Source: Microbacterium testaceum (GTDB taxonomy: Bacteria; Actinomycetota; Actinomycetes; Actinomycetales; Microbacteriaceae). Taken from it: 64,000 nucleotides of DNA. The translations under genes were made by a program, and so were the position numbers. The DNA is taken from the NCBI RefSeq assembly GCF_001476655.1, contig NZ_LDRT01000012.1, forward strand, positions 1-64,000, read 5' to 3'. The notes beneath the pieces are model-generated. The model worked only from the letters and a program-made list of their open reading frames with translations. It was not told where the DNA came from and did no database searches. The stretch's first letter is position 1; every line of letters begins with the position of its first letter. Of this stretch, positions 1 through 64,000 are shown piece by piece.

Positions 1-64
1 CGTCGAGTGTCCAAGACACGCCGTAACGACCGCCGTCACAACGGCGTTATCTGGACACTCGACG
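1..64. repeat. Palindromic intergenic repeat, copy A
   Basis: The first 64 bases form an imperfect inverted repeat. Both ends read CGTCGAGTGTCCA on their own strands, and the arms pair over about 24 bases with four mismatches around a short loop. A nearly identical but better-paired element lies at 496-559, so the two copies bracket the small gene at 94-441. This looks like a dispersed REP-like palindrome. Being at the window edge, the left side may be incomplete. Confidence 0.7.
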
Positions 65-93
65 AAGGGGGTCCCGCCCGTAGGCTCGGCACC

Positions 94-441
94 ATGCGCA
101 GCGACTGGATCACGCACCGACGCCCCGACGGCGAGGTGCTCGGGTGGATGGAACCCTCCGGCGACGGGTTCGTCGTCATCGACCTCCTCGGTCGGCGCGC
201 GACGGAGGCGGTCGACTGGCTGACCGCCGAGGAGACGCTCGAGGAGCGCGGCATCGGCTACCTCGCCGACATGTACGAGCTGCGCCTCGACGACGGGTCG
301 TGGCTGCGGGTGCGCATCGCCGAGGTCTCGACCTCCGGCATCCGGGTCAAGAAGGAGGATTGGGGCGCGATCGGTGCATCGCAGCTGTTCTACGACCTCG
401 CGTTCCCGGTCGATGAAGAGGTGCTGAGGCCGCTGGGCTAG
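94..441 (+). CDS. Hypothetical protein, 115 residues
   Basis: I do not recognise this family. The frame is open from a GTG at 7, but the first 29 codons would lie inside and just after the palindromic repeat, so ATG 94 is the better start (protein begins MRSDWITHRR). The protein is acidic and soluble with no signal peptide or membrane segment. It has alternating short hydrophobic stretches (GDGFVVIDLLG, YELRLDDGSWLRVRI) that suggest a small beta-rich fold. It stands alone between two palindromic repeats and ends 143 bases before the convergent SDR gene. Function is unknown. Confidence 0.65.
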   Translation: MRSDWITHRRPDGEVLGWMEPSGDGFVVIDLLGRRATEAVDWLTAEETLEERGIGYLADMYELRLDDGSWLRVRIAEVSTSGIRVKKEDWGAIGASQLFYDLAFPVDEEVLRPLG

Positions 442-495
442 CCGCGCTCGCCCCCGAGCCCACTGAGCATCCAACCAACGCAAGCGCCGTCACCC

Positions 496-559
496 CGTCG
501 AGTGTCCAGAACACGCCGTAACGGCCCTACGCATAACGGCGTGTTCTGGACACTCGACG
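496..559. repeat. Palindromic intergenic repeat, copy B
   Basis: This is a near-perfect inverted repeat with arms of 24 bases: the left arm starts CGTCGAGTGTCCAGAACACG and the right arm is its reverse complement ending at 559. The loop is about 16 bases. Its sequence matches the repeat at 1-64 apart from a few substitutions. It lies between the convergent genes at 94-441 and 585-2204, so the hairpin could also end transcription in both directions. Confidence 0.75.
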
Positions 560-584
560 ATGGGCTCGCGAGCGCCGAGCGAGC

Positions 585-2204
585 TCACCAACTGCTCTTG
601 CGGTAATCCTTCAGGAAGATGCCGAAGAGGTCCTCGCCGGCCTCGCCGCGCACGATCGGGTCGTAGACGCGAGCGGCTCCGTCGACGAGGTCGAGCGGAG
701 CGTGGAAGCCCTCCTCGGCGAGGCGCACCTTGGTGAAGTGCGGACGCTCGTCGGTGATCCAGCCGGTGTCGACGGCGGTCATCAGGATGCCGTCGGACTC
801 GAACATCTCGCGGGCGCTCGTGCGCGTGAGCATGTTGAGGGCGGCCTTCGCCATGTTGGTGTGCGGGTGGCCGGGGCCCTTGTAGCCGCGGCCGAAGACG
901 CCCTCCATGGCCGAGACGTTGACGATGTACTTCCGCCGGGCCGTCGACGCCGCCATCGCGGGGCGCAGGCGGCTCACGAGCAGGAACGGGGCCGTCATGT
1001 TCGCCAGCTGCACCTCGAGCATCTCGAGGGGTTCGACCTGGTCGACGTGCTGCGTCCAGCTGTTGATGCGGTCCTCGTCGGGGATGAGGCCGCCCGCGTC
1101 GATCGCCGTCCCGGTCATCAGCCGCTCGAGCGACGACGATCCCGCCGCCATGGCCTCGGCGGTCAGCTCGTCGGCCGTGCGTGCGGCGGAGGCGAGGATC
1201 GGGTGCGCCGACACCGACTGCGCGAGCGCGAGCGGGTGCGCGTCGTTGGTGTGGCCGAAGGTGACGAGTTCGGGCAGCGGGCCGTCCGGGAGCGGTGCCA
1301 ATTCCGCATCCACCAGGGGTTTGTACGCCCCCGGCGAGCGCCGCACGGTCTGCGCCGCATTGTTGATGAGGATGTCGAGCGGACCATCGGATGCCACCGA
1401 CTCGGCGAGTCCGATCACCTGGGCCGGGTCACGCAGGTCGATGCCCACGACCTTCAGGCGGTGCAGCCACTCCGCACTGTCGGGCAGGGACGAGAAGCGG
1501 CGGACCGCGTCGCGCGGAAAGCGCGTGGTGATGGTGGTGTGCGCACCGTCGCGCAGCAGGCGCAGCGCGATGTACATGCCGATCTTGGCGCGACCGCCCG
1601 TGAGCAGGGCGCGCTTGCCGGTGAGGTCGGTGCGGGCGTCGCGCTTGGCGTGGCTCATCGCCGCGCAGTCGGGGCAGAGCTGGTGGTAGAACGCGTCGAC
1701 GAGCGTGTAGTCCTCTTTGCAGATGTAGCAGGCGCGGGCCTTGATGAGCTCTCCGGCGAACGGCGTCTCGACGCGCGTTGCGAGCGGGATGCCGCGCGTC
1801 TCGTCGTCGATACGGTCCGCCGCCCCGGTCGCGGTCGCCGCCACGACGGCGCGATCGGCCTCGGCGATGCGCTGGCGCTTCTCACGCCGCGACTGGCGCT
1901 TGACGTCCTTGTAGAGCTTGCCGGTCTGGCGCCGCAGCGCGATGTACGCAGGGTCCTCGCGGTCGAGCGATGAGGCGGCGTCGATCACGCGCAGCGCGAT
2001 CTCGAGCTCGGTCGGAGAGATGGATGCCACGGCCTCGACGCCGAGCGCGGCACCGGACTCATCGGCATCCGGAACCGCATCGGTCGCCGACGGACCCGCG
2101 GCATCGGGCGCGGCGGCATCCGGCGCGATGTCGCGTTCGGGGGTGGGGGGTGTTTCGGGCACAGGGAAGTGTACCGAGGCGTCGCTGAACGCCGGATGGG
2201 TCAT
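585..2204 (-). CDS. SDR-family oxidoreductase with N-terminal zinc ribbon
   Basis: A 539-residue protein from ATG 2204. Residues 1-60 are Ala/Pro/Asp-rich and probably disordered. Residues 60-120 are helical and basic. A CxxC-x14-CxxC cluster (Cys159, 162, 177, 180) looks like a zinc ribbon. From about residue 195 there is a Rossmann short-chain dehydrogenase: a TGGRAKIG nucleotide-binding loop, an NNAAQ motif and an NVSAMEG serine strand. Where classical SDRs have YxxxK this protein has TNMAK within HPHTNMAKAALNML, so the catalytic tyrosine is threonine. I recall the HTNMAK form as typical of a whole subfamily, so it is probably not a mutation. Cofactor NAD(P) is likely; the substrate is unknown. 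It stands alone. Confidence 0.85.
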   Translation of the reverse strand: MTHPAFSDASVHFPVPETPPTPERDIAPDAAAPDAAGPSATDAVPDADESGAALGVEAVASISPTELEIALRVIDAASSLDREDPAYIALRRQTGKLYKDVKRQSRREKRQRIAEADRAVVAATATGAADRIDDETRGIPLATRVETPFAGELIKARACYICKEDYTLVDAFYHQLCPDCAAMSHAKRDARTDLTGKRALLTGGRAKIGMYIALRLLRDGAHTTITTRFPRDAVRRFSSLPDSAEWLHRLKVVGIDLRDPAQVIGLAESVASDGPLDILINNAAQTVRRSPGAYKPLVDAELAPLPDGPLPELVTFGHTNDAHPLALAQSVSAHPILASAARTADELTAEAMAAGSSSLERLMTGTAIDAGGLIPDEDRINSWTQHVDQVEPLEMLEVQLANMTAPFLLVSRLRPAMAASTARRKYIVNVSAMEGVFGRGYKGPGHPHTNMAKAALNMLTRTSAREMFESDGILMTAVDTGWITDERPHFTKVRLAEEGFHAPLDLVDGAARVYDPIVRGEAGEDLFGIFLKDYRKSSW

Positions 2205-2447
2205 GTGCGCAGGATGCCGTCGGCCGCCTCGACGAGACGTTGCGCGTGCAGCACCAAACGCTCGCATTCTTTCCGTGACGGCAGACGGTCACCGTATGAC
2301 TGACACGCTTGTATCGATTTCTTGTCGATTGCCACGACTTCTGGACAATGACCAAACGGAATCCCCGCGCGGGGTCGAGAGGGTGTGGACGCTGCTCGAG
2401 CGGCAGAGCGCCCGACGGACCTGCGGACGACGCGGAGCCGGTCGCCG

Positions 2448-2606
2448 CTAGAGCTTGCCGCCGTCGACCCAGCGCGTGTGGGCCTTCAGCGCGTGCAGGA
2501 CTGCCAGGCGCACGACGAAGTAGACGACCAGGCCGATGATCGCGAGAGCGACCAGCCAGCCGGCGAGAAGGATGAACAGGTGAGCGCCTCCGACAGCTGA
2601 GAACAT
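2448..2606 (-). CDS. Small single-pass membrane protein, 52 residues
   Basis: A short open frame from ATG 2606 to TAG 2448. It encodes MFSAVGGAHLFILLAGWLVA followed by a long hydrophobic run and a basic C-terminus ending in KAHTRWVDGGKL. One long or two tightly packed transmembrane helices span about residues 10-40, with positive residues following, so the C-terminus is probably cytoplasmic. GC-rich third positions and the coherent hydrophobic profile argue that it is real. It lies between the GH18 gene and the SDR gene on the same strand. No function is known to me. Confidence 0.6.
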   Translation of the reverse strand: MFSAVGGAHLFILLAGWLVALAIIGLVVYFVVRLAVLHALKAHTRWVDGGKL

Positions 2607-2665
2607 CCGGCGAGCCTAGCCGCGAGCGCGGGCGGTCACCAGAACGCCAACGCGGTGCACCCGGA

Positions 2666-3856
2666 TCACCGGGTGGCGCGGCGACGGAGCGCGGCGAGGA
2701 GAAGGACCCCTCCGCCGAGGATCGAGACCACTCCCGCGACGAGGCCGCCCCCGACGAGCCCGCCGGTGTCGATGCCGCTGACCGCGAGCGTGCGCGGACT
2801 CGGGCTCGTCGTCGGCGTGGGATCCGGGGTGGGGGTCGCCGTCGGCGTAGGTGTGGGGGTAGGCGTCGGCAGCGGCGCGTCGATCGCGGCGCGCATCTCG
2901 CTCGCCCACTTCCACGGCGCATCCGGGCCGCCCGGCAGTGAGTTGAAGTACTCCCACCCCGCGACCCCGCCGAAGGTGGGGGTCTCGGCTTTGATCTCTT
3001 GGATGGATGCCGTCAGCTCCGGGAGCGGAATCCAGCCACTCCCGCAGTTGTCGGGGTTCGTGAGGACCGCCATCACGATCTTGCTGGCCGGAATGCCCGC
3101 GCCCTGCGTGCTCTGGTAGTCGACGATCGCGCCGTACTCGTCCGACGTCGGGTCACCCCACCCGCAATAGAACTGCGTGTTGAACCAGTCGATCGACGCC
3201 CCCGAGCTCGCATAGAGGTCGTCGTAGTCGAAGCCCGAGAGGTTGTCCTCGCCGACGAGCGCCGCGGTCACCGGCGACAGCGTGACGAGGAACGTCGAGC
3301 CGAAGTCGGCACGCAGATCGGCGATCACACGTTCGACCACGGCGATGTCGGTGTCGGTCTCGACGTCGAGATCGATGCCGTCGAGGGAGTACGTCGTGAC
3401 GAAGTCGTGGAGGCGGGCGTACTGCACGTCGTAGTCGTCGGTCAGGCTCTGCCAGGTGGCGTTCTGGGCGCCGCCGATCATGCCGACGACGGCGACCCCC
3501 GCCGCCTGGATCTGCCGGAGCTCCGCCCACATGGTGTCGAAGGACGGGTCGTCGGGCAGCAGATCGTTGAGCTTCAGCTCATCGGCGTTCATGTGCACGG
3601 CGGCGAGGTTCACGACATCCACGCCGGTGCTCTCGGTGACGAGCGGCAGCGGCGAGATGTACGCGCCGGTCGAGCCGTTCACGAACTGCTTCTGGTAGTA
3701 GACGACGACCCGGCCGCTGTCGCGCACGGCGGGCGCCGCCGGGGACGCCGCCGCCGATGCCGGGCTGACGCCGCCGCCGAGCGCGAGCGCCAGCGCCGCG
3801 AGGGCGCCGCTCACGATGACCCCGATGCCGTATCTCTTCGCCGTGCGCTGCCCCAT
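2666..3856 (-). CDS. Secreted, wall-anchored glycoside hydrolase family 18 enzyme
   Basis: A 396-residue exported protein. ATG 3856 has GAGAGGG just upstream and gives a clean signal peptide (basic N-terminus, hydrophobic core, cut near SPASAAA); a GTG at 3874 is an alternative. The GH18 active-site motif DGIDLDVE is at about residues 159-166, with the last Glu as the acid/base. The single-domain barrel and lack of a chitin-binding module fit endo-beta-N-acetylglucosaminidase-like GH18 enzymes as well as chitinases. A Pro/Thr linker (PTPTPTPT) leads to LAVSG, a hydrophobic helix and RRR at the C-terminus, a sortase sorting signal of the actinobacterial LAxTG-like type. Its role is probably glycan or chitin hydrolysis at the cell surface. 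Confidence 0.85.
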   Translation of the reverse strand: MGQRTAKRYGIGVIVSGALAALALALGGGVSPASAAASPAAPAVRDSGRVVVYYQKQFVNGSTGAYISPLPLVTESTGVDVVNLAAVHMNADELKLNDLLPDDPSFDTMWAELRQIQAAGVAVVGMIGGAQNATWQSLTDDYDVQYARLHDFVTTYSLDGIDLDVETDTDIAVVERVIADLRADFGSTFLVTLSPVTAALVGEDNLSGFDYDDLYASSGASIDWFNTQFYCGWGDPTSDEYGAIVDYQSTQGAGIPASKIVMAVLTNPDNCGSGWIPLPELTASIQEIKAETPTFGGVAGWEYFNSLPGGPDAPWKWASEMRAAIDAPLPTPTPTPTPTATPTPDPTPTTSPSPRTLAVSGIDTGGLVGGGLVAGVVSILGGGVLLLAALRRRATR

Positions 3857-3961
3857 GCCCGCCCTCTCGTCCACCTCACAGAATGCCGCGCCGGTGGCAT
3901 CCGGTCCAGTCGAGACACCGCACGGACATCGAGGGTTTGCGAGCCGATGACCTCGCGGGGG

Positions 3962-5098
3962 CTAGCGATTCGGAAGGAGTTCGGCCCGGCCGCGCGCGGC
4001 GACGGGTCGCGGTGTCCGCGACCTGTCGTACCGCAGCAGCCACCGCTGAGCCGGGATCTCGATGAGCTTGTGCAGCGCCCACGCAAGAGCCAGTGCGATC
4101 CCGAAGGCGGCGAGCGCGAGCGGCACGGCCTGACGCCACGGCAACTGCGGGTGCCCGTCGGGCCACGCCGACGAGACCGAGGCGATCACGAGCAGGTGGA
4201 CGAGGTAGAACGCGAACGACACCCGGCCGAGCTCCTGCCAGAGGGGCCGCGCGAGGAAGGTCGCGTCCGCGCGGGCGTCGGCGTTCGCGAGAGAGGCGAC
4301 GAGCAGCGCGTAGAAGCCGACGGTGGCGGCGAGACCCGGGTGGATGTCGGTGCCGGGCAGGGGCGGTGCCTCCGACAGCGCGTAGCCGGCCACCGCGAGC
4401 GGCACGGCGAGGACGAGGCGCACGGGCTGCCAGCTGCTCTTCTTCATCAGCAGCGCGAGGCTCACGCCGATCACGAACTCGGGCATCCGCAGCAGCGGGG
4501 TCGACGCGGCCGACATCGGAATCGGCGACGTCGACGCGATCTGCGGCGCGAGGGCGACGAGGACGAGGGATGCCGCGACGACGACGCCGAGGGTCCGGTT
4601 CGACGCCCGGGCGAGCGGGCGGATGAGGAAGGGGAAGGTGAGGTAGAAGAACGCCTCGCACACCAGGGACCAGCTCGCGGGGTTCCCCGCCTGCCACCAG
4701 TCCGGCACCCAGCCGTTGACGAGGAACACGTTCGCGACCACCGGAGCGGTGCCGTCGGCGCGGATCTCGGGGACGAGAGTGGCCGCGGCGATCAGCGCGA
4801 GGCCGACTCCGACGAGGTGCAGCGGGTAGATCCGCGCGATGCGGTGCCACCAGAACGATCGCGCGGTCTGCTGCGGCTTGTACCCCCAGGCGAGGACCAA
4901 CCCGGAGAGGATGAAGAACAGGGTCACGCCGGTCTTTCCGGCCTCGAAGAGGTTTCCCCAGATCACGCCCGGTCTGCCGCCGAAGTACTCGACCGCCATC
5001 AGGTGGTGGCCGAAGATCAGCATCGCGGTCGCCCAGCGCAGCCCCGTCAGGGACGGCAGGTTGCGCACCTTGTCGAGCGGACCGGGGGTTCTCACCAT
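3962..5098 (-). CDS. Acyltransferase 3 family membrane protein (OafA/YrhL-like)
   Basis: A polytopic membrane protein of about 378 residues. It begins with the family hallmark, PSLTGLRWATAMLIFGHHL, in which Arg and the downstream His lie in and after the first helix. Eight to ten further hydrophobic segments follow, including FFYLTFPFLIRPLARA. The family transfers acyl groups, often acetyl, to exported sugars, lipids or peptidoglycan. ATG 5098 puts the conserved motif about 15 residues from the start; the frame stays open to a GTG at 5185, so 29 extra residues are possible. It is transcribed away from the acyl-CoA ligase gene across a region holding both promoters. Confidence 0.85.
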   Translation of the reverse strand: MVRTPGPLDKVRNLPSLTGLRWATAMLIFGHHLMAVEYFGGRPGVIWGNLFEAGKTGVTLFFILSGLVLAWGYKPQQTARSFWWHRIARIYPLHLVGVGLALIAAATLVPEIRADGTAPVVANVFLVNGWVPDWWQAGNPASWSLVCEAFFYLTFPFLIRPLARASNRTLGVVVAASLVLVALAPQIASTSPIPMSAASTPLLRMPEFVIGVSLALLMKKSSWQPVRLVLAVPLAVAGYALSEAPPLPGTDIHPGLAATVGFYALLVASLANADARADATFLARPLWQELGRVSFAFYLVHLLVIASVSSAWPDGHPQLPWRQAVPLALAAFGIALALAWALHKLIEIPAQRWLLRYDRSRTPRPVAARGRAELLPNR

Positions 5099-5403
5099 CG
5101 GCGCGACGACAGGGGCAGTGAGCGTGGTGATGGCGATCGCCTCCCGTGTCGTCCTCGAGCGCGCCCACCCGCCCGTCGACGACACCGCCTATGGAGTCGA
5201 CCTGAGCACGTGAAGTCGCGCAGACCGGGAGAGACGGTACACGGCGGTCCCGAGGAGATCCCTGGGAAGGGCAGGGCTTGACTCCGAGGCGCGCCGCACG
5301 TTCACCCTCGGACGCGCAGCACCCATCCGATTCGCGCACTTCTCCGAAGAGATGTCGGCGGCATGTTTTCTCCGACGGCCGCGCTCTCGCACACGGAGGA
5401 CAG

Positions 5404-7239
5404 ATGCTCGAAACGACCACGCCCGCTTTGGCGAGCCTCGCCGCGTTCCGCAACGTGACCGACCTGCTCGCTCGCCGCGCCGCCGACGCCCCCGACCACG
5501 TCGCGTTCGATGTGCCGACCGACGACCCCGCGTCCTGGCACCCCGTGACGACCGCCGCTTTCCTCGGCGACGTCCGCGCCCTCGCGAAAGGAATGATGGG
5601 CGCCGGCCTGGCGGCGGGCGACACCGTCGCGATCATGGCGCCCACGCGCTACGAGTGGGCCGTGGCCGACCTCGCCACCTGGTTCGCCGGGGGCGTCGTC
5701 GTCCCGGTGTACGACTCGTCCTCGGCATCGCAGGTCGACGCGATCGTGCGCGACGCCGGTGTGCGGTTGGCCGTCGCGGGGTCGCGGGCTCACGCCGACC
5801 TCCTGAACACGGCACTCGCGGGGACCGACGCGATCGGAACCTGGGCGATGCGCGGGGTCGACGGCATCCCGTCGCTCGACGACCTCGCCGGCCGCGGGAC
5901 GCACGTCTCCGACGCCGAGCTCGAAACCCGTCGCACTCTGGCCGGTCACCACGACCCCGCGACGATCGTCTACACCTCGGGAACGACGGGCGAGCCGAAG
6001 GGGGCCGTGCTCACGCACGCCAACTTCCTCGGGCAGGTGCTCAACATCGCCGCGGCCTACCGCGAGGTGGTCACCCCGACGGGGAACACGATCATCTTCC
6101 TCCCGCTCGCCCATGTGCTCGCGCGAGGTCTGCAGCTCATCTGCATCGCCAGCGGTATGCGCATCGCGCACCTCGCAGAGCCCGCCCAGGTCGTCCCCGC
6201 CCTCTCGGTGCTCCGCCCGACGTTCCTCGTCGTCGTGCCGCGCGTGCTGCAGAAGATCCAGGCAGCCGCGGGCGAGAAGGCGGACCGCATGCGACTCGGT
6301 CGGGTCTGGGTGCGCGCGGTGTCGACTGCGGTCGCGCGCGGGCGTCGGGCGGAGAAGCAGGATGCCGGACGCCGGCACCGCGCTCCTCTGGGCTTCCGTG
6401 TGCGCGCGGCCGTGTTCGACGCCCTCTTCTACGCGCGACTGCGCGCGATCATGGGCGGTCGCGTGGACTACATCCTCTCGGGCGGGGCGACCCTCGACGG
6501 CGCCCTGTCGCTGTTCTTCCGCGGGATCGGGGTCCCGGTCATCGAGGGCTACGGGCTCACCGAGACCACCGCTCCCCTGACGGGCAATCTGCCCGGCCGC
6601 ATCGTCTCGGGGACGGTCGGCCTTCCCCTGCCGGGGTCGACGGTGCGCATCAGCCCCGAGGGCGAAGTGCTCGCGCGCGGAGTGGGCGTGTTCGCCGGCT
6701 ACCGCGACCCCCGACACGATGCAGAGGCATTCGTCGACGGCTTCTTCCGCACGGGAGACCTGGGACGCATCGACGCCGGCGGGCGCCTGATCCTCGAGGG
6801 ACGCCTGAAAGACGTCATCGTCACCTCGAACGGCAAGACGGTGGTCCCGGCCCGCTGGGAGGGCGCGGTCGAGGCGAGCCCCCTCGTGCAGCACGCCGTC
6901 ATGGTGGGCGAGGGCAAGCCGTACCTGTCGGCGCTGCTCATCCTCGATCCGGCGGAGTCGGCCGCGTGGGCGGCCTTCCACGGAGCGACGCTCGCGTCGG
7001 GATCACCCGGAGAGCTCCGGGCCATCGACGAACCGCGCCTGCGCGCCCACCTGCAACCCACCGTCGACGCCGCCAACGCCCTGGTGGCGCGCAGCGAGCA
7101 GGTCCGCCGTTTCACCCTCGTGCTCGCCGATCTCGACGATCACGAGCTCGTCACCCCCACTCTCAAGATCAAGCGCCGCGAGGTCCTGCATCGCGCCGCC
7201 GACACGATCGACACGCTGTACCGAGGAGCCGCATCATGA
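5404..7239 (+). CDS. Long-chain acyl-CoA synthetase (FadD15-like AMP-dependent ligase)
   Basis: A 611-residue adenylate-forming enzyme that activates fatty acids with ATP to acyl-AMP and then acyl-CoA. ATG 5404 is fixed by a strong GGAGGA site four bases upstream; the frame is open further left but that part is non-coding in style. Motifs seen: the P-loop-like YTSGTTGEPKG at residues 190-200, GYGLTETTAP, the hinge FRTGDLGRI and a lysine in TSNGKTVVP. The layout is that of bacterial long-chain ligases of about 600 residues with the C-terminal domain. Its stop overlaps the start of the DUF1295 gene (ATGA), so the two are co-translated. Confidence 0.93.
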   Translation: MLETTTPALASLAAFRNVTDLLARRAADAPDHVAFDVPTDDPASWHPVTTAAFLGDVRALAKGMMGAGLAAGDTVAIMAPTRYEWAVADLATWFAGGVVVPVYDSSSASQVDAIVRDAGVRLAVAGSRAHADLLNTALAGTDAIGTWAMRGVDGIPSLDDLAGRGTHVSDAELETRRTLAGHHDPATIVYTSGTTGEPKGAVLTHANFLGQVLNIAAAYREVVTPTGNTIIFLPLAHVLARGLQLICIASGMRIAHLAEPAQVVPALSVLRPTFLVVVPRVLQKIQAAAGEKADRMRLGRVWVRAVSTAVARGRRAEKQDAGRRHRAPLGFRVRAAVFDALFYARLRAIMGGRVDYILSGGATLDGALSLFFRGIGVPVIEGYGLTETTAPLTGNLPGRIVSGTVGLPLPGSTVRISPEGEVLARGVGVFAGYRDPRHDAEAFVDGFFRTGDLGRIDAGGRLILEGRLKDVIVTSNGKTVVPARWEGAVEASPLVQHAVMVGEGKPYLSALLILDPAESAAWAAFHGATLASGSPGELRAIDEPRLRAHLQPTVDAANALVARSEQVRRFTLVLADLDDHELVTPTLKIKRREVLHRAADTIDTLYRGAAS

Positions 7240-8156
7240 CCGCACCCGTCCCCCCGACCACGCAGCGTTCCGGCGGCTCGCAGAACCGCGCGGCGATCAT
7301 CGCCATCGTCGTCGCCCTCGCGATCGGCGCGGGCCTGGCCGTCGCGGGCAGCTCCCGCGGTGCGCAGGTCGGCGGCATCCCGGTGTTCGCCCTCGCGGTG
7401 GCGGCGGCCTACGTCATCCAGTTCCTCGTCTTCATCCCCTCGGCGCTGCGTCGAACCGAGCGCTTCTTCGATCTCACCGGGAGCCTGACGTTCATCACGG
7501 TGTCGATCGCCCTGGCACTCCTCGCTCCGGTGCAGGACGCCCGGGGCTGGATCCTCGCCGCGATGGTCGTCGTGTGGGCGGCGCGCCTGGGCTCGTTCCT
7601 CTTCGCGCGCGTCCACCGCTCGGGCTCCGACGGGCGTTTCGACGAGATCAAGACGCGGCCGCTGCGCTTCTTCCAGGTCTGGTGCATTCAGGGCCTGTGG
7701 GTCGCCCTCACCGCCTCGGCCGCGTGGATCGCGATGAGCGCGGATGCCGACGGCCGCGCGCCACTCGACGGTTTCGTGATCGCCGGGGTCGTCGTCTGGC
7801 TGCTCGGGATGACGCTCGAGATCGTCGCCGACCTGCAGAAGCAGGCGTTCCGCGCCGACCCGGCCAACAAGGGCGAGTTCATCCGCACGGGCCTGTGGTC
7901 CCGCTCACGTCACCCCAACTACTTCGGCGAGATCCTCGTGTGGGTCGGGGTCTTCGTCGTGGCGGTGCCGGTGCTGCAGGGCTGGCAGTGGGTCGCGGTC
8001 CTCTCGCCGCTCTTCGTCATCCTGCTGCTGACCCGGGTCAGCGGCATCCCGCTGCTCGAGAAGCGCGCCGACGAGCGCTGGGGCGACCGCGCCGACTACC
8101 GCGCCTATCGCGATCGCACGCCGGTGCTGATCCCGGCGCTGACCGCACGGCGGTAG
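7236..8156 (+). CDS. DUF1295 / steroid 5-alpha-reductase-like membrane protein
   Basis: A 306-residue protein with about six to seven transmembrane helices. The C-terminal half carries the family signature SRHPNYFGEILVW and an ending RADYRAYRDRTP, as in DUF1295 proteins and the related isoprenylcysteine methyltransferase and steroid-reductase fold. That fold usually binds a nucleotide or SAM cofactor at the membrane face. The substrate is unknown; coupling to an acyl-CoA ligase by a 4-base overlap hints at lipid metabolism. RBS-like CGAGGAG lies inside the end of the upstream gene. Confidence 0.88.
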   Translation: MTAPVPPTTQRSGGSQNRAAIIAIVVALAIGAGLAVAGSSRGAQVGGIPVFALAVAAAYVIQFLVFIPSALRRTERFFDLTGSLTFITVSIALALLAPVQDARGWILAAMVVVWAARLGSFLFARVHRSGSDGRFDEIKTRPLRFFQVWCIQGLWVALTASAAWIAMSADADGRAPLDGFVIAGVVVWLLGMTLEIVADLQKQAFRADPANKGEFIRTGLWSRSRHPNYFGEILVWVGVFVVAVPVLQGWQWVAVLSPLFVILLLTRVSGIPLLEKRADERWGDRADYRAYRDRTPVLIPALTARR

Positions 8157-8192
8157 GCGCGTCGCCGCCCATGACTTTCTAGAGTGGATGCC

Positions 8193-8972
8193 ATGCGGCG
8201 AACGACGAAGACCCTCGCACTGACCGTGGGTGCCCTGGCGCTCCTCACCGCGTGCTCGCCGGCGGCCGACCCGGTCCCGCAGAGCACGGAGACCGCGGCG
8301 GCCCCGGCATCGCCGACCCCCACGGGTGGCGCGGTGATGGCATCACCGCGCGAGTGCGACGACGTCGACCTCGTCGCGGACGCGAAGGTCGCCGGCGCAG
8401 ACCTCTCGGCGTGCGTGATCGCGTTCTCGCGCGCCGCGGGCAGCGGGCACCTCCACCTTCAGTCCGCCGATCTGACGGGGGAGGCCGACTTCGTCTACGG
8501 CGACGATCCCGCCACCTCGGGATCGGTCACCGGCCCCGACGGGACGAATGATTACGTGCTCACTCCCACCGAGGCCTGGGTCACGTTCGACGGCGCGTGG
8601 GTGAAAGCCGACGCGTCGAGCAGCGACTACCGCGCGGTCATCGCCGCGACCATCGGCGAGTCGTACCGCGCCTTCGCCGACCCCTCCGTCGCGGCATCCC
8701 TGCTCGCCTCCGCCCCCTCCTGGACGGTGCAGACCGGCCAGGACACGGTGACCCTTCCCGACGGCAGCGACGTGCGGGCCTGGCGACTGCAGGCCGATGC
8801 GCCCTTCTCCGCCGCGGGCGTCGACGTCAGCGAGATGATCGTGTGGCTGGGCGAGGGTCATCGCGTCGTGGGCACGCAGGCCACCGGCACCTTCGGCGGC
8901 GTGCAGAGCACCACGCTGCAGCAGTTCACGCGATGGGGCGAGCCGGTGACCATCGAGGTGCCGAAGGGCTGA
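8193..8972 (+). CDS. Putative lipoprotein, LppX/LprG-like
   Basis: A 259-residue exported protein with a lipobox LLTAC; Cys21 would be lipidated. After a low-complexity Ala/Pro/Thr linker the body alternates charged and hydrophobic strands (VTGPDGTNDYVLTPTEAW, VTLPDGSDVRAWRLQ), which fits the half-barrel lipid-carrier fold of LppX/LprAFG proteins; this is a judgement from pattern only. ATG 8193 is preferred. A GTG at 8184 is in frame but there is no ribosome site, and TAGAGT a few bases upstream suggests a leaderless transcript. Monocistronic. Confidence 0.75.
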   Translation: MRRTTKTLALTVGALALLTACSPAADPVPQSTETAAAPASPTPTGGAVMASPRECDDVDLVADAKVAGADLSACVIAFSRAAGSGHLHLQSADLTGEADFVYGDDPATSGSVTGPDGTNDYVLTPTEAWVTFDGAWVKADASSSDYRAVIAATIGESYRAFADPSVAASLLASAPSWTVQTGQDTVTLPDGSDVRAWRLQADAPFSAAGVDVSEMIVWLGEGHRVVGTQATGTFGGVQSTTLQQFTRWGEPVTIEVPKG

Positions 8973-9015
8973 GTTCGCGTCGCGGCACGTTCCGCAAGCC
9001 TCGGGAACGCCACGC

Positions 9016-9384
9016 TCACACGTCGGCCGCGCGAGCCGCGGCGAGCTGCTCCTCCCAGTCCGTCGGCAGGCGATCCTCCGGCCCCGGCACCGACTGGTCG
9101 AGGGGGTGGGTCGTGGACGGGGCGAGCGGGGGTCCGTGCACGACCGTCGAGGTCTCGTAGTCCCACCACCACACCTCGCCGGGCTCGAAGCTCTGAACGT
9201 ACCGGTGACCCGTCACCCGCGCGTGCGCCGTGGCGTGCCGATTCAGCGACGAGTCGCAACAGCCCACGTGTCCGCACGCGGCGCACCGACGCAGGTGCAC
9301 CCACCAGCTTCCACTCGCGTCGCACTCCTGGCATCCGGTCCCGCTCGGAGGCGCGCTCCGGTCGATGTGCTCGGGCGAGGACAT
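9016..9384 (-). CDS. UBP-type zinc finger protein, 122 residues
   Basis: A small zinc-binding protein with a ubiquitin-protease-type finger: GCQEC near residue 20, then LRRCAACGHVGCCDSSLNRHATAH, and a later TGHRYVQSFEPGEVWWW. The order of Cys and His pairs is that of ZnF-UBP domains. Actinobacteria have such small proteins although they have no ubiquitin pathway of the eukaryotic kind; the ligand is unknown. ATG 9384 overlaps the TGA of the truncated hydrolase upstream (9384-9386), so it was the second gene of an operon whose first gene has been cut. Confidence 0.85.
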   Translation of the reverse strand: MSSPEHIDRSAPPSGTGCQECDASGSWWVHLRRCAACGHVGCCDSSLNRHATAHARVTGHRYVQSFEPGEVWWWDYETSTVVHGPPLAPSTTHPLDQSVPGPEDRLPTDWEEQLAAARAADV

Positions 9385-9572
9385 CACGCGAGGTCGGCGA
9401 TCGCGTCCGTGATGACTTTCGCGACCTCGGCGGGGTGGCTCTGCATCACGAGGTGCGGCGCGTCGAGTTCCACGACGCTCCGCAGGCCCGCCCGCTGGTA
9501 GCCGAAGCGCTCGACGTCGGGGTTGATCGTGTGGTCGGCGCTCGAGACGATGCCCCACTGGACGGGGAGCCT
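9384..9572 (-). pseudogene. 3' remnant of an alpha/beta hydrolase gene
   Basis: On the minus strand the last about 60 codons of a serine hydrolase survive: LPVQWGIVSSADHTINPDVE, then ...LDAPHLVMQSHPAEVAKVI, ending IADLA and TGA at 9384. SSADHTINPD carries the typical C-terminal Asp and PHLVMQSHP the catalytic His region. Upstream of about 9570 the frame runs at once into a stop and into sequence that on the other strand is oxidoreductase. The 5' three quarters of the gene, with the nucleophile, are missing. Confidence 0.75.
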
Positions 9573-10191
9573 GCCCGGTCAGCACCTCGACATCCGTCTC
9601 ACCGCCGAGGACGGCTATCAGGCCGAGCGCTCCTACTCGATCGCGAGCTTCGGCCCCGGCGAGCGCGTCGAACTCGCGGTCGACGAGGTCGACGGCGGCG
9701 AGGTCTCGCCCTACCTCGTCGAAGAGGTACGTCCCGGTGACTTCCTCGAGGTCAAGGGCCCGCTCGGCCAGTACTTCGTCTGGCGCGAGAGCGACCCCTC
9801 GCCCGTACAGCTCATCGCGGGCGGCTCCGGCATCGTCCCCCTGCTCTCGATCGCCCGGGCCCGCGCGGTCGCGGGCACGGCCCAGCCCTTCCGCCTGCTG
9901 TACTCGGTGCGTTCGGCCCCGGATGCCTTGTACGCCGACGAGATCGAGACGCTCGGCGCCCGTGGCATCCCGACCGAATGGATCCACACGCGCCTCGCCC
10001 CACCCGGGTCGCCGCGAGCCGCGGGTCGCGTCTCGTTGGTCGAGCTCGAACGCTTGACGATCCCTCCGTCCGAGCGACCCCTCATCTACATCTGCGGGCC
10101 GACCGCGTTCGTCGAGGCGACCGCCGACGCGGTCGTCGCCGCGGGCCACCCGCCGCTGCGGGTGCGGACGGAGCGTTTCGGAGGGGCCTGA
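9565..10191 (+). pseudogene. 5'-truncated ferredoxin reductase-type FAD/NAD oxidoreductase
   Basis: The plus strand encodes most of a flavin reductase: LPGQHLDIRLTAEDGYQ, ERSYSIASFGPGERVEL (FAD site RSYSIAS), the NAD-binding GGSGIVPLLSIARA and the C-terminal YICGPTAFVEA. About the first 30-35 residues of the FAD domain are missing; sequence left of about 9565 is antisense to the hydrolase remnant. The frame is still open from TTG 9523 or ATG 9550, so a chimeric protein beginning MPHWTGS could be made, but a working FAD domain is doubtful. The original partner was probably an MOSC or ferredoxin-type redox gene; this is inference. Confidence 0.75.
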
Positions 10192-10242
10192 CCGCACGGG
10201 GTCACACTCCCCACCGATCGCATTTTCGTGTACGTTATTCGC

Positions 10243-10512
10243 ATGGCCGACCACCTCCTGCGCGGCAAGCGCGTCACCGACTCCGAGGTACAGGCCTGGG
10301 CCGATGAGGCCGAAGCGGGCTACGACCTCACCCGTCTTCCCCGGCCGTCGCGAGGTCGACCGGCGATCGGAAACGGTCCCGGCGAAGCGACCACCGTCCG
10401 CCTCGACGCTGAAACATTGACGGCGTTGATGCGACGAGCAGAAGCCGAGGGCATCACGTCGCGATCCGAAGCCATCCGCGCGGCCGTGCGCGAGTGGGCT
10501 CACGTTGCCTGA
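10243..10512 (+). CDS. Ribbon-helix-helix antitoxin
   Basis: An 89-residue protein. The C-terminal half TTVRLDAETLTALMRRAEAE followed by GITSRSEAIRAAVREW is a ribbon-helix-helix DNA-binding unit: a beta strand, helix A and helix B. The N-terminal half would be the toxin-binding tail. ATG 10243 is chosen; TACGTT about ten bases upstream looks like a -10 for a leaderless message, and an in-frame TTG/ATG-like start at 10228 is less likely. It overlaps the next gene by eight bases, the usual layout of a type II toxin-antitoxin pair, in which the antitoxin also represses the operon. Confidence 0.8.
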   Translation: MADHLLRGKRVTDSEVQAWADEAEAGYDLTRLPRPSRGRPAIGNGPGEATTVRLDAETLTALMRRAEAEGITSRSEAIRAAVREWAHVA

Positions 10513-10759
10513 GCTGCATCGCTCTGCACGAAAGCACTACCACCGCGATCGACTGAACGACGACGCCGTTCGGCAGGCCGCGAGCCACGTCCTCGCGTCA
10601 TGGCCCCTCGACGACGAGGACGACCCCCGTCGATGGCTGCTGATCGGCATGGATTCAGCGGGTCGGACACTCGAGCTCGTGACCCTCACCTTCGACGACG
10701 GCCACGAGATGATCCTCCACGCGATGATCGCCCGACCGGAGTACCTGCGCGAACTCTGA
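10505..10759 (+). CDS. BrnT-like toxin of a type II toxin-antitoxin pair
   Basis: An 84-residue basic protein starting at TTG 10505 within the antitoxin end. The body WLLIGMDSAGRTLELVTLTF and the end MILHAMIARPEYLREL follow the beta-sheet and C-terminal pattern of BrnT/RelE-fold ribonuclease toxins, in which a strand such as RVISARRA ends the sheet. The N-terminus HRSARKHYHRD is rich in His and Arg. By family it would cleave RNA and be held inactive by the upstream protein. The match is by pattern only, so it could be another toxin of that fold. Confidence 0.7.
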   Translation: MPELHRSARKHYHRDRLNDDAVRQAASHVLASWPLDDEDDPRRWLLIGMDSAGRTLELVTLTFDDGHEMILHAMIARPEYLREL

Positions 10760-10765
10760 CACCCG

Positions 10766-12223
10766 TCACGCCCGCAACAACCCCTCCTCACGCAGCGGCA
10801 CCACCGACGCCTCGACCGCCTCCTCCTCCCAGAGCCTCAGCAGCTTCAGCGCCAGGTGCAGGGTGCTGCGCTGCAGGCCGTCGGCGAGTGCGGCGCGGAC
10901 CGACTCGGGAAGGTGCTCGAGCCGGTAGTAGAGGGTCGTGCGGTGGATGTGCAGCCTCTCGCAGGCCACGGGCACGCGTCCGGCGGCATCCAGGTACGCC
11001 TCGACGGTCTCGCGGGGCGTCGGATCGTCGAGGGCGAGCAGGTCGAAGGCGGCAGGGCAGGCCTGGTGCAGCAGCGGGCGTGAGCGCGGCACGGTGTGCA
11101 GGAGCGCCCACCCGCCGAGGTCTTCGGCGCGCACCGACACGACCTGATCGGGCAGGGTCGCGCGCAGGCGCGCCGAGGCGATCGCCCGCTCCACCGCGTC
11201 GTCGACCGCGGTCTCGATCGCCGCGCACACCGTCATCCCGAGGCCTCGCGGCACGAGCCCGTGCACGGCGGCCTCGCGGGTGACGGCATCCGTCAGGTCG
11301 TCGATGTCGCGCACCGGAGCCGCGAGGAAGACGGCCGCTCCCCCACGGATGCCGACGAAGTGGACCGCCCCGTGCAGGGTGAGCGCGAGGTGCCGACCGA
11401 ACGCGAGGATGTCGGGGTTGATCACGTCCGCGTGTGTGGTGAGCATGCCGTGGGGGTAGCCCTCGTAGATCTTCAGGGTCGAGTTCGCGAGCATCTCGTG
11501 CTGGCGGATCGCGGCGGCCTTGTACGGCACGACCTGGTCGTCGTCGCCCTGCAGCACGAGCACGGGGACCGTGATGGCCCGGAGGTCGGCTTCCTGGTCG
11601 GTCTCCGAGAAGGCCTTGATGCCCTCGTAGTGCGCGACAGCACTGCCCGTCATGCCCTGGCGCCACCAGTTGTCGATGACCGGCTGCGACGCAGTGACGC
11701 CCTCGCGGTTGAATCCGTAGAAGGGACCGGATGCCACGGCCTCGAAGAACTCGGCACGGTTGGCCGCGAGCGCCTCACGGAACCCGTCGAAGACCGACAG
11801 CGGGGTGCCCTCGGGGTTGTCGTCGCGCTGCAGCATGAGCGGCGGGACGGCCGCGACCAGGACCGCTTTCGCGACGCGCCCCTGGGGCTCGCCGTGCTGA
11901 GCGACGTACCGGGCGACCTGGCCGCCGCCGGTGGAGTGCCCGATGTGCACGGCGTTGCGCAGGTCGAGGTGCTCGACCACGGCGCTGACGTCGCTGGCGT
12001 AGTGGTCCATGTCGTGGCCGGTGCCGATCTGCGACGAGCGACCGTGACCGCGCCGGTCGCTCGCGATCACGCGGAAGCCCTTGCCGAGGAAGTAGAGCAT
12101 CTGGGCATCCCAGTCGTCGGACGACAGGGGCCAGCCGTGGTGGAACACGATCGGCTGCGCCTCAGGGTTTCCCCAGTCCTTGTAGTAGATCTCTGCGCCA
12201 TCTTCGGTGGTCACGAATGCCAT
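10766..12223 (-). CDS. Alpha/beta hydrolase (haloperoxidase-like) fused to PucR-type regulator C-terminus
   Basis: A 485-residue chimera. Residues 1 to about 270 are a nearly complete non-haem chloroperoxidase-type hydrolase: nucleophile Ser97 in GHSTGG, acid in LQGDDDQVVP, His in YPHGMLTTHADV. Such enzymes normally end a few residues after the stretch NPDILAF seen here. The frame then continues into the C-terminal half of a PucR/CdaR-type regulator, ending in the helix-turn-helix ACERLHIHRTTLYYRLEHL. The regulator's N-terminal sensor part is absent. ATG 12223 follows an AAGGAAG site. Either a true enzyme-regulator fusion or an in-frame deletion that joined two neighbours; I favour the deletion. 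Confidence 0.8.
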   Translation of the reverse strand: MAFVTTEDGAEIYYKDWGNPEAQPIVFHHGWPLSSDDWDAQMLYFLGKGFRVIASDRRGHGRSSQIGTGHDMDHYASDVSAVVEHLDLRNAVHIGHSTGGGQVARYVAQHGEPQGRVAKAVLVAAVPPLMLQRDDNPEGTPLSVFDGFREALAANRAEFFEAVASGPFYGFNREGVTASQPVIDNWWRQGMTGSAVAHYEGIKAFSETDQEADLRAITVPVLVLQGDDDQVVPYKAAAIRQHEMLANSTLKIYEGYPHGMLTTHADVINPDILAFGRHLALTLHGAVHFVGIRGGAAVFLAAPVRDIDDLTDAVTREAAVHGLVPRGLGMTVCAAIETAVDDAVERAIASARLRATLPDQVVSVRAEDLGGWALLHTVPRSRPLLHQACPAAFDLLALDDPTPRETVEAYLDAAGRVPVACERLHIHRTTLYYRLEHLPESVRAALADGLQRSTLHLALKLLRLWEEEAVEASVVPLREEGLLRA

Positions 12224-12355
12224 GACATTGCCCGCTTCCTTGTCTCGACGAGTGCGCCACGAACGTGGCTCGACCACTCAACTCCGCGGGGGCCCGGCGG
12301 GCATCAGACGTTCGTCGAGAACCGCCGGCGGGCGGCACCCTGGCAGACTTGCCGA

Positions 12356-12958
12356 ATGGGCCGCACGATCCTGCTCGGCATCGACGGAGTGCTGCTCGTC
12401 GAGCTCGACTCCCCCGCCCGCGAGTACGCGGACTACCGCACCGGTCGCGCCCACGCGCCCCTCCCCGTTCCCGCCGATGCCGAGCTCTTGCCGGGCGGCC
12501 GGTTCTTCTTCCGCCCCGCCGTCGTCGAGGGCCTGCGCTCGCTCTCCGCCGACCTCGTCTGGAACTCACACCGCCTCGTCGACCCCGACGCGCTGCGGAT
12601 CCTGTCCGATCAACTGGGCCTCGGCGACGTCGTTCGGTTCCCGGATGCCACCGAGCTCCCCGCGGCGCCCACGAACGACCCCGTCGACACGGGTCCGAAC
12701 ATCCTGTGGGAGCACTGGAAGGTGCTCTCCTTGATCGAGCGCCTCCGCAATCTCCCGCCGGGCGACGAGGTCGTCACGGTCGACGCCACGCTGGACTTCT
12801 CCGCGCGCCGACTGCCCGAGGGCCTGGCGCGCCGGGCCGGGCGACCGAATGCCAGCGGCCTCGGCGGCATCAAGACCGCAGACGTCTTCGGACTCCCGGC
12901 CGACGCCGTGGAGCTCCTCCGCGCGTGGGTCGCGGGCGGGGCGGTACCGCGCGTCTGA
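12356..12958 (+). CDS. HAD-like domain protein
   Basis: A 200-residue protein beginning MGRTILLGIDGVLLVELDSP. IDGVL resembles the HAD motif I (DxDGVL) with only one Asp retained, LVWNSHR fits motif II, and VVTVDATLDFS in the later half could be the motif IV strand. Family members of this length in actinobacteria are usually annotated only as HAD-like hypothetical proteins. With the first motif weakened, phosphatase activity is uncertain. It is divergent from the hydrolase-regulator gene, and its 5' region has no clear ribosome site. Confidence 0.6.
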   Translation: MGRTILLGIDGVLLVELDSPAREYADYRTGRAHAPLPVPADAELLPGGRFFFRPAVVEGLRSLSADLVWNSHRLVDPDALRILSDQLGLGDVVRFPDATELPAAPTNDPVDTGPNILWEHWKVLSLIERLRNLPPGDEVVTVDATLDFSARRLPEGLARRAGRPNASGLGGIKTADVFGLPADAVELLRAWVAGGAVPRV

Positions 12959-13025
12959 CGCGCGCCCGCGCTCCGAGATACCCTGACCACGCGGCATCCG
13001 AAGAACTTCACCCGGGGGACGAACG

Positions 13026-13418
13026 ATGAGCGAGAACACGGCACCCGTGCCGCCGGAAAAGCTCGCGCGGCGGGTACGAATCCTCACCCCCTTCTTCGCC
13101 GCGGCCTTCGCCGCCGTGGGGGTGGCGTTCACGGGGTTGGGCTTGGCATCGCCGACGATGCTCGTCGCCGGTCTCACCGAGATCGCGCTGAGCGTTCTTC
13201 TCGTGGTCGCTATCTTCGTCGCAACGCCGGTCGTGCGGTGGGTCGCTCTTGCGGTCGTGCTGGTGGGGGCCGCCACGGCGATGGTGCTCGAGGTGACGAC
13301 GCTTCCCGGCGACCTGGGGATCGCCGCGACCACCCTGCTGGGCATCTTCGCGATGCTCGGCCTGACGTGGTTCATCCTGCACAGCTCCGCGCGAGCGGCA
13401 CACCCCGTGCGGACCTGA
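13026..13418 (+). CDS. Four-helix membrane protein, 130 residues
   Basis: A small integral membrane protein with four hydrophobic segments at about residues 20-42, 45-67, 70-90 and 97-118 (for example FFAAAFAAVGVAFTGLGLA and WVALAVVLVGAATAMVLEV). GGGGGA is seven to ten bases before ATG 13026. No conserved motif points to a function; the family is unknown to me. It ends just before a short tandem repeat and a hairpin that separate it from the convergent HEAT-repeat gene. Confidence 0.75.
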   Translation: MSENTAPVPPEKLARRVRILTPFFAAAFAAVGVAFTGLGLASPTMLVAGLTEIALSVLLVVAIFVATPVVRWVALAVVLVGAATAMVLEVTTLPGDLGIAATTLLGIFAMLGLTWFILHSSARAAHPVRT

Positions 13419-13440
13419 CTCCTCGATCCTGACACCTCGG

Positions 13441-13503
13441 GCCTCACGCCTCAGGCCTCACGCCTCAGGCCTCAGGCCTCACGCCTCAGGCCTCACGCCT
13501 CAG
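13441..13503. repeat. Nine-copy 7-bp tandem repeat GCCTCAS
   Basis: Nine direct units of GCCTCAC or GCCTCAG follow each other without gaps (order C,G,C,G,G,C,G,C,G). A degenerate unit precedes them. The array lies between the stops of convergent genes and is not coding in either. Heptamers of this kind change copy number by slippage and serve as strain markers. Confidence 0.9.
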
Positions 13504-13535
13504 GCCGGGCGCCCCCGGAATCGGACGCCCCGGCC
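13503..13535. terminator. GC-rich hairpin between convergent genes
   Basis: GGCCGGGCG at the left pairs with CGCCCCGGCC at the right with one bulged base and a loop of about 14 bases. It follows the tandem repeat and lies between the ends of the membrane-protein gene and the HEAT-repeat gene, so it could terminate both. There is no T-run, as is usual in high-GC actinobacteria. Confidence 0.5.
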
Positions 13536-13541
13536 GGACGC

Positions 13542-14198
13542 TCAGTCGCGCGGCAGAGCCCGCTTCGCGACGACGCGACGGGCCTCGACGGCCGCTTCAG
13601 CGAAGTCGGCGTCGGGGTCGTCCATGACGATGGCCGTGGCGCGCGCGTGCGCGCTGATCACGTCGTACGGCGAGACGATCGCCTGCTCGATCGCCCCTTC
13701 GGCCCGGAATCCGATGGTCGCGAACGCTCGACTCAGGCTCCGCTGCGTGTCGTGATCGCCGCGGCCGAACTGCGTCGCCAGCTCGTCGGCGAGGGTCTCC
13801 TGCGCGCCTTCGGGGACGAGACCGGATGCCGTCCGCCACGCCGCGCGCGCCACTTCGGGGTGCGGATCGCGCAGCAGAGCGGGCGTGATGGCCGAGAAGG
13901 CGACGGGGTCGCCGATCTTCGACAGCGTGTGCAGCGCCTGGCTCCGTGCCTGCGGGATCTCGGACTTCACCTCGGGCAGCAGAACCTCGACCGCGCGCGA
14001 CGGGTCATGCCGGGTGAGCGCCCACGTCAGCATGTCGCGGACGAAGAAATCGGACTCGACCGCGCACCTCGCGACGAGCTCCTCGACGTAGCTGTCATCG
14101 GGGCGCGTGCCCGCGGCGAGCGCGGCTTCGAGTCGAGCGGAGGCGTCCGCGTTCTGGAGCGCTGCGCGCAGCCGCTCTGTCGGCGTGGAGTCGGTCAT
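13542..14198 (-). CDS. HEAT-repeat protein
   Basis: A 218-residue all-helical protein. From residue 30 on, paired helices repeat about every 30 residues (DDSYVEELVARCAVESDFFV; ARSQALHTLSKIGDPVAFSA; HPEVARAAWRTASGLVPEGA; AHARATAIVMDDPDADFAEA), the pattern of HEAT or PBS-lyase-type repeats used for protein binding. There is no catalytic motif, signal or membrane segment. ATG 14198 has GAAGGGA upstream. It is 150 bases downstream of the GTPase gene on the same strand and may be transcribed with it. Confidence 0.75.
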   Translation of the reverse strand: MTDSTPTERLRAALQNADASARLEAALAAGTRPDDSYVEELVARCAVESDFFVRDMLTWALTRHDPSRAVEVLLPEVKSEIPQARSQALHTLSKIGDPVAFSAITPALLRDPHPEVARAAWRTASGLVPEGAQETLADELATQFGRGDHDTQRSLSRAFATIGFRAEGAIEQAIVSPYDVISAHARATAIVMDDPDADFAEAAVEARRVVAKRALPRD

Positions 14199-14348
14199 GG
14201 TGGTCCCTTCGGTCCCTCCAGCGTCGCACGCCGCGGAGAGCGGAGGGTCGGTGTGACGGCGTTTGGGGTGAGGGCGAATTTCGAGTCCGATCGGGGCGGG
14301 ATGGATCGCGTTGCCCCCGCCCGCGACAAGGTCGGGCACGCGGGGCGG

Positions 14349-15503
14349 CTACCGCCGGACAGCCCGCTGCTCGAGGAGCTTGCGGACGACGTCAGCGAAA
14401 TGCGGCGCGTACTTCGCCCACTCCTTGTCGAGCTTCGCGACGTCGATCTTGCCCGTGTGGATGAGTTCGCACAGCTTCATCCAGCTCTCCCCCGTCGCGG
14501 CGGTGAGCGCCCCGGCCACCCCGGCGTTCACGACGACACCGGCGCCGGGGATGAGCTTGAGGAAGCTCGTCGCCAGCGCTCGCCCCGCGACCTGCACCCC
14601 GAACTGCGCGAGGGCTCCGGCGGACAGCATCGTCTTGAACTCGAGGTCGTAGATCGTCGCGACCCGGCCCATCATCGTCAGCTGGATCGGCGCCAGCGTG
14701 ACAGCATCCGTGACAGGAAGGGGAACCGTCGCCGCTCCCGCGGCGGCCGCGGTGGCCGCGGCGATGATGGGCCGCGCCATCTCTCGCTTCCACGGGAGGT
14801 TGAGACGCTGCGCGATGCGAAAGGCATCCTTGTCGCTCTCGGGGGCGAGGGCCAGGGTCTCCGTGACAAGGTCACCGAGACCGTGCCCCTTGCCCTTCCC
14901 GTGCCGGTCGCGGGTCGAGGTCAGGATCACGCGGCGATACGGCACGTGCAACGGCTGGCCGGCGGCATCCACGGGTTCGTGCAGCCAGTCGACGAAGGCC
15001 TGCAGGTCTTTCGCGATGCCGCGCTGGCCGGTGAGCGGGTTCTTGATCCAGTCGACCTTGGTCAGCACGAGGATGACGGGGAGTCCGCGCGCGTCGAGCT
15101 CGCGGATCATCGCGATGTCGGCGGGCGTGAGCCGATCGTCATTCGCTTTCACGCAGTACCAGACGACCGAGATCTGGTGGTCGCCCGGGTGCGCCGCGAT
15201 CGCATCGAGGTGGTTGCGCAGCTGCTGGTCGGGCGGGACGGGCGAACCGATCTCGAACCCCTCGACGTCCCAGATCCCGAGGGATTCGTCGTGGTAGAAC
15301 TGCACGCCCCGCGTGACGGGGAGGCCTTTGCCGACCTTCGCCCAGTCGCGTCCGAAGACGGCGTTGACGAGCGACGATTTCCCCACGCCGGAGCTGCCGA
15401 CGATCGCCAGGTTGAACCGCCCGTAGCGCGACCGCGCCTCCGACGACGCGTCCACGAACGCCTTCTCGTCGAACGCGGGCTTGCTCGCGTCTTTCTTGGC
15501 CAT
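14349..15503 (-). CDS. YfjP/Era-like GTPase with hydrophobic C-terminal region
   Basis: A 384-residue GTPase. G1 GSSGVGKS is at residues 36-43, a G3-like WDVEG at 78-82 (DxxG becomes DVEG), and G4 TKVD at 146-149. G2 is probably the Thr in LPVTRGVQ. After residue 240 an Ala-rich hydrophobic stretch (PIIAAATAAAAGAATVPLPV) and another near 320 resemble the membrane-associated tail of YfjP/DUF697-type proteins. Such GTPases are linked to membranes but their cellular role is not settled. ATG 15503 begins MAKKDASKP; the upstream GAGGGG is six bases away. Confidence 0.85.
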   Translation of the reverse strand: MAKKDASKPAFDEKAFVDASSEARSRYGRFNLAIVGSSGVGKSSLVNAVFGRDWAKVGKGLPVTRGVQFYHDESLGIWDVEGFEIGSPVPPDQQLRNHLDAIAAHPGDHQISVVWYCVKANDDRLTPADIAMIRELDARGLPVILVLTKVDWIKNPLTGQRGIAKDLQAFVDWLHEPVDAAGQPLHVPYRRVILTSTRDRHGKGKGHGLGDLVTETLALAPESDKDAFRIAQRLNLPWKREMARPIIAAATAAAAGAATVPLPVTDAVTLAPIQLTMMGRVATIYDLEFKTMLSAGALAQFGVQVAGRALATSFLKLIPGAGVVVNAGVAGALTAATGESWMKLCELIHTGKIDVAKLDKEWAKYAPHFADVVRKLLEQRAVRR

Positions 15504-15619
15504 TGCGCCCCCTCGTTCTCGCCGCTTTCGTCAGTGTCGCATTCGCGGTGACCGCTCACCCGCCCCTGGACAACGGCGCGGCGACCGGGGCACGGCGGAC
15601 ACGTGATCACACGTCCGGC

Positions 15620-16354
15620 TCACACCCCGAGGATCTCGCGCAACAGCTCGTACTCGGCATCCATCCCCGCGTTCGCGCGCCGCGGGTCGTCCGACCGGCC
15701 GGTCCGGCGCACCTCGGCAAGGTAGCGGCGGTCGGCGTCGAGCCGGGCACGCGCGTCCGCGCCGACGTTCCCGTGCCCCGGGATCACCACGCGCGCCGCG
15801 TCGGCGTACGGCTCGAGCAGGTCGAGGGCCCGCTCGTACGCGGGAACGTCGCGAGGCCAGAACGGCAGGGGAAGCTCGACATCGCTGAGCATGTCACCCG
15901 CGACCAGCACGCGCGGCTCGGGGAGCCACAGCGCTGTGTGCCCGGGGGCGTGTCCGTCGTGCACGATGAGCTCGACGTCGAACGCCGGGGTGCCGGCATC
16001 CACTCTCCCCATGAGATCGACGAGGTCGGGCGTGAACTCGGGCCCGAGAGCCGCGACGAGGTCGTCGCGCTCGGTCCGGACAAGCTCGGCGGTACGGGGC
16101 GAGGCCCGGCGCGGGACGTCCCCGAATTCCGGATGCCACAGCACATGGTCGTGATGAGCGTGGGTCGCGAAGCCCTCGGCGACGGTCAGCCCGCGCTCGC
16201 CCAGCTCGGCGGCGAGCGCGGCAAGCTCATCGGGCATCCACGCGGGGTCGACGAGCAGAGCGCGCCCGGATGCCACGACGACGGTCGTGTTCGTCTGCAT
16301 GACCTGGCTCGTGCGCACGAGCACGCCGGGCGCGATTTCGCGGAGGTCGCTCAC
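15620..16354 (-). CDS. MBL-fold metallo-hydrolase
   Basis: A 244-residue metallo-beta-lactamase-fold hydrolase. The metal site THAHHDH (HxHxDH) is near residue 65, the next His is in DGHAPGHTALWL, an Asp in LVAGDMLSD, and the last His in VVIPGHGNVG. These are the full set of ligands for two metal ions. The substrate is not given by sequence. GTG 16354 overlaps the TGA of pdxH by the GTGA pattern, so the two genes form a translationally coupled operon; the longer frame to 16378 lies inside pdxH. Confidence 0.88.
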   Translation of the reverse strand: MSDLREIAPGVLVRTSQVMQTNTTVVVASGRALLVDPAWMPDELAALAAELGERGLTVAEGFATHAHHDHVLWHPEFGDVPRRASPRTAELVRTERDDLVAALGPEFTPDLVDLMGRVDAGTPAFDVELIVHDGHAPGHTALWLPEPRVLVAGDMLSDVELPLPFWPRDVPAYERALDLLEPYADAARVVIPGHGNVGADARARLDADRRYLAEVRRTGRSDDPRRANAGMDAEYELLREILGV

Positions 16355-16992
16355 GGCTGCCGCCGCATCCCCGCCCACCCGTCGCCGTCGCGCTGGAACA
16401 CGATCCGGTCGTGCAACCGCGACGGCCTGCCCTGCCAGAACTCGAACTCCGTGGCATCCACCCGGTATCCACCCCAGTGCGGCGGGCGCGGCACCGGCTG
16501 ATCCTCGGGGAACCGCGCGGAGACCTCGGCCATCTGCTCCTCGAGGGCGGCGCGGGATGCCACGGCCTCCGACTGGTGACTCGCCCAGGCCGACAGCTGC
16601 GAACCGCGCGGACGCGAGGCGAAGTACGCGTCGTCACGCTCGGCGGGCAGCGGCGTCGCGGTGCCGAGCACGATCACCTGCCGCTGCAGCGCGTACCAGG
16701 GGAACAGGATCGAGACACGCGGATTCTCGGCGAGCGCGCGCCCCTTGCGCGAAAGGCGATTCGTGAAGAACCAGAGGGCGCCGTCGTCGTCGATTCCGCG
16801 CAGCAGCACGGTGCGCGAGGTCGGTGAGCCCGTGGCATCCACCGTCGACACGACCATCGCGTTCGGCTCGGGCAGGTCGGCGGCGTCGGCGAGCCAACGC
16901 TGGAGAAGAGCGAGAGGGGATGCCGCGAGCGCGGCGTCATCGAGCTCGTCGAGCGTGTAGTCGAGCCGGTGGGCGAGGGGGTTCTCGGTCAT
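16351..16992 (-). CDS. pdxH: Pyridoxamine 5'-phosphate oxidase
   Basis: A 213-residue FMN enzyme that oxidises pyridoxamine or pyridoxine 5'-phosphate to pyridoxal 5'-phosphate, the last step of PLP salvage. FMN and substrate motifs are all present: RTVLLRGID, LWFFTNRLSRKGRAL, an ASRPRGSQLSAWAS block, HWGGYRVDATEFEFWQGR and the C-terminal RLHDR. The length is the family's usual one. It is the first gene of an operon with the MBL hydrolase and is divergent from the TetR gene. Confidence 0.96.
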   Translation of the reverse strand: MTENPLAHRLDYTLDELDDAALAASPLALLQRWLADAADLPEPNAMVVSTVDATGSPTSRTVLLRGIDDDGALWFFTNRLSRKGRALAENPRVSILFPWYALQRQVIVLGTATPLPAERDDAYFASRPRGSQLSAWASHQSEAVASRAALEEQMAEVSARFPEDQPVPRPPHWGGYRVDATEFEFWQGRPSRLHDRIVFQRDGDGWAGMRRQP

Positions 16993-17111
16993 CGCGCGGT
17001 TCTCCGGGGTCGTGGAGCCTCATCGTATGGTGCCGCGGGCGCGCGAGGGCCGGTCTTCGCCGCGAGGCCACCGGCGCGGAGGGGCGAAACCGCGGCGGAT
17101 AGGATGCCCCC

Positions 17112-17753
17112 ATGGAGGAGGGCGGAACGCGGCAGCAGATCCTCGTGCACGCCGCCCGCCTGTTCGGCCGTCACGGTTATCACGGCACCACCACGCGAGA
17201 GATCGCCGATGCCGTCGGCATCCGCCAGCCGTCGCTGTTCTACCACTTCTCCGCGAAGCACGTCATCCTCTCCGAGCTGGTCGACGCCGACCTCGCGCAG
17301 ACCTTCGGTCGCCTCGAGGAGGCGCGCGCTCTTGACGCGTCCTGGGCCGAGCAGTTCCACTACTTCCTGACGATCAGCTCGCACGACTACCTCACGCTCC
17401 CCTACGACGCACGCGGGTACTACAGCGACGCGATCTTCACCGAGCCGGAGTTCGAGAACCAGCGCCGGGAGATCACGCGCTTCCACGAAGAGGTGCGCGC
17501 TCTCGTGGCGAGCGGCATCCGGGCGGGTGAGTTCATGGACGTCGACGCCGAGTTCGTCCAGCGGGCGATCACCGGCCTGCAGTTCGAGGGCATGCGCGAG
17601 CGCGAGACGAACGCCTCCGCGCCCGTCGCCCACCGACCGCTCCAGGTGTCAGACTTCATCCTCCGCGCGGTCCTCGTCGATCCCTTCCGTCTCGACGACG
17701 TCCGCGCCGCGACGCAGTCCCGCCTCGACGGGGCCGTCTCCTTCTCGCTGTAA
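17112..17753 (+). CDS. TetR-family regulator of the adjacent transporter operon
   Basis: A 213-residue regulator. The N-terminal helix-turn-helix RQQILVHAARLFGRHGYHGT, followed by TTREIADAVGIRQPSLFYHF, is typical of TetR. The rest is the helical ligand domain. Two palindromic sites lie between its stop and the transporter operon that follows on the same strand, so it probably represses that operon and may respond to an amino acid or gamma-glutamyl compound (inference from neighbours). There is no strong ribosome site before ATG 17112, but GATAGGAT six bases upstream could be a -10. Confidence 0.88.
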   Translation: MEEGGTRQQILVHAARLFGRHGYHGTTTREIADAVGIRQPSLFYHFSAKHVILSELVDADLAQTFGRLEEARALDASWAEQFHYFLTISSHDYLTLPYDARGYYSDAIFTEPEFENQRREITRFHEEVRALVASGIRAGEFMDVDAEFVQRAITGLQFEGMRERETNASAPVAHRPLQVSDFILRAVLVDPFRLDDVRAATQSRLDGAVSFSL

Positions 17754-17820
17754 TCCCCCCGCACGCCCCTGACATTTCTCGGGGGCGACTCCGCCGTGAA
17801 ATACGGGCGCAACACTCGCC

Positions 17821-17859
17821 GTCTATCAATTGATAGACGCATCACCTATCACTTGATAG
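17821..17859. promoter_or_regulatory. Paired operator palindromes upstream of the amino acid ABC operon
   Basis: A perfect 18-base palindrome GTCTATCAATTGATAGAC occupies 17821-17838. A second site CTATCACTTGATAG at 17846-17859 matches its core with one substitution. The centres are 23 bases apart, about two helical turns, so two regulator dimers could bind on the same face. They lie in the 160-base gap between the TetR gene and the solute-binding protein gene, the expected place for the TetR operator. Confidence 0.75.
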
Positions 17860-17916
17860 CCTGCTCCGCACGTCACTCCCGAGGTGGCGGAGCATCGAGC
17901 ATCGACGGAGATTTCC

Positions 17917-18783
17917 ATGCACACCACCACTCGCATCGCCGCGGTCGCCGCGGTCGCCGGCATCGCAGCCCTCGGCCTGGCCGCATGCTCCTCGAGTCCG
18001 GCTCCGGCCGCCGACACGGCATCCGCGATCGCCACCGTCGCCCCCAGCGCGCTGCGGTCAGCGGGCACGCTGTCGGTCTGCACGACGAACCTGGGGTCGC
18101 CGCCCAACATCAGCACCGACGAGTCGGGCACCCTCGTCGGCAGCGAAATCGACCTGGCCAAGGCGGTCGCGGGTCGCCTCGGTCTCACGCCCGACTTCGT
18201 GACCGTGGACTTCGCCGCGCTCATCCCGAGCCTGCAGGCGAAGCAGTGCGACGTCATCATGGCGTCGCTCTACATCAAGCCCGAGCGCAAAGAGGTCGTC
18301 GACTTCGTGCCGTACCTCACCTCCGCCACGGGTGTCGCGGTCAAGCAGGGATCGGATGCCGGGATCACCGGCCTCGACGACTCGCTCTGCGGCAAGAAGG
18401 TCATGGTGACGGTCGGCACCACCGCACAGGATCTCGCCGACAAGCAGTCGACGACGTGCACGTCGGAGGGGAAGAAGCCCCTCGACATCAGCACGAACAA
18501 CCAGGCGACGGTGGGCTTCCAGCAGCTCGTCAGCGGTCAGCTGGACGCCTACCTCGACGCCGCGGAGCTGATCGGCTACTACCAGAAGCAGGGCACCGCG
18601 GGCATCGAGATGGTGGGCGAGCCGACCGACGCGATCGACATCGGCGCCGCCACGCTCAAGGACGACACCGCCCTGCACGACGCGATCCAGACCGCTTTCG
18701 ACGACATCGTCTCCACCGGCGACTACACGAAGATCCTCAGTGCGTGGGGACAGGAGTCGCTCGCCTACACCGGGAGCAACTGA
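17917..18783 (+). CDS. Amino acid ABC transporter, substrate-binding lipoprotein
   Basis: A 288-residue solute-binding protein of the polar amino acid family. The signal peptide ends in a lipobox LGLAAC, so it is lipid-anchored outside the membrane. Later motifs are typical: [56 protein letters not shown] and a C-terminal [14 protein letters not shown] 17917 follows GGAG at nine bases. It starts the operon with permease (2-base gap) and ATPase genes and lies downstream of the paired operators. The ligand cannot be read; a gamma-glutamyltransferase next door suggests an amino acid or peptide conjugate. Confidence 0.92.
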
Positions 18784-18785
18784 CG

Positions 18786-19592
18786 ATGAATTTCGACTGG
18801 GGCTTCTTCTGGAAGAACCTGCTCACCCCGGGTCCTCCGTTCCTGCAGGGTCTCGCGCTGACCGTCCTCATCTCGGTGCTCGCGATGGCCGGGGCGCTCG
18901 TCGTCGGCCTCGTGATCGCGATGATGCGTCGGTCGACGTTCGCGCCGCTGCGCGTGATCGCGAGCCTGTACATCTGGCTGATCCGCGGCACCCCTCTCCT
19001 CGTCCAGCTCGTGATCATCTACACGGGCTTCGCCGCGGCGAACGTGTTCCGTTTCCAGGACGTCGACCTCGGCGGCATCCTGATCAAAGCCGCGATCCAG
19101 GCGGCGATCGTCGGGCTCATCATGAACGAGAGCGCGTACATCTCGGAGATCATCCGCGCGGGCCTCGACTCGGTCCCGGTGGGCCAGACCGAGGCGGCGC
19201 AGGCGCTGGGCATGTCGGGCGCCTCGGCGATGCGGTGGATCATCCTGCCCCAGTCGTTGCGTCTGATGGTCCCGCCGCTCGGCAACTCGTTCAACGGGCT
19301 CATGAAGAGCACGTCGATCCTCAGCGTCATCGGCGTCTCGGAGATGTTCCTGGTGACGCAGAGCATCAGCGCCGCGACCTTCCGCACATTCGAGATCTTC
19401 GCGGTGGTCGCGATCTACTACCTCGCCCTCACCACGATCTGGACGGTGATCCAGAGCGCGATCGAGAAGAAGCTCAACGCCCGGGTCGGCATCGTCACCA
19501 CGGTGTCTCCGTGGCAGCGGCTGTTCGGCGGGCGGCGCTCCGCTCCCCTCACCCCCGTCACCGCCCTCTCCGACTCGGGAGTCCTGAAATGA
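18786..19592 (+). CDS. Amino acid ABC transporter permease
   Basis: A 268-residue His/Glu/Gln/Arg-type permease. It has about five transmembrane helices, the early segment [18 protein letters not shown] and the EAA loop [20 protein letters not shown] that docks the ATPase. One permease gene only is present, so it would act as a homodimer. It begins two bases after the binding-protein stop and overlaps the ATPase gene by ATGA. Confidence 0.95.
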
Positions 19593-20356
19593 CCGACCCC
19601 ATCGTCCGCGCGAAGAACGTCACGCGCGCCCTCGGCGGCCGCCAGGTGCTCGACGACGTCTCGCTCGACGTGCAGCCCGGCGAGGTCGTCGTCCTCGTCG
19701 GCCCCTCGGGCGCCGGCAAGACGACGTTCCTCCGCACGATGAACGGCCTCGAGAGCATCGACGGCGGAGAGCTCACGGTCGCCGGTCAGCCCATGGGGTA
19801 CCGCATCGCACCGAACGGTCGACGCGTGCCCGCCACGAAGTCGGCCCTGCGTCAGCAGCGGCAGGAGATCGGCTTCGTCTTCCAGCACTTCAACCTCTTC
19901 CCGCACATGACCGCGCTCGAGAACATCTGGCACGCGCCCGTCCGCGTGCGCGGTGTCCCGAAGGCGGAGGCCGTCGCCCAGGCGCAGGCGCTCCTCGAGC
20001 GCGTGGGGCTGGGCGACAAGGCCGACGCGCGTCCGAGCAAGCTGTCGGGCGGTCAGCAGCAGCGCGTCGCGATCGCGCGGGCGCTCGCGATGAAGCCCCG
20101 CCTGATGCTGTTCGACGAGCCGACGAGCGCGCTCGATCCCGAGATGATCGGCGAGGTGCTCGACGTCATGCGCGAGCTCGCCGCCGACCACATGACCATG
20201 GTCGTGGTCACGCACGAGATGGGCTTCGCCCGCGAGGTGGCCGATCGGGTCGTGGTGATGGATGCCGGAGCGATCATCGAGATCGCCCCGCCAAGCCGTC
20301 TGTTCGCCGCGCCCGAGCACCCGCGCACGCAGGCCTTCCTCTCGAAGATCCTCTGA
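19589..20356 (+). CDS. Amino acid ABC transporter ATP-binding protein
   Basis: A 255-residue ABC ATPase of the GlnQ/HisP class. Walker A is [10 protein letters not shown], the Q-loop [13 protein letters not shown], the signature LSGGQQQR, Walker [15 protein letters not shown] and the switch His [11 protein letters not shown] short insert after about residue 62 ([17 protein letters not shown]) is longer than in GlnQ but common in related ATPases. It powers the permease encoded just upstream and overlaps that gene by four bases. Confidence 0.95.
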
Positions 20357-20395
20357 CCCTTCCCCCTCCCCCGCACGATCCACCCAGGAACACCC

Positions 20396-21952
20396 ATGTC
20401 TCGCACGCCCCTGACCGGCGCCATCGCCACCCCGCACGCCGACGCCACCCGCTCCGCGGAGAAGGCGTTCGCCAGCGGCGGCAACGCGATCGATGCCGCT
20501 CTCGCCGCGGCCGCCACGCTCAGCGTGGTCTACCCGCACAACGTCAGCATCGGCGGCGACCTGATCGCCCTGGTCCGCGACCCCTCGGGGCGCACGCGGT
20601 GCGTGAACGCGTCGGGCCCCGCGGCATCCGCCGTCGATCGCGCCGCGATGCGCGAGGCGCACGGCGAGGTGCTGCCCTACCGGGGGATCGACACCGTCAC
20701 CGTGCCGGGGGCGGTCCGCGGGTGGGACGTGCTGCGACGGATGGGCGGTCAGCTCGGCTGGGAGGAGATCTTCACGGATGCCATCGTCGCCGCGCGCGAC
20801 GGCGTGGCGGTGTCGCGTTCCCTCGCCGCCGCGTTCCGCGACGAGGAGGCGGCGATCGGTTTCGACGCCGGTTTCCGCGAGACGTTCCTCGCCGGCGGCC
20901 TGCCGGTCGAGGGCGACGCGCTGGTGCAGCCCGTGCTCGCCCGTACGCTCGAGGCGATCCGCGACGGCGGCGCTGCCGCGCTGTACGACGGTGGGCTCAG
21001 GGCATCCTTCGTCGATGGCCTCGCCAGCCTCGGCTCGCGCATCGGCGCGGCTGACCTGTTGCTGTTCCACCCTGAGGTCGTCGAGCCGCTGTCCACCTCG
21101 TTCGGGCCGTACCGCGTGCTGACGAGCCCGCCGAACACCCACGGCTTCGTGCTGCTGCGAGTGCTGGGCGAGCTCGAACGTCAGGGCATCGCCGACCCGC
21201 TCGGCGCGGACTTCGGACGCATGATGGAGCACTTCTTCGCCGCCAACCTCGTGCGCGACGAACTGCTCGCCGACCCGCGGGTCACCTCGGGAGACGTCAC
21301 CGAGCTGCTCAACGGCGACGCGACCGCCCACGGCGACGAGCCGGTGCTGCCGGGCTTCCGTCGCCCGCGCGGTGACACGGTGGGCATCGCGGTGTCGGAC
21401 TCGTCGGGGTGGTCGGTCTCGCTCATCCAGAGCGTCTACCACGCCTTCGGAGCCGCGGTCGTGGAGCCGTCCACCGGCATCCTGCTGCACAACCGCGGCA
21501 CCGGCTTCTCGCTGGATCCCGCATCACCGAACGCCCTCGCCCCCGGCAAGCGCCCGCTGCACACGCTCATGCCCGTGATGGTCGACGACGCCCAGGGCCT
21601 GCGCTTCGTGTCGGCCACGATGGGCGGCCAGGGTCAGCCCCAGATCCACGCCCAGACCCTGCTGCGGGCGATGGCCGGAGCCTCCGCGCAAGAGGCGGTG
21701 TCGGCCCCGCGCGCCATCGTCGGCCCGCAGCGCGACGGCGACGCCCCGTCCGACATCTACGTCGAGAGCGACCTCCCCGCCCCGGCCCGCGCCTCGCTCG
21801 CCGAGACGCGCCTGCACCTCATCGAGACCCCGGACGCCGATGAGCTCGTCGGTCACGCCAACCTCGTCGCCGTGGCATCCGATGGTGGGCTGGATGCCGG
21901 AAGCGACCCGCGCTCGGATGGTGCGGCGAGCGTGCGGATGTACGGGGGCTGA
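20396..21952 (+). CDS. Gamma-glutamyltransferase family protein (Ntn hydrolase)
   Basis: A 518-residue enzyme of the gamma-glutamyltranspeptidase family, which self-cleaves and then hydrolyses or transfers gamma-glutamyl groups. The nucleophile is Thr328 in RGDTVGIAV. The glycine-rich FASGGNAIDAALAAA near the N-terminus and NVSIGGDLIA, GPAAS, and ATMGGQGQPQIHAQTL are family motifs. It has no signal peptide, unlike the secreted E. coli enzyme, so it should act in the cytoplasm. It is 39 bases after the transporter ATPase gene, probably in the same TetR-controlled operon, so the pathway would be uptake and then cytoplasmic cleavage of a gamma-glutamyl or related amide. Confidence 0.9.
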   Translation: MSRTPLTGAIATPHADATRSAEKAFASGGNAIDAALAAAATLSVVYPHNVSIGGDLIALVRDPSGRTRCVNASGPAASAVDRAAMREAHGEVLPYRGIDTVTVPGAVRGWDVLRRMGGQLGWEEIFTDAIVAARDGVAVSRSLAAAFRDEEAAIGFDAGFRETFLAGGLPVEGDALVQPVLARTLEAIRDGGAAALYDGGLRASFVDGLASLGSRIGAADLLLFHPEVVEPLSTSFGPYRVLTSPPNTHGFVLLRVLGELERQGIADPLGADFGRMMEHFFAANLVRDELLADPRVTSGDVTELLNGDATAHGDEPVLPGFRRPRGDTVGIAVSDSSGWSVSLIQSVYHAFGAAVVEPSTGILLHNRGTGFSLDPASPNALAPGKRPLHTLMPVMVDDAQGLRFVSATMGGQGQPQIHAQTLLRAMAGASAQEAVSAPRAIVGPQRDGDAPSDIYVESDLPAPARASLAETRLHLIETPDADELVGHANLVAVASDGGLDAGSDPRSDGAASVRMYGG

Positions 21953-21998
21953 GGCGGATCGGCTCGTAGTAGGGGAAGCGGTATGTCAGCCTGAACGC

Positions 21999-22580
21999 AT
22001 GGGACGCGCCGCCACGATCACCGTCGCGGCCTCCGCGCTCGTCATCGCGGGGCTGGTCGCCCTCGCGATCCCGGCCTTCACCGGAATGGATGCCGACCAG
22101 CCCGAGGCCCCGGCCGTCGGGGCGGTCGGCCCCGCCGCCGACGCGCCGTCCGTGCAGACGACCGCGCCGGCGACCCCCGATATCCCCGAACTGCCCGACT
22201 GGGCAGAGGGGTCGGGGCCGTGGATCATCTACCCCGACGGATTCGAATGCCAGGGCACCGAGGGCTGCCCGAACGACTACCGGTCGCTGATCGGTGAGCC
22301 CGGCGACGTCCTCCCGCGGAACGTCTACTACTACGACCCCGCGACACACGATTTCGACCCCGCGAACCCCAACCGGTTCTTCGTGTCCCCCAAAGCCGCG
22401 CCCGGTGCCGATCTGGGCCCCATGCCGGGAGCGGACGGGTACGCGGTCGTCTCCGGGGTCGACCGGCAGGTGAAGTCCTACTACTTCGGGCGGGCCGACA
22501 CCCTGGATGCCATCGGCGAGCGCTTCTCGATCGATCCGGCCGAGCTGACCCGCGACGGCGACAGGCTCGTCTTCCCCTGA
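21999..22580 (+). CDS. Membrane-anchored protein with C-terminal LysM-like segment
   Basis: A 193-residue exported protein. One hydrophobic helix at residues 5-28 (ITVAASALVIAGLVALAIPA) acts as anchor. A Pro/Ala-rich linker follows, then a Trp/Tyr-rich region with two Cys (FECQGTEGC) that may form a disulfide. The last 35 residues (YYFGRADTLDAIGERFSIDP) read like a LysM peptidoglycan-binding motif. ATG 21999 has no ribosome site; TATGTC about 16 bases upstream may be a -10. A wall-facing role is likely. Confidence 0.65.
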   Translation: MGRAATITVAASALVIAGLVALAIPAFTGMDADQPEAPAVGAVGPAADAPSVQTTAPATPDIPELPDWAEGSGPWIIYPDGFECQGTEGCPNDYRSLIGEPGDVLPRNVYYYDPATHDFDPANPNRFFVSPKAAPGADLGPMPGADGYAVVSGVDRQVKSYYFGRADTLDAIGERFSIDPAELTRDGDRLVFP

Positions 22581-22709
22581 CCCGTCGAAAGACAGAGCAG
22601 CAGAGCGGCCGTGTCAACCCACCGCTGCACACATGTGCATTCCGTGGAATAGGTCATCGTCACGCTCCGTTAGGTTCGCGTGGCCCTTGTTCCCCACGAA
22701 AGGACTCCC

Positions 22710-23786
22710 GTGAGCCTGTTCAGCCCCACCACCGTCGGCAGCATCGGTGTGCGCAACCGCGTCTCGCTCGCCCCCATGACCCGCCTGCGCGCGAGCGCCG
22801 ACGGCGTTCCCGGCCCGATCGTCGCGAAGTACTACGCGCAGCGCGCCGGCATCGGCCTCCTCGTCACCGAGGGCGTGTTCCCGAGCGCCGAGTCGAAGGC
22901 GTACCCCGGCCAGCCCGGAATCGTCACCGACGAGCAGGCCGCCGGCTGGGCGAAGGTCGCGGATGCCGTCCACGCTGAAGGCGGAGTGGTGTTCATGCAG
23001 CTCATGAACGGCGGACGCGTCACCCACACCGACATCACCGGCACCGACCGCATCGTCGCCCCCTCGGCGATCGCGATCGAGGGCGACACCCGCCTCGCCG
23101 ACGGCTCGAAGGTCGCGTTCCCGGTTCCGCACGCCCTCGAGACCGACGAGCTCGCCACGATCCGCGACGAGTTCGTGACGGCCGCCCGTCGCGCCGTGGA
23201 TGCCGGCATCGACGGCGTCGAGCTGCACTCCGCGAACGGATACCTGCTGCACGAGTTCCTCTCCCCCGCCTCCAACCAGCGCACCGACGGCTACGGCGGA
23301 TCGCCCGAGGCCCGCGCCCGCTTCGTCATCGAGGTCGCGCAGGCCGTTGTCGCCGAGGTCGGCGCCGACCGCGTCGGCATCCGCATCTCCCCCGCCCACA
23401 ACATCCAGGACGTCTGGGAGAAGGACGACGCCGAAACGCGCGCCACCTACGAGGCCCTCATCGCCGGCCTCGCCCCGCTGGGACTTGCGTACCTGAGCGT
23501 GCTGCACGGCGACCCCGCGAGCGACCTCATCCAGGACCTGCGCCGCGCCTTCGGCGGAACCTTCATCGTCAACTCCGGCTTCTCCAAGATGACCACGCGC
23601 GAAGAGGCCGTCACGGCCGTTGACGAGGGCATCGCCGACCTGATCGCCGTCGGCCGCCCCGCCATCGCCAACCCCGACCTCGTCACCCGCTGGGAGCAGA
23701 ACGCCGACGAGAACGAGGTCGACCAGGCCTCGGTCTACGGCCCCGACGAGCGCGGATACACGGACTACCCGTTCTTGCAGGGCTGA
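22710..23786 (+). CDS. Old Yellow Enzyme-type alkene reductase
   Basis: A 358-residue FMN TIM-barrel oxidoreductase that reduces activated C=C bonds with NAD(P)H. Motifs: NRVSLAPMTRLRA near the start, GRVTHTDITG, the ligand-binding VELHSANGYLLHEFLSPASN with the usual His and Asn, GYGGSPEARARF and a C-terminal AVGRPAIANPDLV phosphate site. GTG 22710 is chosen because GAAAGGA lies seven bases upstream. A perfect hairpin terminator follows the stop. Short fragments of a related gene appear near 24.0 kb and at 36.34 kb. Confidence 0.93.
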   Translation: MSLFSPTTVGSIGVRNRVSLAPMTRLRASADGVPGPIVAKYYAQRAGIGLLVTEGVFPSAESKAYPGQPGIVTDEQAAGWAKVADAVHAEGGVVFMQLMNGGRVTHTDITGTDRIVAPSAIAIEGDTRLADGSKVAFPVPHALETDELATIRDEFVTAARRAVDAGIDGVELHSANGYLLHEFLSPASNQRTDGYGGSPEARARFVIEVAQAVVAEVGADRVGIRISPAHNIQDVWEKDDAETRATYEALIAGLAPLGLAYLSVLHGDPASDLIQDLRRAFGGTFIVNSGFSKMTTREEAVTAVDEGIADLIAVGRPAIANPDLVTRWEQNADENEVDQASVYGPDERGYTDYPFLQG

Positions 23787-23799
23787 CATTCCGGATGCC

Positions 23800-23832
23800 A
23801 GGGCCCCGCGCGACCTGTTCGCGCGGGGCCCT
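23800..23832 (+). terminator. Perfect hairpin terminator after the OYE gene
   Basis: AGGGCCCCGCGCGA at 23800-23813 pairs over all 14 bases with TCGCGCGGGGCCCT at 23819-23832 around a 5-base loop. It lies 14 bases past the stop codon. There is no T-tract, which is common for intrinsic terminators in actinobacteria. Confidence 0.85.
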
Positions 23833-24221
23833 CGCCTACGCGGCGGGCCCGGTAGTGCTGCACGCCTGCTCCGCACTCAGACGGTCGCCGCCGCCACGCA
23901 CGTCGGACTCGATCGCATCGCATCCGTGATCCTTCGCCGACGTATCCCTATCTACAGGTGCGAACGGGTAGACCGTCACGCAACCCCAGTTTCCACAGAC
24001 TCAACTCCCCGTGATGTCGAGGCATCGCGTCGGGCCGTGGATGCCTGCATCGAGGCGGGGTCTGCCGTGCGAATCGCGACAAACTTCAGCCCAACATACG
24101 GCGACGCTGTCGGCACGGCCACCGCCCCGGTGGGGCTGAATCTCACGACCCAACAAGTAGGGCGTCAGAGCCGGCAGTACGGCGTACATAGCGGGCTGCG
24201 CGCCGGAAGCGGGGGCCCGTC
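23833..24221. other. Non-coding stretch with possible gene debris
   Basis: No convincing gene was found. Codon bias is poor in all frames. A short plus-strand stretch near 24025-24060 reads SRRAVDACIEAG, similar to ARRAVDAGIDG of the neighbouring Old Yellow Enzyme, so this may be worn debris of a second such gene; the match is too short to be sure. Confidence 0.4.
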
Positions 24222-24283
24222 GGGCGTGGTAGCGAGAGGGCATGGCCGTGCCGGTTGCGCAGCCCGTTGAGTGGAGCTGACTG
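24222..24283 (+). pseudogene. Fossil of the 3' end of a DnaQ-BRCT-zinc gene
   Basis: These about 60 bases match the last 20 codons of the intact gene at 36472-37698 with only a handful of changes, including the ending coding for PVEWS and a TGA in the same place. One change makes an in-frame stop (TGG to TAG) before the conserved REG codons. Nothing of the remaining gene is left. Confidence 0.75.
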
Positions 24284-24323
24284 CGAGACCGTCCAGCTCC
24301 CGGGATTGCGCGGTGCCGCTGCG

Positions 24324-24432
24324 TCACACAGGCCGATAGCGCTGCATGATCGCGCCGGAACGAAGTTCCCGCCGCTCGAGGAGCTCGAGAGCGACGCCGA
24401 TCCCTTCGAGAAGCCGCGGCCCACGCCGAAGC
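24324..24432 (-). pseudogene. Fossil of the 3' end of a RibD-like reductase gene, left copy
   Basis: On the minus strand this matches the last about 36 codons of the intact reductase at 37745-38299, with the stop at the same point and the C-terminal coding for SGAxMQRYRPV still readable. Small indels shift the frame further up. It directly follows the exonuclease fossil in the same order and spacing as at the intact locus, so the pair is a block copy. Confidence 0.75.
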
Positions 24433-24527
24433 CGTGAGCCACCCAGGTATCAGCGGCGGTGGGCGACTCCTGCTGGTCGCCGACTCAGGCATATCGCCCC
24501 CGATAACCCCTTGACTATCCTGTTGAT

Positions 24528-24971
24528 ATGAACATTCGGGCCGGCCGAGAAGCGGCGGGGATGAGCCAGGCCGAGCTCGCCCGCGCCGCCAGGGTGGCGC
24601 AGCCCAACATCTCGGCGTACGAGAACGGCCGGCGTCAGCCCAGCCCCGAGGTTCTCGAACGGATCCGTCGCGCGCTGGTCGGCACCCTCAACGACCGCCT
24701 CTTCCGTCACCGCGACGAGATCCACCGCCTCGTCGCCGAGCATCACGCCACCGATCCCCGCGTCTTCGGCTCGGTCGCTCGCGGCGAGGCGACCGGCGAG
24801 TCCGACATCGACCTCCTCGTCGACTTCGGCCCCGACGCGGGCCTCCTCGACGAAGTGGGCCTGCGCCTCGCTCTGACCGATCTTCTGCAGGTCTCCGTCG
24901 ATGTCGTGGCATCTGACACCCTGCGCGGCGCGCTACGCGATCGCATCCTTCGCGAAGCGGTGCCCGTGTGA
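24528..24971 (+). CDS. HTH-nucleotidyltransferase antitoxin (MntA-like)
   Basis: A 147-residue fusion. Residues 1-50 form an XRE-type helix-turn-helix (GMSQAELARAARVAQPNISAY). Residues 75-147 are a minimal nucleotidyltransferase with GSVARGEATGESDIDLLVDF; Gly81-Ser82 and the Asp pair Asp93/Asp95 are the catalytic set. In MNT-HEPN systems this enzyme adds AMP to the HEPN toxin and neutralises it. The fused helix-turn-helix would let it control its own operon. It overlaps the HEPN gene by four bases. TTGACTATCCTGTTGAT before ATG 24528 may hold a promoter with little or no leader. Confidence 0.88.
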   Translation: MNIRAGREAAGMSQAELARAARVAQPNISAYENGRRQPSPEVLERIRRALVGTLNDRLFRHRDEIHRLVAEHHATDPRVFGSVARGEATGESDIDLLVDFGPDAGLLDEVGLRLALTDLLQVSVDVVASDTLRGALRDRILREAVPV

Positions 24972-25327
24972 GCGCTGACACCCGGAAGGCGCAGGATGCC
25001 GCGACCCGGATCATCGCGATCTGCGACGTGATCGCCGAGATTGTGGCAGAGGGCGAGGAGTCGTTCGTCGCGAACGTGCATTCGCAGTGGGCCGCCGAGA
25101 TGGGCCTGATCCGCATCGGGGAGGGTGTCGCGAAGATCCCCGAGCCAATTCGCGCGCGCTTCGCCGGGCAGCCGTGGCGACAGATCATCGACATGCGAAA
25201 CTTCGCCGCCCACCAATACGACGATCTCGACCCGCACCGCGTCTGGCGCACGCTGACAAGAGATGTGCCGCGGCTGCGCGCCTACCTGATCGACGCGCTC
25301 ATTCCCGGCCTTCACACCGGACGGTAG
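24968..25327 (+). CDS. HEPN-domain toxin (HepT-like, DUF86)
   Basis: A 119-residue helical protein. RNFAAHQY at residues 77-84 is the RX4HXY motif (Arg77, His82, Tyr84) of HepT ribonucleases; the Tyr is the residue modified by the partner nucleotidyltransferase in studied systems. The start GTG 24968 overlaps the antitoxin stop. The last five codons lie in sequence that otherwise matches the end of the RibD-like reductase gene, so the module's right boundary is near 25312 and the C-terminal tail is probably borrowed from that fossil. Confidence 0.88.
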   Translation: MSADTRKAQDAATRIIAICDVIAEIVAEGEESFVANVHSQWAAEMGLIRIGEGVAKIPEPIRARFAGQPWRQIIDMRNFAAHQYDDLDPHRVWRTLTRDVPRLRAYLIDALIPGLHTGR

Positions 25328-25562
25328 CGCTGAACCGTAGCCCCGATGCGAGCTCCCTCCGCTCGATGAGTTCCAGCTTCTCCTCGACGCCCTCGAGCAA
25401 CCGCGGCCGTCGCCCCGCCACCACCGAATGCACGACGAACATGTACTCGTCGATGAGCCCGTGCGCCGCGAGCGCCACCGGCAGCCGAACGCCCCCCCCA
25501 GGGCGATCCCCCGCCCCGGCTGCTCCTTCAGCGCCCGGACGGCGTCTATGACATCACCGTGG
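25312..25562 (-). pseudogene. Decayed RibD-like reductase gene, right copy
   Basis: The minus strand matches about the last 85 codons of the intact reductase at 37745-38299: GDVIDAVRALKEQPGRGIAL is readable, then the frame breaks at a run of C near 25491-25497 and continues one frame over with the equivalent of GLIDEYMFVVH. The 5' half of the gene is gone: at about 25560 the sequence jumps straight to the part equivalent to 38307, a deletion of roughly 300 bases. Confidence 0.8.
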
Positions 25563-25850
25563 ACGAGTTCCTCGCCGGGACTCCTCCGCGGAAGAACCCC
25601 CCGCGCATTCTGCGGGCTGTCCGTGTACGCATTGGGCCTGCTCGCCGACGTTGGGCTGGACGCGGCGGGCGCGGCAGCACGTCGCGCGCGGGCGCGTGCA
25701 GCAGAACCGTCCCTCGGCAGGGCCATTCGTCCGTGTCCGAGCCCTTGAACCGCGCCGAGACGAATGCCTCGACGTCGCCGCCCGGCACGACCCGCGGCAC
25801 GAACGACGGGGCCCGCGACCGCGCAGGAACCCGGCCGTTCGGCGCGGGCA
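25563..25850 (-). pseudogene. Decayed WYL-regulator gene
   Basis: The minus strand has the same order of blocks as the 3' part of the intact WYL regulator at 38304-39290. The block coding for VPRVVPGGDVEAFVSARFKG at about 25740-25800 is close to the intact VPRVVPGGDVDAFVSGRFKG, and ends match near 25565. Between them are deletions and frame changes, and the 5' two thirds of the gene are absent. Confidence 0.75.
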
Positions 25851-25996
25851 TCAGTCGCTGACCTTGTTCTCGCGCTTCCTGAACGTTGCTTCCCCGGGGA
25901 CGGTTCGACCGGTGGGGGTGGGCGGAAGACAGCCCCAGCTCGGCCCCGGGGATCACGCCTGTGGCTGAGGTCCGGGGCCGAGCGGGGCTGTCGTGG

Positions 25997-28900
25997 TCAA
26001 TTCTTCGCTTTGTAGCGCGCTTCGACGGTGGACGTGGTCTTCTCCCCGCCGATCGTGGCCGTCGCGGTGACCGTGGCCTTGCCGGCACGAATCGTCGCCG
26101 CGCGGGAGTTGAACGCGGCGCTGACCTTCTGATTCGGCTGGACGTCGGTGAAGGTCTTCTTCCCGTACGCCGTGACGATCTCGATCTTCGCCGGCACCGT
26201 CGAACGGTTGGTCGCCGTGACGGTAACGTACGCCTTCCCCGCGATCTTGCGAGGCGAGGCGGTGGCCTCCACCATCGGTCCGGGGGCGGCGATCCCGCTC
26301 ACCTCGTCGCGAGACGCGGCGACCAGGCCGTCGGTGTACCCGTCGTACGCGACCGACACCGTGCCGGTCACCCCATCGGGCACGACGACAGTAGCCGTGC
26401 CGTCGGCAGCGAGGCGCACCGTCTGAGACCACCCGCTTCCCGTCAGTGCCACGCTGCCCGCGAGATTGCCCTTGTCCGCTGCCGTGACCGCCACGCGCAG
26501 CGTCCGCGTCGCCGCGTCGTACGTCGCGTCGGTGCTCGAACCCACCGCCGTGATACCGGTCCACCCGTGCGTGGCATCCAGCACTGTCCGCGGCACGTTC
26601 ACGAAGGCTCCGTGTCGACGCACATCGGGGAGCCCGTCCGTCGACACCCGCCCGGTCACGCCGGGGCCGTGCTGCTTGGTCGTGAACCATCCCGGCGTCT
26701 GAGAGAGACGGTTGTTCCAGCTGGAATTCGCGATCTGCGACGCGCTGGTCATGAACGGGATGTAGCCGTTCTCGGTGTTGAGGTCGCTGAGCAGGATCAT
26801 CGCGTCGCCCGCGGCGTTGTTGTTCGGGTCGCCCGGGTTGAGCTTCACCGACGCCGGCCCTTCGAACAGCAGCAGGTCTTGGTCGACCTTCTGCCACCCG
26901 GTGGCGGGATCGTTTTTCTCCGACGGCGTGGTGACCGTCGAGGTGAGCACCTTCGACTTCTCCAGAATGTTGGAGTGGCCCGCGGTGGCTTCCGCCCCCG
27001 GCTCGCCGTTCTTCGTCAGACGGTAGTAGTCGTCACCGATCTTGAACACCGAGCTGTCGATGCGGTACGACCCCGTGTTCTGCCAGGCGATCGGAGGCGC
27101 CGTGAAGGTGCGGAAGTCGCGCGTGATCGCGAGCAGCACCTGCTCGTAGCCGCCGCCGTTCGCACCGGGCACGGGCTTGGAGTGCGCGGCATCCTGGTAC
27201 ATCCGCGAGGCGAAGAAGACGACGTATGACTGCAGCTGGTCGTCCCAGTACGCCTCCGGCGCCCAGGTCATGCCGGCGAGGTCGGAGTTGACCTCGACGC
27301 CGCCGTTGCCGTCCCCGTTGGTGCGCTTCCAGTGCACGAGGTCGGTCGACTCCCATGCCTCGATCTTCAGCGAGCCGTGGGTGGTGTAATGGCCCCAGTC
27401 TCCGCCGGCCGTGTTGAGGTCGGTGGCGATCATGTAGTACTTGTCGCCGTCGTGCGAGCGGAACAGGTACGGATCGCGCAGGCCGAAGGTGTCGGCATCC
27501 GACGCGATCGCCGCCTCGCCGCCGTTTCGCACCTCGAAGGTGAAGAAGTTGTTCTCGTTCGTCGACGAGATCCAGATCTTCTCTTCGTCGCGGCCGTTCG
27601 TCGTGGCGAAGTTCGCCGACGCGTACCCGACGTCGGGAGCGGTGCGCGGTCGCTCTTTCACCGTGACCGTGAGGGGGCTGCCCACCTCGGTGAACGCACC
27701 AGAGGTGGCGGTCGGGGTCAGGGTCGCGGTCGTGTCACCGTGGCCGTAGGGGGTGCGGGTCACGCGCCCGCCGCCCGCGTAGGGGTCTGCGGAGCCGACA
27801 GTGGGAGCGACGTAGGCCGGGTCGGTCGGCGTGACGCGCGCCGAGTCGGACGAGGCCCAGGTGAGGCGCGAGCCGTGCAGCGGCCCGGTCGTCACGAGCG
27901 GAAGGTTCTCCGTGGTCTCGGTGGCGACCATCGCCGCGGCGGCTTCGAGATCAGCGCGAAGGTTCGCGCGGACCTGGTCGGCTGAAGCGGCACCGACGGT
28001 CAGGGCGACGGAGGCGGTGGCGCCCCCGACCAGCCCCGTGGCGGTGATGGTGGCCGTTCCTTCGCGTACGCCCGTGACGCGCCCCGCGGCGTCGACCGTC
28101 GCGACCGACGTATCCGACGATGCCCACGAGACGCGCGTGCGTGTGGCCTCGTCGGGCGACGGCCACGCCGTCAGGGCAGAGGAAGCGCCCTGGGCGACGG
28201 TGAGCTCGCCGTCAGCGACGCCGGTGCCGGCGATGGTGAAGCCGGTGGGCACGACGACGTCCGACACTGCCGGGTAGATGGCGAGGTCGTCGATCGAGCC
28301 GTCCCAGCCCGTGTCGTTCGCGTAGAACGACTTGCCGATGTACGCCAGCGTGCCACCGAGGTCGGACAGGATCGTCGTCACCTTCGTGTCGTACCCGACC
28401 AACGCGCCATCCTGGAAGAGCGCCAGCGAACCGGGCCGAAGCACGATCCGGTAATCGTGCCAGGCGGCGCCGTCGACGTCGACGCGTCCCACACCCTGCT
28501 CGGCCCGCCAGGTGTCCTTCGAGATCACGGAGCGGATGTGATCCTGCCACGCGGAGAAGAGGAAGTAGCGCTGGTCGTTGGCTCCGACCGCGAGTGAGAA
28601 GAAGTTGCCGGTGGTCATGCGTGAGGTGGCCGAGAAGTCGATCGTCACCTCGTCGTCCGCTGCGGCGAACACCGCGTCGGGGATGCGGGCGAAGTCCGCT
28701 CCGCCGTGCAGTGCGAGCACGCGGTCGCCGCCCCGAGCTGCATCCTTCTCGACAGCCGCTCCACCCGAGAGGATCAGGTCGTGGCCGTTGCCGGAGACAT
28801 CGTTTCCGGTTCCGTCCGAGAAGTCGTACCGGGCAATGGGCTCTGCAGCGGGAACGGCGACGAGGGAGCGTGCCGCGTCGTCCACAGCAGTCCGAGCGGC

Positions 28901-31312
28901 GTCGGAGGACGTCTGCGTCGCCGAGGGATCGGCGAGGACGGCCGCAGCCCGCGCGAGCGCGGCACGCAGGCTGGTCCACGATCCCGGGGTGAAGTCGCTC
29001 GACGACAACGCCGTCGCGGCCTTCCACGCGTCCTGCAGCGACTGGGTGTTCGCCGGCTGCGTCAGCGGCAGGCTCCCCGTGGAGGCGCTGGCGGCGGCCT
29101 CGAGCGCGGAGCGTTCGGTGGCGGTGACGGGCAGGATCGAGCCGTGCCGCTTCTTCAGCGTCCCGAAGTCGACGTGCGGGGCCTGCGCCCAGTCGTCGAT
29201 CGACGAACTCCCCGGGTCGGACGTGAAGAACGGCACGTAGCCCTCGGGAACGGTCGAGTCGCCGCCGTTGGGGTGATCGGCCATCAGGCCGTACGGCATC
29301 GCCTTGCCCTTGGCCTGGGGGATGTCGTCGGCGTTGTACGCGAAGAGCTCGGGTCCCTCGAAGTTGCGGCGGTCGTACTTGTCATCCTGGAGGATGCCCT
29401 TGAGGGTGCCGACCTCCGACCACTGTCCGAGCACCGAATCGCTCTGCTCGACGGTGATCTGCGCGTCGGCCGAGGCCCGGTAGTACTTCCCGTTCGCCGA
29501 GAACATCGTCGTGTCGATGATCCCGTCCCGCGGCCGCTCGATCCACAGCTGCGGGTCGGTGAAGGTGACGAAGTCGCGCGTGGTCGAGATGTAGATCTTG
29601 CTCTTGGCGCCGCCGAACGACCCGGAATCGTCCATCTGAGCGGTCGACCAGTACACGTAGTAGACACCGGCCTTCGCGTCCCAGAATGCCTCCGGGGCCC
29701 ACGCCATGCCGGCATCCGGGATCTTCGAAGCGACGTCCGCCAGGCGGGGCTCGGACCACGTCACCAGATCGTGCGACTCCCACACCACGATGTTCGTGCT
29801 CTGGTCCCGGTAGGCGCGGGGAGCGCCCCAGCCGCCGCGGTCGTGGATGTTCAGGTCGGTGGCGATGAGGTAGAACGTGTCTCCCTGGGGTGATCGCACG
29901 AGGTAGGGGTCTCGTACCCCGAGGTCGCCGATGGTCGAGGTGAGCAGCGGCTGGCTGGCCGGCCGGGTGTCGTTCCACGTGAGACCGTCAGCACTGGTGG
30001 CGAAGTACATCTGCTCGTCGGTGTGCGACTCCTCGTTGTTCGTGAAGTGCGCGAAGACGTAGTCGGTTGTCGCGACGGGGGCGGGTGCCGCGAGCACGCG
30101 TGTGCGGAACTCGCGTGACGCGGTGCCCGCGGTAGCCGTCAGCGTCACCTCGCGGTCGCCGTCGGTCGGGCGGGTGACGACACCGGCAGCGATCTCGCCA
30201 GCAGCGGCATCCGTCACCACCGAGGTATCCGACGAGGTCCAGGTGATCGCCGAGCCATAGACCGACCCGGTTGTCGGAAGGGTCAGGTCGGAGCGCACCT
30301 CGCTCAGCCCGGGGATACGGACGTGGTCGAGGTCGGCCAGGGCTCTGGCTTCTTCGCTCGGTTCGGCGATCACCGTGACGTCGACCTGCTTCTCGGAGGT
30401 CGCTCCCGCGATAGCGGCCGTCGCCGTCAGCGTGCCCTTCGCGTCGGGCTGGCCGAAGGCCGGGCGCGTGATGGTGGCCGTGCGCCCGTCCGATCCGATC
30501 GTCACGCCGGGGGTCTGCGAGGTCCACGTCACGCGTCCGCCGCCGTCGGCGAGCTGCGCGCTGGTGGTGTCGAAGGTGAGGGACGAGGGAACGGTGGCCA
30601 GGACCTCCGCGGGCGCATCGATGCCGTGACCCCACACGGCGACGTTGTCGATCGCGCCGGCAAAAGCCGCGTCGGCGGGGTAGAACGACTTCCCGAACGA
30701 CGACGAGAACCCGTTGGCCAGCAGATCGTTCACGCGAACACTGCTCTGTGCGCTGACGACGGGGGCTCCCCCGTCGACGGAGAGCAGGAGGTAGCCGTTC
30801 TGGAAGGAGAGGGCGTATCGGTGCCAGGCCGACGTGTCGACGGAGGCCGACAACGTCGTCTCGCCCTGCCACGACGATGAGGTCACGGCCGCATAGGCTT
30901 GCCCGCCACGAAGACGCAGAAAGAGGTAGGTGTTCTGGTCGATGCCCAGCGCATAGGTGAAGAAGTTTCCGTCGGAGCGGTCGGAGCGGGCATCGAACTC
31001 GACCGTGACAGCGCCCGAAGCCCGGGCCTCGTCGTACACCGACCCGTCGACGGCTGCCGCCGGTGCCGCACCGCCGAACACGAGCGCGCGGTTGCCTTCA
31101 CGGTCCGCTTGTGCAGCGATGTCGGCTCCACCCGTGAGAGCGAGGGGCGGCGATCCGGTGACGCCGTTTGCGGCCGTCCCATCATCGAAAGCGTACGTCG
31201 CAGCCGGGGCCTGCACAGGCGAGGCGACTGCCGCGGAGGGAAGGGAGGTCGCCGCGAGCGAGAGAATGACGGTGGCCGTAGCGCACACGCGCAACACGGA
31301 AGAGGACTTCAT
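25997..31312 (-). CDS. Giant secreted tandem GH43-type glycoside hydrolase with LamG and Ig-like domains
   Basis: A 1771-residue exported protein. A signal peptide ends near residue 30 (SAAVASP). Order: LamG/concanavalin-like domain about 35-240; Ig-like linkers about 240-410; first five-blade GH43-type domain about 415-720 (GVRDPYLVRS, MAWAPEAFWDAK); helical spacer 740-820; second LamG about 825-1010; BIG2-type Ig domain about 1030-1125; second GH43-type domain about 1225-1530 (GLRDPYLFRSHDGDKYYMIA, MTWAPEAYWDD); C-terminal beta domains to 1771. There is no sorting signal, so it should be released. GH43 enzymes cut arabinose- or xylose-containing glycans; the exact bond is not known. Its second half is homologous to the divergent neighbour. 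Confidence 0.88.
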   Translation of the reverse strand: MKSSSVLRVCATATVILSLAATSLPSAAVASPVQAPAATYAFDDGTAANGVTGSPPLALTGGADIAAQADREGNRALVFGGAAPAAAVDGSVYDEARASGAVTVEFDARSDRSDGNFFTYALGIDQNTYLFLRLRGGQAYAAVTSSSWQGETTLSASVDTSAWHRYALSFQNGYLLLSVDGGAPVVSAQSSVRVNDLLANGFSSSFGKSFYPADAAFAGAIDNVAVWGHGIDAPAEVLATVPSSLTFDTTSAQLADGGGRVTWTSQTPGVTIGSDGRTATITRPAFGQPDAKGTLTATAAIAGATSEKQVDVTVIAEPSEEARALADLDHVRIPGLSEVRSDLTLPTTGSVYGSAITWTSSDTSVVTDAAAGEIAAGVVTRPTDGDREVTLTATAGTASREFRTRVLAAPAPVATTDYVFAHFTNNEESHTDEQMYFATSADGLTWNDTRPASQPLLTSTIGDLGVRDPYLVRSPQGDTFYLIATDLNIHDRGGWGAPRAYRDQSTNIVVWESHDLVTWSEPRLADVASKIPDAGMAWAPEAFWDAKAGVYYVYWSTAQMDDSGSFGGAKSKIYISTTRDFVTFTDPQLWIERPRDGIIDTTMFSANGKYYRASADAQITVEQSDSVLGQWSEVGTLKGILQDDKYDRRNFEGPELFAYNADDIPQAKGKAMPYGLMADHPNGGDSTVPEGYVPFFTSDPGSSSIDDWAQAPHVDFGTLKKRHGSILPVTATERSALEAAASASTGSLPLTQPANTQSLQDAWKAATALSSSDFTPGSWTSLRAALARAAAVLADPSATQTSSDAARTAVDDAARSLVAVPAAEPIARYDFSDGTGNDVSGNGHDLILSGGAAVEKDAARGGDRVLALHGGADFARIPDAVFAAADDEVTIDFSATSRMTTGNFFSLAVGANDQRYFLFSAWQDHIRSVISKDTWRAEQGVGRVDVDGAAWHDYRIVLRPGSLALFQDGALVGYDTKVTTILSDLGGTLAYIGKSFYANDTGWDGSIDDLAIYPAVSDVVVPTGFTIAGTGVADGELTVAQGASSALTAWPSPDEATRTRVSWASSDTSVATVDAAGRVTGVREGTATITATGLVGGATASVALTVGAASADQVRANLRADLEAAAAMVATETTENLPLVTTGPLHGSRLTWASSDSARVTPTDPAYVAPTVGSADPYAGGGRVTRTPYGHGDTTATLTPTATSGAFTEVGSPLTVTVKERPRTAPDVGYASANFATTNGRDEEKIWISSTNENNFFTFEVRNGGEAAIASDADTFGLRDPYLFRSHDGDKYYMIATDLNTAGGDWGHYTTHGSLKIEAWESTDLVHWKRTNGDGNGGVEVNSDLAGMTWAPEAYWDDQLQSYVVFFASRMYQDAAHSKPVPGANGGGYEQVLLAITRDFRTFTAPPIAWQNTGSYRIDSSVFKIGDDYYRLTKNGEPGAEATAGHSNILEKSKVLTSTVTTPSEKNDPATGWQKVDQDLLLFEGPASVKLNPGDPNNNAAGDAMILLSDLNTENGYIPFMTSASQIANSSWNNRLSQTPGWFTTKQHGPGVTGRVSTDGLPDVRRHGAFVNVPRTVLDATHGWTGITAVGSSTDATYDAATRTLRVAVTAADKGNLAGSVALTGSGWSQTVRLAADGTATVVVPDGVTGTVSVAYDGYTDGLVAASRDEVSGIAAPGPMVEATASPRKIAGKAYVTVTATNRSTVPAKIEIVTAYGKKTFTDVQPNQKVSAAFNSRAATIRAGKATVTATATIGGEKTTSTVEARYKAKN

Positions 31313-31402
31313 CAGAGTTCCCGCCTTTGGGGTCTGGACGCTGTTGCCCTGGGAACCGGCGCGCTGCGCCTGTCGCCACCAGGTGGTGGGTGGATTATGA
31401 CA

Positions 31403-31416
31403 TGTTCGCGCTAACT
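31403..31416. promoter_or_regulatory. LacI-type operator candidate between the GH43 genes
   Basis: TGTTCGCGCTAACT is an imperfect palindrome centred on CG. It differs at two positions from the TGTTAGCGCTAACA type of site used by LacI-family sugar regulators. It is about 90 bases upstream of the long GH43 gene and 230 bases upstream of the other, within the 331-base shared promoter region, where no other gene is seen. The rest of the gap holds nothing I can assign. Confidence 0.4.
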
Positions 31417-31643
31417 ACGCACCTGGCCGGCCTGGTACGGTCTTGCCTGCATGTGGAGTTCGCACACTCGCATCTCCTGTGATCGAGGGGTCCCCGTCGG
31501 GGGTGGCGTCGACAAGCAGATGGTGTGCTGCTCCACCCCGGCCAGGTGCATCCAGACGGTAAAGATCAGATGAATCGGGAGATCTGGAGCACGGGGCCCG
31601 TCCGATGCGGGGACGAGCTACACCGATCAAGGAGGATCGCCCA

Positions 31644-34586
31644 GTGGGAATCATGAGAAGCACGTCTATTGCGACGGCCGTGCTCGCCGCGCTCGTTGCG
31701 GGTTCGGTTCCGGTGACGGCTTCGGCCGTCGACGATGAGCCCGTTGCCCGGTATGACTTCGACGACCCGGCCAACCGCGGCCTCGACTCGACAGGCCACG
31801 GACACGACATCGATACGCGAATCGGTAGCCCGGCCTTCGGTGTCCCCGCGGGCCGGACGTCGACGGCGTTGCAACTCTCGGGCGCGACGAACACCTACGC
31901 TCGCATCCCCGACGCCGTATTCGGCTCCGTCGGCGACGACTTCACGATGGAGTTCGACCTGACCTCGGCGTCGTCGGGTAACGGCTTCTTCACCGTCGGC
32001 ATCGGCAAGGACGATCACCGCTACCTGCTCATCAAGATCGACGACAACGGTGGCGGCCGGGTCGCCATCGCCACCGACCAGTGGCGCAATGAGCAGGGCT
32101 TCTCCTTCTCGGCAACACCCGGCTGGCACACCTACCGCCTGACGGTGCAGGCGGGCCTGCTCGCAATGTACGTGGACGACGAGCTCGCGGGGTACAAGGA
32201 CGACGTCACGATCAAGATGTCGGATCTGCAGTCGACGACTGCCTATCTCGGACGCTCCTTCTACGCCAACGACCGCACGTTCAACGGCTCGTTCGACGAC
32301 ATTTCGATCTGGGACGACGCGCAGGCGCCCGTGCCGGTCACGTCGCTCGCGGTGAAGGGCGACGGCGTCGCCGATGGCTCGCTCACCACCGCGGTCAACG
32401 GCAAAGCGACGCTTCGCGCCGAAGTTCAGCCCACTGGCGCCCCGGGCGCGGTGCGATGGTCCTCCTCGGCGCCTTCCATCGTCTCCGTCGCCGGCGACGG
32501 CAGTATCACCGCACGCGCCGAGGGGGAGGCCGTGATCACCGCAACGTCCGTCTTCGCTCCATCGGTCACCAGCTCGGTCACCGTGAACGTCGTTCCGCCC
32601 GGGCTCGAGGCCGCCAAGGCTGACCTCCGCGCCGCGGTCAGCGCGGTGAATCAGACCACGACCGACAATCTGGCGCTCGCGGTGAAGGGTCCGATCTTCG
32701 GCTCCGACATCACGTGGGCATCGAGCAACGCCGGCATCATCACCCCGACGACGGCACAGACCGCCAACGGCCCCGCCACCGCCGACCCGTATGGCGGCGG
32801 CGGCATCGTGACGCGTCCCGCTTACGGGACCGGTGACGTCACAGCGAGCGTCACCGCGACGGTCACCCTGAACGGCTTCACGGTGACGAGCGACCCCATT
32901 CCCGTGGCGGTGAAGGAGAAGACGCGCACCGCCCCGAATGCGGCCTATGCGTCCGTCAACTTCAAGACCGAGAACGGCCGCGACCTCGAGCAGATCTGGG
33001 TGTCCTCCACCGAGGGGAACGACTTCTTCTCCTTCCGCACCCGCAACGGCGGACAGCCCGTCATCGTCTCGGACGCCGACACCAAGGGTCTGCGCGACCC
33101 GTACGTGCTGCGCTCGCACGACGGCGACAAGTACTACATGGTCGCCACCGACCTCGACACCTCCAGCGGGAACTGGGACGGCTTCCAGACCAACGGCTCG
33201 ATCAAACTCGAGGTGTACGAGTCGCCCGACATGGTCAACTGGACTCGCACGAATGGCGACGGTGACGGCGGTATCACCGTCAACACCCCTACTGCCGGTA
33301 TGAGCTGGGCACCCGAGGCATTCTGGGACGACGCTCTGCAGTCTTATGTCGTCTTCTTCTCCTCGCGCATCTACCAGGACGAGACCCGCACCAACCCGGT
33401 GCGCGGGAAGTACAACGATTCGTACAACCAGGTGATGGCCGTCATCACGCGCGACTTCCGCACCTTCTCGTACCCGCCCATCGCGTGGCAGAACACCGGT
33501 TACTCGCGCATCGACTCCTCGGTCTTCCAGATCGGCGACTATTACTACCGCCTGACGAAGAACGAAGAGGGCCGCTCCGCCGGTCAGTACCTGCCCGCCG
33601 GAAAGATGACCTTCCTCGAGCGCTCCAAGGTGCTCACCTCGCCCACCACCGTCACCTCGCCCGCGAACGACCCGGAGCGCACCTGGCAGCTCGTCGACGA
33701 GTCGCTGCTGCCGTTCGAGGGTGCGGCGTCGGTGAAGCTGAACGCGGGTGACCCGAACAACAACGCCGATCAGGACGCGCTCGTGCTGCTCGCCGACGAG
33801 TTCAGCTACATCCCGTTCATGACGAGCGAGAAGCAGGTGCTGGCCTCGTCATGGAGCAACCGTCTCTCCCAGACACCGGGATGGTTCGACACCAAGCAGC
33901 CCGGACCGGGCGTCACCGGTCGCGTCTCGACCGATGGCATGCCCGAGATCACGCGCCACGGCGCGTTCCTCGGTATCCCTCAGGCCGTGTCGACGGCGCT
34001 GGAGAACTGGACCGGCATCGCCGCCGTCGGTTCGCAGACCGACGCGACGTACACGGCCGCGACCCGTGTCCTGCGCGTGGCCGTCACGGCACAGGACAAG
34101 GGCACTCTCGCCGGCAGCGTCACACTCGCGGGCGGCGAATGGACGCAGACCGTGCGTCTCGCCGCCGACGGTACGGCGAGCGTCATCGTGCCCGATCAGG
34201 TGTCCGGGACGGTGTCCGTCGCCTACGACGGGTACACGGACGGTCTCGTCGCCGCATCGCGCGACGAAGTGACCGGGATCCGTGCGGCCGAGGGTTCTTC
34301 GGTCTTGCCGATGGATGCCACGGCCTCCACTCGCAAGATCGCCGGGAAGACGTACGTCATCGTCACCGCGACCAACCGTTCGACGGTGCCGGTGCGGGTC
34401 GACGTCGTCACGGAGTATGGAAAGAAGACCTTCGTCACCGTCAAGCCCAACCAGACGGTGAGCGCGACCGTCAACTCCCGCAGGACGACGATTCCCGCGG
34501 GCACGGCGACGGTTTCCGCTACGGCCACCATCGACGGCAAGCAGGTGACCTCACGCGTCGACGCGGCCTACGGCGCGCGGAAATGA
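31644..34586 (+). CDS. Secreted GH43-type glycoside hydrolase with LamG and Ig-like domains
   Basis: A 980-residue exported protein, colinear with the second half of the divergent 1771-residue enzyme. Signal peptide to about residue 33 (VPVTASAVDD); LamG-type domain about 35-225; BIG2-type domain about 235-315; GH43-type beta-propeller about 425-735 (GLRDPYVLRSHDGDKYYMVA, MSWAPEAFWDD); C-terminal beta domains with ATNRSTVPVRVDVVTEYGKK. GTG 31644 is chosen since GGAGG lies eight bases upstream; ATG 31653 is in frame. No wall anchor. The pair probably arose by duplication and acts together outside the cell on an arabinose/xylose-type polysaccharide. Confidence 0.88.
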   Translation: MGIMRSTSIATAVLAALVAGSVPVTASAVDDEPVARYDFDDPANRGLDSTGHGHDIDTRIGSPAFGVPAGRTSTALQLSGATNTYARIPDAVFGSVGDDFTMEFDLTSASSGNGFFTVGIGKDDHRYLLIKIDDNGGGRVAIATDQWRNEQGFSFSATPGWHTYRLTVQAGLLAMYVDDELAGYKDDVTIKMSDLQSTTAYLGRSFYANDRTFNGSFDDISIWDDAQAPVPVTSLAVKGDGVADGSLTTAVNGKATLRAEVQPTGAPGAVRWSSSAPSIVSVAGDGSITARAEGEAVITATSVFAPSVTSSVTVNVVPPGLEAAKADLRAAVSAVNQTTTDNLALAVKGPIFGSDITWASSNAGIITPTTAQTANGPATADPYGGGGIVTRPAYGTGDVTASVTATVTLNGFTVTSDPIPVAVKEKTRTAPNAAYASVNFKTENGRDLEQIWVSSTEGNDFFSFRTRNGGQPVIVSDADTKGLRDPYVLRSHDGDKYYMVATDLDTSSGNWDGFQTNGSIKLEVYESPDMVNWTRTNGDGDGGITVNTPTAGMSWAPEAFWDDALQSYVVFFSSRIYQDETRTNPVRGKYNDSYNQVMAVITRDFRTFSYPPIAWQNTGYSRIDSSVFQIGDYYYRLTKNEEGRSAGQYLPAGKMTFLERSKVLTSPTTVTSPANDPERTWQLVDESLLPFEGAASVKLNAGDPNNNADQDALVLLADEFSYIPFMTSEKQVLASSWSNRLSQTPGWFDTKQPGPGVTGRVSTDGMPEITRHGAFLGIPQAVSTALENWTGIAAVGSQTDATYTAATRVLRVAVTAQDKGTLAGSVTLAGGEWTQTVRLAADGTASVIVPDQVSGTVSVAYDGYTDGLVAASRDEVTGIRAAEGSSVLPMDATASTRKIAGKTYVIVTATNRSTVPVRVDVVTEYGKKTFVTVKPNQTVSATVNSRRTTIPAGTATVSATATIDGKQVTSRVDAAYGARK

Positions 34587-34774
34587 TCGGGCGCGGGCGG
34601 GCGAAGGCCCTGGCACCCGCCTCTGTGGGCCCCCGGAGTTCGCTCCGATCGCGGCTGACAGGGAACCGTCAGTTCGCACGCTGCGGATTCTTCCCTCACG
34701 CTATCGGGTCGCTTCGTCGTGACGTGGGTGAGGTGCCGGCGGGCCGGAGAGACGGCCCCGCCCGCCGGCATCCG

Positions 34775-36154
34775 TCAGTCCTCGACCGGATTCGCCGCGG
34801 CGAACACGTTCCGCGGATCCCAGTCGGCCTTCAGCGCGCGCAGCCGGTCGATCGACGCCCCGAAGCCCGGCGCGCGATCCGCTCCCCCGTCGATGAAGGT
34901 GAGCGCGAGGCCGTCGCCGGCCCACGGCGCGAGCGCGTCGACGAGCGCAGTGGCCGCGGCCGTGGCCGCCGGAACCGCCTCCGGCACGGGCGGCACCGCG
35001 ATGCCGTGCACGAGGTAGTCGCCCGCGACCGCCGACACCGCTCCCGCGTCCGCCGCCGGGCGCGCAGCCGCACCGCCGAGATGGCGGAGCTCGGCGACGA
35101 AGAGTCCCGGATCCTCGGATGCCGCCACGAACGCGGCCACCGCCTCTTCGGGCAGCGACGAGAGCAGGCGATGGCGTGTGACCGCGGGGGCCGGCTGCGG
35201 CGGGTCCATGTGCACCTGCACCAAAGCGGATGCCGGGATCCGGCCGAACGAGTCGATCTCGGGCGCGAGCTCGCGCAGCGGGGCCAGCAGCTCGGCCGCG
35301 CGGGCGTCGGTCTCGAGGATCGCGCCGTCGACCACGACGACCGACCGCCCCGACAGGAACGGCGGCAGTTGGGGCAGCGGCGGGAAGCTCATCACGCGCA
35401 GGGTCGAGGTGACCGATTCGGGGAGGGATGCCGTCCACTTCGCCCACGCGCGACTGACCGCCGGCGTGACCGAGGCGTCCCAGAGCAGCATCCCGGCGAA
35501 CACGTCGGCGTGGGGCAGCAGGTCGATCTCGAGCGAGACGACGATGCCGAACGAGCCTGCGCCGCCGCGGACGGCCCAGAACAGGTCGGTGTTCTCGTGG
35601 GCGCTGGCGCGCACCAACGATCCGTCGACGGTGACGATCTGCACGGCCCGCACGGCGTTGACGCCGAGCCCGTGGGCCCGGGCGTAGAACGAGACGCCGC
35701 CGCCCAGCGCGTAGCCGGCGACGGAGACGTCGCCCGCGCTCCCGTGCAGGGCGGTGAGGCCGTGGGGGGCGGCGGCGGCGAGGACGTCGTTCCAGTGCGA
35801 GCCACCGAGCACGATCGCCGTGCGGCTGTCGGGGTGCACGGTCACGCCGCGCAGGGTCGAGAGGCGCACGAGCACCACGTCGGCGAGACCCGACTCCGCC
35901 AGACCCGCGGCGGCGTGCCCCGTGGACTGCGGCGCGACCCGCAGCCCCGCGGCGGTCGCCGCGCGGACGATGTCGACCACCTCCTCGGCGGACTCGGGCG
36001 TGGCGACGGCGAAGGGGCGCTGGTCGACGGCGACGTTCCACGGCATGCGGACGACGTCGTACTCGGGGTCGCCGGCGAAGACGACGCGGGAGCCGAGCGC
36101 CGCACGCAACGTGGCGGCGCGCTCGTCGAGAGGGGTTTCGGAGGCAGAGGGCAT
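34775..36154 (-). CDS. FAD-binding (PCMH/BBE-type) oxidoreductase
   Basis: A 459-residue flavin oxidase of the berberine-bridge type. The FAD domain shows VAPQSTGHAAAGL, whose His is the usual covalent-FAD residue, VLGGSHWNDVLA, GSAGDVSVAGYALGGGVSFY and RGGAGSFGIVVSLEI. The C-terminal BBE block is KADWDPRNVFAAANP. Family members oxidise sugars or secondary metabolites with O2. ATG 36154 is a normal length; ATG 36202 is possible. A 27-base palindrome at 36229-36255 lies immediately upstream and should control it. No regulator gene remains next to it. Confidence 0.88.
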   Translation of the reverse strand: MPSASETPLDERAATLRAALGSRVVFAGDPEYDVVRMPWNVAVDQRPFAVATPESAEEVVDIVRAATAAGLRVAPQSTGHAAAGLAESGLADVVLVRLSTLRGVTVHPDSRTAIVLGGSHWNDVLAAAAPHGLTALHGSAGDVSVAGYALGGGVSFYARAHGLGVNAVRAVQIVTVDGSLVRASAHENTDLFWAVRGGAGSFGIVVSLEIDLLPHADVFAGMLLWDASVTPAVSRAWAKWTASLPESVTSTLRVMSFPPLPQLPPFLSGRSVVVVDGAILETDARAAELLAPLRELAPEIDSFGRIPASALVQVHMDPPQPAPAVTRHRLLSSLPEEAVAAFVAASEDPGLFVAELRHLGGAAARPAADAGAVSAVAGDYLVHGIAVPPVPEAVPAATAAATALVDALAPWAGDGLALTFIDGGADRAPGFGASIDRLRALKADWDPRNVFAAANPVED

Positions 36155-36228
36155 GAGCAGACCGTGCTTTCGGGTGGGCGACGGTACGACTCTGCTCTTC
36201 ATGCGCGGCGGCCAGACTGTCGGGCGCA

Positions 36229-36255
36229 GTTCGGTACGGTCAGACCGTAACGAAC
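36229..36255. promoter_or_regulatory. 27-base palindromic operator upstream of the FAD oxidoreductase
   Basis: The half-site GTTCGGTACGGTC (36229-36241) is mirrored by GACCGTAACGAAC (36243-36255) around a single A; 12 of 13 base pairs match. The length and symmetry are those of a TetR-family site. It sits 27 bases before ATG 36202 of the minus-strand gene and overlaps the expected promoter. Confidence 0.7.
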
Positions 36256-36340
36256 GATCGTGTTCGCAAGGAATCGTCCGAGTTCGTGCGTGAACGCGAC
36301 GGGGCTCCGTTTCATAGCCGGGCCACTCTCGCCTCGAGCA

Positions 36341-36418
36341 TCGAGACCGCCCAGCTCGCCGCCCTCCGTGACGAGTTCGTCGCCGCCGCCACGCCGGGCC
36401 GTGGATGCCGGCCTCGCC
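36341..36418 (+). pseudogene. Short fossil of an Old Yellow Enzyme gene
   Basis: The frame reads IETAQLAALRDEFVAAA and then, after a one-base shift, RAVDAGL, matching LETDELATIRDEFVTAARRA of the intact enzyme at 22710-23786. About 78 bases remain. A trace of a lost neighbour of the FAD oxidoreductase. Confidence 0.55.
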
Positions 36419-36471
36419 GAGACGATCGCGTACGTTGACGAGAATTCATTGCTGCTACCCGGGGGGGCATT

Positions 36472-37698
36472 TTGGTAATCGACTTCGTTGCACTGGATTT
36501 CGAGACGGCGAACAGGTCGCCGTCTTCGGCATGCGCTGTTGGTGCGGTGCGCGTCCGAGACGGTGTCGTCGTGGACGACTTTCACACGCTCATCCGCCCG
36601 CCGGAGGAACACGGTGAGTTCGAGCCCGTGAACGTGCGCATTCACGGCGTCAGGGCTCGGGACGTTGAAGACGCGCCTCTGTGGCCCGAGGTCTATCCCG
36701 AGCTCCGAGCATTCATCGGAGACGACACGGTCGTCGGACACAACGCAGCGTTCGACACTTCGGTCCTGCTCAATAGCTGCGGCGCTTACGACATCGATCT
36801 GCCGTCACTCAGCGTGGTCTGCACTCTTCAGCTGTCTCGGGCCGCACTCCATCTGCCCTCGTACTCGCTCCCGTGGGTCGCCGATCATCTGGGGCTCCCG
36901 AGTTTCAACCACCACAATCCGCTCGCCGATGCTCGGACGTCCGCGCTCGTCTTGATTGCCCTCGCCACACGAGCCACCGCGTCATCGCTCGACGAGCTGT
37001 CGAAGCGACTCGCGGTAGCCCTCACCGGTACATGGACCGAGCGCGACGACGCGCTCTTCCGCGGCCTGACGGCGGAGCCCGACGCGATCGTGGGAACGGG
37101 GTTCGCGGGCGAGGTCGTGTGCTTCACCGGGGCCTTGAAGCAGATGGTGCGCAACAGGGCTCGCGAGCTCGTCGTAGAGCAGGGCGGCACTTGGCAGGAC
37201 GGGGTCACACGCAGTACGACGATCCTCGTCACCGGAGACTTCGATGACCGAACCTTCCGCCCCGGTGCCGCCTTCAGTTCGAAGCTTGCGAAGGCCTTCC
37301 TGCAGGTTGAGAAGGGGCAGGCACTCGAAATAATCACCGAAGACGCATTCATCACGCGGATGTCGATCGGCGAGGAAGAACTGCGTGCGAAGATCTCGGC
37401 CGGCGGAGGTCGGTCGAAGGTGCCCGAGTGGGTCATCACGCAGGCAACCTCAGGTGAGAGCAGCGATGACTTCTGGGCATGGTTTCGGGCGGCACTCGCC
37501 CACCCCACGGGCCCGGCGAAGGGCGACGAGCCCTGCGTGTGGTGCGGCACGTCGGTGCCCGCGAAGGCGCACTGGGTTCATCGCGAGCGTCACGTCTGCG
37601 GCGTTCATTGCAATGAACGCCTGAAACGCGGAGCCCGTAGGGCGTGGGAGCGAGAGGGCATCGCCGTGCCGGTCGCTCCGCCCGTCGAGTGGAGCTGA
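36472..37698 (+). CDS. DnaQ-like exonuclease with BRCT domain and C-terminal zinc motif
   Basis: A 408-residue protein. Residues 1-175 are a DEDDh 3'-5' exonuclease: DFETA (Asp9, Glu11), GHNAAFDTSVL and HNPLADA (HX4D). Residues about 210-300 form a BRCT domain (GEVVCFTGALKQMVRNRARE, WQDGVTRSTTILVTGDF). The C-terminus has CVWCGTSVPAKAHWVHRERH then VCGVHCNERLKRGARR, a Cys/His set that should bind zinc. Exonuclease plus BRCT suggests DNA repair or processing of ends. The start is TTG 36472 with a G-run just upstream; no better in-frame start exists nearby. A fossil of its 3' end lies at 24222-24283. Confidence 0.82.
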   Translation: MVIDFVALDFETANRSPSSACAVGAVRVRDGVVVDDFHTLIRPPEEHGEFEPVNVRIHGVRARDVEDAPLWPEVYPELRAFIGDDTVVGHNAAFDTSVLLNSCGAYDIDLPSLSVVCTLQLSRAALHLPSYSLPWVADHLGLPSFNHHNPLADARTSALVLIALATRATASSLDELSKRLAVALTGTWTERDDALFRGLTAEPDAIVGTGFAGEVVCFTGALKQMVRNRARELVVEQGGTWQDGVTRSTTILVTGDFDDRTFRPGAAFSSKLAKAFLQVEKGQALEIITEDAFITRMSIGEEELRAKISAGGGRSKVPEWVITQATSGESSDDFWAWFRAALAHPTGPAKGDEPCVWCGTSVPAKAHWVHRERHVCGVHCNERLKRGARRAWEREGIAVPVAPPVEWS

Positions 37699-37744
37699 CC
37701 CCGCGGCGACCGTTCCACTCCCAGGAACTCACGCCTTCGTCACG

Positions 37745-38299
37745 TCACACCGGCCGGTATCGCTGCATGGTTGCGCCCGACCGGAAGTCCCGCCGTTCCA
37801 CGAGCTCGAGAGTGACGTCGACCCCTTCGAGGAGCCGCGGCCCGCGCCCCGCCACAACCGGGTGCACGACGAACATGTACTCATCGATGAGCCCCGCCGC
37901 GGCGAGCGCCACCGGCAACCGCACACCGCCGAGCGAGATCCCCCGCCCCGGCCGCTCCTTCAACCGCCGCACCGCGTCGACCACGTCGCCATCGAGAAGC
38001 TCCGCGTTCCAGTCGACCTTGTCGAGAGTCGCGGATGCCACAACCTTCCGCATCGGATCCATCACCTCGGAGAAGGCCACCTCACTGGCATCCATCCAGT
38101 CCGGCCATTCCCCCGAATCGGGCCGGCGCCACGCGCCCTGCATCAGCTCATACGTGACGCGCCCGTAGAGGAGCGCATCGGAGCGGCGCAGTTCGTCGGT
38201 CCAGAACGCCATGGACTCGTCATCAGGCGGGAGGCCCTCCTCGTGCGAGCAGCAGCCGTCGAGAGTCACGTTGATGGCGTAGCGGAGGGGCTGGGTCAC
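37745..38299 (-). CDS. RibD C-terminal / dihydrofolate reductase-like protein
   Basis: A 184-residue single-domain reductase of the RibD-C family. The N-terminal strand LRYAINVTLDGCC, the DALLYGRVTYELM helix, RKVVASATLDKVDW, GRGISLGGVRLPVALAAAGL and the ending YRPV are family features; NADPH is the expected cofactor. The substrate is unknown, and these proteins are not the folate enzyme. GTG 38299 has GAGGAAG and GAGGG before it. It is four bases downstream of the WYL regulator gene on the same strand. Two decayed copies of its 3' end flank the MNT-HEPN module at 24.3-25.6 kb. Confidence 0.85.
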   Translation of the reverse strand: MTQPLRYAINVTLDGCCSHEEGLPPDDESMAFWTDELRRSDALLYGRVTYELMQGAWRRPDSGEWPDWMDASEVAFSEVMDPMRKVVASATLDKVDWNAELLDGDVVDAVRRLKERPGRGISLGGVRLPVALAAAGLIDEYMFVVHPVVAGRGPRLLEGVDVTLELVERRDFRSGATMQRYRPV

Positions 38300-38303
38300 C
38301 CCC

Positions 38304-39290
38304 TCAGCTTCCTCGCCGGGACTCCTGCGCGGAAGAGCCCGCCGCCGCGAATCGCTCCGCCTGCATCGCGAACGCCTCCGCGAGCTCGGGCGGCCCGACG
38401 ACCTCCATCGCCACTTCGAACCGACCGAAGGATGCCGCCAGCGCACCCCACGACCACGATCCGGCTTCGAGTGTGCAGCGGCTGTCATCGACCGCTGTGA
38501 CCGTTCCATCGCCCGCGAAGGGCAGAACGCGATGCGCGGGCGCGTGCAGGACGACCGTTCCGCGGCACGGCCACTCGTTGGCATCCGATCCCTTGAAACG
38601 CCCCGAGACGAAGGCGTCGACGTCACCACCGGGCACGACCCGCGGCACGAAGGGAGCGCCGTGCGGCACGCGCGGGCGGACCCGCTCGGCGGCGAAGAGT
38701 CGCCAGTCGTCGCGGTCGAGATCCCACCCGAGCAGGTACCACCGACCGTGCGAAGTCACGAGATGGTGCGGCTCGACGCGGCGAGGCTGAGCGTTGCCCT
38801 CGCCCCTCGGCAGGTAATCGAACCGCAGCGTGACCCGGTCGCGCACGGCCTGCGCCAGCGTCAGCAGAACGGCGAGCGGCACCGCGGCCGCGGGCGCCTC
38901 GCCCGGACGCCCCACCGTCGTGACCTCGACAGCGTCGAGCCGATGCCGAAGCCGCGACGGAAGCACCTGACGCATCGTCGCGAGAGCCCGGACCGCGGCC
39001 TCGCCGATCCCGGCACCGAGCGCGGGCGCCGCCCTCAGCGCGATCGCGACCGCGAGTGCCTGATCGTCGTCGAACAGAAGCGGGGGCATGTCGTTGCCGG
39101 CTTCGAGCCGGTATCCGCCGTCGGGGCCCATCGTCGAATCGATGCGGTAACCCATCTCGCGGAGCCGATCGATGTCGCGCCGCACCGTGCGATCGCTGAT
39201 GCCGAGCCGCGACGCCAGCACCGACCCCGGCCACTCGCGTCGGGCCTGAAGCAGCGACAGCAGCGTGAGTAGTCGCGACGTCGTGGCCAT
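38304..39290 (-). CDS. WYL-domain transcriptional regulator (YafY-like)
   Basis: A 328-residue regulator. An N-terminal winged helix (ASRLGISDRTVRRDIDRLRE) binds DNA; a central WYL domain (SHGRWYLLGWDLDRDDWRLF, FVPRVVPGGDVDAFV) senses a ligand, usually nucleic acid or nucleotide in known members. ATG 39290 is used; no ribosome site is evident, in keeping with a leaderless start. It shares an operon with the RibD-like reductase and is divergent from a VOC gene, its likely target. Confidence 0.88.
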   Translation of the reverse strand: MATTSRLLTLLSLLQARREWPGSVLASRLGISDRTVRRDIDRLREMGYRIDSTMGPDGGYRLEAGNDMPPLLFDDDQALAVAIALRAAPALGAGIGEAAVRALATMRQVLPSRLRHRLDAVEVTTVGRPGEAPAAAVPLAVLLTLAQAVRDRVTLRFDYLPRGEGNAQPRRVEPHHLVTSHGRWYLLGWDLDRDDWRLFAAERVRPRVPHGAPFVPRVVPGGDVDAFVSGRFKGSDANEWPCRGTVVLHAPAHRVLPFAGDGTVTAVDDSRCTLEAGSWSWGALAASFGRFEVAMEVVGPPELAEAFAMQAERFAAAGSSAQESRRGS

Positions 39291-39388
39291 GGCATCCACG
39301 GTAGATCGCTTCTAGGACAGAAACAGACCTATACGGGTGGGACTGTCGTTCCACGAGCCGATTCCGGCCCAGATACCGAGGAGCAGAC

Positions 39389-39844
39389 ATGTCCGTGCAG
39401 ACCACCACCCACCTGAACTTCCGCGGCGACGCCCGTGAGGCGCTCACGTTCTACCAGTCCGTCTTCGGCGGACACCTCGTCATCAACACGTACGCCGATT
39501 TCGGGATGCCGGCCGAGATACCCGGATCCGACAAGGTCGTCTTCGGCATGGTCGCTGCCGAGAACGGATTCCGCGTGATGGGTTACGACATCCCAGGCCT
39601 CACCGAGGGCGGCATCGCGGGCGGCGGCGCGACGCGCCGCGAGAACGGCACGACGATCACCGAGCAGGCGGTGTTCGTGTCGATCAGCGCGCCGACGCTC
39701 GAGGAGCTGCAGGGCTATTGGGACGCTCTGGCGGTGGATGCCACGATCGTCGAGCCGCTGGCGGCTTCGGCGTGGAGCGCGGGGTTCGGGATGTTGACGG
39801 ATGGGTTTGGGGTGACGTGGAGCTGCAGCGTCGATGCGTCTTAG
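39389..39844 (+). CDS. VOC-family protein (PhnB-like)
   Basis: A 151-residue protein of the vicinal oxygen chelate fold: THLNFRGDAREALTFYQSVF at the start and WSAGFGMLTDGFGVTWSCSV at the end are typical of PhnB-like proteins. Metal-ligand positions of true glyoxalases are not complete, as usual for this subgroup. Its reaction is unknown. GAGGAG is six bases before ATG 39389. It is divergent from the WYL regulator with 98 bases between them. Confidence 0.85.
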   Translation: MSVQTTTHLNFRGDAREALTFYQSVFGGHLVINTYADFGMPAEIPGSDKVVFGMVAAENGFRVMGYDIPGLTEGGIAGGGATRRENGTTITEQAVFVSISAPTLEELQGYWDALAVDATIVEPLAASAWSAGFGMLTDGFGVTWSCSVDAS

Positions 39845-39990
39845 GCGCTTCGCGGGTCTGGTGCAGCGCGCGCGAGGCCCGCGACCCGTTCGTGTAGGGC
39901 CGAGCTATGCATGCCAGCCCTCACCCTTGCGAGACGTCACGCGCCGTCCCGCTGCTGAACCGCTATGCAGCGTGAAGTGGAGCAGTGTGA

Positions 39991-41391
39991 TCAACTCTGG
40001 ATAGCTCCGGAGGGCGGACGTTCCTCGTCTGCAGGAGGCCCGTCCTCACGCTGCAGGCGCTTCGCGAGCTTCTCCGCCCATCGCCCCGCAGACTGACGCG
40101 CGCTCTCGAGCGCGTCGCCACTGAAGCGTCCGACGGCCTGCGCACCTTCCGTACCGGCTTCGATGACGTCGTCCCGGACGTCCGCCGCTGCACGGACCCA
40201 GCCGCGGGCCTCGACGGAATCCTGGTGCTCCGCCAGCCCCAGGGCCGTATGGAAATGGCCGAGCCCCTCCGCGACATCGTTTCGAGCTTGCACGACAGTT
40301 CCCGCGGAGAACGGGTTGAGGAGCACCTTCGCGTTGGCTCGTTCGGCTCCCGCGTCCATCCGCGTCAGCAGCGACCGAGTCGTTTGCACGATGACGTCGC
40401 GACGGCGCTGACGGGCCGTCGTGAGTGCGAGCCGGTGTTCGTCGATCTCCTCGGGCGAAGCGCTGAGAACGCGATCGAGCTCAAGCATCCCGAGTGCTTC
40501 CTGCAATTGGAAAGACTTCGCGACCACGCTCAACCATTCCGCGACGGAGGACTGCGCCTCCTTCACCAGATCAGCGAGATCACCGATCTTGGCCGTGCGT
40601 TCGACCTTGTCCGCGATGGCGTCGAGCTGCCGCAAGGCGTATGCCTGCGTACGCGCAATGGTCGAGGCAGAGTTCTGAATCTTCGACCACGTGACCTCGG
40701 AGACTCGTCCGACCGTGTCGCGCACGACGACGGCCTCGTCGATCAGCATCTCGACACCGATCATCTCGGACAGCACCGCGTCCTTCTGCGCGCGCAGAAC
40801 CTCGTCGACCTTGGCGTCGATCGCCGCGAGGTAGTCGGTGATCTCGTCCATCTGCTGCTGCATCGCGTACTGCGCCATAATGCCGCCGACGCCGGACAGG
40901 ACGGCGGGGTTCGTGAGGAGGGCCCCCGGTCTGGCCAGCGGAGATCCCGGCTTCGTGACGAATTGCAAATTCTTCACGAATCGGCCCTTGTCGCCGCGCG
41001 TCGTCGCATGCCAAAACTTCGTGGCCGAGTTCTGCACCACGGGTAGCAGCTGCGCCGCCCTCGCCGACTCTTCGGTGAGCTTCACCCACCGACCAGCGTT
41101 GGCCGAGATGTCTGCTGCGGCGTTGAGCACTGTCGCTCCGGTAACGGCCGACGGCAACACCCTCGTGAGGTCGAACGACGTGGACGACAGTCCGGAGACG
41201 GCAACGAACTTCGCTACCTGCGTGGGTTCGCCCACGAGAACGAATCCGTCACCGTCGCTGATGACCTCGATGTCATCGAAGTCTTCCGCACTGGGCTCGA
41301 GATCGCTCACAGCGCGAACCCCGCGTTCGATGTCGTCGATCTTGAAGCTGCCATTGGTCCCCCTCCACCCCGTTGCGGTATGGGGCAGCAT
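39991..41391 (-). CDS. Orphan helical protein, 466 residues
   Basis: I do not recognise this family. Residues 1-130 are mixed, with GFVLVGEPTQVAKFVAVSGL. Residues 175-210 hold a mildly hydrophobic stretch (LTNPAVLSGVGGIMAQYAM). Residues 185-350 are long heptad-like helices, probably coiled coil (MQQQMDEITDYLAAIDAKVD; ATERIVRF-like breaks absent). The tail is Arg/Lys/Pro rich. It has no signal peptide or catalytic motif. It borders the damaged defence-type island. A structural or sensor role is possible but not shown. The start ATG 41391 has no clear ribosome site. Confidence 0.65.
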   Translation of the reverse strand: MLPHTATGWRGTNGSFKIDDIERGVRAVSDLEPSAEDFDDIEVISDGDGFVLVGEPTQVAKFVAVSGLSSTSFDLTRVLPSAVTGATVLNAAADISANAGRWVKLTEESARAAQLLPVVQNSATKFWHATTRGDKGRFVKNLQFVTKPGSPLARPGALLTNPAVLSGVGGIMAQYAMQQQMDEITDYLAAIDAKVDEVLRAQKDAVLSEMIGVEMLIDEAVVVRDTVGRVSEVTWSKIQNSASTIARTQAYALRQLDAIADKVERTAKIGDLADLVKEAQSSVAEWLSVVAKSFQLQEALGMLELDRVLSASPEEIDEHRLALTTARQRRRDVIVQTTRSLLTRMDAGAERANAKVLLNPFSAGTVVQARNDVAEGLGHFHTALGLAEHQDSVEARGWVRAAADVRDDVIEAGTEGAQAVGRFSGDALESARQSAGRWAEKLAKRLQREDGPPADEERPPSGAIQS

Positions 41392-41577
41392 CTCACAACC
41401 GCAAGCTCGCGAGGCACCCTACCGGTGTGTCGAGCACGCCCGATGAAACCATGGGGCCGCGAAGTTGCGGCGCTCGGGCTCGGCCGGGCGAGCGACGACG
41501 ATCCCAGGCCAGGGTGAAAATCTGGCCCCCAGAAATACGGGATGGCGGCGCCCTGCCGCAGCGACCACACTGTCAGC

Positions 41578-42535
41578 ATGGTCACCGCCCTAGCCGCCGG
41601 ACGTGCGCGCAGCGACATCGACGTGCTCTCGCGCGCCGGTCTTCCGCTCGCGGACTTCATGGCGGAGTCCGCCGCCACGCTACTGGGCGTCATCCCCTTC
41701 GTGGCGGGCTGCTTCTCGAGCACCGGCCCCGCGACCTCGCTCATCTCGCGCACCTACAAACTCGGCGACCTGCTGGGGCGCAACGAGTCCGATGTCGCCT
41801 GAGCGCGCATCGAGTACGGCGGCGAACCCGACGCGACCCACTACGACGAGATGGCCGCCTCCGGCAGCGTCGCCGCCGGCATCCACTCCGCCACGGGCGG
41901 CCAGGTCGACCGCCTCGAGCGCATGGCCGACCTCGTGCTCCCCCGGTTTGGATACGCCGACGAGGCGCGCGTCGTATTCGCCGACCGGGGTGGAGTCTGG
42001 GCGACGCTGTCCATCCTCCGCGGCACTGACGACGCCGTCTTCGACCCCGCGGAACTCACCCTGCTGACCGAGATCGCCCCGGCCCTGACGCGTGGCATCC
42101 GGACCGGCCTGCTGTCGCAGGTCGCCTCGCGCGAGGCCGCACAACCGACCGGCCCCACCGTGCTCATTATCGACGCGGCGGGTCGCGTCGTGCAGTCGAG
42201 CCCCGGCGCGCAAGAACGGCTCGCGCAGCTCAGCATCCCAGGCACCGACCCCCTCAGCTATATCCAGGCGCTCATCGGCGGAGCCCGCCGCTTCGCATCA
42301 GGGGCGTTGGACCGGATGCCACGCATTCGCACCCGCACCCCCGACGGCGTGTGGCTGGTGCTGCACGCCGCACCCCTCGGCGGCGTCGGCGACCGGGCAG
42401 GCGACGTGGTGGTGACGATCGAAGAGGCACGACCGCAGGAGGTCGTCGACATCGTCGCCGCGGCGTTCACGCTGACTCTTCGCGAGCACGAGGTGGTCGG
42501 GGCGGTGCTCCGCGGTGCCGACACGAGGATCGTTA
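41578..42535 (+). pseudogene. Broken LuxR-family regulator
   Basis: A helical sensor-type N-terminus (MVTALAAGRARSDIDVLSRA) runs to an in-frame TGA at 41800-41802. The same frame then continues as IEYGGEPDATHYDEMAAS and on through PTVLIIDAAGRVVQSSPGAQ to the start of a LuxR helix-turn-helix, FTLTLREHEVVGAVLRGADT, where homology stops at about 42535. Two faults therefore inactivate it: a nonsense codon and loss of most of the DNA-binding domain, replaced by foreign sequence. Confidence 0.85.
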
Positions 42536-42599
42536 ATCTCAATTCTCGCACCGTCGCTGGGGGCTGCGCATGCACGACTAAGGCTGCATTCGCGATTAA

Positions 42600-43466
42600 G
42601 CACCGACGGGCGTCCGTACACGCGCTGGTACGGGGGCGACCTAGGCCAGAACGAGGTTGAGCAGATCGCGCGGGACGCGATTCGTTTCATCTACCTTCCG
42701 GCGCTTCGCGAGGCGGCCGGCGAGCTTCGACCGGGCCCCGGTAACCGGCTTGCCAACCTCGTGTCCTCCCTCGCGCCGGTGGGCCACGCAGACCGCCAGG
42801 CGCTCGTTGACATAATGCAACGAGCGAACGACGAACTGGAGACCGTCGGCTCTGTGATCGCCGCGGCTCAGGCTGTGCAAGGGCGTCTGCAAGGGATTAC
42901 CGGTACTGGCCCGTTCGAGCACGGGTCATCTGTCAAGTTTTCTGAGGCGCGCTTCGAACGCATCATATCCAGCCTGCAGGCGCTCGCTGGATCCGGGACC
43001 GATCTCGGGCGACTGGCTGAAAACGGCCTCGGCTACAACAATCTGCTTTTTGTTGCCGTGTTGCTATCGCTTATCGAGTCCGACCATGAAGTTCCGCTCA
43101 ACTTCCTTCTCGTCGAAGAGCCGGAAGCACATCTGCATCCGCAGCTGCAATCCCTGCTGATGGTCTATCTTGAGTCGCTTACTGATCAGAGCACTCACGT
43201 CATCGCGACCACCCACTCGCCGCAATTCGCGTCCGCCGCTGAGGTGCGCAGAGTGACCGTGCTGCGACGCGGACACGGCAACTCCCCGACAACGGCGCAC
43301 TCCCTCGCAGATGCTCCGATCAGTTCGAAAGGGTTCGCGCACCTTCGACGTTTCCTCGATGCCACAAAGTCCAGCCTCCTCTTCGCCGAGGGTGTCCTGC
43401 TCGTGGAGGGAATTGCCGAGCTGCTTCTCGTTCCACGTCTGGCATACCGACACTGCGAGTACATGA
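42600..43466 (+). pseudogene. OLD-family ATPase/nuclease fragment (GajA-like)
   Basis: The frame carries the middle of an OLD-family endonuclease: YLPALREAAGELRPGPGNRL, a late ABC-like block NGLGYNNLLFVAVLLSLIES, Walker B FLLVEEPEAHLHPQLQ, the H-loop VIATTHSPQFAS, and the first Toprim strand LLFAEGVLLVEGIAELLL. The N-terminal Walker A and most of the Toprim domain, with its DxD, are missing. Reading continues out of frame to 43597. It joins a helicase fragment at about 43467. The gene cannot encode a working nuclease. Confidence 0.8.
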
Positions 43467-43755
43467 GCGGCGGGAGACCGAGGTGCAGACTGTGCACAGT
43501 GTCAAGGGTCGGTCTCTTGATTCCGTTCTATTGGTGGCTCAGGTGCCAGAGCGAGCAATTCATGAGTCGAACGCAGACGTATGGAGCGCTGCCGTGAGCC
43601 AAGCGCGGGTGGTCATGAAAGAGGAGCTTCGGCTTGGCTACGTTGCTCTAACGCGGGCCCGGATCCTCGCGGCAGTGGCACTGCCATCCGATACACCACG
43701 CAGGATCGTCGATCGATGGCTTGAGGCTGGTTTCCAGGCACAATCGGATATCTAG
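43467..43755 (+). pseudogene. UvrD-family helicase 3' fragment (GajB-like)
   Basis: One frame reads ETEVQTVHSVKGRSLDSVLL and then LRLGYVALTRARILAAVALP before the stop at 43753-43755. These are helicase motifs V and VI of UvrD/PcrA-type enzymes. Everything upstream (Walker A, motifs II-IV) is absent because the sequence abuts the OLD fragment. A GTG at 43483 could start a 90-residue product but it would have no ATPase. Confidence 0.8.
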
Positions 43756-44359
43756 CGGACAGTCATCTCCTCCCTGGTCGCGCGAAGAGATCGTCGCACG
43801 CGGAGACTCGCGCGGCCGGTTCCCCACGATCACGACACACGAGGCAACAGATCGCGAACCCGATCGACACCATCCGCTCGCGCACGATCGCTTCATCGTC
43901 CGCGTCGCGTGGACCTAGGACAGAAATCCGTACCGTCTGTCACCCTTCATGCTCAGATCCATGCTGTACACGGCTGAGGCCATGCGGTCATTGACCTCAG
44001 CCTCGCTTTGCGACGGTCAGGGTGAATCGACCTCGACCGGGGGCCTGGGATGTCGCGCGTGAAGACGAGAGATGTCCACTCCTTACAGGTGTCCACTTCG
44101 TTTTGCCCTGGGATCGGCGGGTTGATGACCTCGCCGAGTCGATGCAGCGCCGCACTCTGGCAGGATGCCGTGCGTTCGGCGCAAACTGAGGTGCGGCGCG
44201 CGGCGAGGAGTCGCGAGGACTCCCGTGATCGCCCACGCTGCCGCACATGTCGACTGACGCGGCAGGCAGAAGGACTTGAGGTGTCTGCCGCGCACGGCAT
44301 GATGGTCTCATCGGCACTTGAAGGGGCAACACCGTGACCAAGACGAGTGGAGAAGCTCG
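43756..44359. other. Gene-free stretch
   Basis: About 600 bases with no convincing coding frame, RNA gene or repeat on either strand. It separates the nuclease-helicase remnant from the methylase operon and must contain the promoter of that operon, though I could not pick a clear -35/-10 pair. Confidence 0.5.
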
Positions 44360-45007
44360 GTGACGACTCCGGTCGTCGAGCAGCGAATCGTGAAGTCTCG
44401 TGACCGTGTGAGGGCCTATGGGGAGGTCTTCACGCCCCGCTGCATGGTCGATCAGATGCTCGATCTCGTCAGCGACGATCTCGAAGACGGCCCCGATTTC
44501 GTAGACAAGACCTTCCTCGAGCCTGCGGCGGGTGACGGAAACTTCCTCGTCGCAATCCTGCAACGCAAGCTGCAGGCAGTCGAGAAGCGCCTCTCCCCTG
44601 ATGCGTGGGCCGATGAGTCGCTCTTCGCGCTGGCATCGATCTACGGCATCGAACTCCTCGAAGATAACCACGAAGAGGCGCGGGCCGCGATGCTCGCCGA
44701 GTTCGTCGGTTTTCACTCGCGGCACGATGCCGCGCTCAGTCCCGACTCCACGGTCGTCCGCGCGGCACGTTTCCTCATCGACACAAACATTGTCCGAGGG
44801 AACACGCTTACCGGCCTTGACTGGCTCGGCGAAGGGATCCAGTTCTCGTGGTGGAATCGCGTCGCACACTCCCCCGGCATTGTGCAGCGAGAACCTTTCT
44901 CGCTCGCGTCGTTGCGGGAGAGCAGCGGCTTCGACTTCACGGTATACGAAACATACGCAGCGTGCCCGATCGACCGCATCCACGAGGAAGTGAGAGCCGG
45001 TGCCTAG
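44360..45007 (+). CDS. DNA methylase-like protein with SAM motif only
   Basis: A 215-residue protein. VRAYGEVFTPRCMVDQMLDL and FLEPAAGDGNFLVAILQRKL are motifs X and I (SAM binding) of N6-adenine DNA methylases. The catalytic NPPY/DPPY motif is absent, and the end (IQFSWWNRVAHSPGIVQREP) is unlike a target-recognition domain. GTG 44360 follows GGAGAAG at six bases; an earlier TTG at 44318 is unlikely. It overlaps the large helicase gene by eight bases. It may be a SAM-binding subunit or regulator of the methylase encoded downstream; this is inference. Confidence 0.82.
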   Translation: MTTPVVEQRIVKSRDRVRAYGEVFTPRCMVDQMLDLVSDDLEDGPDFVDKTFLEPAAGDGNFLVAILQRKLQAVEKRLSPDAWADESLFALASIYGIELLEDNHEEARAAMLAEFVGFHSRHDAALSPDSTVVRAARFLIDTNIVRGNTLTGLDWLGEGIQFSWWNRVAHSPGIVQREPFSLASLRESSGFDFTVYETYAACPIDRIHEEVRAGA

Positions 45008-48000
45008 CCCGAATATCCGAACGTTCCGCGAGGTCGTGCCCTACATCTACTCGTGGACGACCCCCGATATCCCAAAGTACGACGGCTGGGAGAAGATCGG
45101 GTACACCGAGCAAGACTCGGCAGACAAGCGCATTGCGCAGCAGGCGAGCCAACTCAACATCGCGAAGGTGAAGCAGTGGGCCTACCGCGCAGCGTTCATC
45201 ACCGAAGACGGTGGCACGTTCCGTGATTCTGACTTCCATGCGTTTCTCAAGCAGCAGGGCATCGAGCGCGAGGTGGATCCCGCGAACGCCCTGAGCCGTA
45301 CGGAGTGGCATAGGTTCGCCGACGCGCCGAAGTCGAGTCGGCAGTATTTTCTCGACTTCGCGTCGAAGTCGTTCACCACGCAGTCAGGGGCCTCGCAGGA
45401 CGACTACGAACTGCGCCCCGAGCAGCGCGAAGCGGTCACCCAAGCGCTGACAGCATTCGGCGCGCGCAACGCCCACGAGGTGTTGTGGAACGCGAAGCCG
45501 CGATTCGGCAAGACGCTGACGACGTACGATCTTGTGCGCGAAATGGATGCCCGTCGAGTTCTGATCGTGACGAATCGCCCCGCGATCGCCCACTCCTGGT
45601 TCGATGACTATCAGCGGTTCATCGGCCATCAGACGACGTATCAGTTCGTGTCCGACTCTCCGTCGCTCGGTCAGCGCGGCCCGATGACGCGTGAGCAGTG
45701 GCGCGCCTACTCCCGTGAGCACATTGATGAAGACCCGCGCATCATCGAGTTCGTGTCGCTGCAGGATCTGAAGGGGTCCAAGTACTTCGGCGGGTCGTTT
45801 GACAAGCTCAAGCACATCGCCGACGCCGACTGGGATCTCCTCGTGATCGATGAAGCGCACGAGGGTGTCGACACGACGAAGACGGATGTCGCGTTCACCC
45901 AAATCACCCGCAGCCACACGCTGCACCTGTCGGGGACACCGTTCAAGGCGCTCGCGTCGGGCCGGTTCGCTGCGGATCAGATCTTCAACTGGACGTACGA
46001 AGACGAGCAAGAGGCAAAGACTTCATGGTCGGATGACGGGGTCGACAATCCGTACGCGCAGCTGCCGACCCTAAACCTGCTGACCTATCAGCTGTCCCGG
46101 ATGATCACCGATTGCCTCGCCGAGGGCGTTGCGCTCGACGAGGAGGCCGGGAACGTCGACTACACGTTCGATCTCGCGGAGTTCTTCGCCACGAAAGACA
46201 ACGGGCTCTTCGTGTACGAAGCCGATGTGCTTCGGTTCCTTGACGCGCTGACGTCACTGGAGAAGTACCCGTTCTCGACCTCGGAGCTGAGGGACGAGAT
46301 CCGACACTCGTTCTGGCTGCTCAACCGAGTTGCATCGGCGAAGGCACTTGAGCGGCTGCTGAAGAAGCATCCCGTCTTCGGCGAGTATACGGTGATCCTG
46401 GCGGCCGGCGACGGTCGCCCGAACGTGGGCGAGAACGACGGACTCGACGAAGACGCCGACGACGCGGCGACCGTCGGCAAGTCACTCGATGAGGTTCGCG
46501 CCGGTATCGTTGAAGCGGAGGCTAAGGGCGGCAAGACGATCACGCTGTCGGTGGGTCAACTTACGACTGGCGTCACGGTGCCGGAGTGGACAGCGGTCAT
46601 CATGCTGTCCAATCTCTCCTCCCCCGCTCTCTATATGCAAGCAGCGTTCCGCGCGCAGAACCCGTGCACGTTCACCCGCGGCGGCAAAATGTTTCAGAAG
46701 AAGAACGCCTACATCTTCGACTTCGCTCCCGAACGCACGCTCACGATCTTCGATGCGTTCGCCAACAACCTCGCTCCGAGTCCCCCCGTTGATACTGGTG
46801 ACCGCAGGGAGAACATCAGACGACTTCTGAACTTTTTCCCCGTCCTGGGTGAAGACACTGAGGGTCGGATGATCGAGCTCGACGCGGCGCAGGTACTCAC
46901 GTTCCCTCAGGTGTTCAAGGCTCGCGAAGTCGTCCGGCGAGGCTTTCTGTCGAACCTGCTGTTCGCCAACGTGTCCGGCATCTTCCGAGCTGTGGAGCAC
47001 TTCGAAGACATCCTCAACCAGCTGCCCGTCGCGAAAGAGAAGAAGGCCACGCAGGTCGGTCCGATCGACATGCCGTTCCCGCCGCCAACGACCGACGCGG
47101 ACGGCAACGTGCAGATCGATGTCGGCACCGTCATCAACCCGAAGGTCGCCGAGCTGGGCAAGCCAATCTACGCCGACGCCGACGTTCCGCAACTCGACCC
47201 GGCAACAACGAAGGCTGCCGATGCCGCCAAACAGGTGGCTGCGGTCGTGACAGAGAAGGCACGCGACACGCGTGCCAAGGTGGCGGCCGAATACGGAATG
47301 ACCGCGAAGCAGATTGAGAACGACGAGAAGTCCACCGCGGCGCTAGTGAAGGCCAAGGTCGAACGCGCCTACGTCGACCACCAGATCGCGCTCAGCCACA
47401 TCGATGCCGAGGGCGCGGATGCGGCCACGGAAGCCGACTTCATCGCGATCGACGAGAAGAAGTCCGGCGCGAAAGCTGAGCTCGACGCGCGTGTGCTCGC
47501 GATCTTTCACAGCGCGCTCGACAGCGTCACCGAGACCATCGTCACGCGCGAGGAAACAAAGAAGGCGCAGTCGCACGCGAACAAGACGATGGATGCCGCG
47601 CGCGACCATCTGCGCGGGTTCGCGCGCACCATCCCGATGTTCCTCATGGCGTACGGCGACCGCAGCACCGAGCTCGCCAACTTCGACGACTACACACCGG
47701 ATGACGTGTTCGCCGAGATCACAGGCATCACCGAGGAAGACTTTCGCAAGCTCCGCGACGGCCGCGACGTCTCTGATCAGGCCACCGGAAACATCACTCG
47801 CGTTCCCGGCCTATTCGACGAAGCCGTCTTCAATCAAGCGATAAAGGAATTCCTGACCAAGAAGGCCGAACTCGCCGACTACTTCGACCCGGCGCTGACT
47901 GAGGACATCTTCGCATACATCCCGCAGCAGAAAACGTCGCTCGTGTTCACCCCGAAGCCTGTCGTGCAGCTGATGTGCGACACGCTCGAGGCCGAGAACC

Positions 48001-48332
48001 CGGGCATCTTCGCAGACCTCGATAAGACATTCGCCGACCTGTTTTCCACGGCTGGACTGTTTTGCATGGAGATTGTCCGTCGGCTCGACAAAGGCCTGGC
48101 CGACGCGATTCCTGACCAGCGCGAGCGGCTGAAGCACATTTTCACCCGCCAGGTGTTCGAGATGAGTCCGAACCAGATCCTGCACGACATCACACTGGAA
48201 GCCGTCAGCGGTGGCGTCGCTGAACGCCGGGCGTGGCTGGAAGACTCCGGACACTTCCGAGTCGGCGACCTCGCTCGAATGAATGCCGAAGAACGCGAGC
48301 GGGTCGTTGACGAGATGCTGGGAGACAACTGA
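45000..48332 (+). CDS. GIY-YIG nuclease-DEAD helicase-methylase N-half fusion (restriction enzyme)
   Basis: A 1110-residue restriction-type protein. Residues 14-50 match a T5orf172/GIY-YIG nuclease core: PYIYSW for GIY, KIGYT for YIG and the Arg in DKRIAQQ. A superfamily 2 translocase follows: Walker A KPRFGKTL near 166-173, IDEAH at 283-287, SGTP at 311-314, and a second RecA domain about 480-620 (QLTTGVTVPEW, QAAFRAQNP). Residues 680-960 are largely helical. From 979 on, VFTPKPVVQLMCDTLEAENP and TFADLFSTAGLFCMEIVRRL are methylase motifs X and I. The chain stops where a methylase would continue to NPPY; that half is the next gene. Role: DNA cleavage with translocation. Confidence 0.85.
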   Translation: MPSPNIRTFREVVPYIYSWTTPDIPKYDGWEKIGYTEQDSADKRIAQQASQLNIAKVKQWAYRAAFITEDGGTFRDSDFHAFLKQQGIEREVDPANALSRTEWHRFADAPKSSRQYFLDFASKSFTTQSGASQDDYELRPEQREAVTQALTAFGARNAHEVLWNAKPRFGKTLTTYDLVREMDARRVLIVTNRPAIAHSWFDDYQRFIGHQTTYQFVSDSPSLGQRGPMTREQWRAYSREHIDEDPRIIEFVSLQDLKGSKYFGGSFDKLKHIADADWDLLVIDEAHEGVDTTKTDVAFTQITRSHTLHLSGTPFKALASGRFAADQIFNWTYEDEQEAKTSWSDDGVDNPYAQLPTLNLLTYQLSRMITDCLAEGVALDEEAGNVDYTFDLAEFFATKDNGLFVYEADVLRFLDALTSLEKYPFSTSELRDEIRHSFWLLNRVASAKALERLLKKHPVFGEYTVILAAGDGRPNVGENDGLDEDADDAATVGKSLDEVRAGIVEAEAKGGKTITLSVGQLTTGVTVPEWTAVIMLSNLSSPALYMQAAFRAQNPCTFTRGGKMFQKKNAYIFDFAPERTLTIFDAFANNLAPSPPVDTGDRRENIRRLLNFFPVLGEDTEGRMIELDAAQVLTFPQVFKAREVVRRGFLSNLLFANVSGIFRAVEHFEDILNQLPVAKEKKATQVGPIDMPFPPPTTDADGNVQIDVGTVINPKVAELGKPIYADADVPQLDPATTKAADAAKQVAAVVTEKARDTRAKVAAEYGMTAKQIENDEKSTAALVKAKVERAYVDHQIALSHIDAEGADAATEADFIAIDEKKSGAKAELDARVLAIFHSALDSVTETIVTREETKKAQSHANKTMDAARDHLRGFARTIPMFLMAYGDRSTELANFDDYTPDDVFAEITGITEEDFRKLRDGRDVSDQATGNITRVPGLFDEAVFNQAIKEFLTKKAELADYFDPALTEDIFAYIPQQKTSLVFTPKPVVQLMCDTLEAENPGIFADLDKTFADLFSTAGLFCMEIVRRLDKGLADAIPDQRERLKHIFTRQVFEMSPNQILHDITLEAVSGGVAERRAWLEDSGHFRVGDLARMNAEERERVVDEMLGDN

Positions 48333-48333
48333 C

Positions 48334-49386
48334 ATGGCCAAGAAATTCGACGTCGTGATCGGGAACCCGCCGTATCAGGAGGACGCCAGCGGAACGGCGA
48401 CGCACAGCATGCCGATCTATCACCGCTTCATGGATGCCGCCTACGAAGTCGGCACCAAGGTTGTGCTCATCACTCCAGCACGGTTCCTATTTGACGCGGG
48501 GTATACCCCGAAGGACTGGAACGCGAAGATGCTCGCCGACCGACACCTTTCGGTCGCCCATTTCGCCCCTAACAGCGATGAACTCTTTCCGGGAACCATC
48601 ATTAACGGTGGGATTGTCGTCACTTACCGCGACGCCGACCTCGAGGTCGAGCCAATTGGCACGTTCACACACTTCCCTGAACTCAATACCATTACGAAGA
48701 AGGTGCGGTCGAAGGGCTTCGAGCCGTTGGAATCGATCGGTATCACCAGCTCCCGATCCTTCCGTTTCACACCCAAGATGCATGAGGACTTTCCTCAGGC
48801 CTCGACTCTCATGGCCGCAGGCGAGCAGTTCAAAATCAACACGAAGACTTTCGATCAGCTCGCTTTCCTCTATTCCGAGCAACGCCCGCAGGACGGGCAA
48901 ATCTACGTGCGCGTCATGGGACTTGATGGAAAGCAGCGTACTTCTCGCTGGATCCTTGGCGAATACGTCAGTGGCCCCGCGAATCTCGGAAAGTTCAAAG
49001 TGGTGCTGCCGGCGTCTCGGGGGCACCTCGGTACTCTCGGGGCGGAGCCAGCAATCGTAATCGGTACCCCGTTCCTGGGCGAGCCCGGCGTAGCCGTAAC
49101 CCAGACGTACATCACCATCGGGGCTTTCGACTCGGAACCCGAAGGCGGGTCGTGCCTGAAGTATGTTAAGTCGAAGTTCGCGCGCGCACTGATCGGCATC
49201 ATCAAGGCTACGCAGCACAACCCCGCGAAGGTCTGGAAGTACGTGCCAGCCCAGGACTTTTCATCAGCATCCGACATCGATTGGTCGAAGTCGATCCCCG
49301 AGATCGACGCGCAGCTCTACGCCAAGTACGGCCTGGACGACGCAGAAATCACCTTCATCGAATCCCACGTTAAGTCGATGGAATGA
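48334..49386 (+). CDS. Eco57I-type adenine methylase, catalytic half
   Basis: A 350-residue protein. Motif IV NPPY is at residues 10-13 (KFDVVIGNPPYQEDASGTAT), followed by ITPARFLFDAGYTPKDWNAK, typical of Eco57I methylases, and a variable target-recognition region. It has no motif I of its own; that motif ends the previous gene. ATG 48334 starts one base after the previous stop (TGACATG), with GGGAG eight bases upstream. Removing one base there would give one continuous protein. It should methylate adenine to protect the host, either with the upstream C-terminus or with the small methylase as SAM-binding partner. Confidence 0.85.
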   Translation: MAKKFDVVIGNPPYQEDASGTATHSMPIYHRFMDAAYEVGTKVVLITPARFLFDAGYTPKDWNAKMLADRHLSVAHFAPNSDELFPGTIINGGIVVTYRDADLEVEPIGTFTHFPELNTITKKVRSKGFEPLESIGITSSRSFRFTPKMHEDFPQASTLMAAGEQFKINTKTFDQLAFLYSEQRPQDGQIYVRVMGLDGKQRTSRWILGEYVSGPANLGKFKVVLPASRGHLGTLGAEPAIVIGTPFLGEPGVAVTQTYITIGAFDSEPEGGSCLKYVKSKFARALIGIIKATQHNPAKVWKYVPAQDFSSASDIDWSKSIPEIDAQLYAKYGLDDAEITFIESHVKSME

Positions 49387-49404
49387 CTCTCGTGTCTCTC
49401 CGCG

Positions 49405-50490
49405 TCAGTCGTCAAGTCCGAACGCTGCCGTGACCTGTTCGATCGTGAACTGCTGACGAAGCTTGGCTGCAGTGTTCTGGTTCGCGAACATACCGGTCTT
49501 CCAGAACCCCTGCTCTCGCGGCACTGTACGGGCCCAGGCAACTGGCACCGCCCATTCGGCCATCGCATCGTCCTGGTCGTCCGCGTGCCGGTAATATCCG
49601 CTCAGCGGAAGGTCCGCGAGCCGCGTTTCGCTTCCGTCGACGGTGACGGTGGTTTTGTCGAATCTCTGGGCCTCGCCGATTACCGTGCCGACGCCGACGT
49701 AACCGACCTTAGGGATGCAGGCGAAGACCCGTGCGCCAAGCGGGAGATTCTTTAACGTGCGAGAAAACCACTCGCCGCCACCTCCAGACACAAATCCGTA
49801 GGCCATTCCGTCGGACCAGTGACGGCTTTCTGGGCTGTCGCCGAACGAGACGTACCAGTCCGTGCCATTCCATGACTCGCGCGTCTTGGTGCGCACTGAG
49901 GCCGTCTTCGGGCTCGCCGCACCTTCGGGCTCGACGAGCCACGTGCGCGCGAGGTAGGACGCACCGTTGTCGTTAAAGTGTCGGAAGAACACGACATTGA
50001 TCGGCACACCGTAGTCCTCGTTGAGAAAGCGGACGATTCGCTCGGTTGCCGCATCGACGCTCGCCGCCACGATCGTGAAGACCTGCGTGGCGTTGACCTC
50101 GTCGGGAAGGGTCTCATTGAAGCGTTGCGCAAACGCCTCTTCCAAGGCGATGTCGGGCTTGTAAGCCTCGAAGATGGCGTGGATCTCCGCGCGGCTGAGC
50201 CCAGACACCCAGGAGCCATAGTCCAGCGCCTGTGCAGTCACGTCTCGGGGTGTCTTGTCGCGCTTGAGTTCGATCACATGAACAGCAGCCGTCTCATCGA
50301 GCGCCATAAGGTCGATGAACCCGCCGTGCGCAGTCGGCACCTGCCGACCGATGACAAGCAAGGTAGTCCCAAGCATGGTCGGGTCGGACTCGATGTAGTT
50401 CTCGAGCTGGGACTCAAGCCCAATCGGCGTCGGCACTAATCGGCTCAACTTGTCGCCGTCGGCCCGCCATATTCCCATCTCTACTGCCAT
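49405..50490 (-). CDS. NucS-like endonuclease domain protein (DUF91)
   Basis: A 361-residue protein. Residues 20-110 hold a PD-(D/E)XK nuclease-like core: GLESQLENYIESDPTMLGTT, GGFIDLMALDETAAVHVIEL and KRD, giving D-x(n)-ExK, as in DUF91/NucS proteins; RDVTAQALDYGSWV follows. The C-terminal half is mostly beta and unassigned (WYVSFGDSPESRHWSDGMAY). It is shorter in the N-terminus than true NucS and is not that mismatch enzyme. It converges on the methylase genes with only 18 bases between stops, so it could be an accessory nuclease of the same island. ATG 50490 has GAGGGG upstream. Confidence 0.78.
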   Translation of the reverse strand: MAVEMGIWRADGDKLSRLVPTPIGLESQLENYIESDPTMLGTTLLVIGRQVPTAHGGFIDLMALDETAAVHVIELKRDKTPRDVTAQALDYGSWVSGLSRAEIHAIFEAYKPDIALEEAFAQRFNETLPDEVNATQVFTIVAASVDAATERIVRFLNEDYGVPINVVFFRHFNDNGASYLARTWLVEPEGAASPKTASVRTKTRESWNGTDWYVSFGDSPESRHWSDGMAYGFVSGGGGEWFSRTLKNLPLGARVFACIPKVGYVGVGTVIGEAQRFDKTTVTVDGSETRLADLPLSGYYRHADDQDDAMAEWAVPVAWARTVPREQGFWKTGMFANQNTAAKLRQQFTIEQVTAAFGLDD

Positions 50491-50605
50491 GATCGTCGTC
50501 CCCTCGGATGGGCGGCACAAGGACGGCGCCACCGACGCGCGTCGTCTTGATCGTATGGCTTCCTGTCCTGAGACGTAGTTGCGGTGGCGTACTCCAAGTT
50601 CGCAA

Positions 50606-50695
50606 CGTAAGCAGCGGCTCGGCGACGATGTCGCGGATGCGCATTCGCGGTTCCAGCGAGGCAATCGGGTCTCGGAACACGATCTTCGCGACGCC
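50606..50695 (-). pseudogene. Fossil of an oligopeptide ABC ATPase gene
   Basis: The minus strand reads VAKIVFRDPIASLEPRMRIR followed by DIVAEPL, the Q-loop block of OppD/OppF-type ATPases (consensus MVFQDPxxSLNPRMTV). The Q-loop Gln is Arg here. Nothing else of the gene is present within the 263-base gap between the nuclease gene and the membrane protein gene. Confidence 0.55.
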
Positions 50696-50753
50696 AACAC
50701 GATGTCGTCGCTCACCGGTAGCTTTCGACCCACGTGGCCGGAAGGAGATGACG

Positions 50754-51710
50754 ATGGCAGAGAGCACGAGCTCGGACGTGCGGAATGAAAGTGAGGTTCT
50801 TCGAGTCCTGTCGAACCTCTTCGGGGTGAGGTGGGACCGCCTCGTTCAATGGGCCGTCGTGGCACTCGCAAGCGGCTGGCTGTGGTCGAGCGCCATGCCT
50901 TCCATGGCGGTCCGCCCGGACAATTTGTTCGACCAGGGACCGATCGACTGGCTCATCGAGGGGCTCATGAACCTCGGAATGGGCGTGCCACAGTGGCTGA
51001 ACGACACTCCAGCATGGTTGATGCAGCCGGGGCACGCATGGGTCGTTCAACTCCTGCCGGTCGTCGCGGCGCTATGCGGCACGTTCTTGGTGAAATCTCA
51101 ACGCAGCTCGGGCCTTGTCGTCCTAGGCGTCCTCGCGATGGTCACAAGCGTGCAGGCAACATCGGACTTCGCGCCGGTGTTGTGGACGCTCGTTTGGACT
51201 GTGGTCCCTATGGTTCTAGCCCTTGGCCTCTCCGTCATTCAAACGCGCTTCCACGAGATGGACACGGCGCTGCCGAGCCAGGGCTACGTGTCGACACTCA
51301 TCTTCGAACGGTTCCTGCTGGCTGGGTTAGCGCCGATCTGGCAGGTTTTCCTCGGCCCCGCGATTGGAGTCGCGCTGGCCGTGAGCATGTACGGCGTTCC
51401 GCGCACCCCGGAGGAACCGACTCGAGAACTCATGAGAACCCGAATGAGGAAGCTGCGACGGTCCGGCAAGACCGTGTCTGAAGCGGGGGCGGCGGATGCC
51501 CTCGGCGTCCTCGCGGCAGTATTTCTGGCGGAACCGGACCGGCAATCTCGACAGGAACTAGCGGCGGATGCTCTGTTCGCCCTCGACGGGCCGCTGGGAG
51601 CAGGAACTGTCGCTCACCGACCGCCCTCTGCACCGGCCTCTCCCGCAGGCACTACCCCGAGCGGCGGACTACGGGGAGGTACGCACCCGACGAGCAGCGC
51701 TTCTCGGTGA
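50754..51710 (+). CDS. Membrane protein of unknown function with possible frameshifted C-terminus
   Basis: A 318-residue protein. Hydrophobic helices lie at about residues 32-48 (LVQWAVVALASGWLWSSA), 94-112, 118-135, 140-160 and 185-210. Residues 225-290 are soluble and helical. The last about 30 residues (SAPASPAGTTPSGGLRGGTH) are low-complexity; in another frame the same bases encode a better TPR-like sequence ending at 51777, so the natural C-terminus may have been lost by a frameshift near 51590. GAAGGAG is seven bases before ATG 50754. I do not recognise the family. Confidence 0.65.
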   Translation: MAESTSSDVRNESEVLRVLSNLFGVRWDRLVQWAVVALASGWLWSSAMPSMAVRPDNLFDQGPIDWLIEGLMNLGMGVPQWLNDTPAWLMQPGHAWVVQLLPVVAALCGTFLVKSQRSSGLVVLGVLAMVTSVQATSDFAPVLWTLVWTVVPMVLALGLSVIQTRFHEMDTALPSQGYVSTLIFERFLLAGLAPIWQVFLGPAIGVALAVSMYGVPRTPEEPTRELMRTRMRKLRRSGKTVSEAGAADALGVLAAVFLAEPDRQSRQELAADALFALDGPLGAGTVAHRPPSAPASPAGTTPSGGLRGGTHPTSSASR

Positions 51711-51777
51711 CAATCATCCAGACACGGAGCGCACCCGAGCCCGACTCGACGAGCTTCGAGCCCCTGATTCGAGCTGA
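51673..51777 (+). pseudogene. TPR-like tail in a second frame
   Basis: A frame different from that of the membrane protein encodes YGEVRTRRAALLGDNHPDTE followed by RTRARLDELRA and a stop at 51777. LGDxHPDTxRTR is the hallmark of TPR_10/TPR_12 (kinesin light chain-like) repeats. No start codon or complete repeat array precedes it, so it is either the displaced end of the gene at 50754 or a fossil of a TPR gene. Confidence 0.45.
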
Positions 51778-51904
51778 TCACGACCAGCTCAGACCGTCTC
51801 GCTACTCGGGCGACGGCGCTTGCGAGGGCGGCTCGACCGTCACATGCCGAGCCATCGAGGGAGGACCCTGGTCCATGTCCCCACCCCGGAGTACCGTCCC
51901 CACC

Positions 51905-52483
51905 ATGACCCCAGCCACCCTCTTCCTCCACGCCGATGCCGCGCTGCGCGAGGTCATCGACCAGCTCGATCCCGCTGACTTCTCCGCCCCCGTCCCGCAG
52001 GAGTGGAGCCAGCTCGAGTCGCTCACGCTGCTCGGCATCCTCGGCCGCCATGCCTACGACGAAGCCTGGATTCCCGACGTGCTCGCCGGCCGCGCGGCGG
52101 CCGACGGCGACCCGTACGCCGACGTCGATCTACTCGGCGACGACCCCATCGCGTCATACGACGCGCTCAACGACACGGCGACAGCAGCCCTGCGCTCGGG
52201 CGACATCGCTGAGACCTTCCGCTTCACGTACGGCGACTACCCGGCCGCCGAGGGCTTCGCGCACCTCGCGACCTATCGCGCATTCCAGGCGTACTCGATC
52301 GCGAAGCACTTCGGCATCCCGTTCCACCTCTCCACCGACCTGGTCGCCGGCTTCAACGAGCACGTCACCCCGCACGCCGACGAGTGGCGCCAGTGGGGCG
52401 TCTTCCCGCCGGCCATCGAGCCTCCCGCAGATGCCGATGACGAGACACGGCTGCTCTGCACGCTCGGGTTCTGGCAGCCCTGA
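51905..52483 (+). CDS. DinB/mycothiol-dependent-type small protein
   Basis: A 192-residue helical-bundle protein. The N-terminal MTPATLFLHADAALREVIDQ, the hydrophobic WSQLESLTLLGILGRHAYDE with His, and FAHLATYRAFQAYSIAKHFG give the helix pattern and His ligands of the DinB superfamily (TIGR03086-type). Such proteins bind a metal and many act with mycothiol as S-transferases or isomerases; this one's reaction is not known. ATG 51905 has no ribosome site. The gap of 270 bases after it holds no supported gene. Confidence 0.75.
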   Translation: MTPATLFLHADAALREVIDQLDPADFSAPVPQEWSQLESLTLLGILGRHAYDEAWIPDVLAGRAAADGDPYADVDLLGDDPIASYDALNDTATAALRSGDIAETFRFTYGDYPAAEGFAHLATYRAFQAYSIAKHFGIPFHLSTDLVAGFNEHVTPHADEWRQWGVFPPAIEPPADADDETRLLCTLGFWQP

Positions 52484-52755
52484 GCCCCGTCAGGTCGGGA
52501 CACGCCCCGGGATCTCGGGCCGACCCCGCACACGACCCACCGCCCGTCATGACAAGCGGTCGCCGCCGCCCCCTCTTCCGACACCTCCGCCCGGGCGCGC
52601 TGCGCGTCCTCCTCCACGAGGTGCACCACTGCGCCACCCGCAGCCGAGCCGTTGCCTATGCCCATCGGCACGTTGGCCCACGGCGCAGAGGTGTTGCCGA
52701 CAAAACAGATGCGCCGCGCCCGACGAACCGCGACCTCACTCCCCGATCTGTAACA

Positions 52756-53334
52756 TCACCGTTCGAGGTCTGCGAGGTGGATACGCCCGCCCTGCTTTCC
52801 GTAGATCGCGATGATCTCCGCGGGCAGCGTCGGGTGCGCATTGCCGATCCAGTGCGGGGTCGTGGTGTCGAACTCCGCCGCCTCCCCCACCGTCAGATCC
52901 GTGATTTGATCCGACAGCACCAGTCGGACCTCCCCCGACAACACGTACAGCCATTCCCGCCCAGGGTGCGCATGAAATCGCGCCGGAGGCAGATCGGACA
53001 CCGCGGGGTAGATCACCTTGAACGCCTGAAGCTCGCCGCGATTCACCCCCAGCGGCACATACGTGAGCCCTTCGCGCCGCACCGGCCGGAGGTGCACGCG
53101 AGGGTCCCCGTGCGCGGGGGCGGCGACCAGTTCATCGAGGGGCACCCCGTAGACACGAGCGAGGGGCAGAAGCTGCTCGAGAGACGGCCGGATCTGCGCC
53201 CTCTCCAACCGCGAGAGCGTGCTCGGCGTCAGGCCCGTCTGGGCGGCCAGTTGCGACAGCGTCAGCCCAGCCGTCTGCCGGAACGCTCGCAGCCGAGGAC
53301 CGACCCTCTCGATGATCTCCGCCTCGTCCGCCAC
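52756..53334 (-). CDS. XRE-family regulator with C-terminal cupin sensor
   Basis: A 192-residue regulator. Residues 8-65 are a helix-turn-helix (LTLSQLAAQTGLTPSTLSRL); residues 110-190 are a cupin (ARFHAHPGREWLYVLSGEVR, HWIGNAHP) that may bind a small ligand or metal. GTG 53334 is chosen because GGGAGGGG lies just upstream; ATG 53382 and 53376 are in frame. It is divergent from a DinB-like gene 91 bases away, its likely target. Confidence 0.88.
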   Translation of the reverse strand: MADEAEIIERVGPRLRAFRQTAGLTLSQLAAQTGLTPSTLSRLERAQIRPSLEQLLPLARVYGVPLDELVAAPAHGDPRVHLRPVRREGLTYVPLGVNRGELQAFKVIYPAVSDLPPARFHAHPGREWLYVLSGEVRLVLSDQITDLTVGEAAEFDTTTPHWIGNAHPTLPAEIIAIYGKQGGRIHLADLER

Positions 53335-53425
53335 GATCCCCTCCCGATTTGCAGATGTGACAGGAGCTTTGCGCATCGGCATCGCGCGTCGCAACGATGA
53401 GGGAGCCCCGAAGACAGGAGACCGG

Positions 53426-53899
53426 ATGCCACACCCCCACGTCGATTCCGGATTCACGACCCGCGAAGACCTCGACACCCGTATCGAGCAGTACCGTCAC
53501 CTCATCTTGGGCAGTCTCGACGACCTGTCCGACGACCAGGCCCGTGCCGTCATCGCCCCCGGGAAACCGTCACTGCTCGGCGTCGTCCGCCACACGGCCT
53601 ACGTCGAGGGCGTGTGGTTCGGAGAGGCCATCACGGGGCACCCCCGCTCGGAGCTGGGCCTACCCGTCGCCACCGCGAACTCGTGGAAGACGCGCAAGAC
53701 CGACACCGTGGCATCCGTCATCGAACACTGCCGCCGGATACACCGGCACTCGCACGAGAACCTGGCCGATCTCGACCTCGGCGACGTCGTCTCGGGGCGC
53801 GGCGAGCGCACGGTCCTCAGCCTGTACACGCACGTGCTCAGCGAACTCGCGTGGAATACGGGTCAACTCGACATCCTGCGGGCGTTGCACGCGCGGTGA
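53426..53899 (+). CDS. DinB-family protein (DUF664-like)
   Basis: A 157-residue protein of the DinB four-helix fold: LDTRIEQYRHLILGSLDDLS, LLGVVRHTAYVEGVWFGEAI with the first His, and LSLYTHVLSELAWNTGQLDI with the last His. DUF664 members bind metal and thiol cofactors. Its ATG 53426 is preceded by GGAG at eight bases. It is divergent from the XRE-cupin regulator and followed by a hairpin. Confidence 0.85.
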   Translation: MPHPHVDSGFTTREDLDTRIEQYRHLILGSLDDLSDDQARAVIAPGKPSLLGVVRHTAYVEGVWFGEAITGHPRSELGLPVATANSWKTRKTDTVASVIEHCRRIHRHSHENLADLDLGDVVSGRGERTVLSLYTHVLSELAWNTGQLDILRALHAR

Positions 53900-53946
53900 G
53901 GTCACCACTGGCCTTCACGCCCGTGGGAGCTGAGAGAAGCTCGGTC

Positions 53947-53964
53947 CTACGGGAGACCCCGTAG
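53947..53964. terminator. Short hairpin between convergent genes
   Basis: CTACGGG and CCCGTAG pair over seven bases around AGAC. It lies between the ends of the DinB-like gene and the alpha/beta hydrolase gene and may stop transcription from both sides. There is no T-run. Confidence 0.5.
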
Positions 53965-54001
53965 CGGCCCCCTTCGGGCGAGCTACGATCGGCACCTGGC
54001 T

Positions 54002-54829
54002 TCAGATCGCACGGGGCGGCTCACCTCCGCGCTCCGGTCGGAAAGCGGCGTGCTTGTCGGCGAACTGCCACACGTCATGAACCAGTCGCTCAGGGGTCTC
54101 GAGTTGAGGGAGATGCCCGGCGGTGTCGATGACGTCGAGTTCGGCATCCGCAATGGCGGTGCTGTACGCGCGGCCGTGGCTGAGGGGAACGATGCCGTCG
54201 GCCGCACCCCAGACGACGAGGACGGGGACGGCGATCTGCGGCAGGCGCGCCAACAGGGTGGGGTCGCCCATCGCCCGGCCGGCGACGGCGAGCATCGTGG
54301 CCCGGTTGCCGGCCATGTTCTGGGTGGCCGCCGCGGGGAGGGTGTCGAGGTCGATGCGGAAGTGGTCGGGTTCGTAGTAGCTGTAGTTCTCGACCTCGTG
54401 CCAGGCGAGGCTGAAGAAGTCCCGCATGGGGCCGACGTCGTTGGTGAGGCCGACAGCGTCGACGAGGATCACGCTGGTCACCCGAGGGCTGGCCGCCAAG
54501 GCCATCTCTGCGGCCGTCCACCCGCCGATGGAGTTCCCGACGATGGTGACGTCGTGCAGATCCAGGGCATCCAGCAGGGCGAGATGCGTGGCCGCGAGGT
54601 CCTTGATCGTGGCGAGCTCGGTCGGTCGAGGCGTGCCGTCGAAGCCGGGGTTGGTGGGGCTGACGACCCGGGCGTGCCGCGTCGTGGCAAGCAGCTCCGC
54701 GAACGCCCGGACGGACTGCGACCCGGCACCGCCGTGCAAGAGGAGGAAGGGGTGCCCTTCGCCCTGGTCGGTGTAGGTGACGGGCACATCGCCGAAGGCG
54801 GTGTGCACGGTCGTCGTGGTGGCGATCAT
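54002..54829 (-). CDS. Alpha/beta hydrolase
   Basis: A 275-residue serine hydrolase. The oxyanion HGGAGS comes early (FLLLHGGAGSQSVRAF), the nucleophile is Ser in VGNSIGGW, the acid Asp in VWGAADGIVPL and the His in DTAGHLPQLETPERL. The substrate is unknown. ATG 54829 has an excellent GAGGAGGAG site. It is divergent from a MarR-type gene and is the likely target of that regulator. Confidence 0.92.
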   Translation of the reverse strand: MIATTTTVHTAFGDVPVTYTDQGEGHPFLLLHGGAGSQSVRAFAELLATTRHARVVSPTNPGFDGTPRPTELATIKDLAATHLALLDALDLHDVTIVGNSIGGWTAAEMALAASPRVTSVILVDAVGLTNDVGPMRDFFSLAWHEVENYSYYEPDHFRIDLDTLPAAATQNMAGNRATMLAVAGRAMGDPTLLARLPQIAVPVLVVWGAADGIVPLSHGRAYSTAIADAELDVIDTAGHLPQLETPERLVHDVWQFADKHAAFRPERGGEPPRAI

Positions 54830-55019
54830 CGGTCTCCTCCTCGTGCGTAACCCCATAAGCCCCGCGACCCGTTCACGGCCGCGAACGGCCGATAGGACAC
54901 GAGCATCGCCGCACTGGCGGAACCCACCGTCCGCCCCGGTCCGCGGCGCGAGGCGGCGGTGTCGGTCACAGATGCAGCGGAGACGACGGGGGACATGCCA
55001 GAGAGTGTAATACAAATAC

Positions 55020-55031
55020 ATTTATATAAAT
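55020..55031. promoter_or_regulatory. AT-rich palindrome in the hydrolase/MarR promoter region
   Basis: ATTTATATAAAT is a perfect 12-base palindrome in an AT-rich island (about 55005-55040) within otherwise GC-rich DNA. It lies between the divergent hydrolase and MarR genes, with TTGACT a few bases to its right. It is a candidate MarR operator or promoter core. Confidence 0.5.
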
Positions 55032-55116
55032 AGATTGATCTTGACTCTCCCGTTCTCGGGGTCGGCACACCCCTCTCGTCGACCGCGCGCACTGAGCCGG
55101 GCGATACTTTGGGGAG

Positions 55117-55545
55117 ATGGAGGTTGCACGACACGGCACGGCAGAGCATCTGGCGCGGGAGATCAAACGGTTGCAGTGGCGGCACCACCGCCAGCTCGAC
55201 AGTCGAATGCGCGCAATCGGATCGACGATCGTGCAGTGGGACGTGTTGCGGGCACTTGCCGCCGACCCGGATGCATCCGGGCATGACCTCGCCCTCGCAA
55301 CTTTCCAGAGCGACCAGTCACTCGGGCAGATGATCCGGCGCATGGAGGCGCGCGGTCTCATCACGCGGAGCAACCCGCAGGGGCGCCGATGGGTGCACCA
55401 GATCACCCCACGCGGTGCGGAAATCCTTGCGGCCGGACACTCCTTCGCCGCGGAGATCTTCGAGCAGACCTTCGGCATGCTCTCGGACGGACAACGCCAG
55501 CAGCTCGCCGAGCTGTTGGCGACCCTCAACGCGACGGAAGACTGA
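55117..55545 (+). CDS. MarR-family regulator
   Basis: A 142-residue winged-helix regulator. IVQWDVLRALAADPDASGHD then LALATFQSDQSLGQMIRRME is the recognition helix region, and ARGLITRSNPQGRRWVHQIT the wing. The N- and C-terminal helices form the dimer. ATG 55117 has GGGGAG next to it, closer than ideal, so GTG or a later start cannot be excluded. It is divergent from the alpha/beta hydrolase gene. Confidence 0.9.
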   Translation: MEVARHGTAEHLAREIKRLQWRHHRQLDSRMRAIGSTIVQWDVLRALAADPDASGHDLALATFQSDQSLGQMIRRMEARGLITRSNPQGRRWVHQITPRGAEILAAGHSFAAEIFEQTFGMLSDGQRQQLAELLATLNATED

Positions 55546-55597
55546 CACCCCCTCGCATCCCGCGCAGTCGGTGAGTGGGAGATGCGAGACCGCCCAC

Positions 55598-56209
55598 TCA
55601 GCGAGCCGCGCTCTCGCGACGCTCGGCGAGCGGCAGGAAGCAGTCGTCGACGATCGCACGGATCCGCTCCGAGCTCGGCGGAGTGAGATTCATGAGCAAC
55701 TCGAGCCGCACGAGAGCGAAGGGCATCTCGAGCACGACCTCGGGTACCCGCTCGAGATCGATCTCCCCCCGGGCCGCCGCGCGCTGGTAGAGCGGCCGAT
55801 CGCGGCCGGTGTCGTGAACTCCCATGAGGCGGTCGCGCACCTGGGCTGGTGTCGTCGCTCCGTCAACGGAAAGCCCCGCGTGCGCGGCGGCCATCGTGAT
55901 CGCGTAGAACTCGGCGCGCGCGGCAGCCGACGCCGTCAGCTCCGCCACGAGATCACCGCGCAGCGAGCCGGTGTCGGCGAGCGGAATAGGACTCGCGGCA
56001 CGCCGGTGCTCGATCGCCGCGACGACGAGAGCATCCTTGTTGGCCCACCGCCGGTAGAGAACGGGTTCGCTTGTGCGCGCTCGCCGCGCAATGGTGTCCA
56101 TCGTCAACCGCCCGTACCCGGCGTCCACGAGCTCATGCCACGCCGCGTCGAGGATCGCATCCTCGAGTTCTTTGCCTCGCCGACGTTGAGTGAGCTCGGA
56201 GGCGGCCAT
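55598..56209 (-). CDS. TetR-family regulator (C-terminal domain of AcrR type)
   Basis: A 203-residue repressor. The helix-turn-helix is LEDAILDAAWHELVDAGYGR followed by LTMDTIARRARTSEPVLYRR. The C-terminal helices include MPFALVRLELLMNLTPPSSE. It is divergent from an FAD monooxygenase with 83 bases between the starts; those bases contain an AAGAAAG/CTTTCTT inverted repeat, the likely operator. ATG 56209 is the first codon of the long frame. Confidence 0.9.
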   Translation of the reverse strand: MAASELTQRRRGKELEDAILDAAWHELVDAGYGRLTMDTIARRARTSEPVLYRRWANKDALVVAAIEHRRAASPIPLADTGSLRGDLVAELTASAAARAEFYAITMAAAHAGLSVDGATTPAQVRDRLMGVHDTGRDRPLYQRAAARGEIDLERVPEVVLEMPFALVRLELLMNLTPPSSERIRAIVDDCFLPLAERRESAAR

Positions 56210-56260
56210 CCTGCGAGTTTAGAAAGCTTTGACTTCCTTCTCAAGGCGGCGTACTTTGAC

Positions 56261-56280
56261 AAGAAAGGAATGTCTTTCTT
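56261..56280. promoter_or_regulatory. TetR operator candidate for the FAD monooxygenase
   Basis: AAGAAAG at 56261-56267 and CTTTCTT at 56274-56280 are perfect inverted arms around GAATGT. The site ends 12 bases before the monooxygenase start, overlapping its ribosome site region, and TTGAC lies just upstream at 56255. A weaker related AGAAAGCTTT is at 56221. Confidence 0.6.
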
Positions 56281-56292
56281 ATAGGAGAGATC

Positions 56293-57816
56293 ATGACAGA
56301 CCTCACCACCACGGTGCTCATCGTCGGGGCCGGGCCCACGGGACTCACGCTCGCCTGCCAGCTGGCGCGCCGAGGCGTGCCGTTCGAGATCATCGAGGCT
56401 GCGGAAGGGGCACGGCCCGGCTCACGGGGCAAGGGCCTTCAGCCTCGGTCTCTCGAGGTTCTCGAAGACCTCGGGATCGTTCACGAGATCCTCGCGAATG
56501 CGCAGACCATTCCGATGACCGCCGTCGCCCCCGACGGTTCCTCGGTGCGGGTCGGCGAGATACCGGCCTCGCTTCTCGACCGATCGGACATCCCCTATCC
56601 CGCGAGCGTGATCACCCCGGAGTGGCGTGTCGAGAGCGCACTCCGCACGCTCCTCGAAAAGCTCGGCGGCGCGGTGCGGTTCGGCGCGAGGCTCGATTCT
56701 TTCCTCGCCGCCCCCGGCGACATCGTCGCGACCGTCGTCAGCGAAGAGGCCTCCCACACGATCCGGGCACGCTGGCTCGTCGGTTGCGATGGCGGACACA
56801 GCGTGGTTCGCAAGGCATCCGGCATCCCGTTCGTCGGAGAGACCCGTGACGACGTTCGCATGCTGGTCGCCGATGTCACCGTCGAAGGGCTGGACCGCGA
56901 GTCGTGGCACATGTGGCGCTCCGCCGACAACATGGCCTCGCTGTGTCCGCTGCCGTCGACCGACCTCTTCCAGTTTCAGGCCGGCATCGAGCCCGGCGAA
57001 GAACCAGACCTCAGCGTCGCCCATCTCCAAGCCACGCTCGATGAGGTCTCGGGCGGCACCACGGCCCAGATCATCGATGCGCCATGGACCTCGGTCTGGC
57101 GGGCGAACATCCGGCTCGCGGAGCGCTACCGCGTGGGCAACGTCTTCCTCGCCGGCGATGCCGCACACATCCACTCTCCCGCGGGAGGTCAGGGGATGAA
57201 CACCGGCATCCAGGATGCGACGAACCTCGGCTGGAAGCTCGCGGCGGTCGCGAACGGTACCGACGAGAGCCTTCTCGCAACCTACGAAGACGAGCGCCGG
57301 CCGGTGGCAGAACACGTGCTGGAGATGTCGGACGAACGGATGGCGGCGATGATGCGCGATCGCGTCATGCCGGCCACGCGCGACCTCCGCACGATTCAGC
57401 TCGACATCGGCTACCGCGACTCCCGACTCGCCCGCGACGACCGTGGCGAGCGCGCGGCGCTTCGCGCGGGTGATCGCGCGCCGGATGCCACCGGGCTCAT
57501 GACGCACGACGGCACCCGGCATCGGCTCTTCGAGATCATGGCGGGCGGGACGTGGACGCTGCTGAACTTCGGCGACGCACCCGCGCCAGCCATCGACGGG
57601 GTGCGCGTCATCGACGCGCGCGACACGGACGGATCCCTCGCCGCCGCCTACGCGCCGTCGGAGCGCACGCTGGTGCTCATCCGTCCCGACGCGTATGTCG
57701 CGGTCATCTCCGACGCGGGGGATGCCGACGCAATCAGGGCGTACCTGCGCGACTTCCCGGCGGGCACGCTCGAGGGGAGCAAGAGCGTCGGGACCACCCA
57801 GCCCGTGAAGGAATGA
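56293..57816 (+). CDS. FAD-dependent aromatic monooxygenase (PHBH-like)
   Basis: A 507-residue class A flavin monooxygenase that hydroxylates aromatic substrates using NAD(P)H and O2. It has the GxGxxG loop VLIVGAGPTGLTLACQLARR, the DG fingerprint WLVGCDGGHSVVRKASGI and the second FAD site NVFLAGDAAHIHSPAGGQGM, then a thioredoxin-like C-terminal domain. Length and layout resemble rifampicin or polyketide hydroxylases, so a role in detoxifying a drug is possible but not shown. GGAGAG precedes ATG 56293. It is under the divergent TetR. Confidence 0.93.
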   Translation: MTDLTTTVLIVGAGPTGLTLACQLARRGVPFEIIEAAEGARPGSRGKGLQPRSLEVLEDLGIVHEILANAQTIPMTAVAPDGSSVRVGEIPASLLDRSDIPYPASVITPEWRVESALRTLLEKLGGAVRFGARLDSFLAAPGDIVATVVSEEASHTIRARWLVGCDGGHSVVRKASGIPFVGETRDDVRMLVADVTVEGLDRESWHMWRSADNMASLCPLPSTDLFQFQAGIEPGEEPDLSVAHLQATLDEVSGGTTAQIIDAPWTSVWRANIRLAERYRVGNVFLAGDAAHIHSPAGGQGMNTGIQDATNLGWKLAAVANGTDESLLATYEDERRPVAEHVLEMSDERMAAMMRDRVMPATRDLRTIQLDIGYRDSRLARDDRGERAALRAGDRAPDATGLMTHDGTRHRLFEIMAGGTWTLLNFGDAPAPAIDGVRVIDARDTDGSLAAAYAPSERTLVLIRPDAYVAVISDAGDADAIRAYLRDFPAGTLEGSKSVGTTQPVKE

Positions 57817-57835
57817 CGAGCCCGAGATCTTCCCC

Positions 57836-58996
57836 TCAGGGCGATCCCGCGGGTCGCAGGGAGCCTCCCGGAGCGAACGCCACGCCGACGAATCGGCGCG
57901 CGATGAGCTCGTGCGTCGCGGTATCGGGGTGCAGCCCATCGGGGAGTGGGAACTCCTCGGCGTCCTCGGGGCCGTAGAGATCCAACCCGCTGATGAAGTG
58001 GAGGTGGGGGTCGCCCGCGCGATCGCGGACGACCTGGGCGAGGAGATCGCGGATGACTTCGAGGGTGAGCACGCCCTCTCGCGTGCGGGTAGGGTCGCCG
58101 GTCGCCACGAAGCGGACGCGGCCCGCACGCAGCTCATCGACGTCGAACGAGCCCGGGCCGGGAGTCTCTTCATGAATACCGCAGAAGATCGGCGAGACGA
58201 GCGCGAGGGGAGTGCGCGGATGACCCTCGCGGATCGTGTCAAGGAACCCGTGTACCGCCGGGACGAAGCTGCGCGCGCGCATCGCGTCGAGGTTGACGAC
58301 GTTGATTCCGAGCTTGACGCTGATGGCATCCGCGGGCGCGTCTCGGATGACCCGGGCCATGAACGGGTCGACCACTGCGCTGCCTCCGAATCCGAGGTTG
58401 CGGAGGTTCACACCCGCTCCTCGTGCGGCCACAGCGGGCCAGATCTGGAGCGGAGTCGCCGCATTCGACCCGTGGCTGATGGAGCTGCCGTGATGGACCC
58501 ACACCGGCCGCTCATCGCGGAGCGGGTGGACGGGTGCGTCGGCGCGCAACGCGACGACGTCGACCTGCTCGTTATGCGGCAACCAGATCTCGACGTGTTT
58601 GTCTCCCGGTGCGAGCTCCTCCACCGACACCCGATCGATCTCGCCGGCGAGCGACGCAGTGCCGCCCGTCTGCATGTCGATCTCGAGGACATTGCCGTAG
58701 CGGAGGGGGTGGCTCCCGTGGAGGTCACCGTTGATGGTGACATCCACCGCGCCGCGTTCGCGGGCGAGGCCCTTGTACGCGACGCGCGTCGCCCGCAACT
58801 CCAGCTCGAGCGTCGTCGCCCGGGTGCCGAAGACAAGCCGCACGCCCGAGGGCTGAGATTCCATGAGTCGCAGCTGGCCGTCCGCCTCGCGGCTGCGGTA
58901 CGGCAGAGGCAAGCGATGAAGGCGCACAGCCCCATCCACGGTTTCGAGCTCGGCTCCGCCGTGAAAGAGGGATGCCGAGAGGGGAACGTCGATCAT
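57836..58996 (-). CDS. SGNH/GDSL hydrolase with N-terminal beta domain
   Basis: A 386-residue esterase-type protein. An N-terminal beta domain (about 1-165, PSGVRLVFGTRATTLELELR) precedes an SGNH hydrolase: HHGSSISHGSNAATP with the nucleophilic Ser, FGGSAVVDPFM, LGINVVNLDAM with Asn, and LPDGLHPDTATHELIA with the Asp/His pair. No signal peptide is present. It deacylates an unknown ester, perhaps a carbohydrate ester. Its start overlaps the TetR stop (ATGA at 58993-58996), so they form one operon. Confidence 0.88.
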   Translation of the reverse strand: MIDVPLSASLFHGGAELETVDGAVRLHRLPLPYRSREADGQLRLMESQPSGVRLVFGTRATTLELELRATRVAYKGLARERGAVDVTINGDLHGSHPLRYGNVLEIDMQTGGTASLAGEIDRVSVEELAPGDKHVEIWLPHNEQVDVVALRADAPVHPLRDERPVWVHHGSSISHGSNAATPLQIWPAVAARGAGVNLRNLGFGGSAVVDPFMARVIRDAPADAISVKLGINVVNLDAMRARSFVPAVHGFLDTIREGHPRTPLALVSPIFCGIHEETPGPGSFDVDELRAGRVRFVATGDPTRTREGVLTLEVIRDLLAQVVRDRAGDPHLHFISGLDLYGPEDAEEFPLPDGLHPDTATHELIARRFVGVAFAPGGSLRPAGSP

Positions 58997-59592
58997 GGTC
59001 TCTTCTCCTGCGCCGTCTCCGCCGCTTCACTGCCCCAGTTCTCCAAGAGGAGATGTACGCGCCCCAGCGCCGCGTCCCACGAAGCCGTCACGTCGGGCTC
59101 GCTGTGCGAGAAGGCCCCGACTTGCTCCAGGTTCACGAACCCGTTGAGGAAAGCCCCGATCAGACGGGTCGCATGGACCCGATCGGACTCCCGGATGGCG
59201 TAGCCACGAAGCACGGCGGCCATGGTGCGCCCCGACCGCGCGGCGGCATCGCTTCGAACGACGTCCTCACCGATACGTCGCTGCAACGCCTCCCAGCGTC
59301 CGGGATGCGAGAACGCGTAGCTCCGGTACGCGTCGCAAATCGCCCGAAGAGCGTCCTCTCGGCCTCTCCCCGCAATGGCGTCTCCGCTGCGGGCGTCGAG
59401 TTCTCTCAAAGCCAGGATGCTCACACCATCCCTCATGGCGGCCAGATCTTTGACGTGCCCGTACAGGCTGGGCGTCTGGACCGCGAGAGACCGCGCGACC
59501 GCCGACAGAGAGACGGATGCCAAGCCGCTTTCATCAGCGAGTTCCGCGGCGCGCTCGATCACGGCCTCGTAGGTGAGAGGTGCTCGTGGCAT
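58993..59592 (-). CDS. TetR-family regulator
   Basis: A 199-residue regulator. The helix-turn-helix is YEAVIERAAELADESGLASV then SLSAVARSLAVQTPSLYGHV; the C-terminus resembles the TetR_C_33/WHG type (RAICDAYRSYAFSHPGRWEA). It is the first gene of an operon with the SGNH hydrolase and probably represses both through two direct-repeat sites at 59600-59636, just upstream. ATG 59592 has no strong ribosome site, but GGATGGC is near. Confidence 0.9.
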   Translation of the reverse strand: MPRAPLTYEAVIERAAELADESGLASVSLSAVARSLAVQTPSLYGHVKDLAAMRDGVSILALRELDARSGDAIAGRGREDALRAICDAYRSYAFSHPGRWEALQRRIGEDVVRSDAAARSGRTMAAVLRGYAIRESDRVHATRLIGAFLNGFVNLEQVGAFSHSEPDVTASWDAALGRVHLLLENWGSEAAETAQEKRP

Positions 59593-59599
59593 GGGATGG

Positions 59600-59636
59600 C
59601 CTACATTCCATAGTTTTTCTCCTACAGTCTATAGTT
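59600..59636. promoter_or_regulatory. Twin operator sites upstream of the TetR-SGNH operon
   Basis: CCTACATTCCATAGTT at 59600-59615 and CCTACAGTCTATAGTT at 59621-59636 are direct repeats 21 bases apart, with 13 of 16 bases the same. The second contains an imperfect palindrome CTACAGTCTATAG. Two sites on the same face of the helix just before the TetR start fit autorepression. Confidence 0.65.
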
Positions 59637-59768
59637 CACATCTGCGTCCATCCGCCAGGTAGCACCCCAGGCGGTTCGTACCCGCCTATCCGCGCGCACT
59701 CACCTCACGATCGGTCGCACCCGCGGGCTCACTCCTCGGGCCAATCGGACGAGACGTCAGGCCACGAT

Positions 59769-60137
59769 CTACCGGACAGGATTCTCGATCAGATTCACCT
59801 GCGTGCCGTCGATGTCGATCAGGTTCCCGATCCGCAATCCCGACGGCTGCGTCACCACCGGATGAACGCGCGGGAACCCGACCGTCTTCTCGACGACACC
59901 CGCCGCCGTGATGCGTCGGTACAGCTCGTCGACGTCGTCGACCCGGATGCTGCACATGAACGAGCTGCTCGCGGGATCGAGGTCGGCGAAGGGGAAGAAC
60001 TCCAGCGTGAGCTCGCCGCGTCGGAGGATCAGCCAGCCCTCATCGCGGTAGTCCTGCTCGAACCCGAACCCTCGGTAAAACGCGATGGTGGCGTCGAAGT
60101 CGCGAGACGGCAGGTTCGGGACGGCGCGATCGGTCAT
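59769..60137 (-). CDS. Bleomycin-resistance-type VOC protein
   Basis: A 122-residue protein of the vicinal oxygen chelate fold: AVPNLPSRDFDATIAFYRGF at the start, ILRRGELTLEFFPF in the middle and NLIDIDGTQVNLIEN at the end match bleomycin-binding BRP/Ble proteins, which sequester the drug as dimers. Drug binding is inferred by family only. ATG 60137 is chosen; upstream codons to 60206 lack coding style. It is 43 bases downstream of dnaB on the same strand. Confidence 0.85.
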   Translation of the reverse strand: MTDRAVPNLPSRDFDATIAFYRGFGFEQDYRDEGWLILRRGELTLEFFPFADLDPASSSFMCSIRVDDVDELYRRITAAGVVEKTVGFPRVHPVVTQPSGLRIGNLIDIDGTQVNLIENPVR

Positions 60138-60180
60138 GCGGATCGAACCACGGCACCGACGCGCAGGTTGGACAATCTCG

Positions 60181-61548
60181 TCACATCCCCGGCGCCATAT
60201 CCGCAAACCGCGAGTAATGCCCCTGGAACGCCACCGTGATCGTGTCGGTCGGCCCGTTACGGTGCTTCGCGACGATCAAATCGGCCTCGCCGGCGCGCGG
60301 GGAGTCCTTCTCGTACGCGGCCTCACGGTGCAGCAGCACCACCATGTCGGCATCCTGCTCGATCGAGCCCGACTCACGCAGGTCGCTCAGGGCCGGCTTC
60401 TTGTCGGCGCGCTGCTCGGCACCACGGTTCAGCTGCGACAGGGCGATGACGGGAACCTGCAGCTCCTTCGCCATCAGCTTCAGCGCGCGCGAGAACTCGC
60501 TGACCTCCTGCTGACGCGACTCCACGCGCTTGCCGCTCGTGAGCAGCTGCAGATAGTCGATGACGACCATCTTCAGGCCCTCGCGCTGCTTCAGGCGACG
60601 GCACTTCGCGCGGATCTCGACGAGCGTCATGTTCGGGCTGTCGTCGATGTAGAGGGGCGCGTCGTTGATGCGACCACGGGTGGCGGCGACGGTCGTCCAG
60701 TCGCGGGAGTCGAGCGTTCCCTTGCGCATGCTCTGCAGCGGGATGGCGCCCTCGGCGCTCAGGAGGCGCATCGCGATCTCGGAGCGGCCCATCTCGAGCG
60801 AGAAGAAGATGCACGGGGCGTTCGACTTGATCGCGGCGGCGCGGGCGAAGTCGAGCGCGAGCGTCGACTTACCCATGGCGGGACGCGCGGCGAGCACGAT
60901 CATCTGGCCCGGGTGCAGACCGTTGGTCAGCTGGTCGAGGCCGGCGAAGCCGGTGGGGATGCCCGTCATCGAGCCGTCGCGGCCGCGAGCGGCCTCGATC
61001 TCGTCGACGGCGGCATCCACGGCCACCGTCAGGGGGATGTAGTCCTCGGCGTTGTCGTCGCCCGAGACGTTGTAGATCTCGGCCTGAGCGCTGTTGACGA
61101 GCTCGGTGGGGTCGCCCTCGCCCGAGTAGCCCATCTGCACGATGCGGGTGCCGGCCTCGACGAGACGGCGGAGCAGCGCGCGCTCGGCGACGATCGACGC
61201 GTAGTACCCGGCGTTGGCGGCCGTGGGGACGATCGAGGTGAGGGTGTGCAGGTAGTCCGGGCCCCCGGCGCGCTGGAGCTCACCGGTCTTGATGAGCTCG
61301 TCGGTCACCGTGACGACGTCGGTCGGCTCGCCGTGCGAGTACAGGGTGAGGATCGCGTCGAAGATCAACTCGTGCTTCGGCACGTAGAAGTCGGGACCAC
61401 GGAGGGTCTCGATGACATCCGCCACGGCATCTTTCGACAGGAGCATGCCCCCGAGGGCGCTCTGCTCGGCCAGCATGTCGTGCGGCGGGGTGCGCTCGGG
61501 GCGCGGTGCTTTTCCGAGACGCTCTTCGGCGATATCAGCGATCGACAC
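60181..61548 (-). CDS. dnaB: Replicative DNA helicase DnaB
   Basis: A 455-residue replicative helicase that unwinds DNA 5'-3' ahead of the replisome as a hexamer. The N-terminal primase-binding domain starts TPPHDMLAEQSALGGMLLSK. The RecA-like domain has Walker A AARPAMGKSTLA, SLEMGRSEI, Walker B MVVIDYLQLL, the arginine finger region RESGSIEQDADMV and the C-terminal KHRNGPTDTITVAFQGHYSR. No intein interrupts it. GTG 61548 is fixed by an AAGGAGAG site six bases upstream; an ATG 27 bases earlier lies before that site. Sequences like DnaA boxes lie upstream. Confidence 0.97.
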   Translation of the reverse strand: MSIADIAEERLGKAPRPERTPPHDMLAEQSALGGMLLSKDAVADVIETLRGPDFYVPKHELIFDAILTLYSHGEPTDVVTVTDELIKTGELQRAGGPDYLHTLTSIVPTAANAGYYASIVAERALLRRLVEAGTRIVQMGYSGEGDPTELVNSAQAEIYNVSGDDNAEDYIPLTVAVDAAVDEIEAARGRDGSMTGIPTGFAGLDQLTNGLHPGQMIVLAARPAMGKSTLALDFARAAAIKSNAPCIFFSLEMGRSEIAMRLLSAEGAIPLQSMRKGTLDSRDWTTVAATRGRINDAPLYIDDSPNMTLVEIRAKCRRLKQREGLKMVVIDYLQLLTSGKRVESRQQEVSEFSRALKLMAKELQVPVIALSQLNRGAEQRADKKPALSDLRESGSIEQDADMVVLLHREAAYEKDSPRAGEADLIVAKHRNGPTDTITVAFQGHYSRFADMAPGM

Positions 61549-61723
61549 AGGCTCTCCTTCTGTTCTCGGACGCACTCACCCATCGCGACACGAGAGGAGC
61601 GCGGTGACGGCCTCGAGTGCATCGAACCAGGGGGTTCCGACATCGACGCGCGCGGGGGAGGGAGGGTGTGCCCGAGGGGCTGCACCCACGTTAAGGACGG
61701 GGCCCTCCCCACGCAAATGAGCC

Positions 61724-61853
61724 TGTGGATAACTCTGTGGAGAGATTGCGAGAAACGCCGCCCAGGCTGTGCACAACCTCTGTGGACAACTTGGGGTCAA
61801 ATGTGGAAAGTCTCCGTCCAGGATGCCTCTGACCTGGGTTTTTTCTCTCCACA
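61724..61853. promoter_or_regulatory. DnaA-box cluster upstream of dnaB; otherwise gene-free gap
   Basis: The gap between dnaB and the WYL gene (61549-62100) has no gene. It contains TGTGGATAA (61724-61732), the perfect reverse of the DnaA box TTATCCACA, TGTGGACAA (61781-61789), TGTGCACAA (61768-61776), and weaker TGTGGAGAG, TGTGGAAAG and CTCTCCACA in 130 bases. DnaA could regulate dnaB here or the boxes could titrate DnaA. There is no dnaA or dnaN nearby and no long AT-rich tract, so I do not call it the origin. Confidence 0.6.
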
Positions 61854-62100
61854 GGACGTGGGGGAAAATCCGACTTGAAGTGGGAGTTGAAGGTTGCTCG
61901 ACTTGACAAGAAGGTGTGTACAACCAGGGGGATAACTTCCGCGTCGCGCTAATGGTGGGCCGCGCTCGTGTCAAGTTCACGTTCGCGTGGGCGTGTCGTC
62001 CGGACAGCGCCTCTTCACCGTCTGTTCACGCGTCACACCCGTCTCACGCGCCACCTCGGAAAACTCCCCATCGACCGCGAAAAGTGCCCCGCGGAGTCCG

Positions 62101-63072
62101 TCAGACCGACTCCGGGCGCGGTGCGTGGCGCTCGACGAGATCCTGCGCCAGTTCGCGGAGGCGCTGCCTCGCGGCATCCGGAGCGAGGACTTCGATGTGG
62201 TCTCCGAACTGCAGGAGCTGCCGAACGGCCTCGACCTCCGGATAGCCGAGCGTCACGGTGCACCAGCCCTCTCCGTCGGGAGACACGCTCTGGATGCGGG
62301 TGCCAAGGATGCGCTGAGCCAGATCGACGCGACTCGCGCGCAGCCGCGCCGTTACGATGACCTCGCCCGTCGACTCGGTGCGGGCGCTCAGGGTGGCCCA
62401 GACCGTCCGCAGGGTCTCGCCCTCGCGCAGCTCGGCGGGCGAATCGAGCACCTCGTACCCCGACAGCCTCTCGAGCGAGAAGAGGCGACCTCCGGCCTCG
62501 ACATCGGCGACGAGGTACCACCGGCCCGCCTTGGCGACGAGCCCGTACGGGTCGACCACGCGCGCCGAGGCTTCGGCATCCGCGCTCCGCCGATACGCGA
62601 TCCGCAGCCGACGACGGCGGCGCAGCGCCCAGGCGAGCTCCGCGACGTCGACCTCGGCGCGGGCCCCCGAGAGCCACGGCCTGCTGTCGACCAGGACGAT
62701 GTCGCTCAAGCGAGGTGCAGGCTGCGTGCCCGGAACCGCGGCCGCTCGCGCGGCCATCTTGCGTACGGCCGTCTGGTGCGCGGCCGTGAGACCGAGGCGA
62801 CCGAGCAGCGCGTCGTCGAGCCCGGCGACCGAGAGCGCCTCGAGCTCACCGGGATCGAGATGCGAGGCGTTCAACCGCGCCCCGGCGAGGAGCACGATGC
62901 CGCCGTTCCGTCCCCGTTCGGCATAGACCGGCACGCCCGCGGCGGACAGCGCCTCCACGTCGCGCAGGATCGTGCGGCGCGAGACCTCGAGCCGCTCGGC
63001 GAGCTCGGTCGTGGTCACGCGCTGCCGCGTCTGCAGGAGGAGCAGCAGGTGCAGCAACCGGGATGCCTTCAC
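62101..63072 (-). CDS. WYL-domain transcriptional regulator
   Basis: A 323-residue YafY-type regulator. The start KASRLLHLLLLLQTRQRVTT and TTELAERLEVSRRTILRDVE form the winged helix; the WYL domain contains VDPYGLVAKAGRWYLVADVE; a C-terminal WCX domain ends the protein. GTG 63072 is used since GAGGAG is ten bases upstream; ATG 63096 is in frame. It is divergent from a VOC gene 93 bases away, the same arrangement as at 38304/39389. Confidence 0.88.
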   Translation of the reverse strand: MKASRLLHLLLLLQTRQRVTTTELAERLEVSRRTILRDVEALSAAGVPVYAERGRNGGIVLLAGARLNASHLDPGELEALSVAGLDDALLGRLGLTAAHQTAVRKMAARAAAVPGTQPAPRLSDIVLVDSRPWLSGARAEVDVAELAWALRRRRRLRIAYRRSADAEASARVVDPYGLVAKAGRWYLVADVEAGGRLFSLERLSGYEVLDSPAELREGETLRTVWATLSARTESTGEVIVTARLRASRVDLAQRILGTRIQSVSPDGEGWCTVTLGYPEVEAVRQLLQFGDHIEVLAPDAARQRLRELAQDLVERHAPRPESV

Positions 63073-63092
63073 ACCGTCCAGTCTCCTCGAAT

Positions 63093-63103
63093 ACATGACA
63101 TGT
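63093..63103. promoter_or_regulatory. ACATGACATGT palindrome between WYL and VOC genes
   Basis: ACATG and CATGT are mirrored around one A, 21 bases upstream of the WYL start and 62 bases before the VOC start. It is a candidate operator for the WYL regulator. The site is short, so chance is possible. Confidence 0.35.
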
Positions 63104-63165
63104 TCTGTCGCGTATCGGTGATCGGCTGGGTCCGTAGAGATATCCACCGCACGAAGGAGTTCCCC

Positions 63166-63531
63166 GTGTCCACACCCAATCTGTTCCTCGTCTACGTCAG
63201 CGACGCCGAGGCCGCGACGGCCTTCTACCGCGACCTCTTCGAGATCGAGCCGACCTTCGTCAGCCCGCGCTACGTCGCGTTCGAGGTCGCCCCGGGCGTG
63301 CTCTTCGCCCTGTGGACGGGCCGCCCCGAGCACGCCGTCCCGAGCACTCCACGCACCAGCGAGCTCGGTCTGATGGTGCCCGGCGGCGGGTCCGCGGTCG
63401 ATGAGATCTTCGCGCGCTGGACGGCGACAGACGTGCGGGTCATCGAGGAGCCACACGACGATGTGTTCGGGCGCACGTTCGTCGTGGCCGATCCGGACGG
63501 GAATCTCATCCGCGTGGCGCCGGTCGACTGA
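63166..63531 (+). CDS. VOC-family protein
   Basis: A 121-residue glyoxalase/bleomycin-fold protein: PNLFLVYVSDAEAATAFYRD at the start, SPRYVAFEVAPGVLFALWTG in the middle, and TFVVADPDGNLIRVAPVD at the end, with the DPDGN turn common to the family. Reaction unknown. GTG 63166 follows GAAGGAG at seven bases. It is divergent from the WYL regulator, its likely controller. Confidence 0.88.
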   Translation: MSTPNLFLVYVSDAEAATAFYRDLFEIEPTFVSPRYVAFEVAPGVLFALWTGRPEHAVPSTPRTSELGLMVPGGGSAVDEIFARWTATDVRVIEEPHDDVFGRTFVVADPDGNLIRVAPVD

Positions 63532-63560
63532 GCCGCGCAGGGGCGCACGCAGGGGGCTGG

Positions 63561-63686
63561 ACTCTGCCGTTCCCGACCCGTCGGCGAGCCGCCCGCATCG
63601 CCCCGCGCGCGACGCGCGTGGGGGCGGCGAGTCTCGGCCGTGCCGAACCGTTCGGCGAGCCGCCCGGGTCGCCCCTGCGCGACGCG
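63561..63686. repeat. Imperfect 56-base direct repeat
   Basis: 63561-63616 and 63631-63686 are alike; the shared core CGGCGAGCCGCCCG is identical in both and both end GCGCGACGCG. The period is 70 bases. It fills most of the gap between the convergent VOC and cupin genes. Inverted stretches around GCGCGACGCGCG may also act as a terminator. Confidence 0.6.
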
Positions 63687-63688
63687 CC

Positions 63689-64000
63689 TCAGTCCGCGAG
63701 ACGCCAATCCTCGAAGCTGAACCCCGGCGAAACCAGACAGCTCACGACGACCTCCTGGTCGGCCACAAGCCGCGCCGCCTGCCAGACCCCGGCCGGAACC
63801 GTGTACTGCAGCCGCTCCCCCGCCGCGAGATCCGGGCCGAGCACGACCGTGTGGTCGAGCGACGGCGACTCGTCACTGCCGCCCAGCGACAGGGCGAGCT
63901 TTCCGGGCCCGTGCCACAACCACACCTCGTCGCTCGTCACGACGTGCCACGCGCTCTCCTCCCCGGGCGTCAGCAGGTAGTGGATGCACGTGGCCGCCGG
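63689..64000 (-). CDS. Cupin protein, DUF985-like (partial, runs off the right edge)
   Basis: The last 103 codons of a cupin_5/DUF985-type protein. ATCIHYLLTPGEESAWHVVT, SDEVWLWHGPGKLALSL, VVLGPDLAAGERLQYTVPAG and the end SCLVSPGFSFEDWRLAD match the family, with the metal-site His residues in AWH and WLWHG. The start lies beyond base 64000. Function is unknown. Confidence 0.85.
   Translation of the reverse strand, partial: PAATCIHYLLTPGEESAWHVVTSDEVWLWHGPGKLALSLGGSDESPSLDHTVVLGPDLAAGERLQYTVPAGVWQAARLVADQEVVVSCLVSPGFSFEDWRLAD

What the first reader, a model, noticed from the sequence alone, without database searches (positions are those of the whole stretch)
44360..49386. Restriction-type operon whose methylase is split exactly at a gene boundary
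Three overlapping or abutting genes encode a small SAM-motif methylase, a GIY-YIG/DEAD helicase ending in methylase motifs X and I, and a protein opening with NPPY. One methylase fold is thus divided between the second and third gene, with a single base between stop and start (TGACATG), and a second, separate motif I is in the first gene. Either a one-base change broke a long single-chain enzyme, or ribosomes restart or slip there, or two chains assemble one active site. Nuclease, translocase and two partial methylases in one unit is not a standard type I, II or III layout that I can name.
Basis: partly seen in the sequence, partly recalled or inferred. Interest (0 to 1): 0.7.

Follow-up and report, generated by a model that had tools for sequence, protein, structure and literature searches.

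The report
Restriction operon with shared split methylase
This bacterial DNA-defence operon builds its DNA-marking enzyme from two separately encoded halves, and its DNA-cutting machine carries an imitation of the first half that appears to borrow the same second half, so one target-reading part may serve both marking and cutting.

Summary
In detail: three intact genes, g2 and g3 one base apart (TGA-C-ATG, 48330-48336). This is neither an error nor slippage: the six nearest relatives share the junction, and its length and frame vary across the family. g1 has motifs X, I, II and III but never IV; g3 has motif IV (NPPY) and the variable target-recognition region. Elsewhere a g1-type half and g3 are one protein (22 of 91 classed loci), and in two viral contigs g1 and g3 are joined with no helicase gene found. 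So g1+g3 is the likely methylase. The end of g2 is a degenerate copy of the g1-type half (motif I glycine and motif II acid replaced in 106 of 106); it too fuses to g3, at the same border (11 of 91). AlphaFold gives both natural fusions as confident, whole adenine-methylase folds. Between close relatives g3 varies most and g2 least. Best model: one shared half reads the target; with g1 it methylates, with g2 it guides restriction. The exchange is inferred. I found no description in print. New variant of a known kind, in several phyla.

The parts
44360..45007 (+). g1: 215 aa, N-terminal half of an adenine methylase (motifs X, I, II, III; no motif IV)
   Evidence: motif IV absent in 49 of 49 g1a and 51 of 51 g1b relatives
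44513..44548 (+). g1 motif I FLEPAAGDGNFL (canonical cofactor motif)
   Evidence: E, P and both G in 49 of 49
44642..44668 (+). g1 motif II YGIELLEDN with the acid expected to bind the cofactor ribose
   Evidence: acid in 48 of 48 rows without a gap there; ribose role recalled
45000..48332 (+). g2: 1110 aa, GIY-YIG-type nuclease + SF2 helicase + degenerate methylase N-half (N')
45042..45317 (+). GIY-YIG/T5orf172-like nuclease domain (aa 15-106), below Pfam cut-off in the window
   Evidence: Y17, G34, R44, H80, E102 invariant in 12 of 12 aligned
45405..45944 (+). SF2 helicase, ResIII part
   Evidence: E 2.9e-12
47592..48329 (+). N': imitation of the g1 half at the end of g2 (start approximate)
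   Evidence: hhalign to the g1a family 96.5%, E 9.4e-10 over 61 columns; AlphaFold of a fused relative
48030..48062 (+). degenerate motif I of N' (FADLFSTAGLF)
   Evidence: fifth motif position K in 73 and T in 33, never G, of 106
48156..48170 (+). degenerate motif II of N' (FEMSP)
   Evidence: acid position A72/S33/N1 of 106; an E stands two positions earlier in 33 of 106, the window included
48320..48336 (+). junction: GGGAG, stop TGA, one base, start ATG
48334..49386 (+). g3: 350 aa, C-terminal half of the methylase (motif IV NPPY, target-recognition region)
48364..48375 (+). g3 motif IV NPPY
   Evidence: NPPY in 99 of 102, NPPF 1, NPAY 1, not found in the first 60 residues of 1, L008
48694..49050 (+). 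approximate target-recognition region of g3
   Evidence: least conserved stretch between close relatives: 33-52% in Streptococcus, 47-57% in actinobacteria

Best explanation
An ATP-dependent restriction-modification system in which one half-enzyme, g3 (catalytic NPPY plus target-recognition region), is shared by two alternative N-terminal halves. With g1, which has an intact AdoMet site, it forms the adenine methylase that protects host DNA. With N', the degenerate half at the end of the nuclease-helicase g2, it forms a methylase-shaped but methylation-incompetent reader that delivers the motor and GIY-YIG nuclease to the same, unmodified target. Shown by sequence: the natural split, complementary motif loss, reciprocal fusions of g3, specificity variation concentrated in g3. 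Predicted: both pairings fold as a full methylase. Inferred: that g1 and N' exchange on g3, that this decides marking or cutting, and the nuclease and motor activities.
For: Motif census: g1 motif I intact in 49/49 (g1a) and 51/51 (g1b); N' motif I glycine lost in 106/106 and aligned motif II acid lost in 106/106; motif IV in g3 and in no g1. Fusions among 91 classed loci: g2-g3 11, g1-g3 22, none of g1-g2 or g3-g2; 31 of 33 fused proteins keep a Met near the old start of g3 against 11.7% of 8-residue stretches. L138 and L144 are g1 joined straight to g3, without N' and with no g2 found in 5.9 and 13.2 kb. L144 hit 11 of 396 genomes; in 8 the match breaks at residue about 174 into a small g1 and the end of a longer N'-g3 protein, and all 10 N'-g3 proteins seen in these genomes have K at the motif I glycine. 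AlphaFold: g1b-g3 pLDDT 89.8, pTM 0.88; N'-g3 pLDDT 91.0, pTM 0.86; both align to CamA, LlaGI and LlaBIII over ranges that span both halves. Streptococcus set: g1 91.3%, g2 94.1%, g3 61.2% mean identity. N' is kept where g3 is tied to g1. g1 accompanies g2: 93 of 102 tree rows, the other 9 ending within 430 bases upstream; 5 of 5 genomes.
Against: No experiment and no complex model; AlphaFold was run on fused relatives (L094, L048), not on window chains, and I saw no coordinates. The g1-g3 fusions in full restriction loci are all of the g1b kind; the window's g1a kind is fused to g3 only in the two orphans. In 31 of 80 viral loci (fetched with g1 as query) and in the genomes N' travels with g3, not with the motor, so N' is not strictly part of the restriction subunit. 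A degenerate motif I need not abolish AdoMet binding (M.TaqI departs from the consensus too, recalled), and the window's N' has an E two positions before the lost acid. L112 has a shortened g2 with no g1 or g3 found in 5 kb upstream, L050 a shortened g2 without g3. Exchange predicts competing affinities, untested. The window's nuclease domain scores below Pfam's cut-off.
Confidence: 0.58

Rival explanations
1. One fixed holoenzyme holds both pairings at once: g1-g3 as active methylase and N'-g3 as inactive partner, with two g3 copies, like an active/inactive methylase pair (METTL3-METTL14, recalled). No exchange; N' is a scaffold that couples recognition to the motor.
For: g1 accompanies g2 in 93 of 102 tree rows, the rest ending at the edge of the stored stretch; N' motifs are kept even where g3 is fused to g1; both folds are predicted with confidence.
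Against: Loci with g3 only as part of g2-g3 or N'-g3 would need g1 to take a g3 that is tied to N'; nothing tested here shows two g3 copies in one complex.
Confidence: 0.22
2. g1+g3 is a complete methylase and the nuclease-helicase simply docks on it, as Res on Mod in type III; N' is only a docking remnant of an old single-chain enzyme and does not pair with g3 as a fold.
For: Two g1-g3 orphans with no g2 found; in 22 of 91 loci g1-g3 is one chain and g2 separate.
Against: N' keeps its altered motifs X, I and II well conserved in 106 rows, fuses to g3 at the same border, and folds with g3 as a full methylase with pTM 0.86.
Confidence: 0.13
3. N'-g3 itself methylates and g1 is an accessory or regulator, for example an AdoMet sensor.
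For: N' retains the acidic first residue (105 of 106) and the last glycine (106 of 106) of motif I, and 33 of 106 have an E two positions before the lost motif II acid.
Against: Loss of the aligned motif II acid in 106 of 106; g1 joined to g3 alone in two orphans and g1b fused to g3 in 22 loci.
Confidence: 0.05
4. The window carries a broken single-chain enzyme or a sequencing error at the junction.
For: Fused relatives exist, including one actinobacterium, L048.
Against: Same TGA, one base, ATG in L023-L028, variable gap and frame elsewhere; another layout puts g3 upstream of g2.
Confidence: 0.02

Closest known systems
Type ISP enzymes LlaGI and LlaBIII
   Same: Nuclease, SF2 motor, helical coupler, gamma-class adenine methylase and target-recognition domain in that order; fold matches to both models.
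   Different: LlaGI is one chain with an Mrr nuclease (PMC4872093, passages); here a GIY-YIG-type nuclease, the methylase in separate chains, and an extra N-half.
PADLOC REase_MTase_IIG PDLC03626 (1359 aa)
   Same: Matches g2 (8.4e-21, helicase region) and g3 (3.7e-26) and the relatives scanned.
   Different: A one-chain profile; it is not among the models listed for the window's g1 at E up to 1.
Natural two-chain methylases M.AquI and M.EcoHK31I
   Same: Methylase motifs divided between two polypeptides (PMC3404938, passages).
   Different: They are C5-cytosine methylases divided at other motifs; no rival N-half is mentioned in the passages.
DnmA-YeeB-YeeC of Bacillus subtilis
   Same: Adenine methylase with neighbouring SF2 helicase and T5orf172/GIY-YIG genes (PMC9973331, passages).
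   Different: DnmA is described there as homologous to MmeI; no separate half is mentioned in the passages. Not compared by sequence here.
CamA, M.BseCI, M.TaqI, MmeI
   Same: Fold matches of the fused relatives across both halves.
   Different: Single-chain methylases or R-M enzymes without motor (recalled).

Membership tests
Type ISP | single polypeptide | tested here: not met
   three genes in the window
Type ISP | Mrr-family nuclease at the N-terminus | tested here: inconclusive
   Pfam scan of 9 N-termini at E up to 10 listed T5orf172/MUG113 and no Mrr; window below cut-off
Type ISP | SF2 helicase-like motor | tested here: met
   ResIII 2.9e-12
Type ISP | intact N6-adenine methylase in the same chain as the motor | tested here: not met
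   N' motifs I and II degenerate in 106 of 106; NPPY in another gene
Type IIG | nuclease and active methylase in one chain, no ATP-driven motor (recalled) | tested here: not met
   helicase domain present, methylase divided
Type I | separate HsdS specificity subunit with HsdM and HsdR | tested here: inconclusive
   no HsdS-type model listed for g1, g2 or g3; the variable recognition region lies in g3 with motif IV
Type III | Mod with complete methylase in one chain plus Res (recalled) | tested here: not met
   no gene of the operon holds an intact motif I and motif IV together
Split (two-chain) DNA methylases | methylase motifs divided between two polypeptides that complete one fold | tested here: met
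   motif division; natural fusions and the fold of one; activity not testable here
Restriction-modification in general | modification and cleavage at the same target demonstrated | not testable with these tools
   no methylome or cleavage data

The most novel reading that the evidence does not exclude
A restriction-modification class in which a target-reading half-enzyme toggles between writer and cutter by swapping its cofactor half: g1 makes it methylate, N' makes it restrict, and the two compete for one surface of g3. As a corollary, viruses that carry a lone g1 (L124, L130, L134, L165) may use it to capture the host's g3, turning the host's restriction reader into a methylase for phage DNA or starving the nuclease of its reader.
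Probability: 0.28. Interest if true: 0.85.

Novelty: new variant of a known kind. Interest (0 to 1): 0.7.

Why it matters
A shared half would solve the classic problem of keeping marking and cutting specific for the same sequence with one variable gene, and would show how specificity can evolve without two matched domains. It would also give a natural, swappable split adenine methylase, and a reason why small 'N-6 DNA methylase' genes without motif IV sit beside large 'Eco57I methylase' genes in annotated plasmids.

Tried and rejected
Rejected: frameshift or assembly error; programmed slipping (frame not conserved); g1 as an independent methylase (no motif IV in 100 of 100); g2 end plus g3 as the active methylase.

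Led nowhere: sequence searches of the PDB with g3, A3 and A1 gave no match; NCBIfam gave no match above its cut-off for the operon or the six relatives scanned. Nine answered full-text searches showed no paper with this architecture; I saw listings and abstract openings, and passages of six papers. The library lacks most subscription papers and preprints, and REBASE could not be searched. The 2026 BREX survey (PMC12839542) has no occurrence of GIY-YIG. A viral-contig scan with the L144 protein gave 3 loci: itself and two with N'. HsdS and Mrr are absent from the lists seen, which excludes neither.

Rows left out of the layout counts: of 80 genome loci 11 (L043, L050, L051, L075, L076, L079, L088, L093, L096, L097, L102); of 15 viral loci 4 (L111, L112, L114, L116); of the earlier loci L004, L005, L006, L009, L014, L018, L019, L020, L022; L010 and L017 belong to the separate N'-g3 layout and were not counted; L001 is the window. 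Reasons: a gene runs off the stored stretch, or is interrupted or in pieces. The four layouts require all three parts by definition, so completeness was checked apart: of the 102 tree rows 93 have g1 and 9 end within 430 bases upstream of the first gene found. Exceptions outside the tree: L112 and L050. The 91 rows include the duplicate L037 and near-copies (L104-L106, L109, L113; Streptococcus), so counts are not independent events. Loci were fetched with g1, so the presence of g1 in them says nothing.
Full report
The operon. Window 44360-49386 holds three intact genes. g1 (44360-45007, 215 aa) reads GEVFTP (motif X), FLEPAAGDGNFL (I), YGIELLEDN (II) and NIVRGNTL (III) and ends without a motif IV. 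g2 (45000-48332, 1110 aa) has a GIY-YIG-type start, an SF2 helicase (ResIII 2.9e-12) and an end with VFTP, FADLFSTAGLF and FEMSP. g3 (48334-49386, 350 aa) opens with MAKKFDVVIGNPPYQ (Eco57I 4.9e-15). Motif names are recalled; the letters are. The T5orf172 family, GIY-YIG-type by recall, matches 8 of 9 N-termini scanned and passes Pfam's cut-off in 6, but not in the window (18.0 against 20 bits).

The junction is normal. One search lists 42 rows with the order g1, g2, g3; one is the window's own copy (L001), one a duplicate (L037). The six nearest relatives (L023-L028) all have TGA, one base, ATG. Apart from L082 (511 bases between the genes), the gap runs from -11 to +3 bases, in all three frames (frame 0 once); a purine-rich stretch stands before most g3 starts, judged by eye. 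So neither an error nor conserved slipping explains it. Restart or coupled translation is the ordinary reading.

The parts recombine in an ordered way. Profiles built here placed g1 (two related kinds, g1a and g1b), g2 and g3. Of 102 g2 rows in the tree, 91 fall in four clean layouts: g1, g2, g3 separate 41; g1 with g2-g3 fused 11; g1-g3 fused with g2 separate 22; g1, g3, g2 separate 17. These layouts require all three parts by definition. The separate check is that 93 of the 102 rows have g1 (the 91, L088 and L114), and in the other 9 the stored stretch ends within 430 bases upstream of the first gene found. In the window's class the same 5 genomes that carry g2 relatives (of 296) all carry g1 relatives too (8 of 296; of the three others, one g1 lies at a contig end, one stands next to a helicase piece and one is a weak match). 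Exceptions: L112, a shortened g2 with no g1 or g3 in 5 kb upstream, and L050, a shortened g2 with g1 but no g3.

Fusions only put an N-half in front of g3: g2 to g3 in 11 of the 52 loci with g2 before g3, g1 to g3 in 22 of the 39 loci with g3 after g1 (order within the fused chains). No g1-g2 fusion (0 of 52) and no g3-g2 fusion (0 of 39) was seen, although those genes are neighbours too, in some Streptococcus loci with one gene between. The quick tree needs 13 layout changes against a shuffled mean of 43.9; the g1-g3 label needs 8 changes and the g2-g3 label 4, gains and losses together. Near-copies are among the rows. In 31 of 33 fused proteins a Met stands near the old start of g3, against 11.7% of 8-residue stretches in the fused proteins.

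Complementary losses. g1a keeps E, P and both glycines of motif I in 49 of 49 and the acid of motif II in 48 of 48 without a gap; g1b keeps E, C, G, E and P of its LEITCGEAP-like motif I and the motif II acid in 51 of 51. Neither has motif IV (0 of 49 and 0 of 51). g3 has NPPY in 99 of 102, with one NPPF, one NPAY, and one (L008) without it in the first 60 residues. The end of g2, N', is homologous to g1 (hhalign 96.5%, E 9.4e-10, 61 columns; g1a to g1b 99.2%, 143 columns; g1b to N' only 72.8% over 21 columns). Its fifth motif I position is K in 73 and T in 33 of 106, never G; at the aligned motif II acid stand A, S or N in 106 of 106, though 33 of 106, the window among them, have an E two positions earlier. 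A lysine at the same place recurs in 31 of 31 N'-g3 proteins of a distant layout (their motif II acid position is not acidic in the 27 that could be read) and in three lactic acid bacterial plasmid relatives whose N-terminus is of another kind.

g1+g3 without N'. In two viral contigs, L138 and L144, g1a is joined straight to g3 (frames of 521 and 529 aa), with all motifs in order and no N'; no g2 was found in the 5.9 kb held of L138, whose contig ends 314 bases upstream, or in 13.2 kb around L144. Searching 396 genomes of the phylum with the L144 protein gave 11; in 8 the match is broken at residue about 174 into a g1 frame of 210-264 aa and the end of a 527-638 aa frame, two of these with a TGA inside the match; in the other 3 only one piece passed. 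Ten of these 11 genomes have an N'-g3 protein, all ten with K at the motif I glycine, and g1 beside it. This is what loss of N' between g1 and g3 would look like.

Folds. AlphaFold2 models were made of natural fused relatives with alignments of family members: g1b-g3 of L094 (671 aa, 70 rows, pLDDT 89.8, pTM 0.88) and N'-g3 of L048 (607 aa, 75 rows, pLDDT 91.0, pTM 0.86). Both show the strand series of one methylase running across the junction. VIA-align places both on CamA (Z 19.1, rmsd 5.1, 416 residues; Z 21.0, rmsd 5.1, 402 residues), LlaGI (Z 17.2, rmsd 6.0, 432; Z 18.4, rmsd 6.2, 413) and M.TaqI (Z 13.5, rmsd 4.2, 326; Z 16.1, rmsd 4.4, 328), with ranges that cover both halves. So the two N-halves are predicted to complete the same g3 sheet and would exclude each other on one g3. 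I had no coordinates and could not model a complex or the window chains together.

Where specificity lies. In eight Streptococcus loci mean pairwise identity is g1 91.3%, g2 94.1%, g3 61.2%, with 33-35% in the middle of g3; in the window and six nearest relatives 77.1, 86.1 and 65.1%, with 47-57% in the middle of g3. A g2 that hardly changes thus stands beside very different g3 regions, so it probably takes its specificity from g3.

Mechanism. The most economical reading is a shared C-half: g3 with g1 methylates, g3 with N' guides the motor and nuclease. Shown by sequence: split, motif division, reciprocal fusion, variation in g3. Predicted: both folds. Inferred: exchange, nuclease and motor activity, target type. 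My odds: natural split 0.97; g1+g3 is the methylase 0.88; N' pairs with g3 0.75; the pairing is the restriction reader by exchange about 0.5. Against a strictly restriction-side N' stands the layout in which N' is fused to g3 and the motor is separate (31 of 80 viral loci fetched with g1; the genomes). A fixed complex with both pairings is the main rival.

Comparison. Parts resemble type ISP enzymes, which are single chains with an Mrr nuclease (PMC4872093, passages). Natural two-chain methylases are known for C5 enzymes (PMC3404938, passages). DnmA-YeeB-YeeC has methylase, helicase and T5orf172 genes side by side (PMC9973331, passages). The 2006 GIY-YIG survey mentions a GIY-YIG domain inserted in an HsdR and nuclease-methylase fusions (PMC1564403, passages); the Type II review was seen in passages only (PMC4081073). 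None of the passages describes an imitation N-half sharing a C-half; the searches are named under Tried and rejected. I file it as a new variant of restriction-modification, not as a member of type IIG, III or ISP; type I is left open only in that no HsdS model matched.

Spread. In the window's class 5 of 296 genomes, the window's own included, carry g2 relatives at E up to 1e-20, two of them of the distant layout. Loci in the tree come from records of Actinomycetota, Bacillota, Pseudomonadota, Thermodesulfobacteriota, Planctomycetota, Spirochaetota and Thermomicrobiota, several of them metagenome assemblies.

Noticed in passing
window 42515-43755 (+): Probable remnant of a Gabija system: a 360-aa frame matching GajA profiles only over their middle (best: 104-414 of 627), followed by a UvrD-like end (by eye: VHSVKGRSLDSV, GYVALTRAR).
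   Followed up: partly
window 49405-50871 (-): Candidate defence protein PDC-S11 (PADLOC 2.3e-148), weakly NucS-like, directly downstream on the other strand: the operon seems to lie in a defence island.
   Followed up: partly
L124 4965-5603, L130 4860-5522, L134 5001-5663, L165: Viral-contig loci with a lone g1 and no g2 or g3 found with at least 2.5 kb on each side (4 above 100 bits, 20 shorter or diverged, of 80); possible counter-defence halves.
   Followed up: partly
L057 5028-5978: An abortive-infection-like (Abi_2-like by eye) gene sits between the fused g1-g3 and g2 in Streptococcus.
   Followed up: no
L081 5354-5998: A small extra GIY-YIG/T5orf172-like gene (by eye) between g3 and g2.
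   Followed up: no
L227 2664-7049, L228 3518-7876, L229 1720-6162: Lactococcus and Levilactobacillus plasmid relatives: the same g1 plus N'-g3 core on a helicase protein whose N-terminus does not look GIY-YIG; in L229 g1 lies downstream.
   Followed up: partly
L017 9176-12035: AAA ATPase and S8 peptidase genes directly after the g1, N'-g3, helicase genes on a Sphingopyxis plasmid.
   Followed up: no
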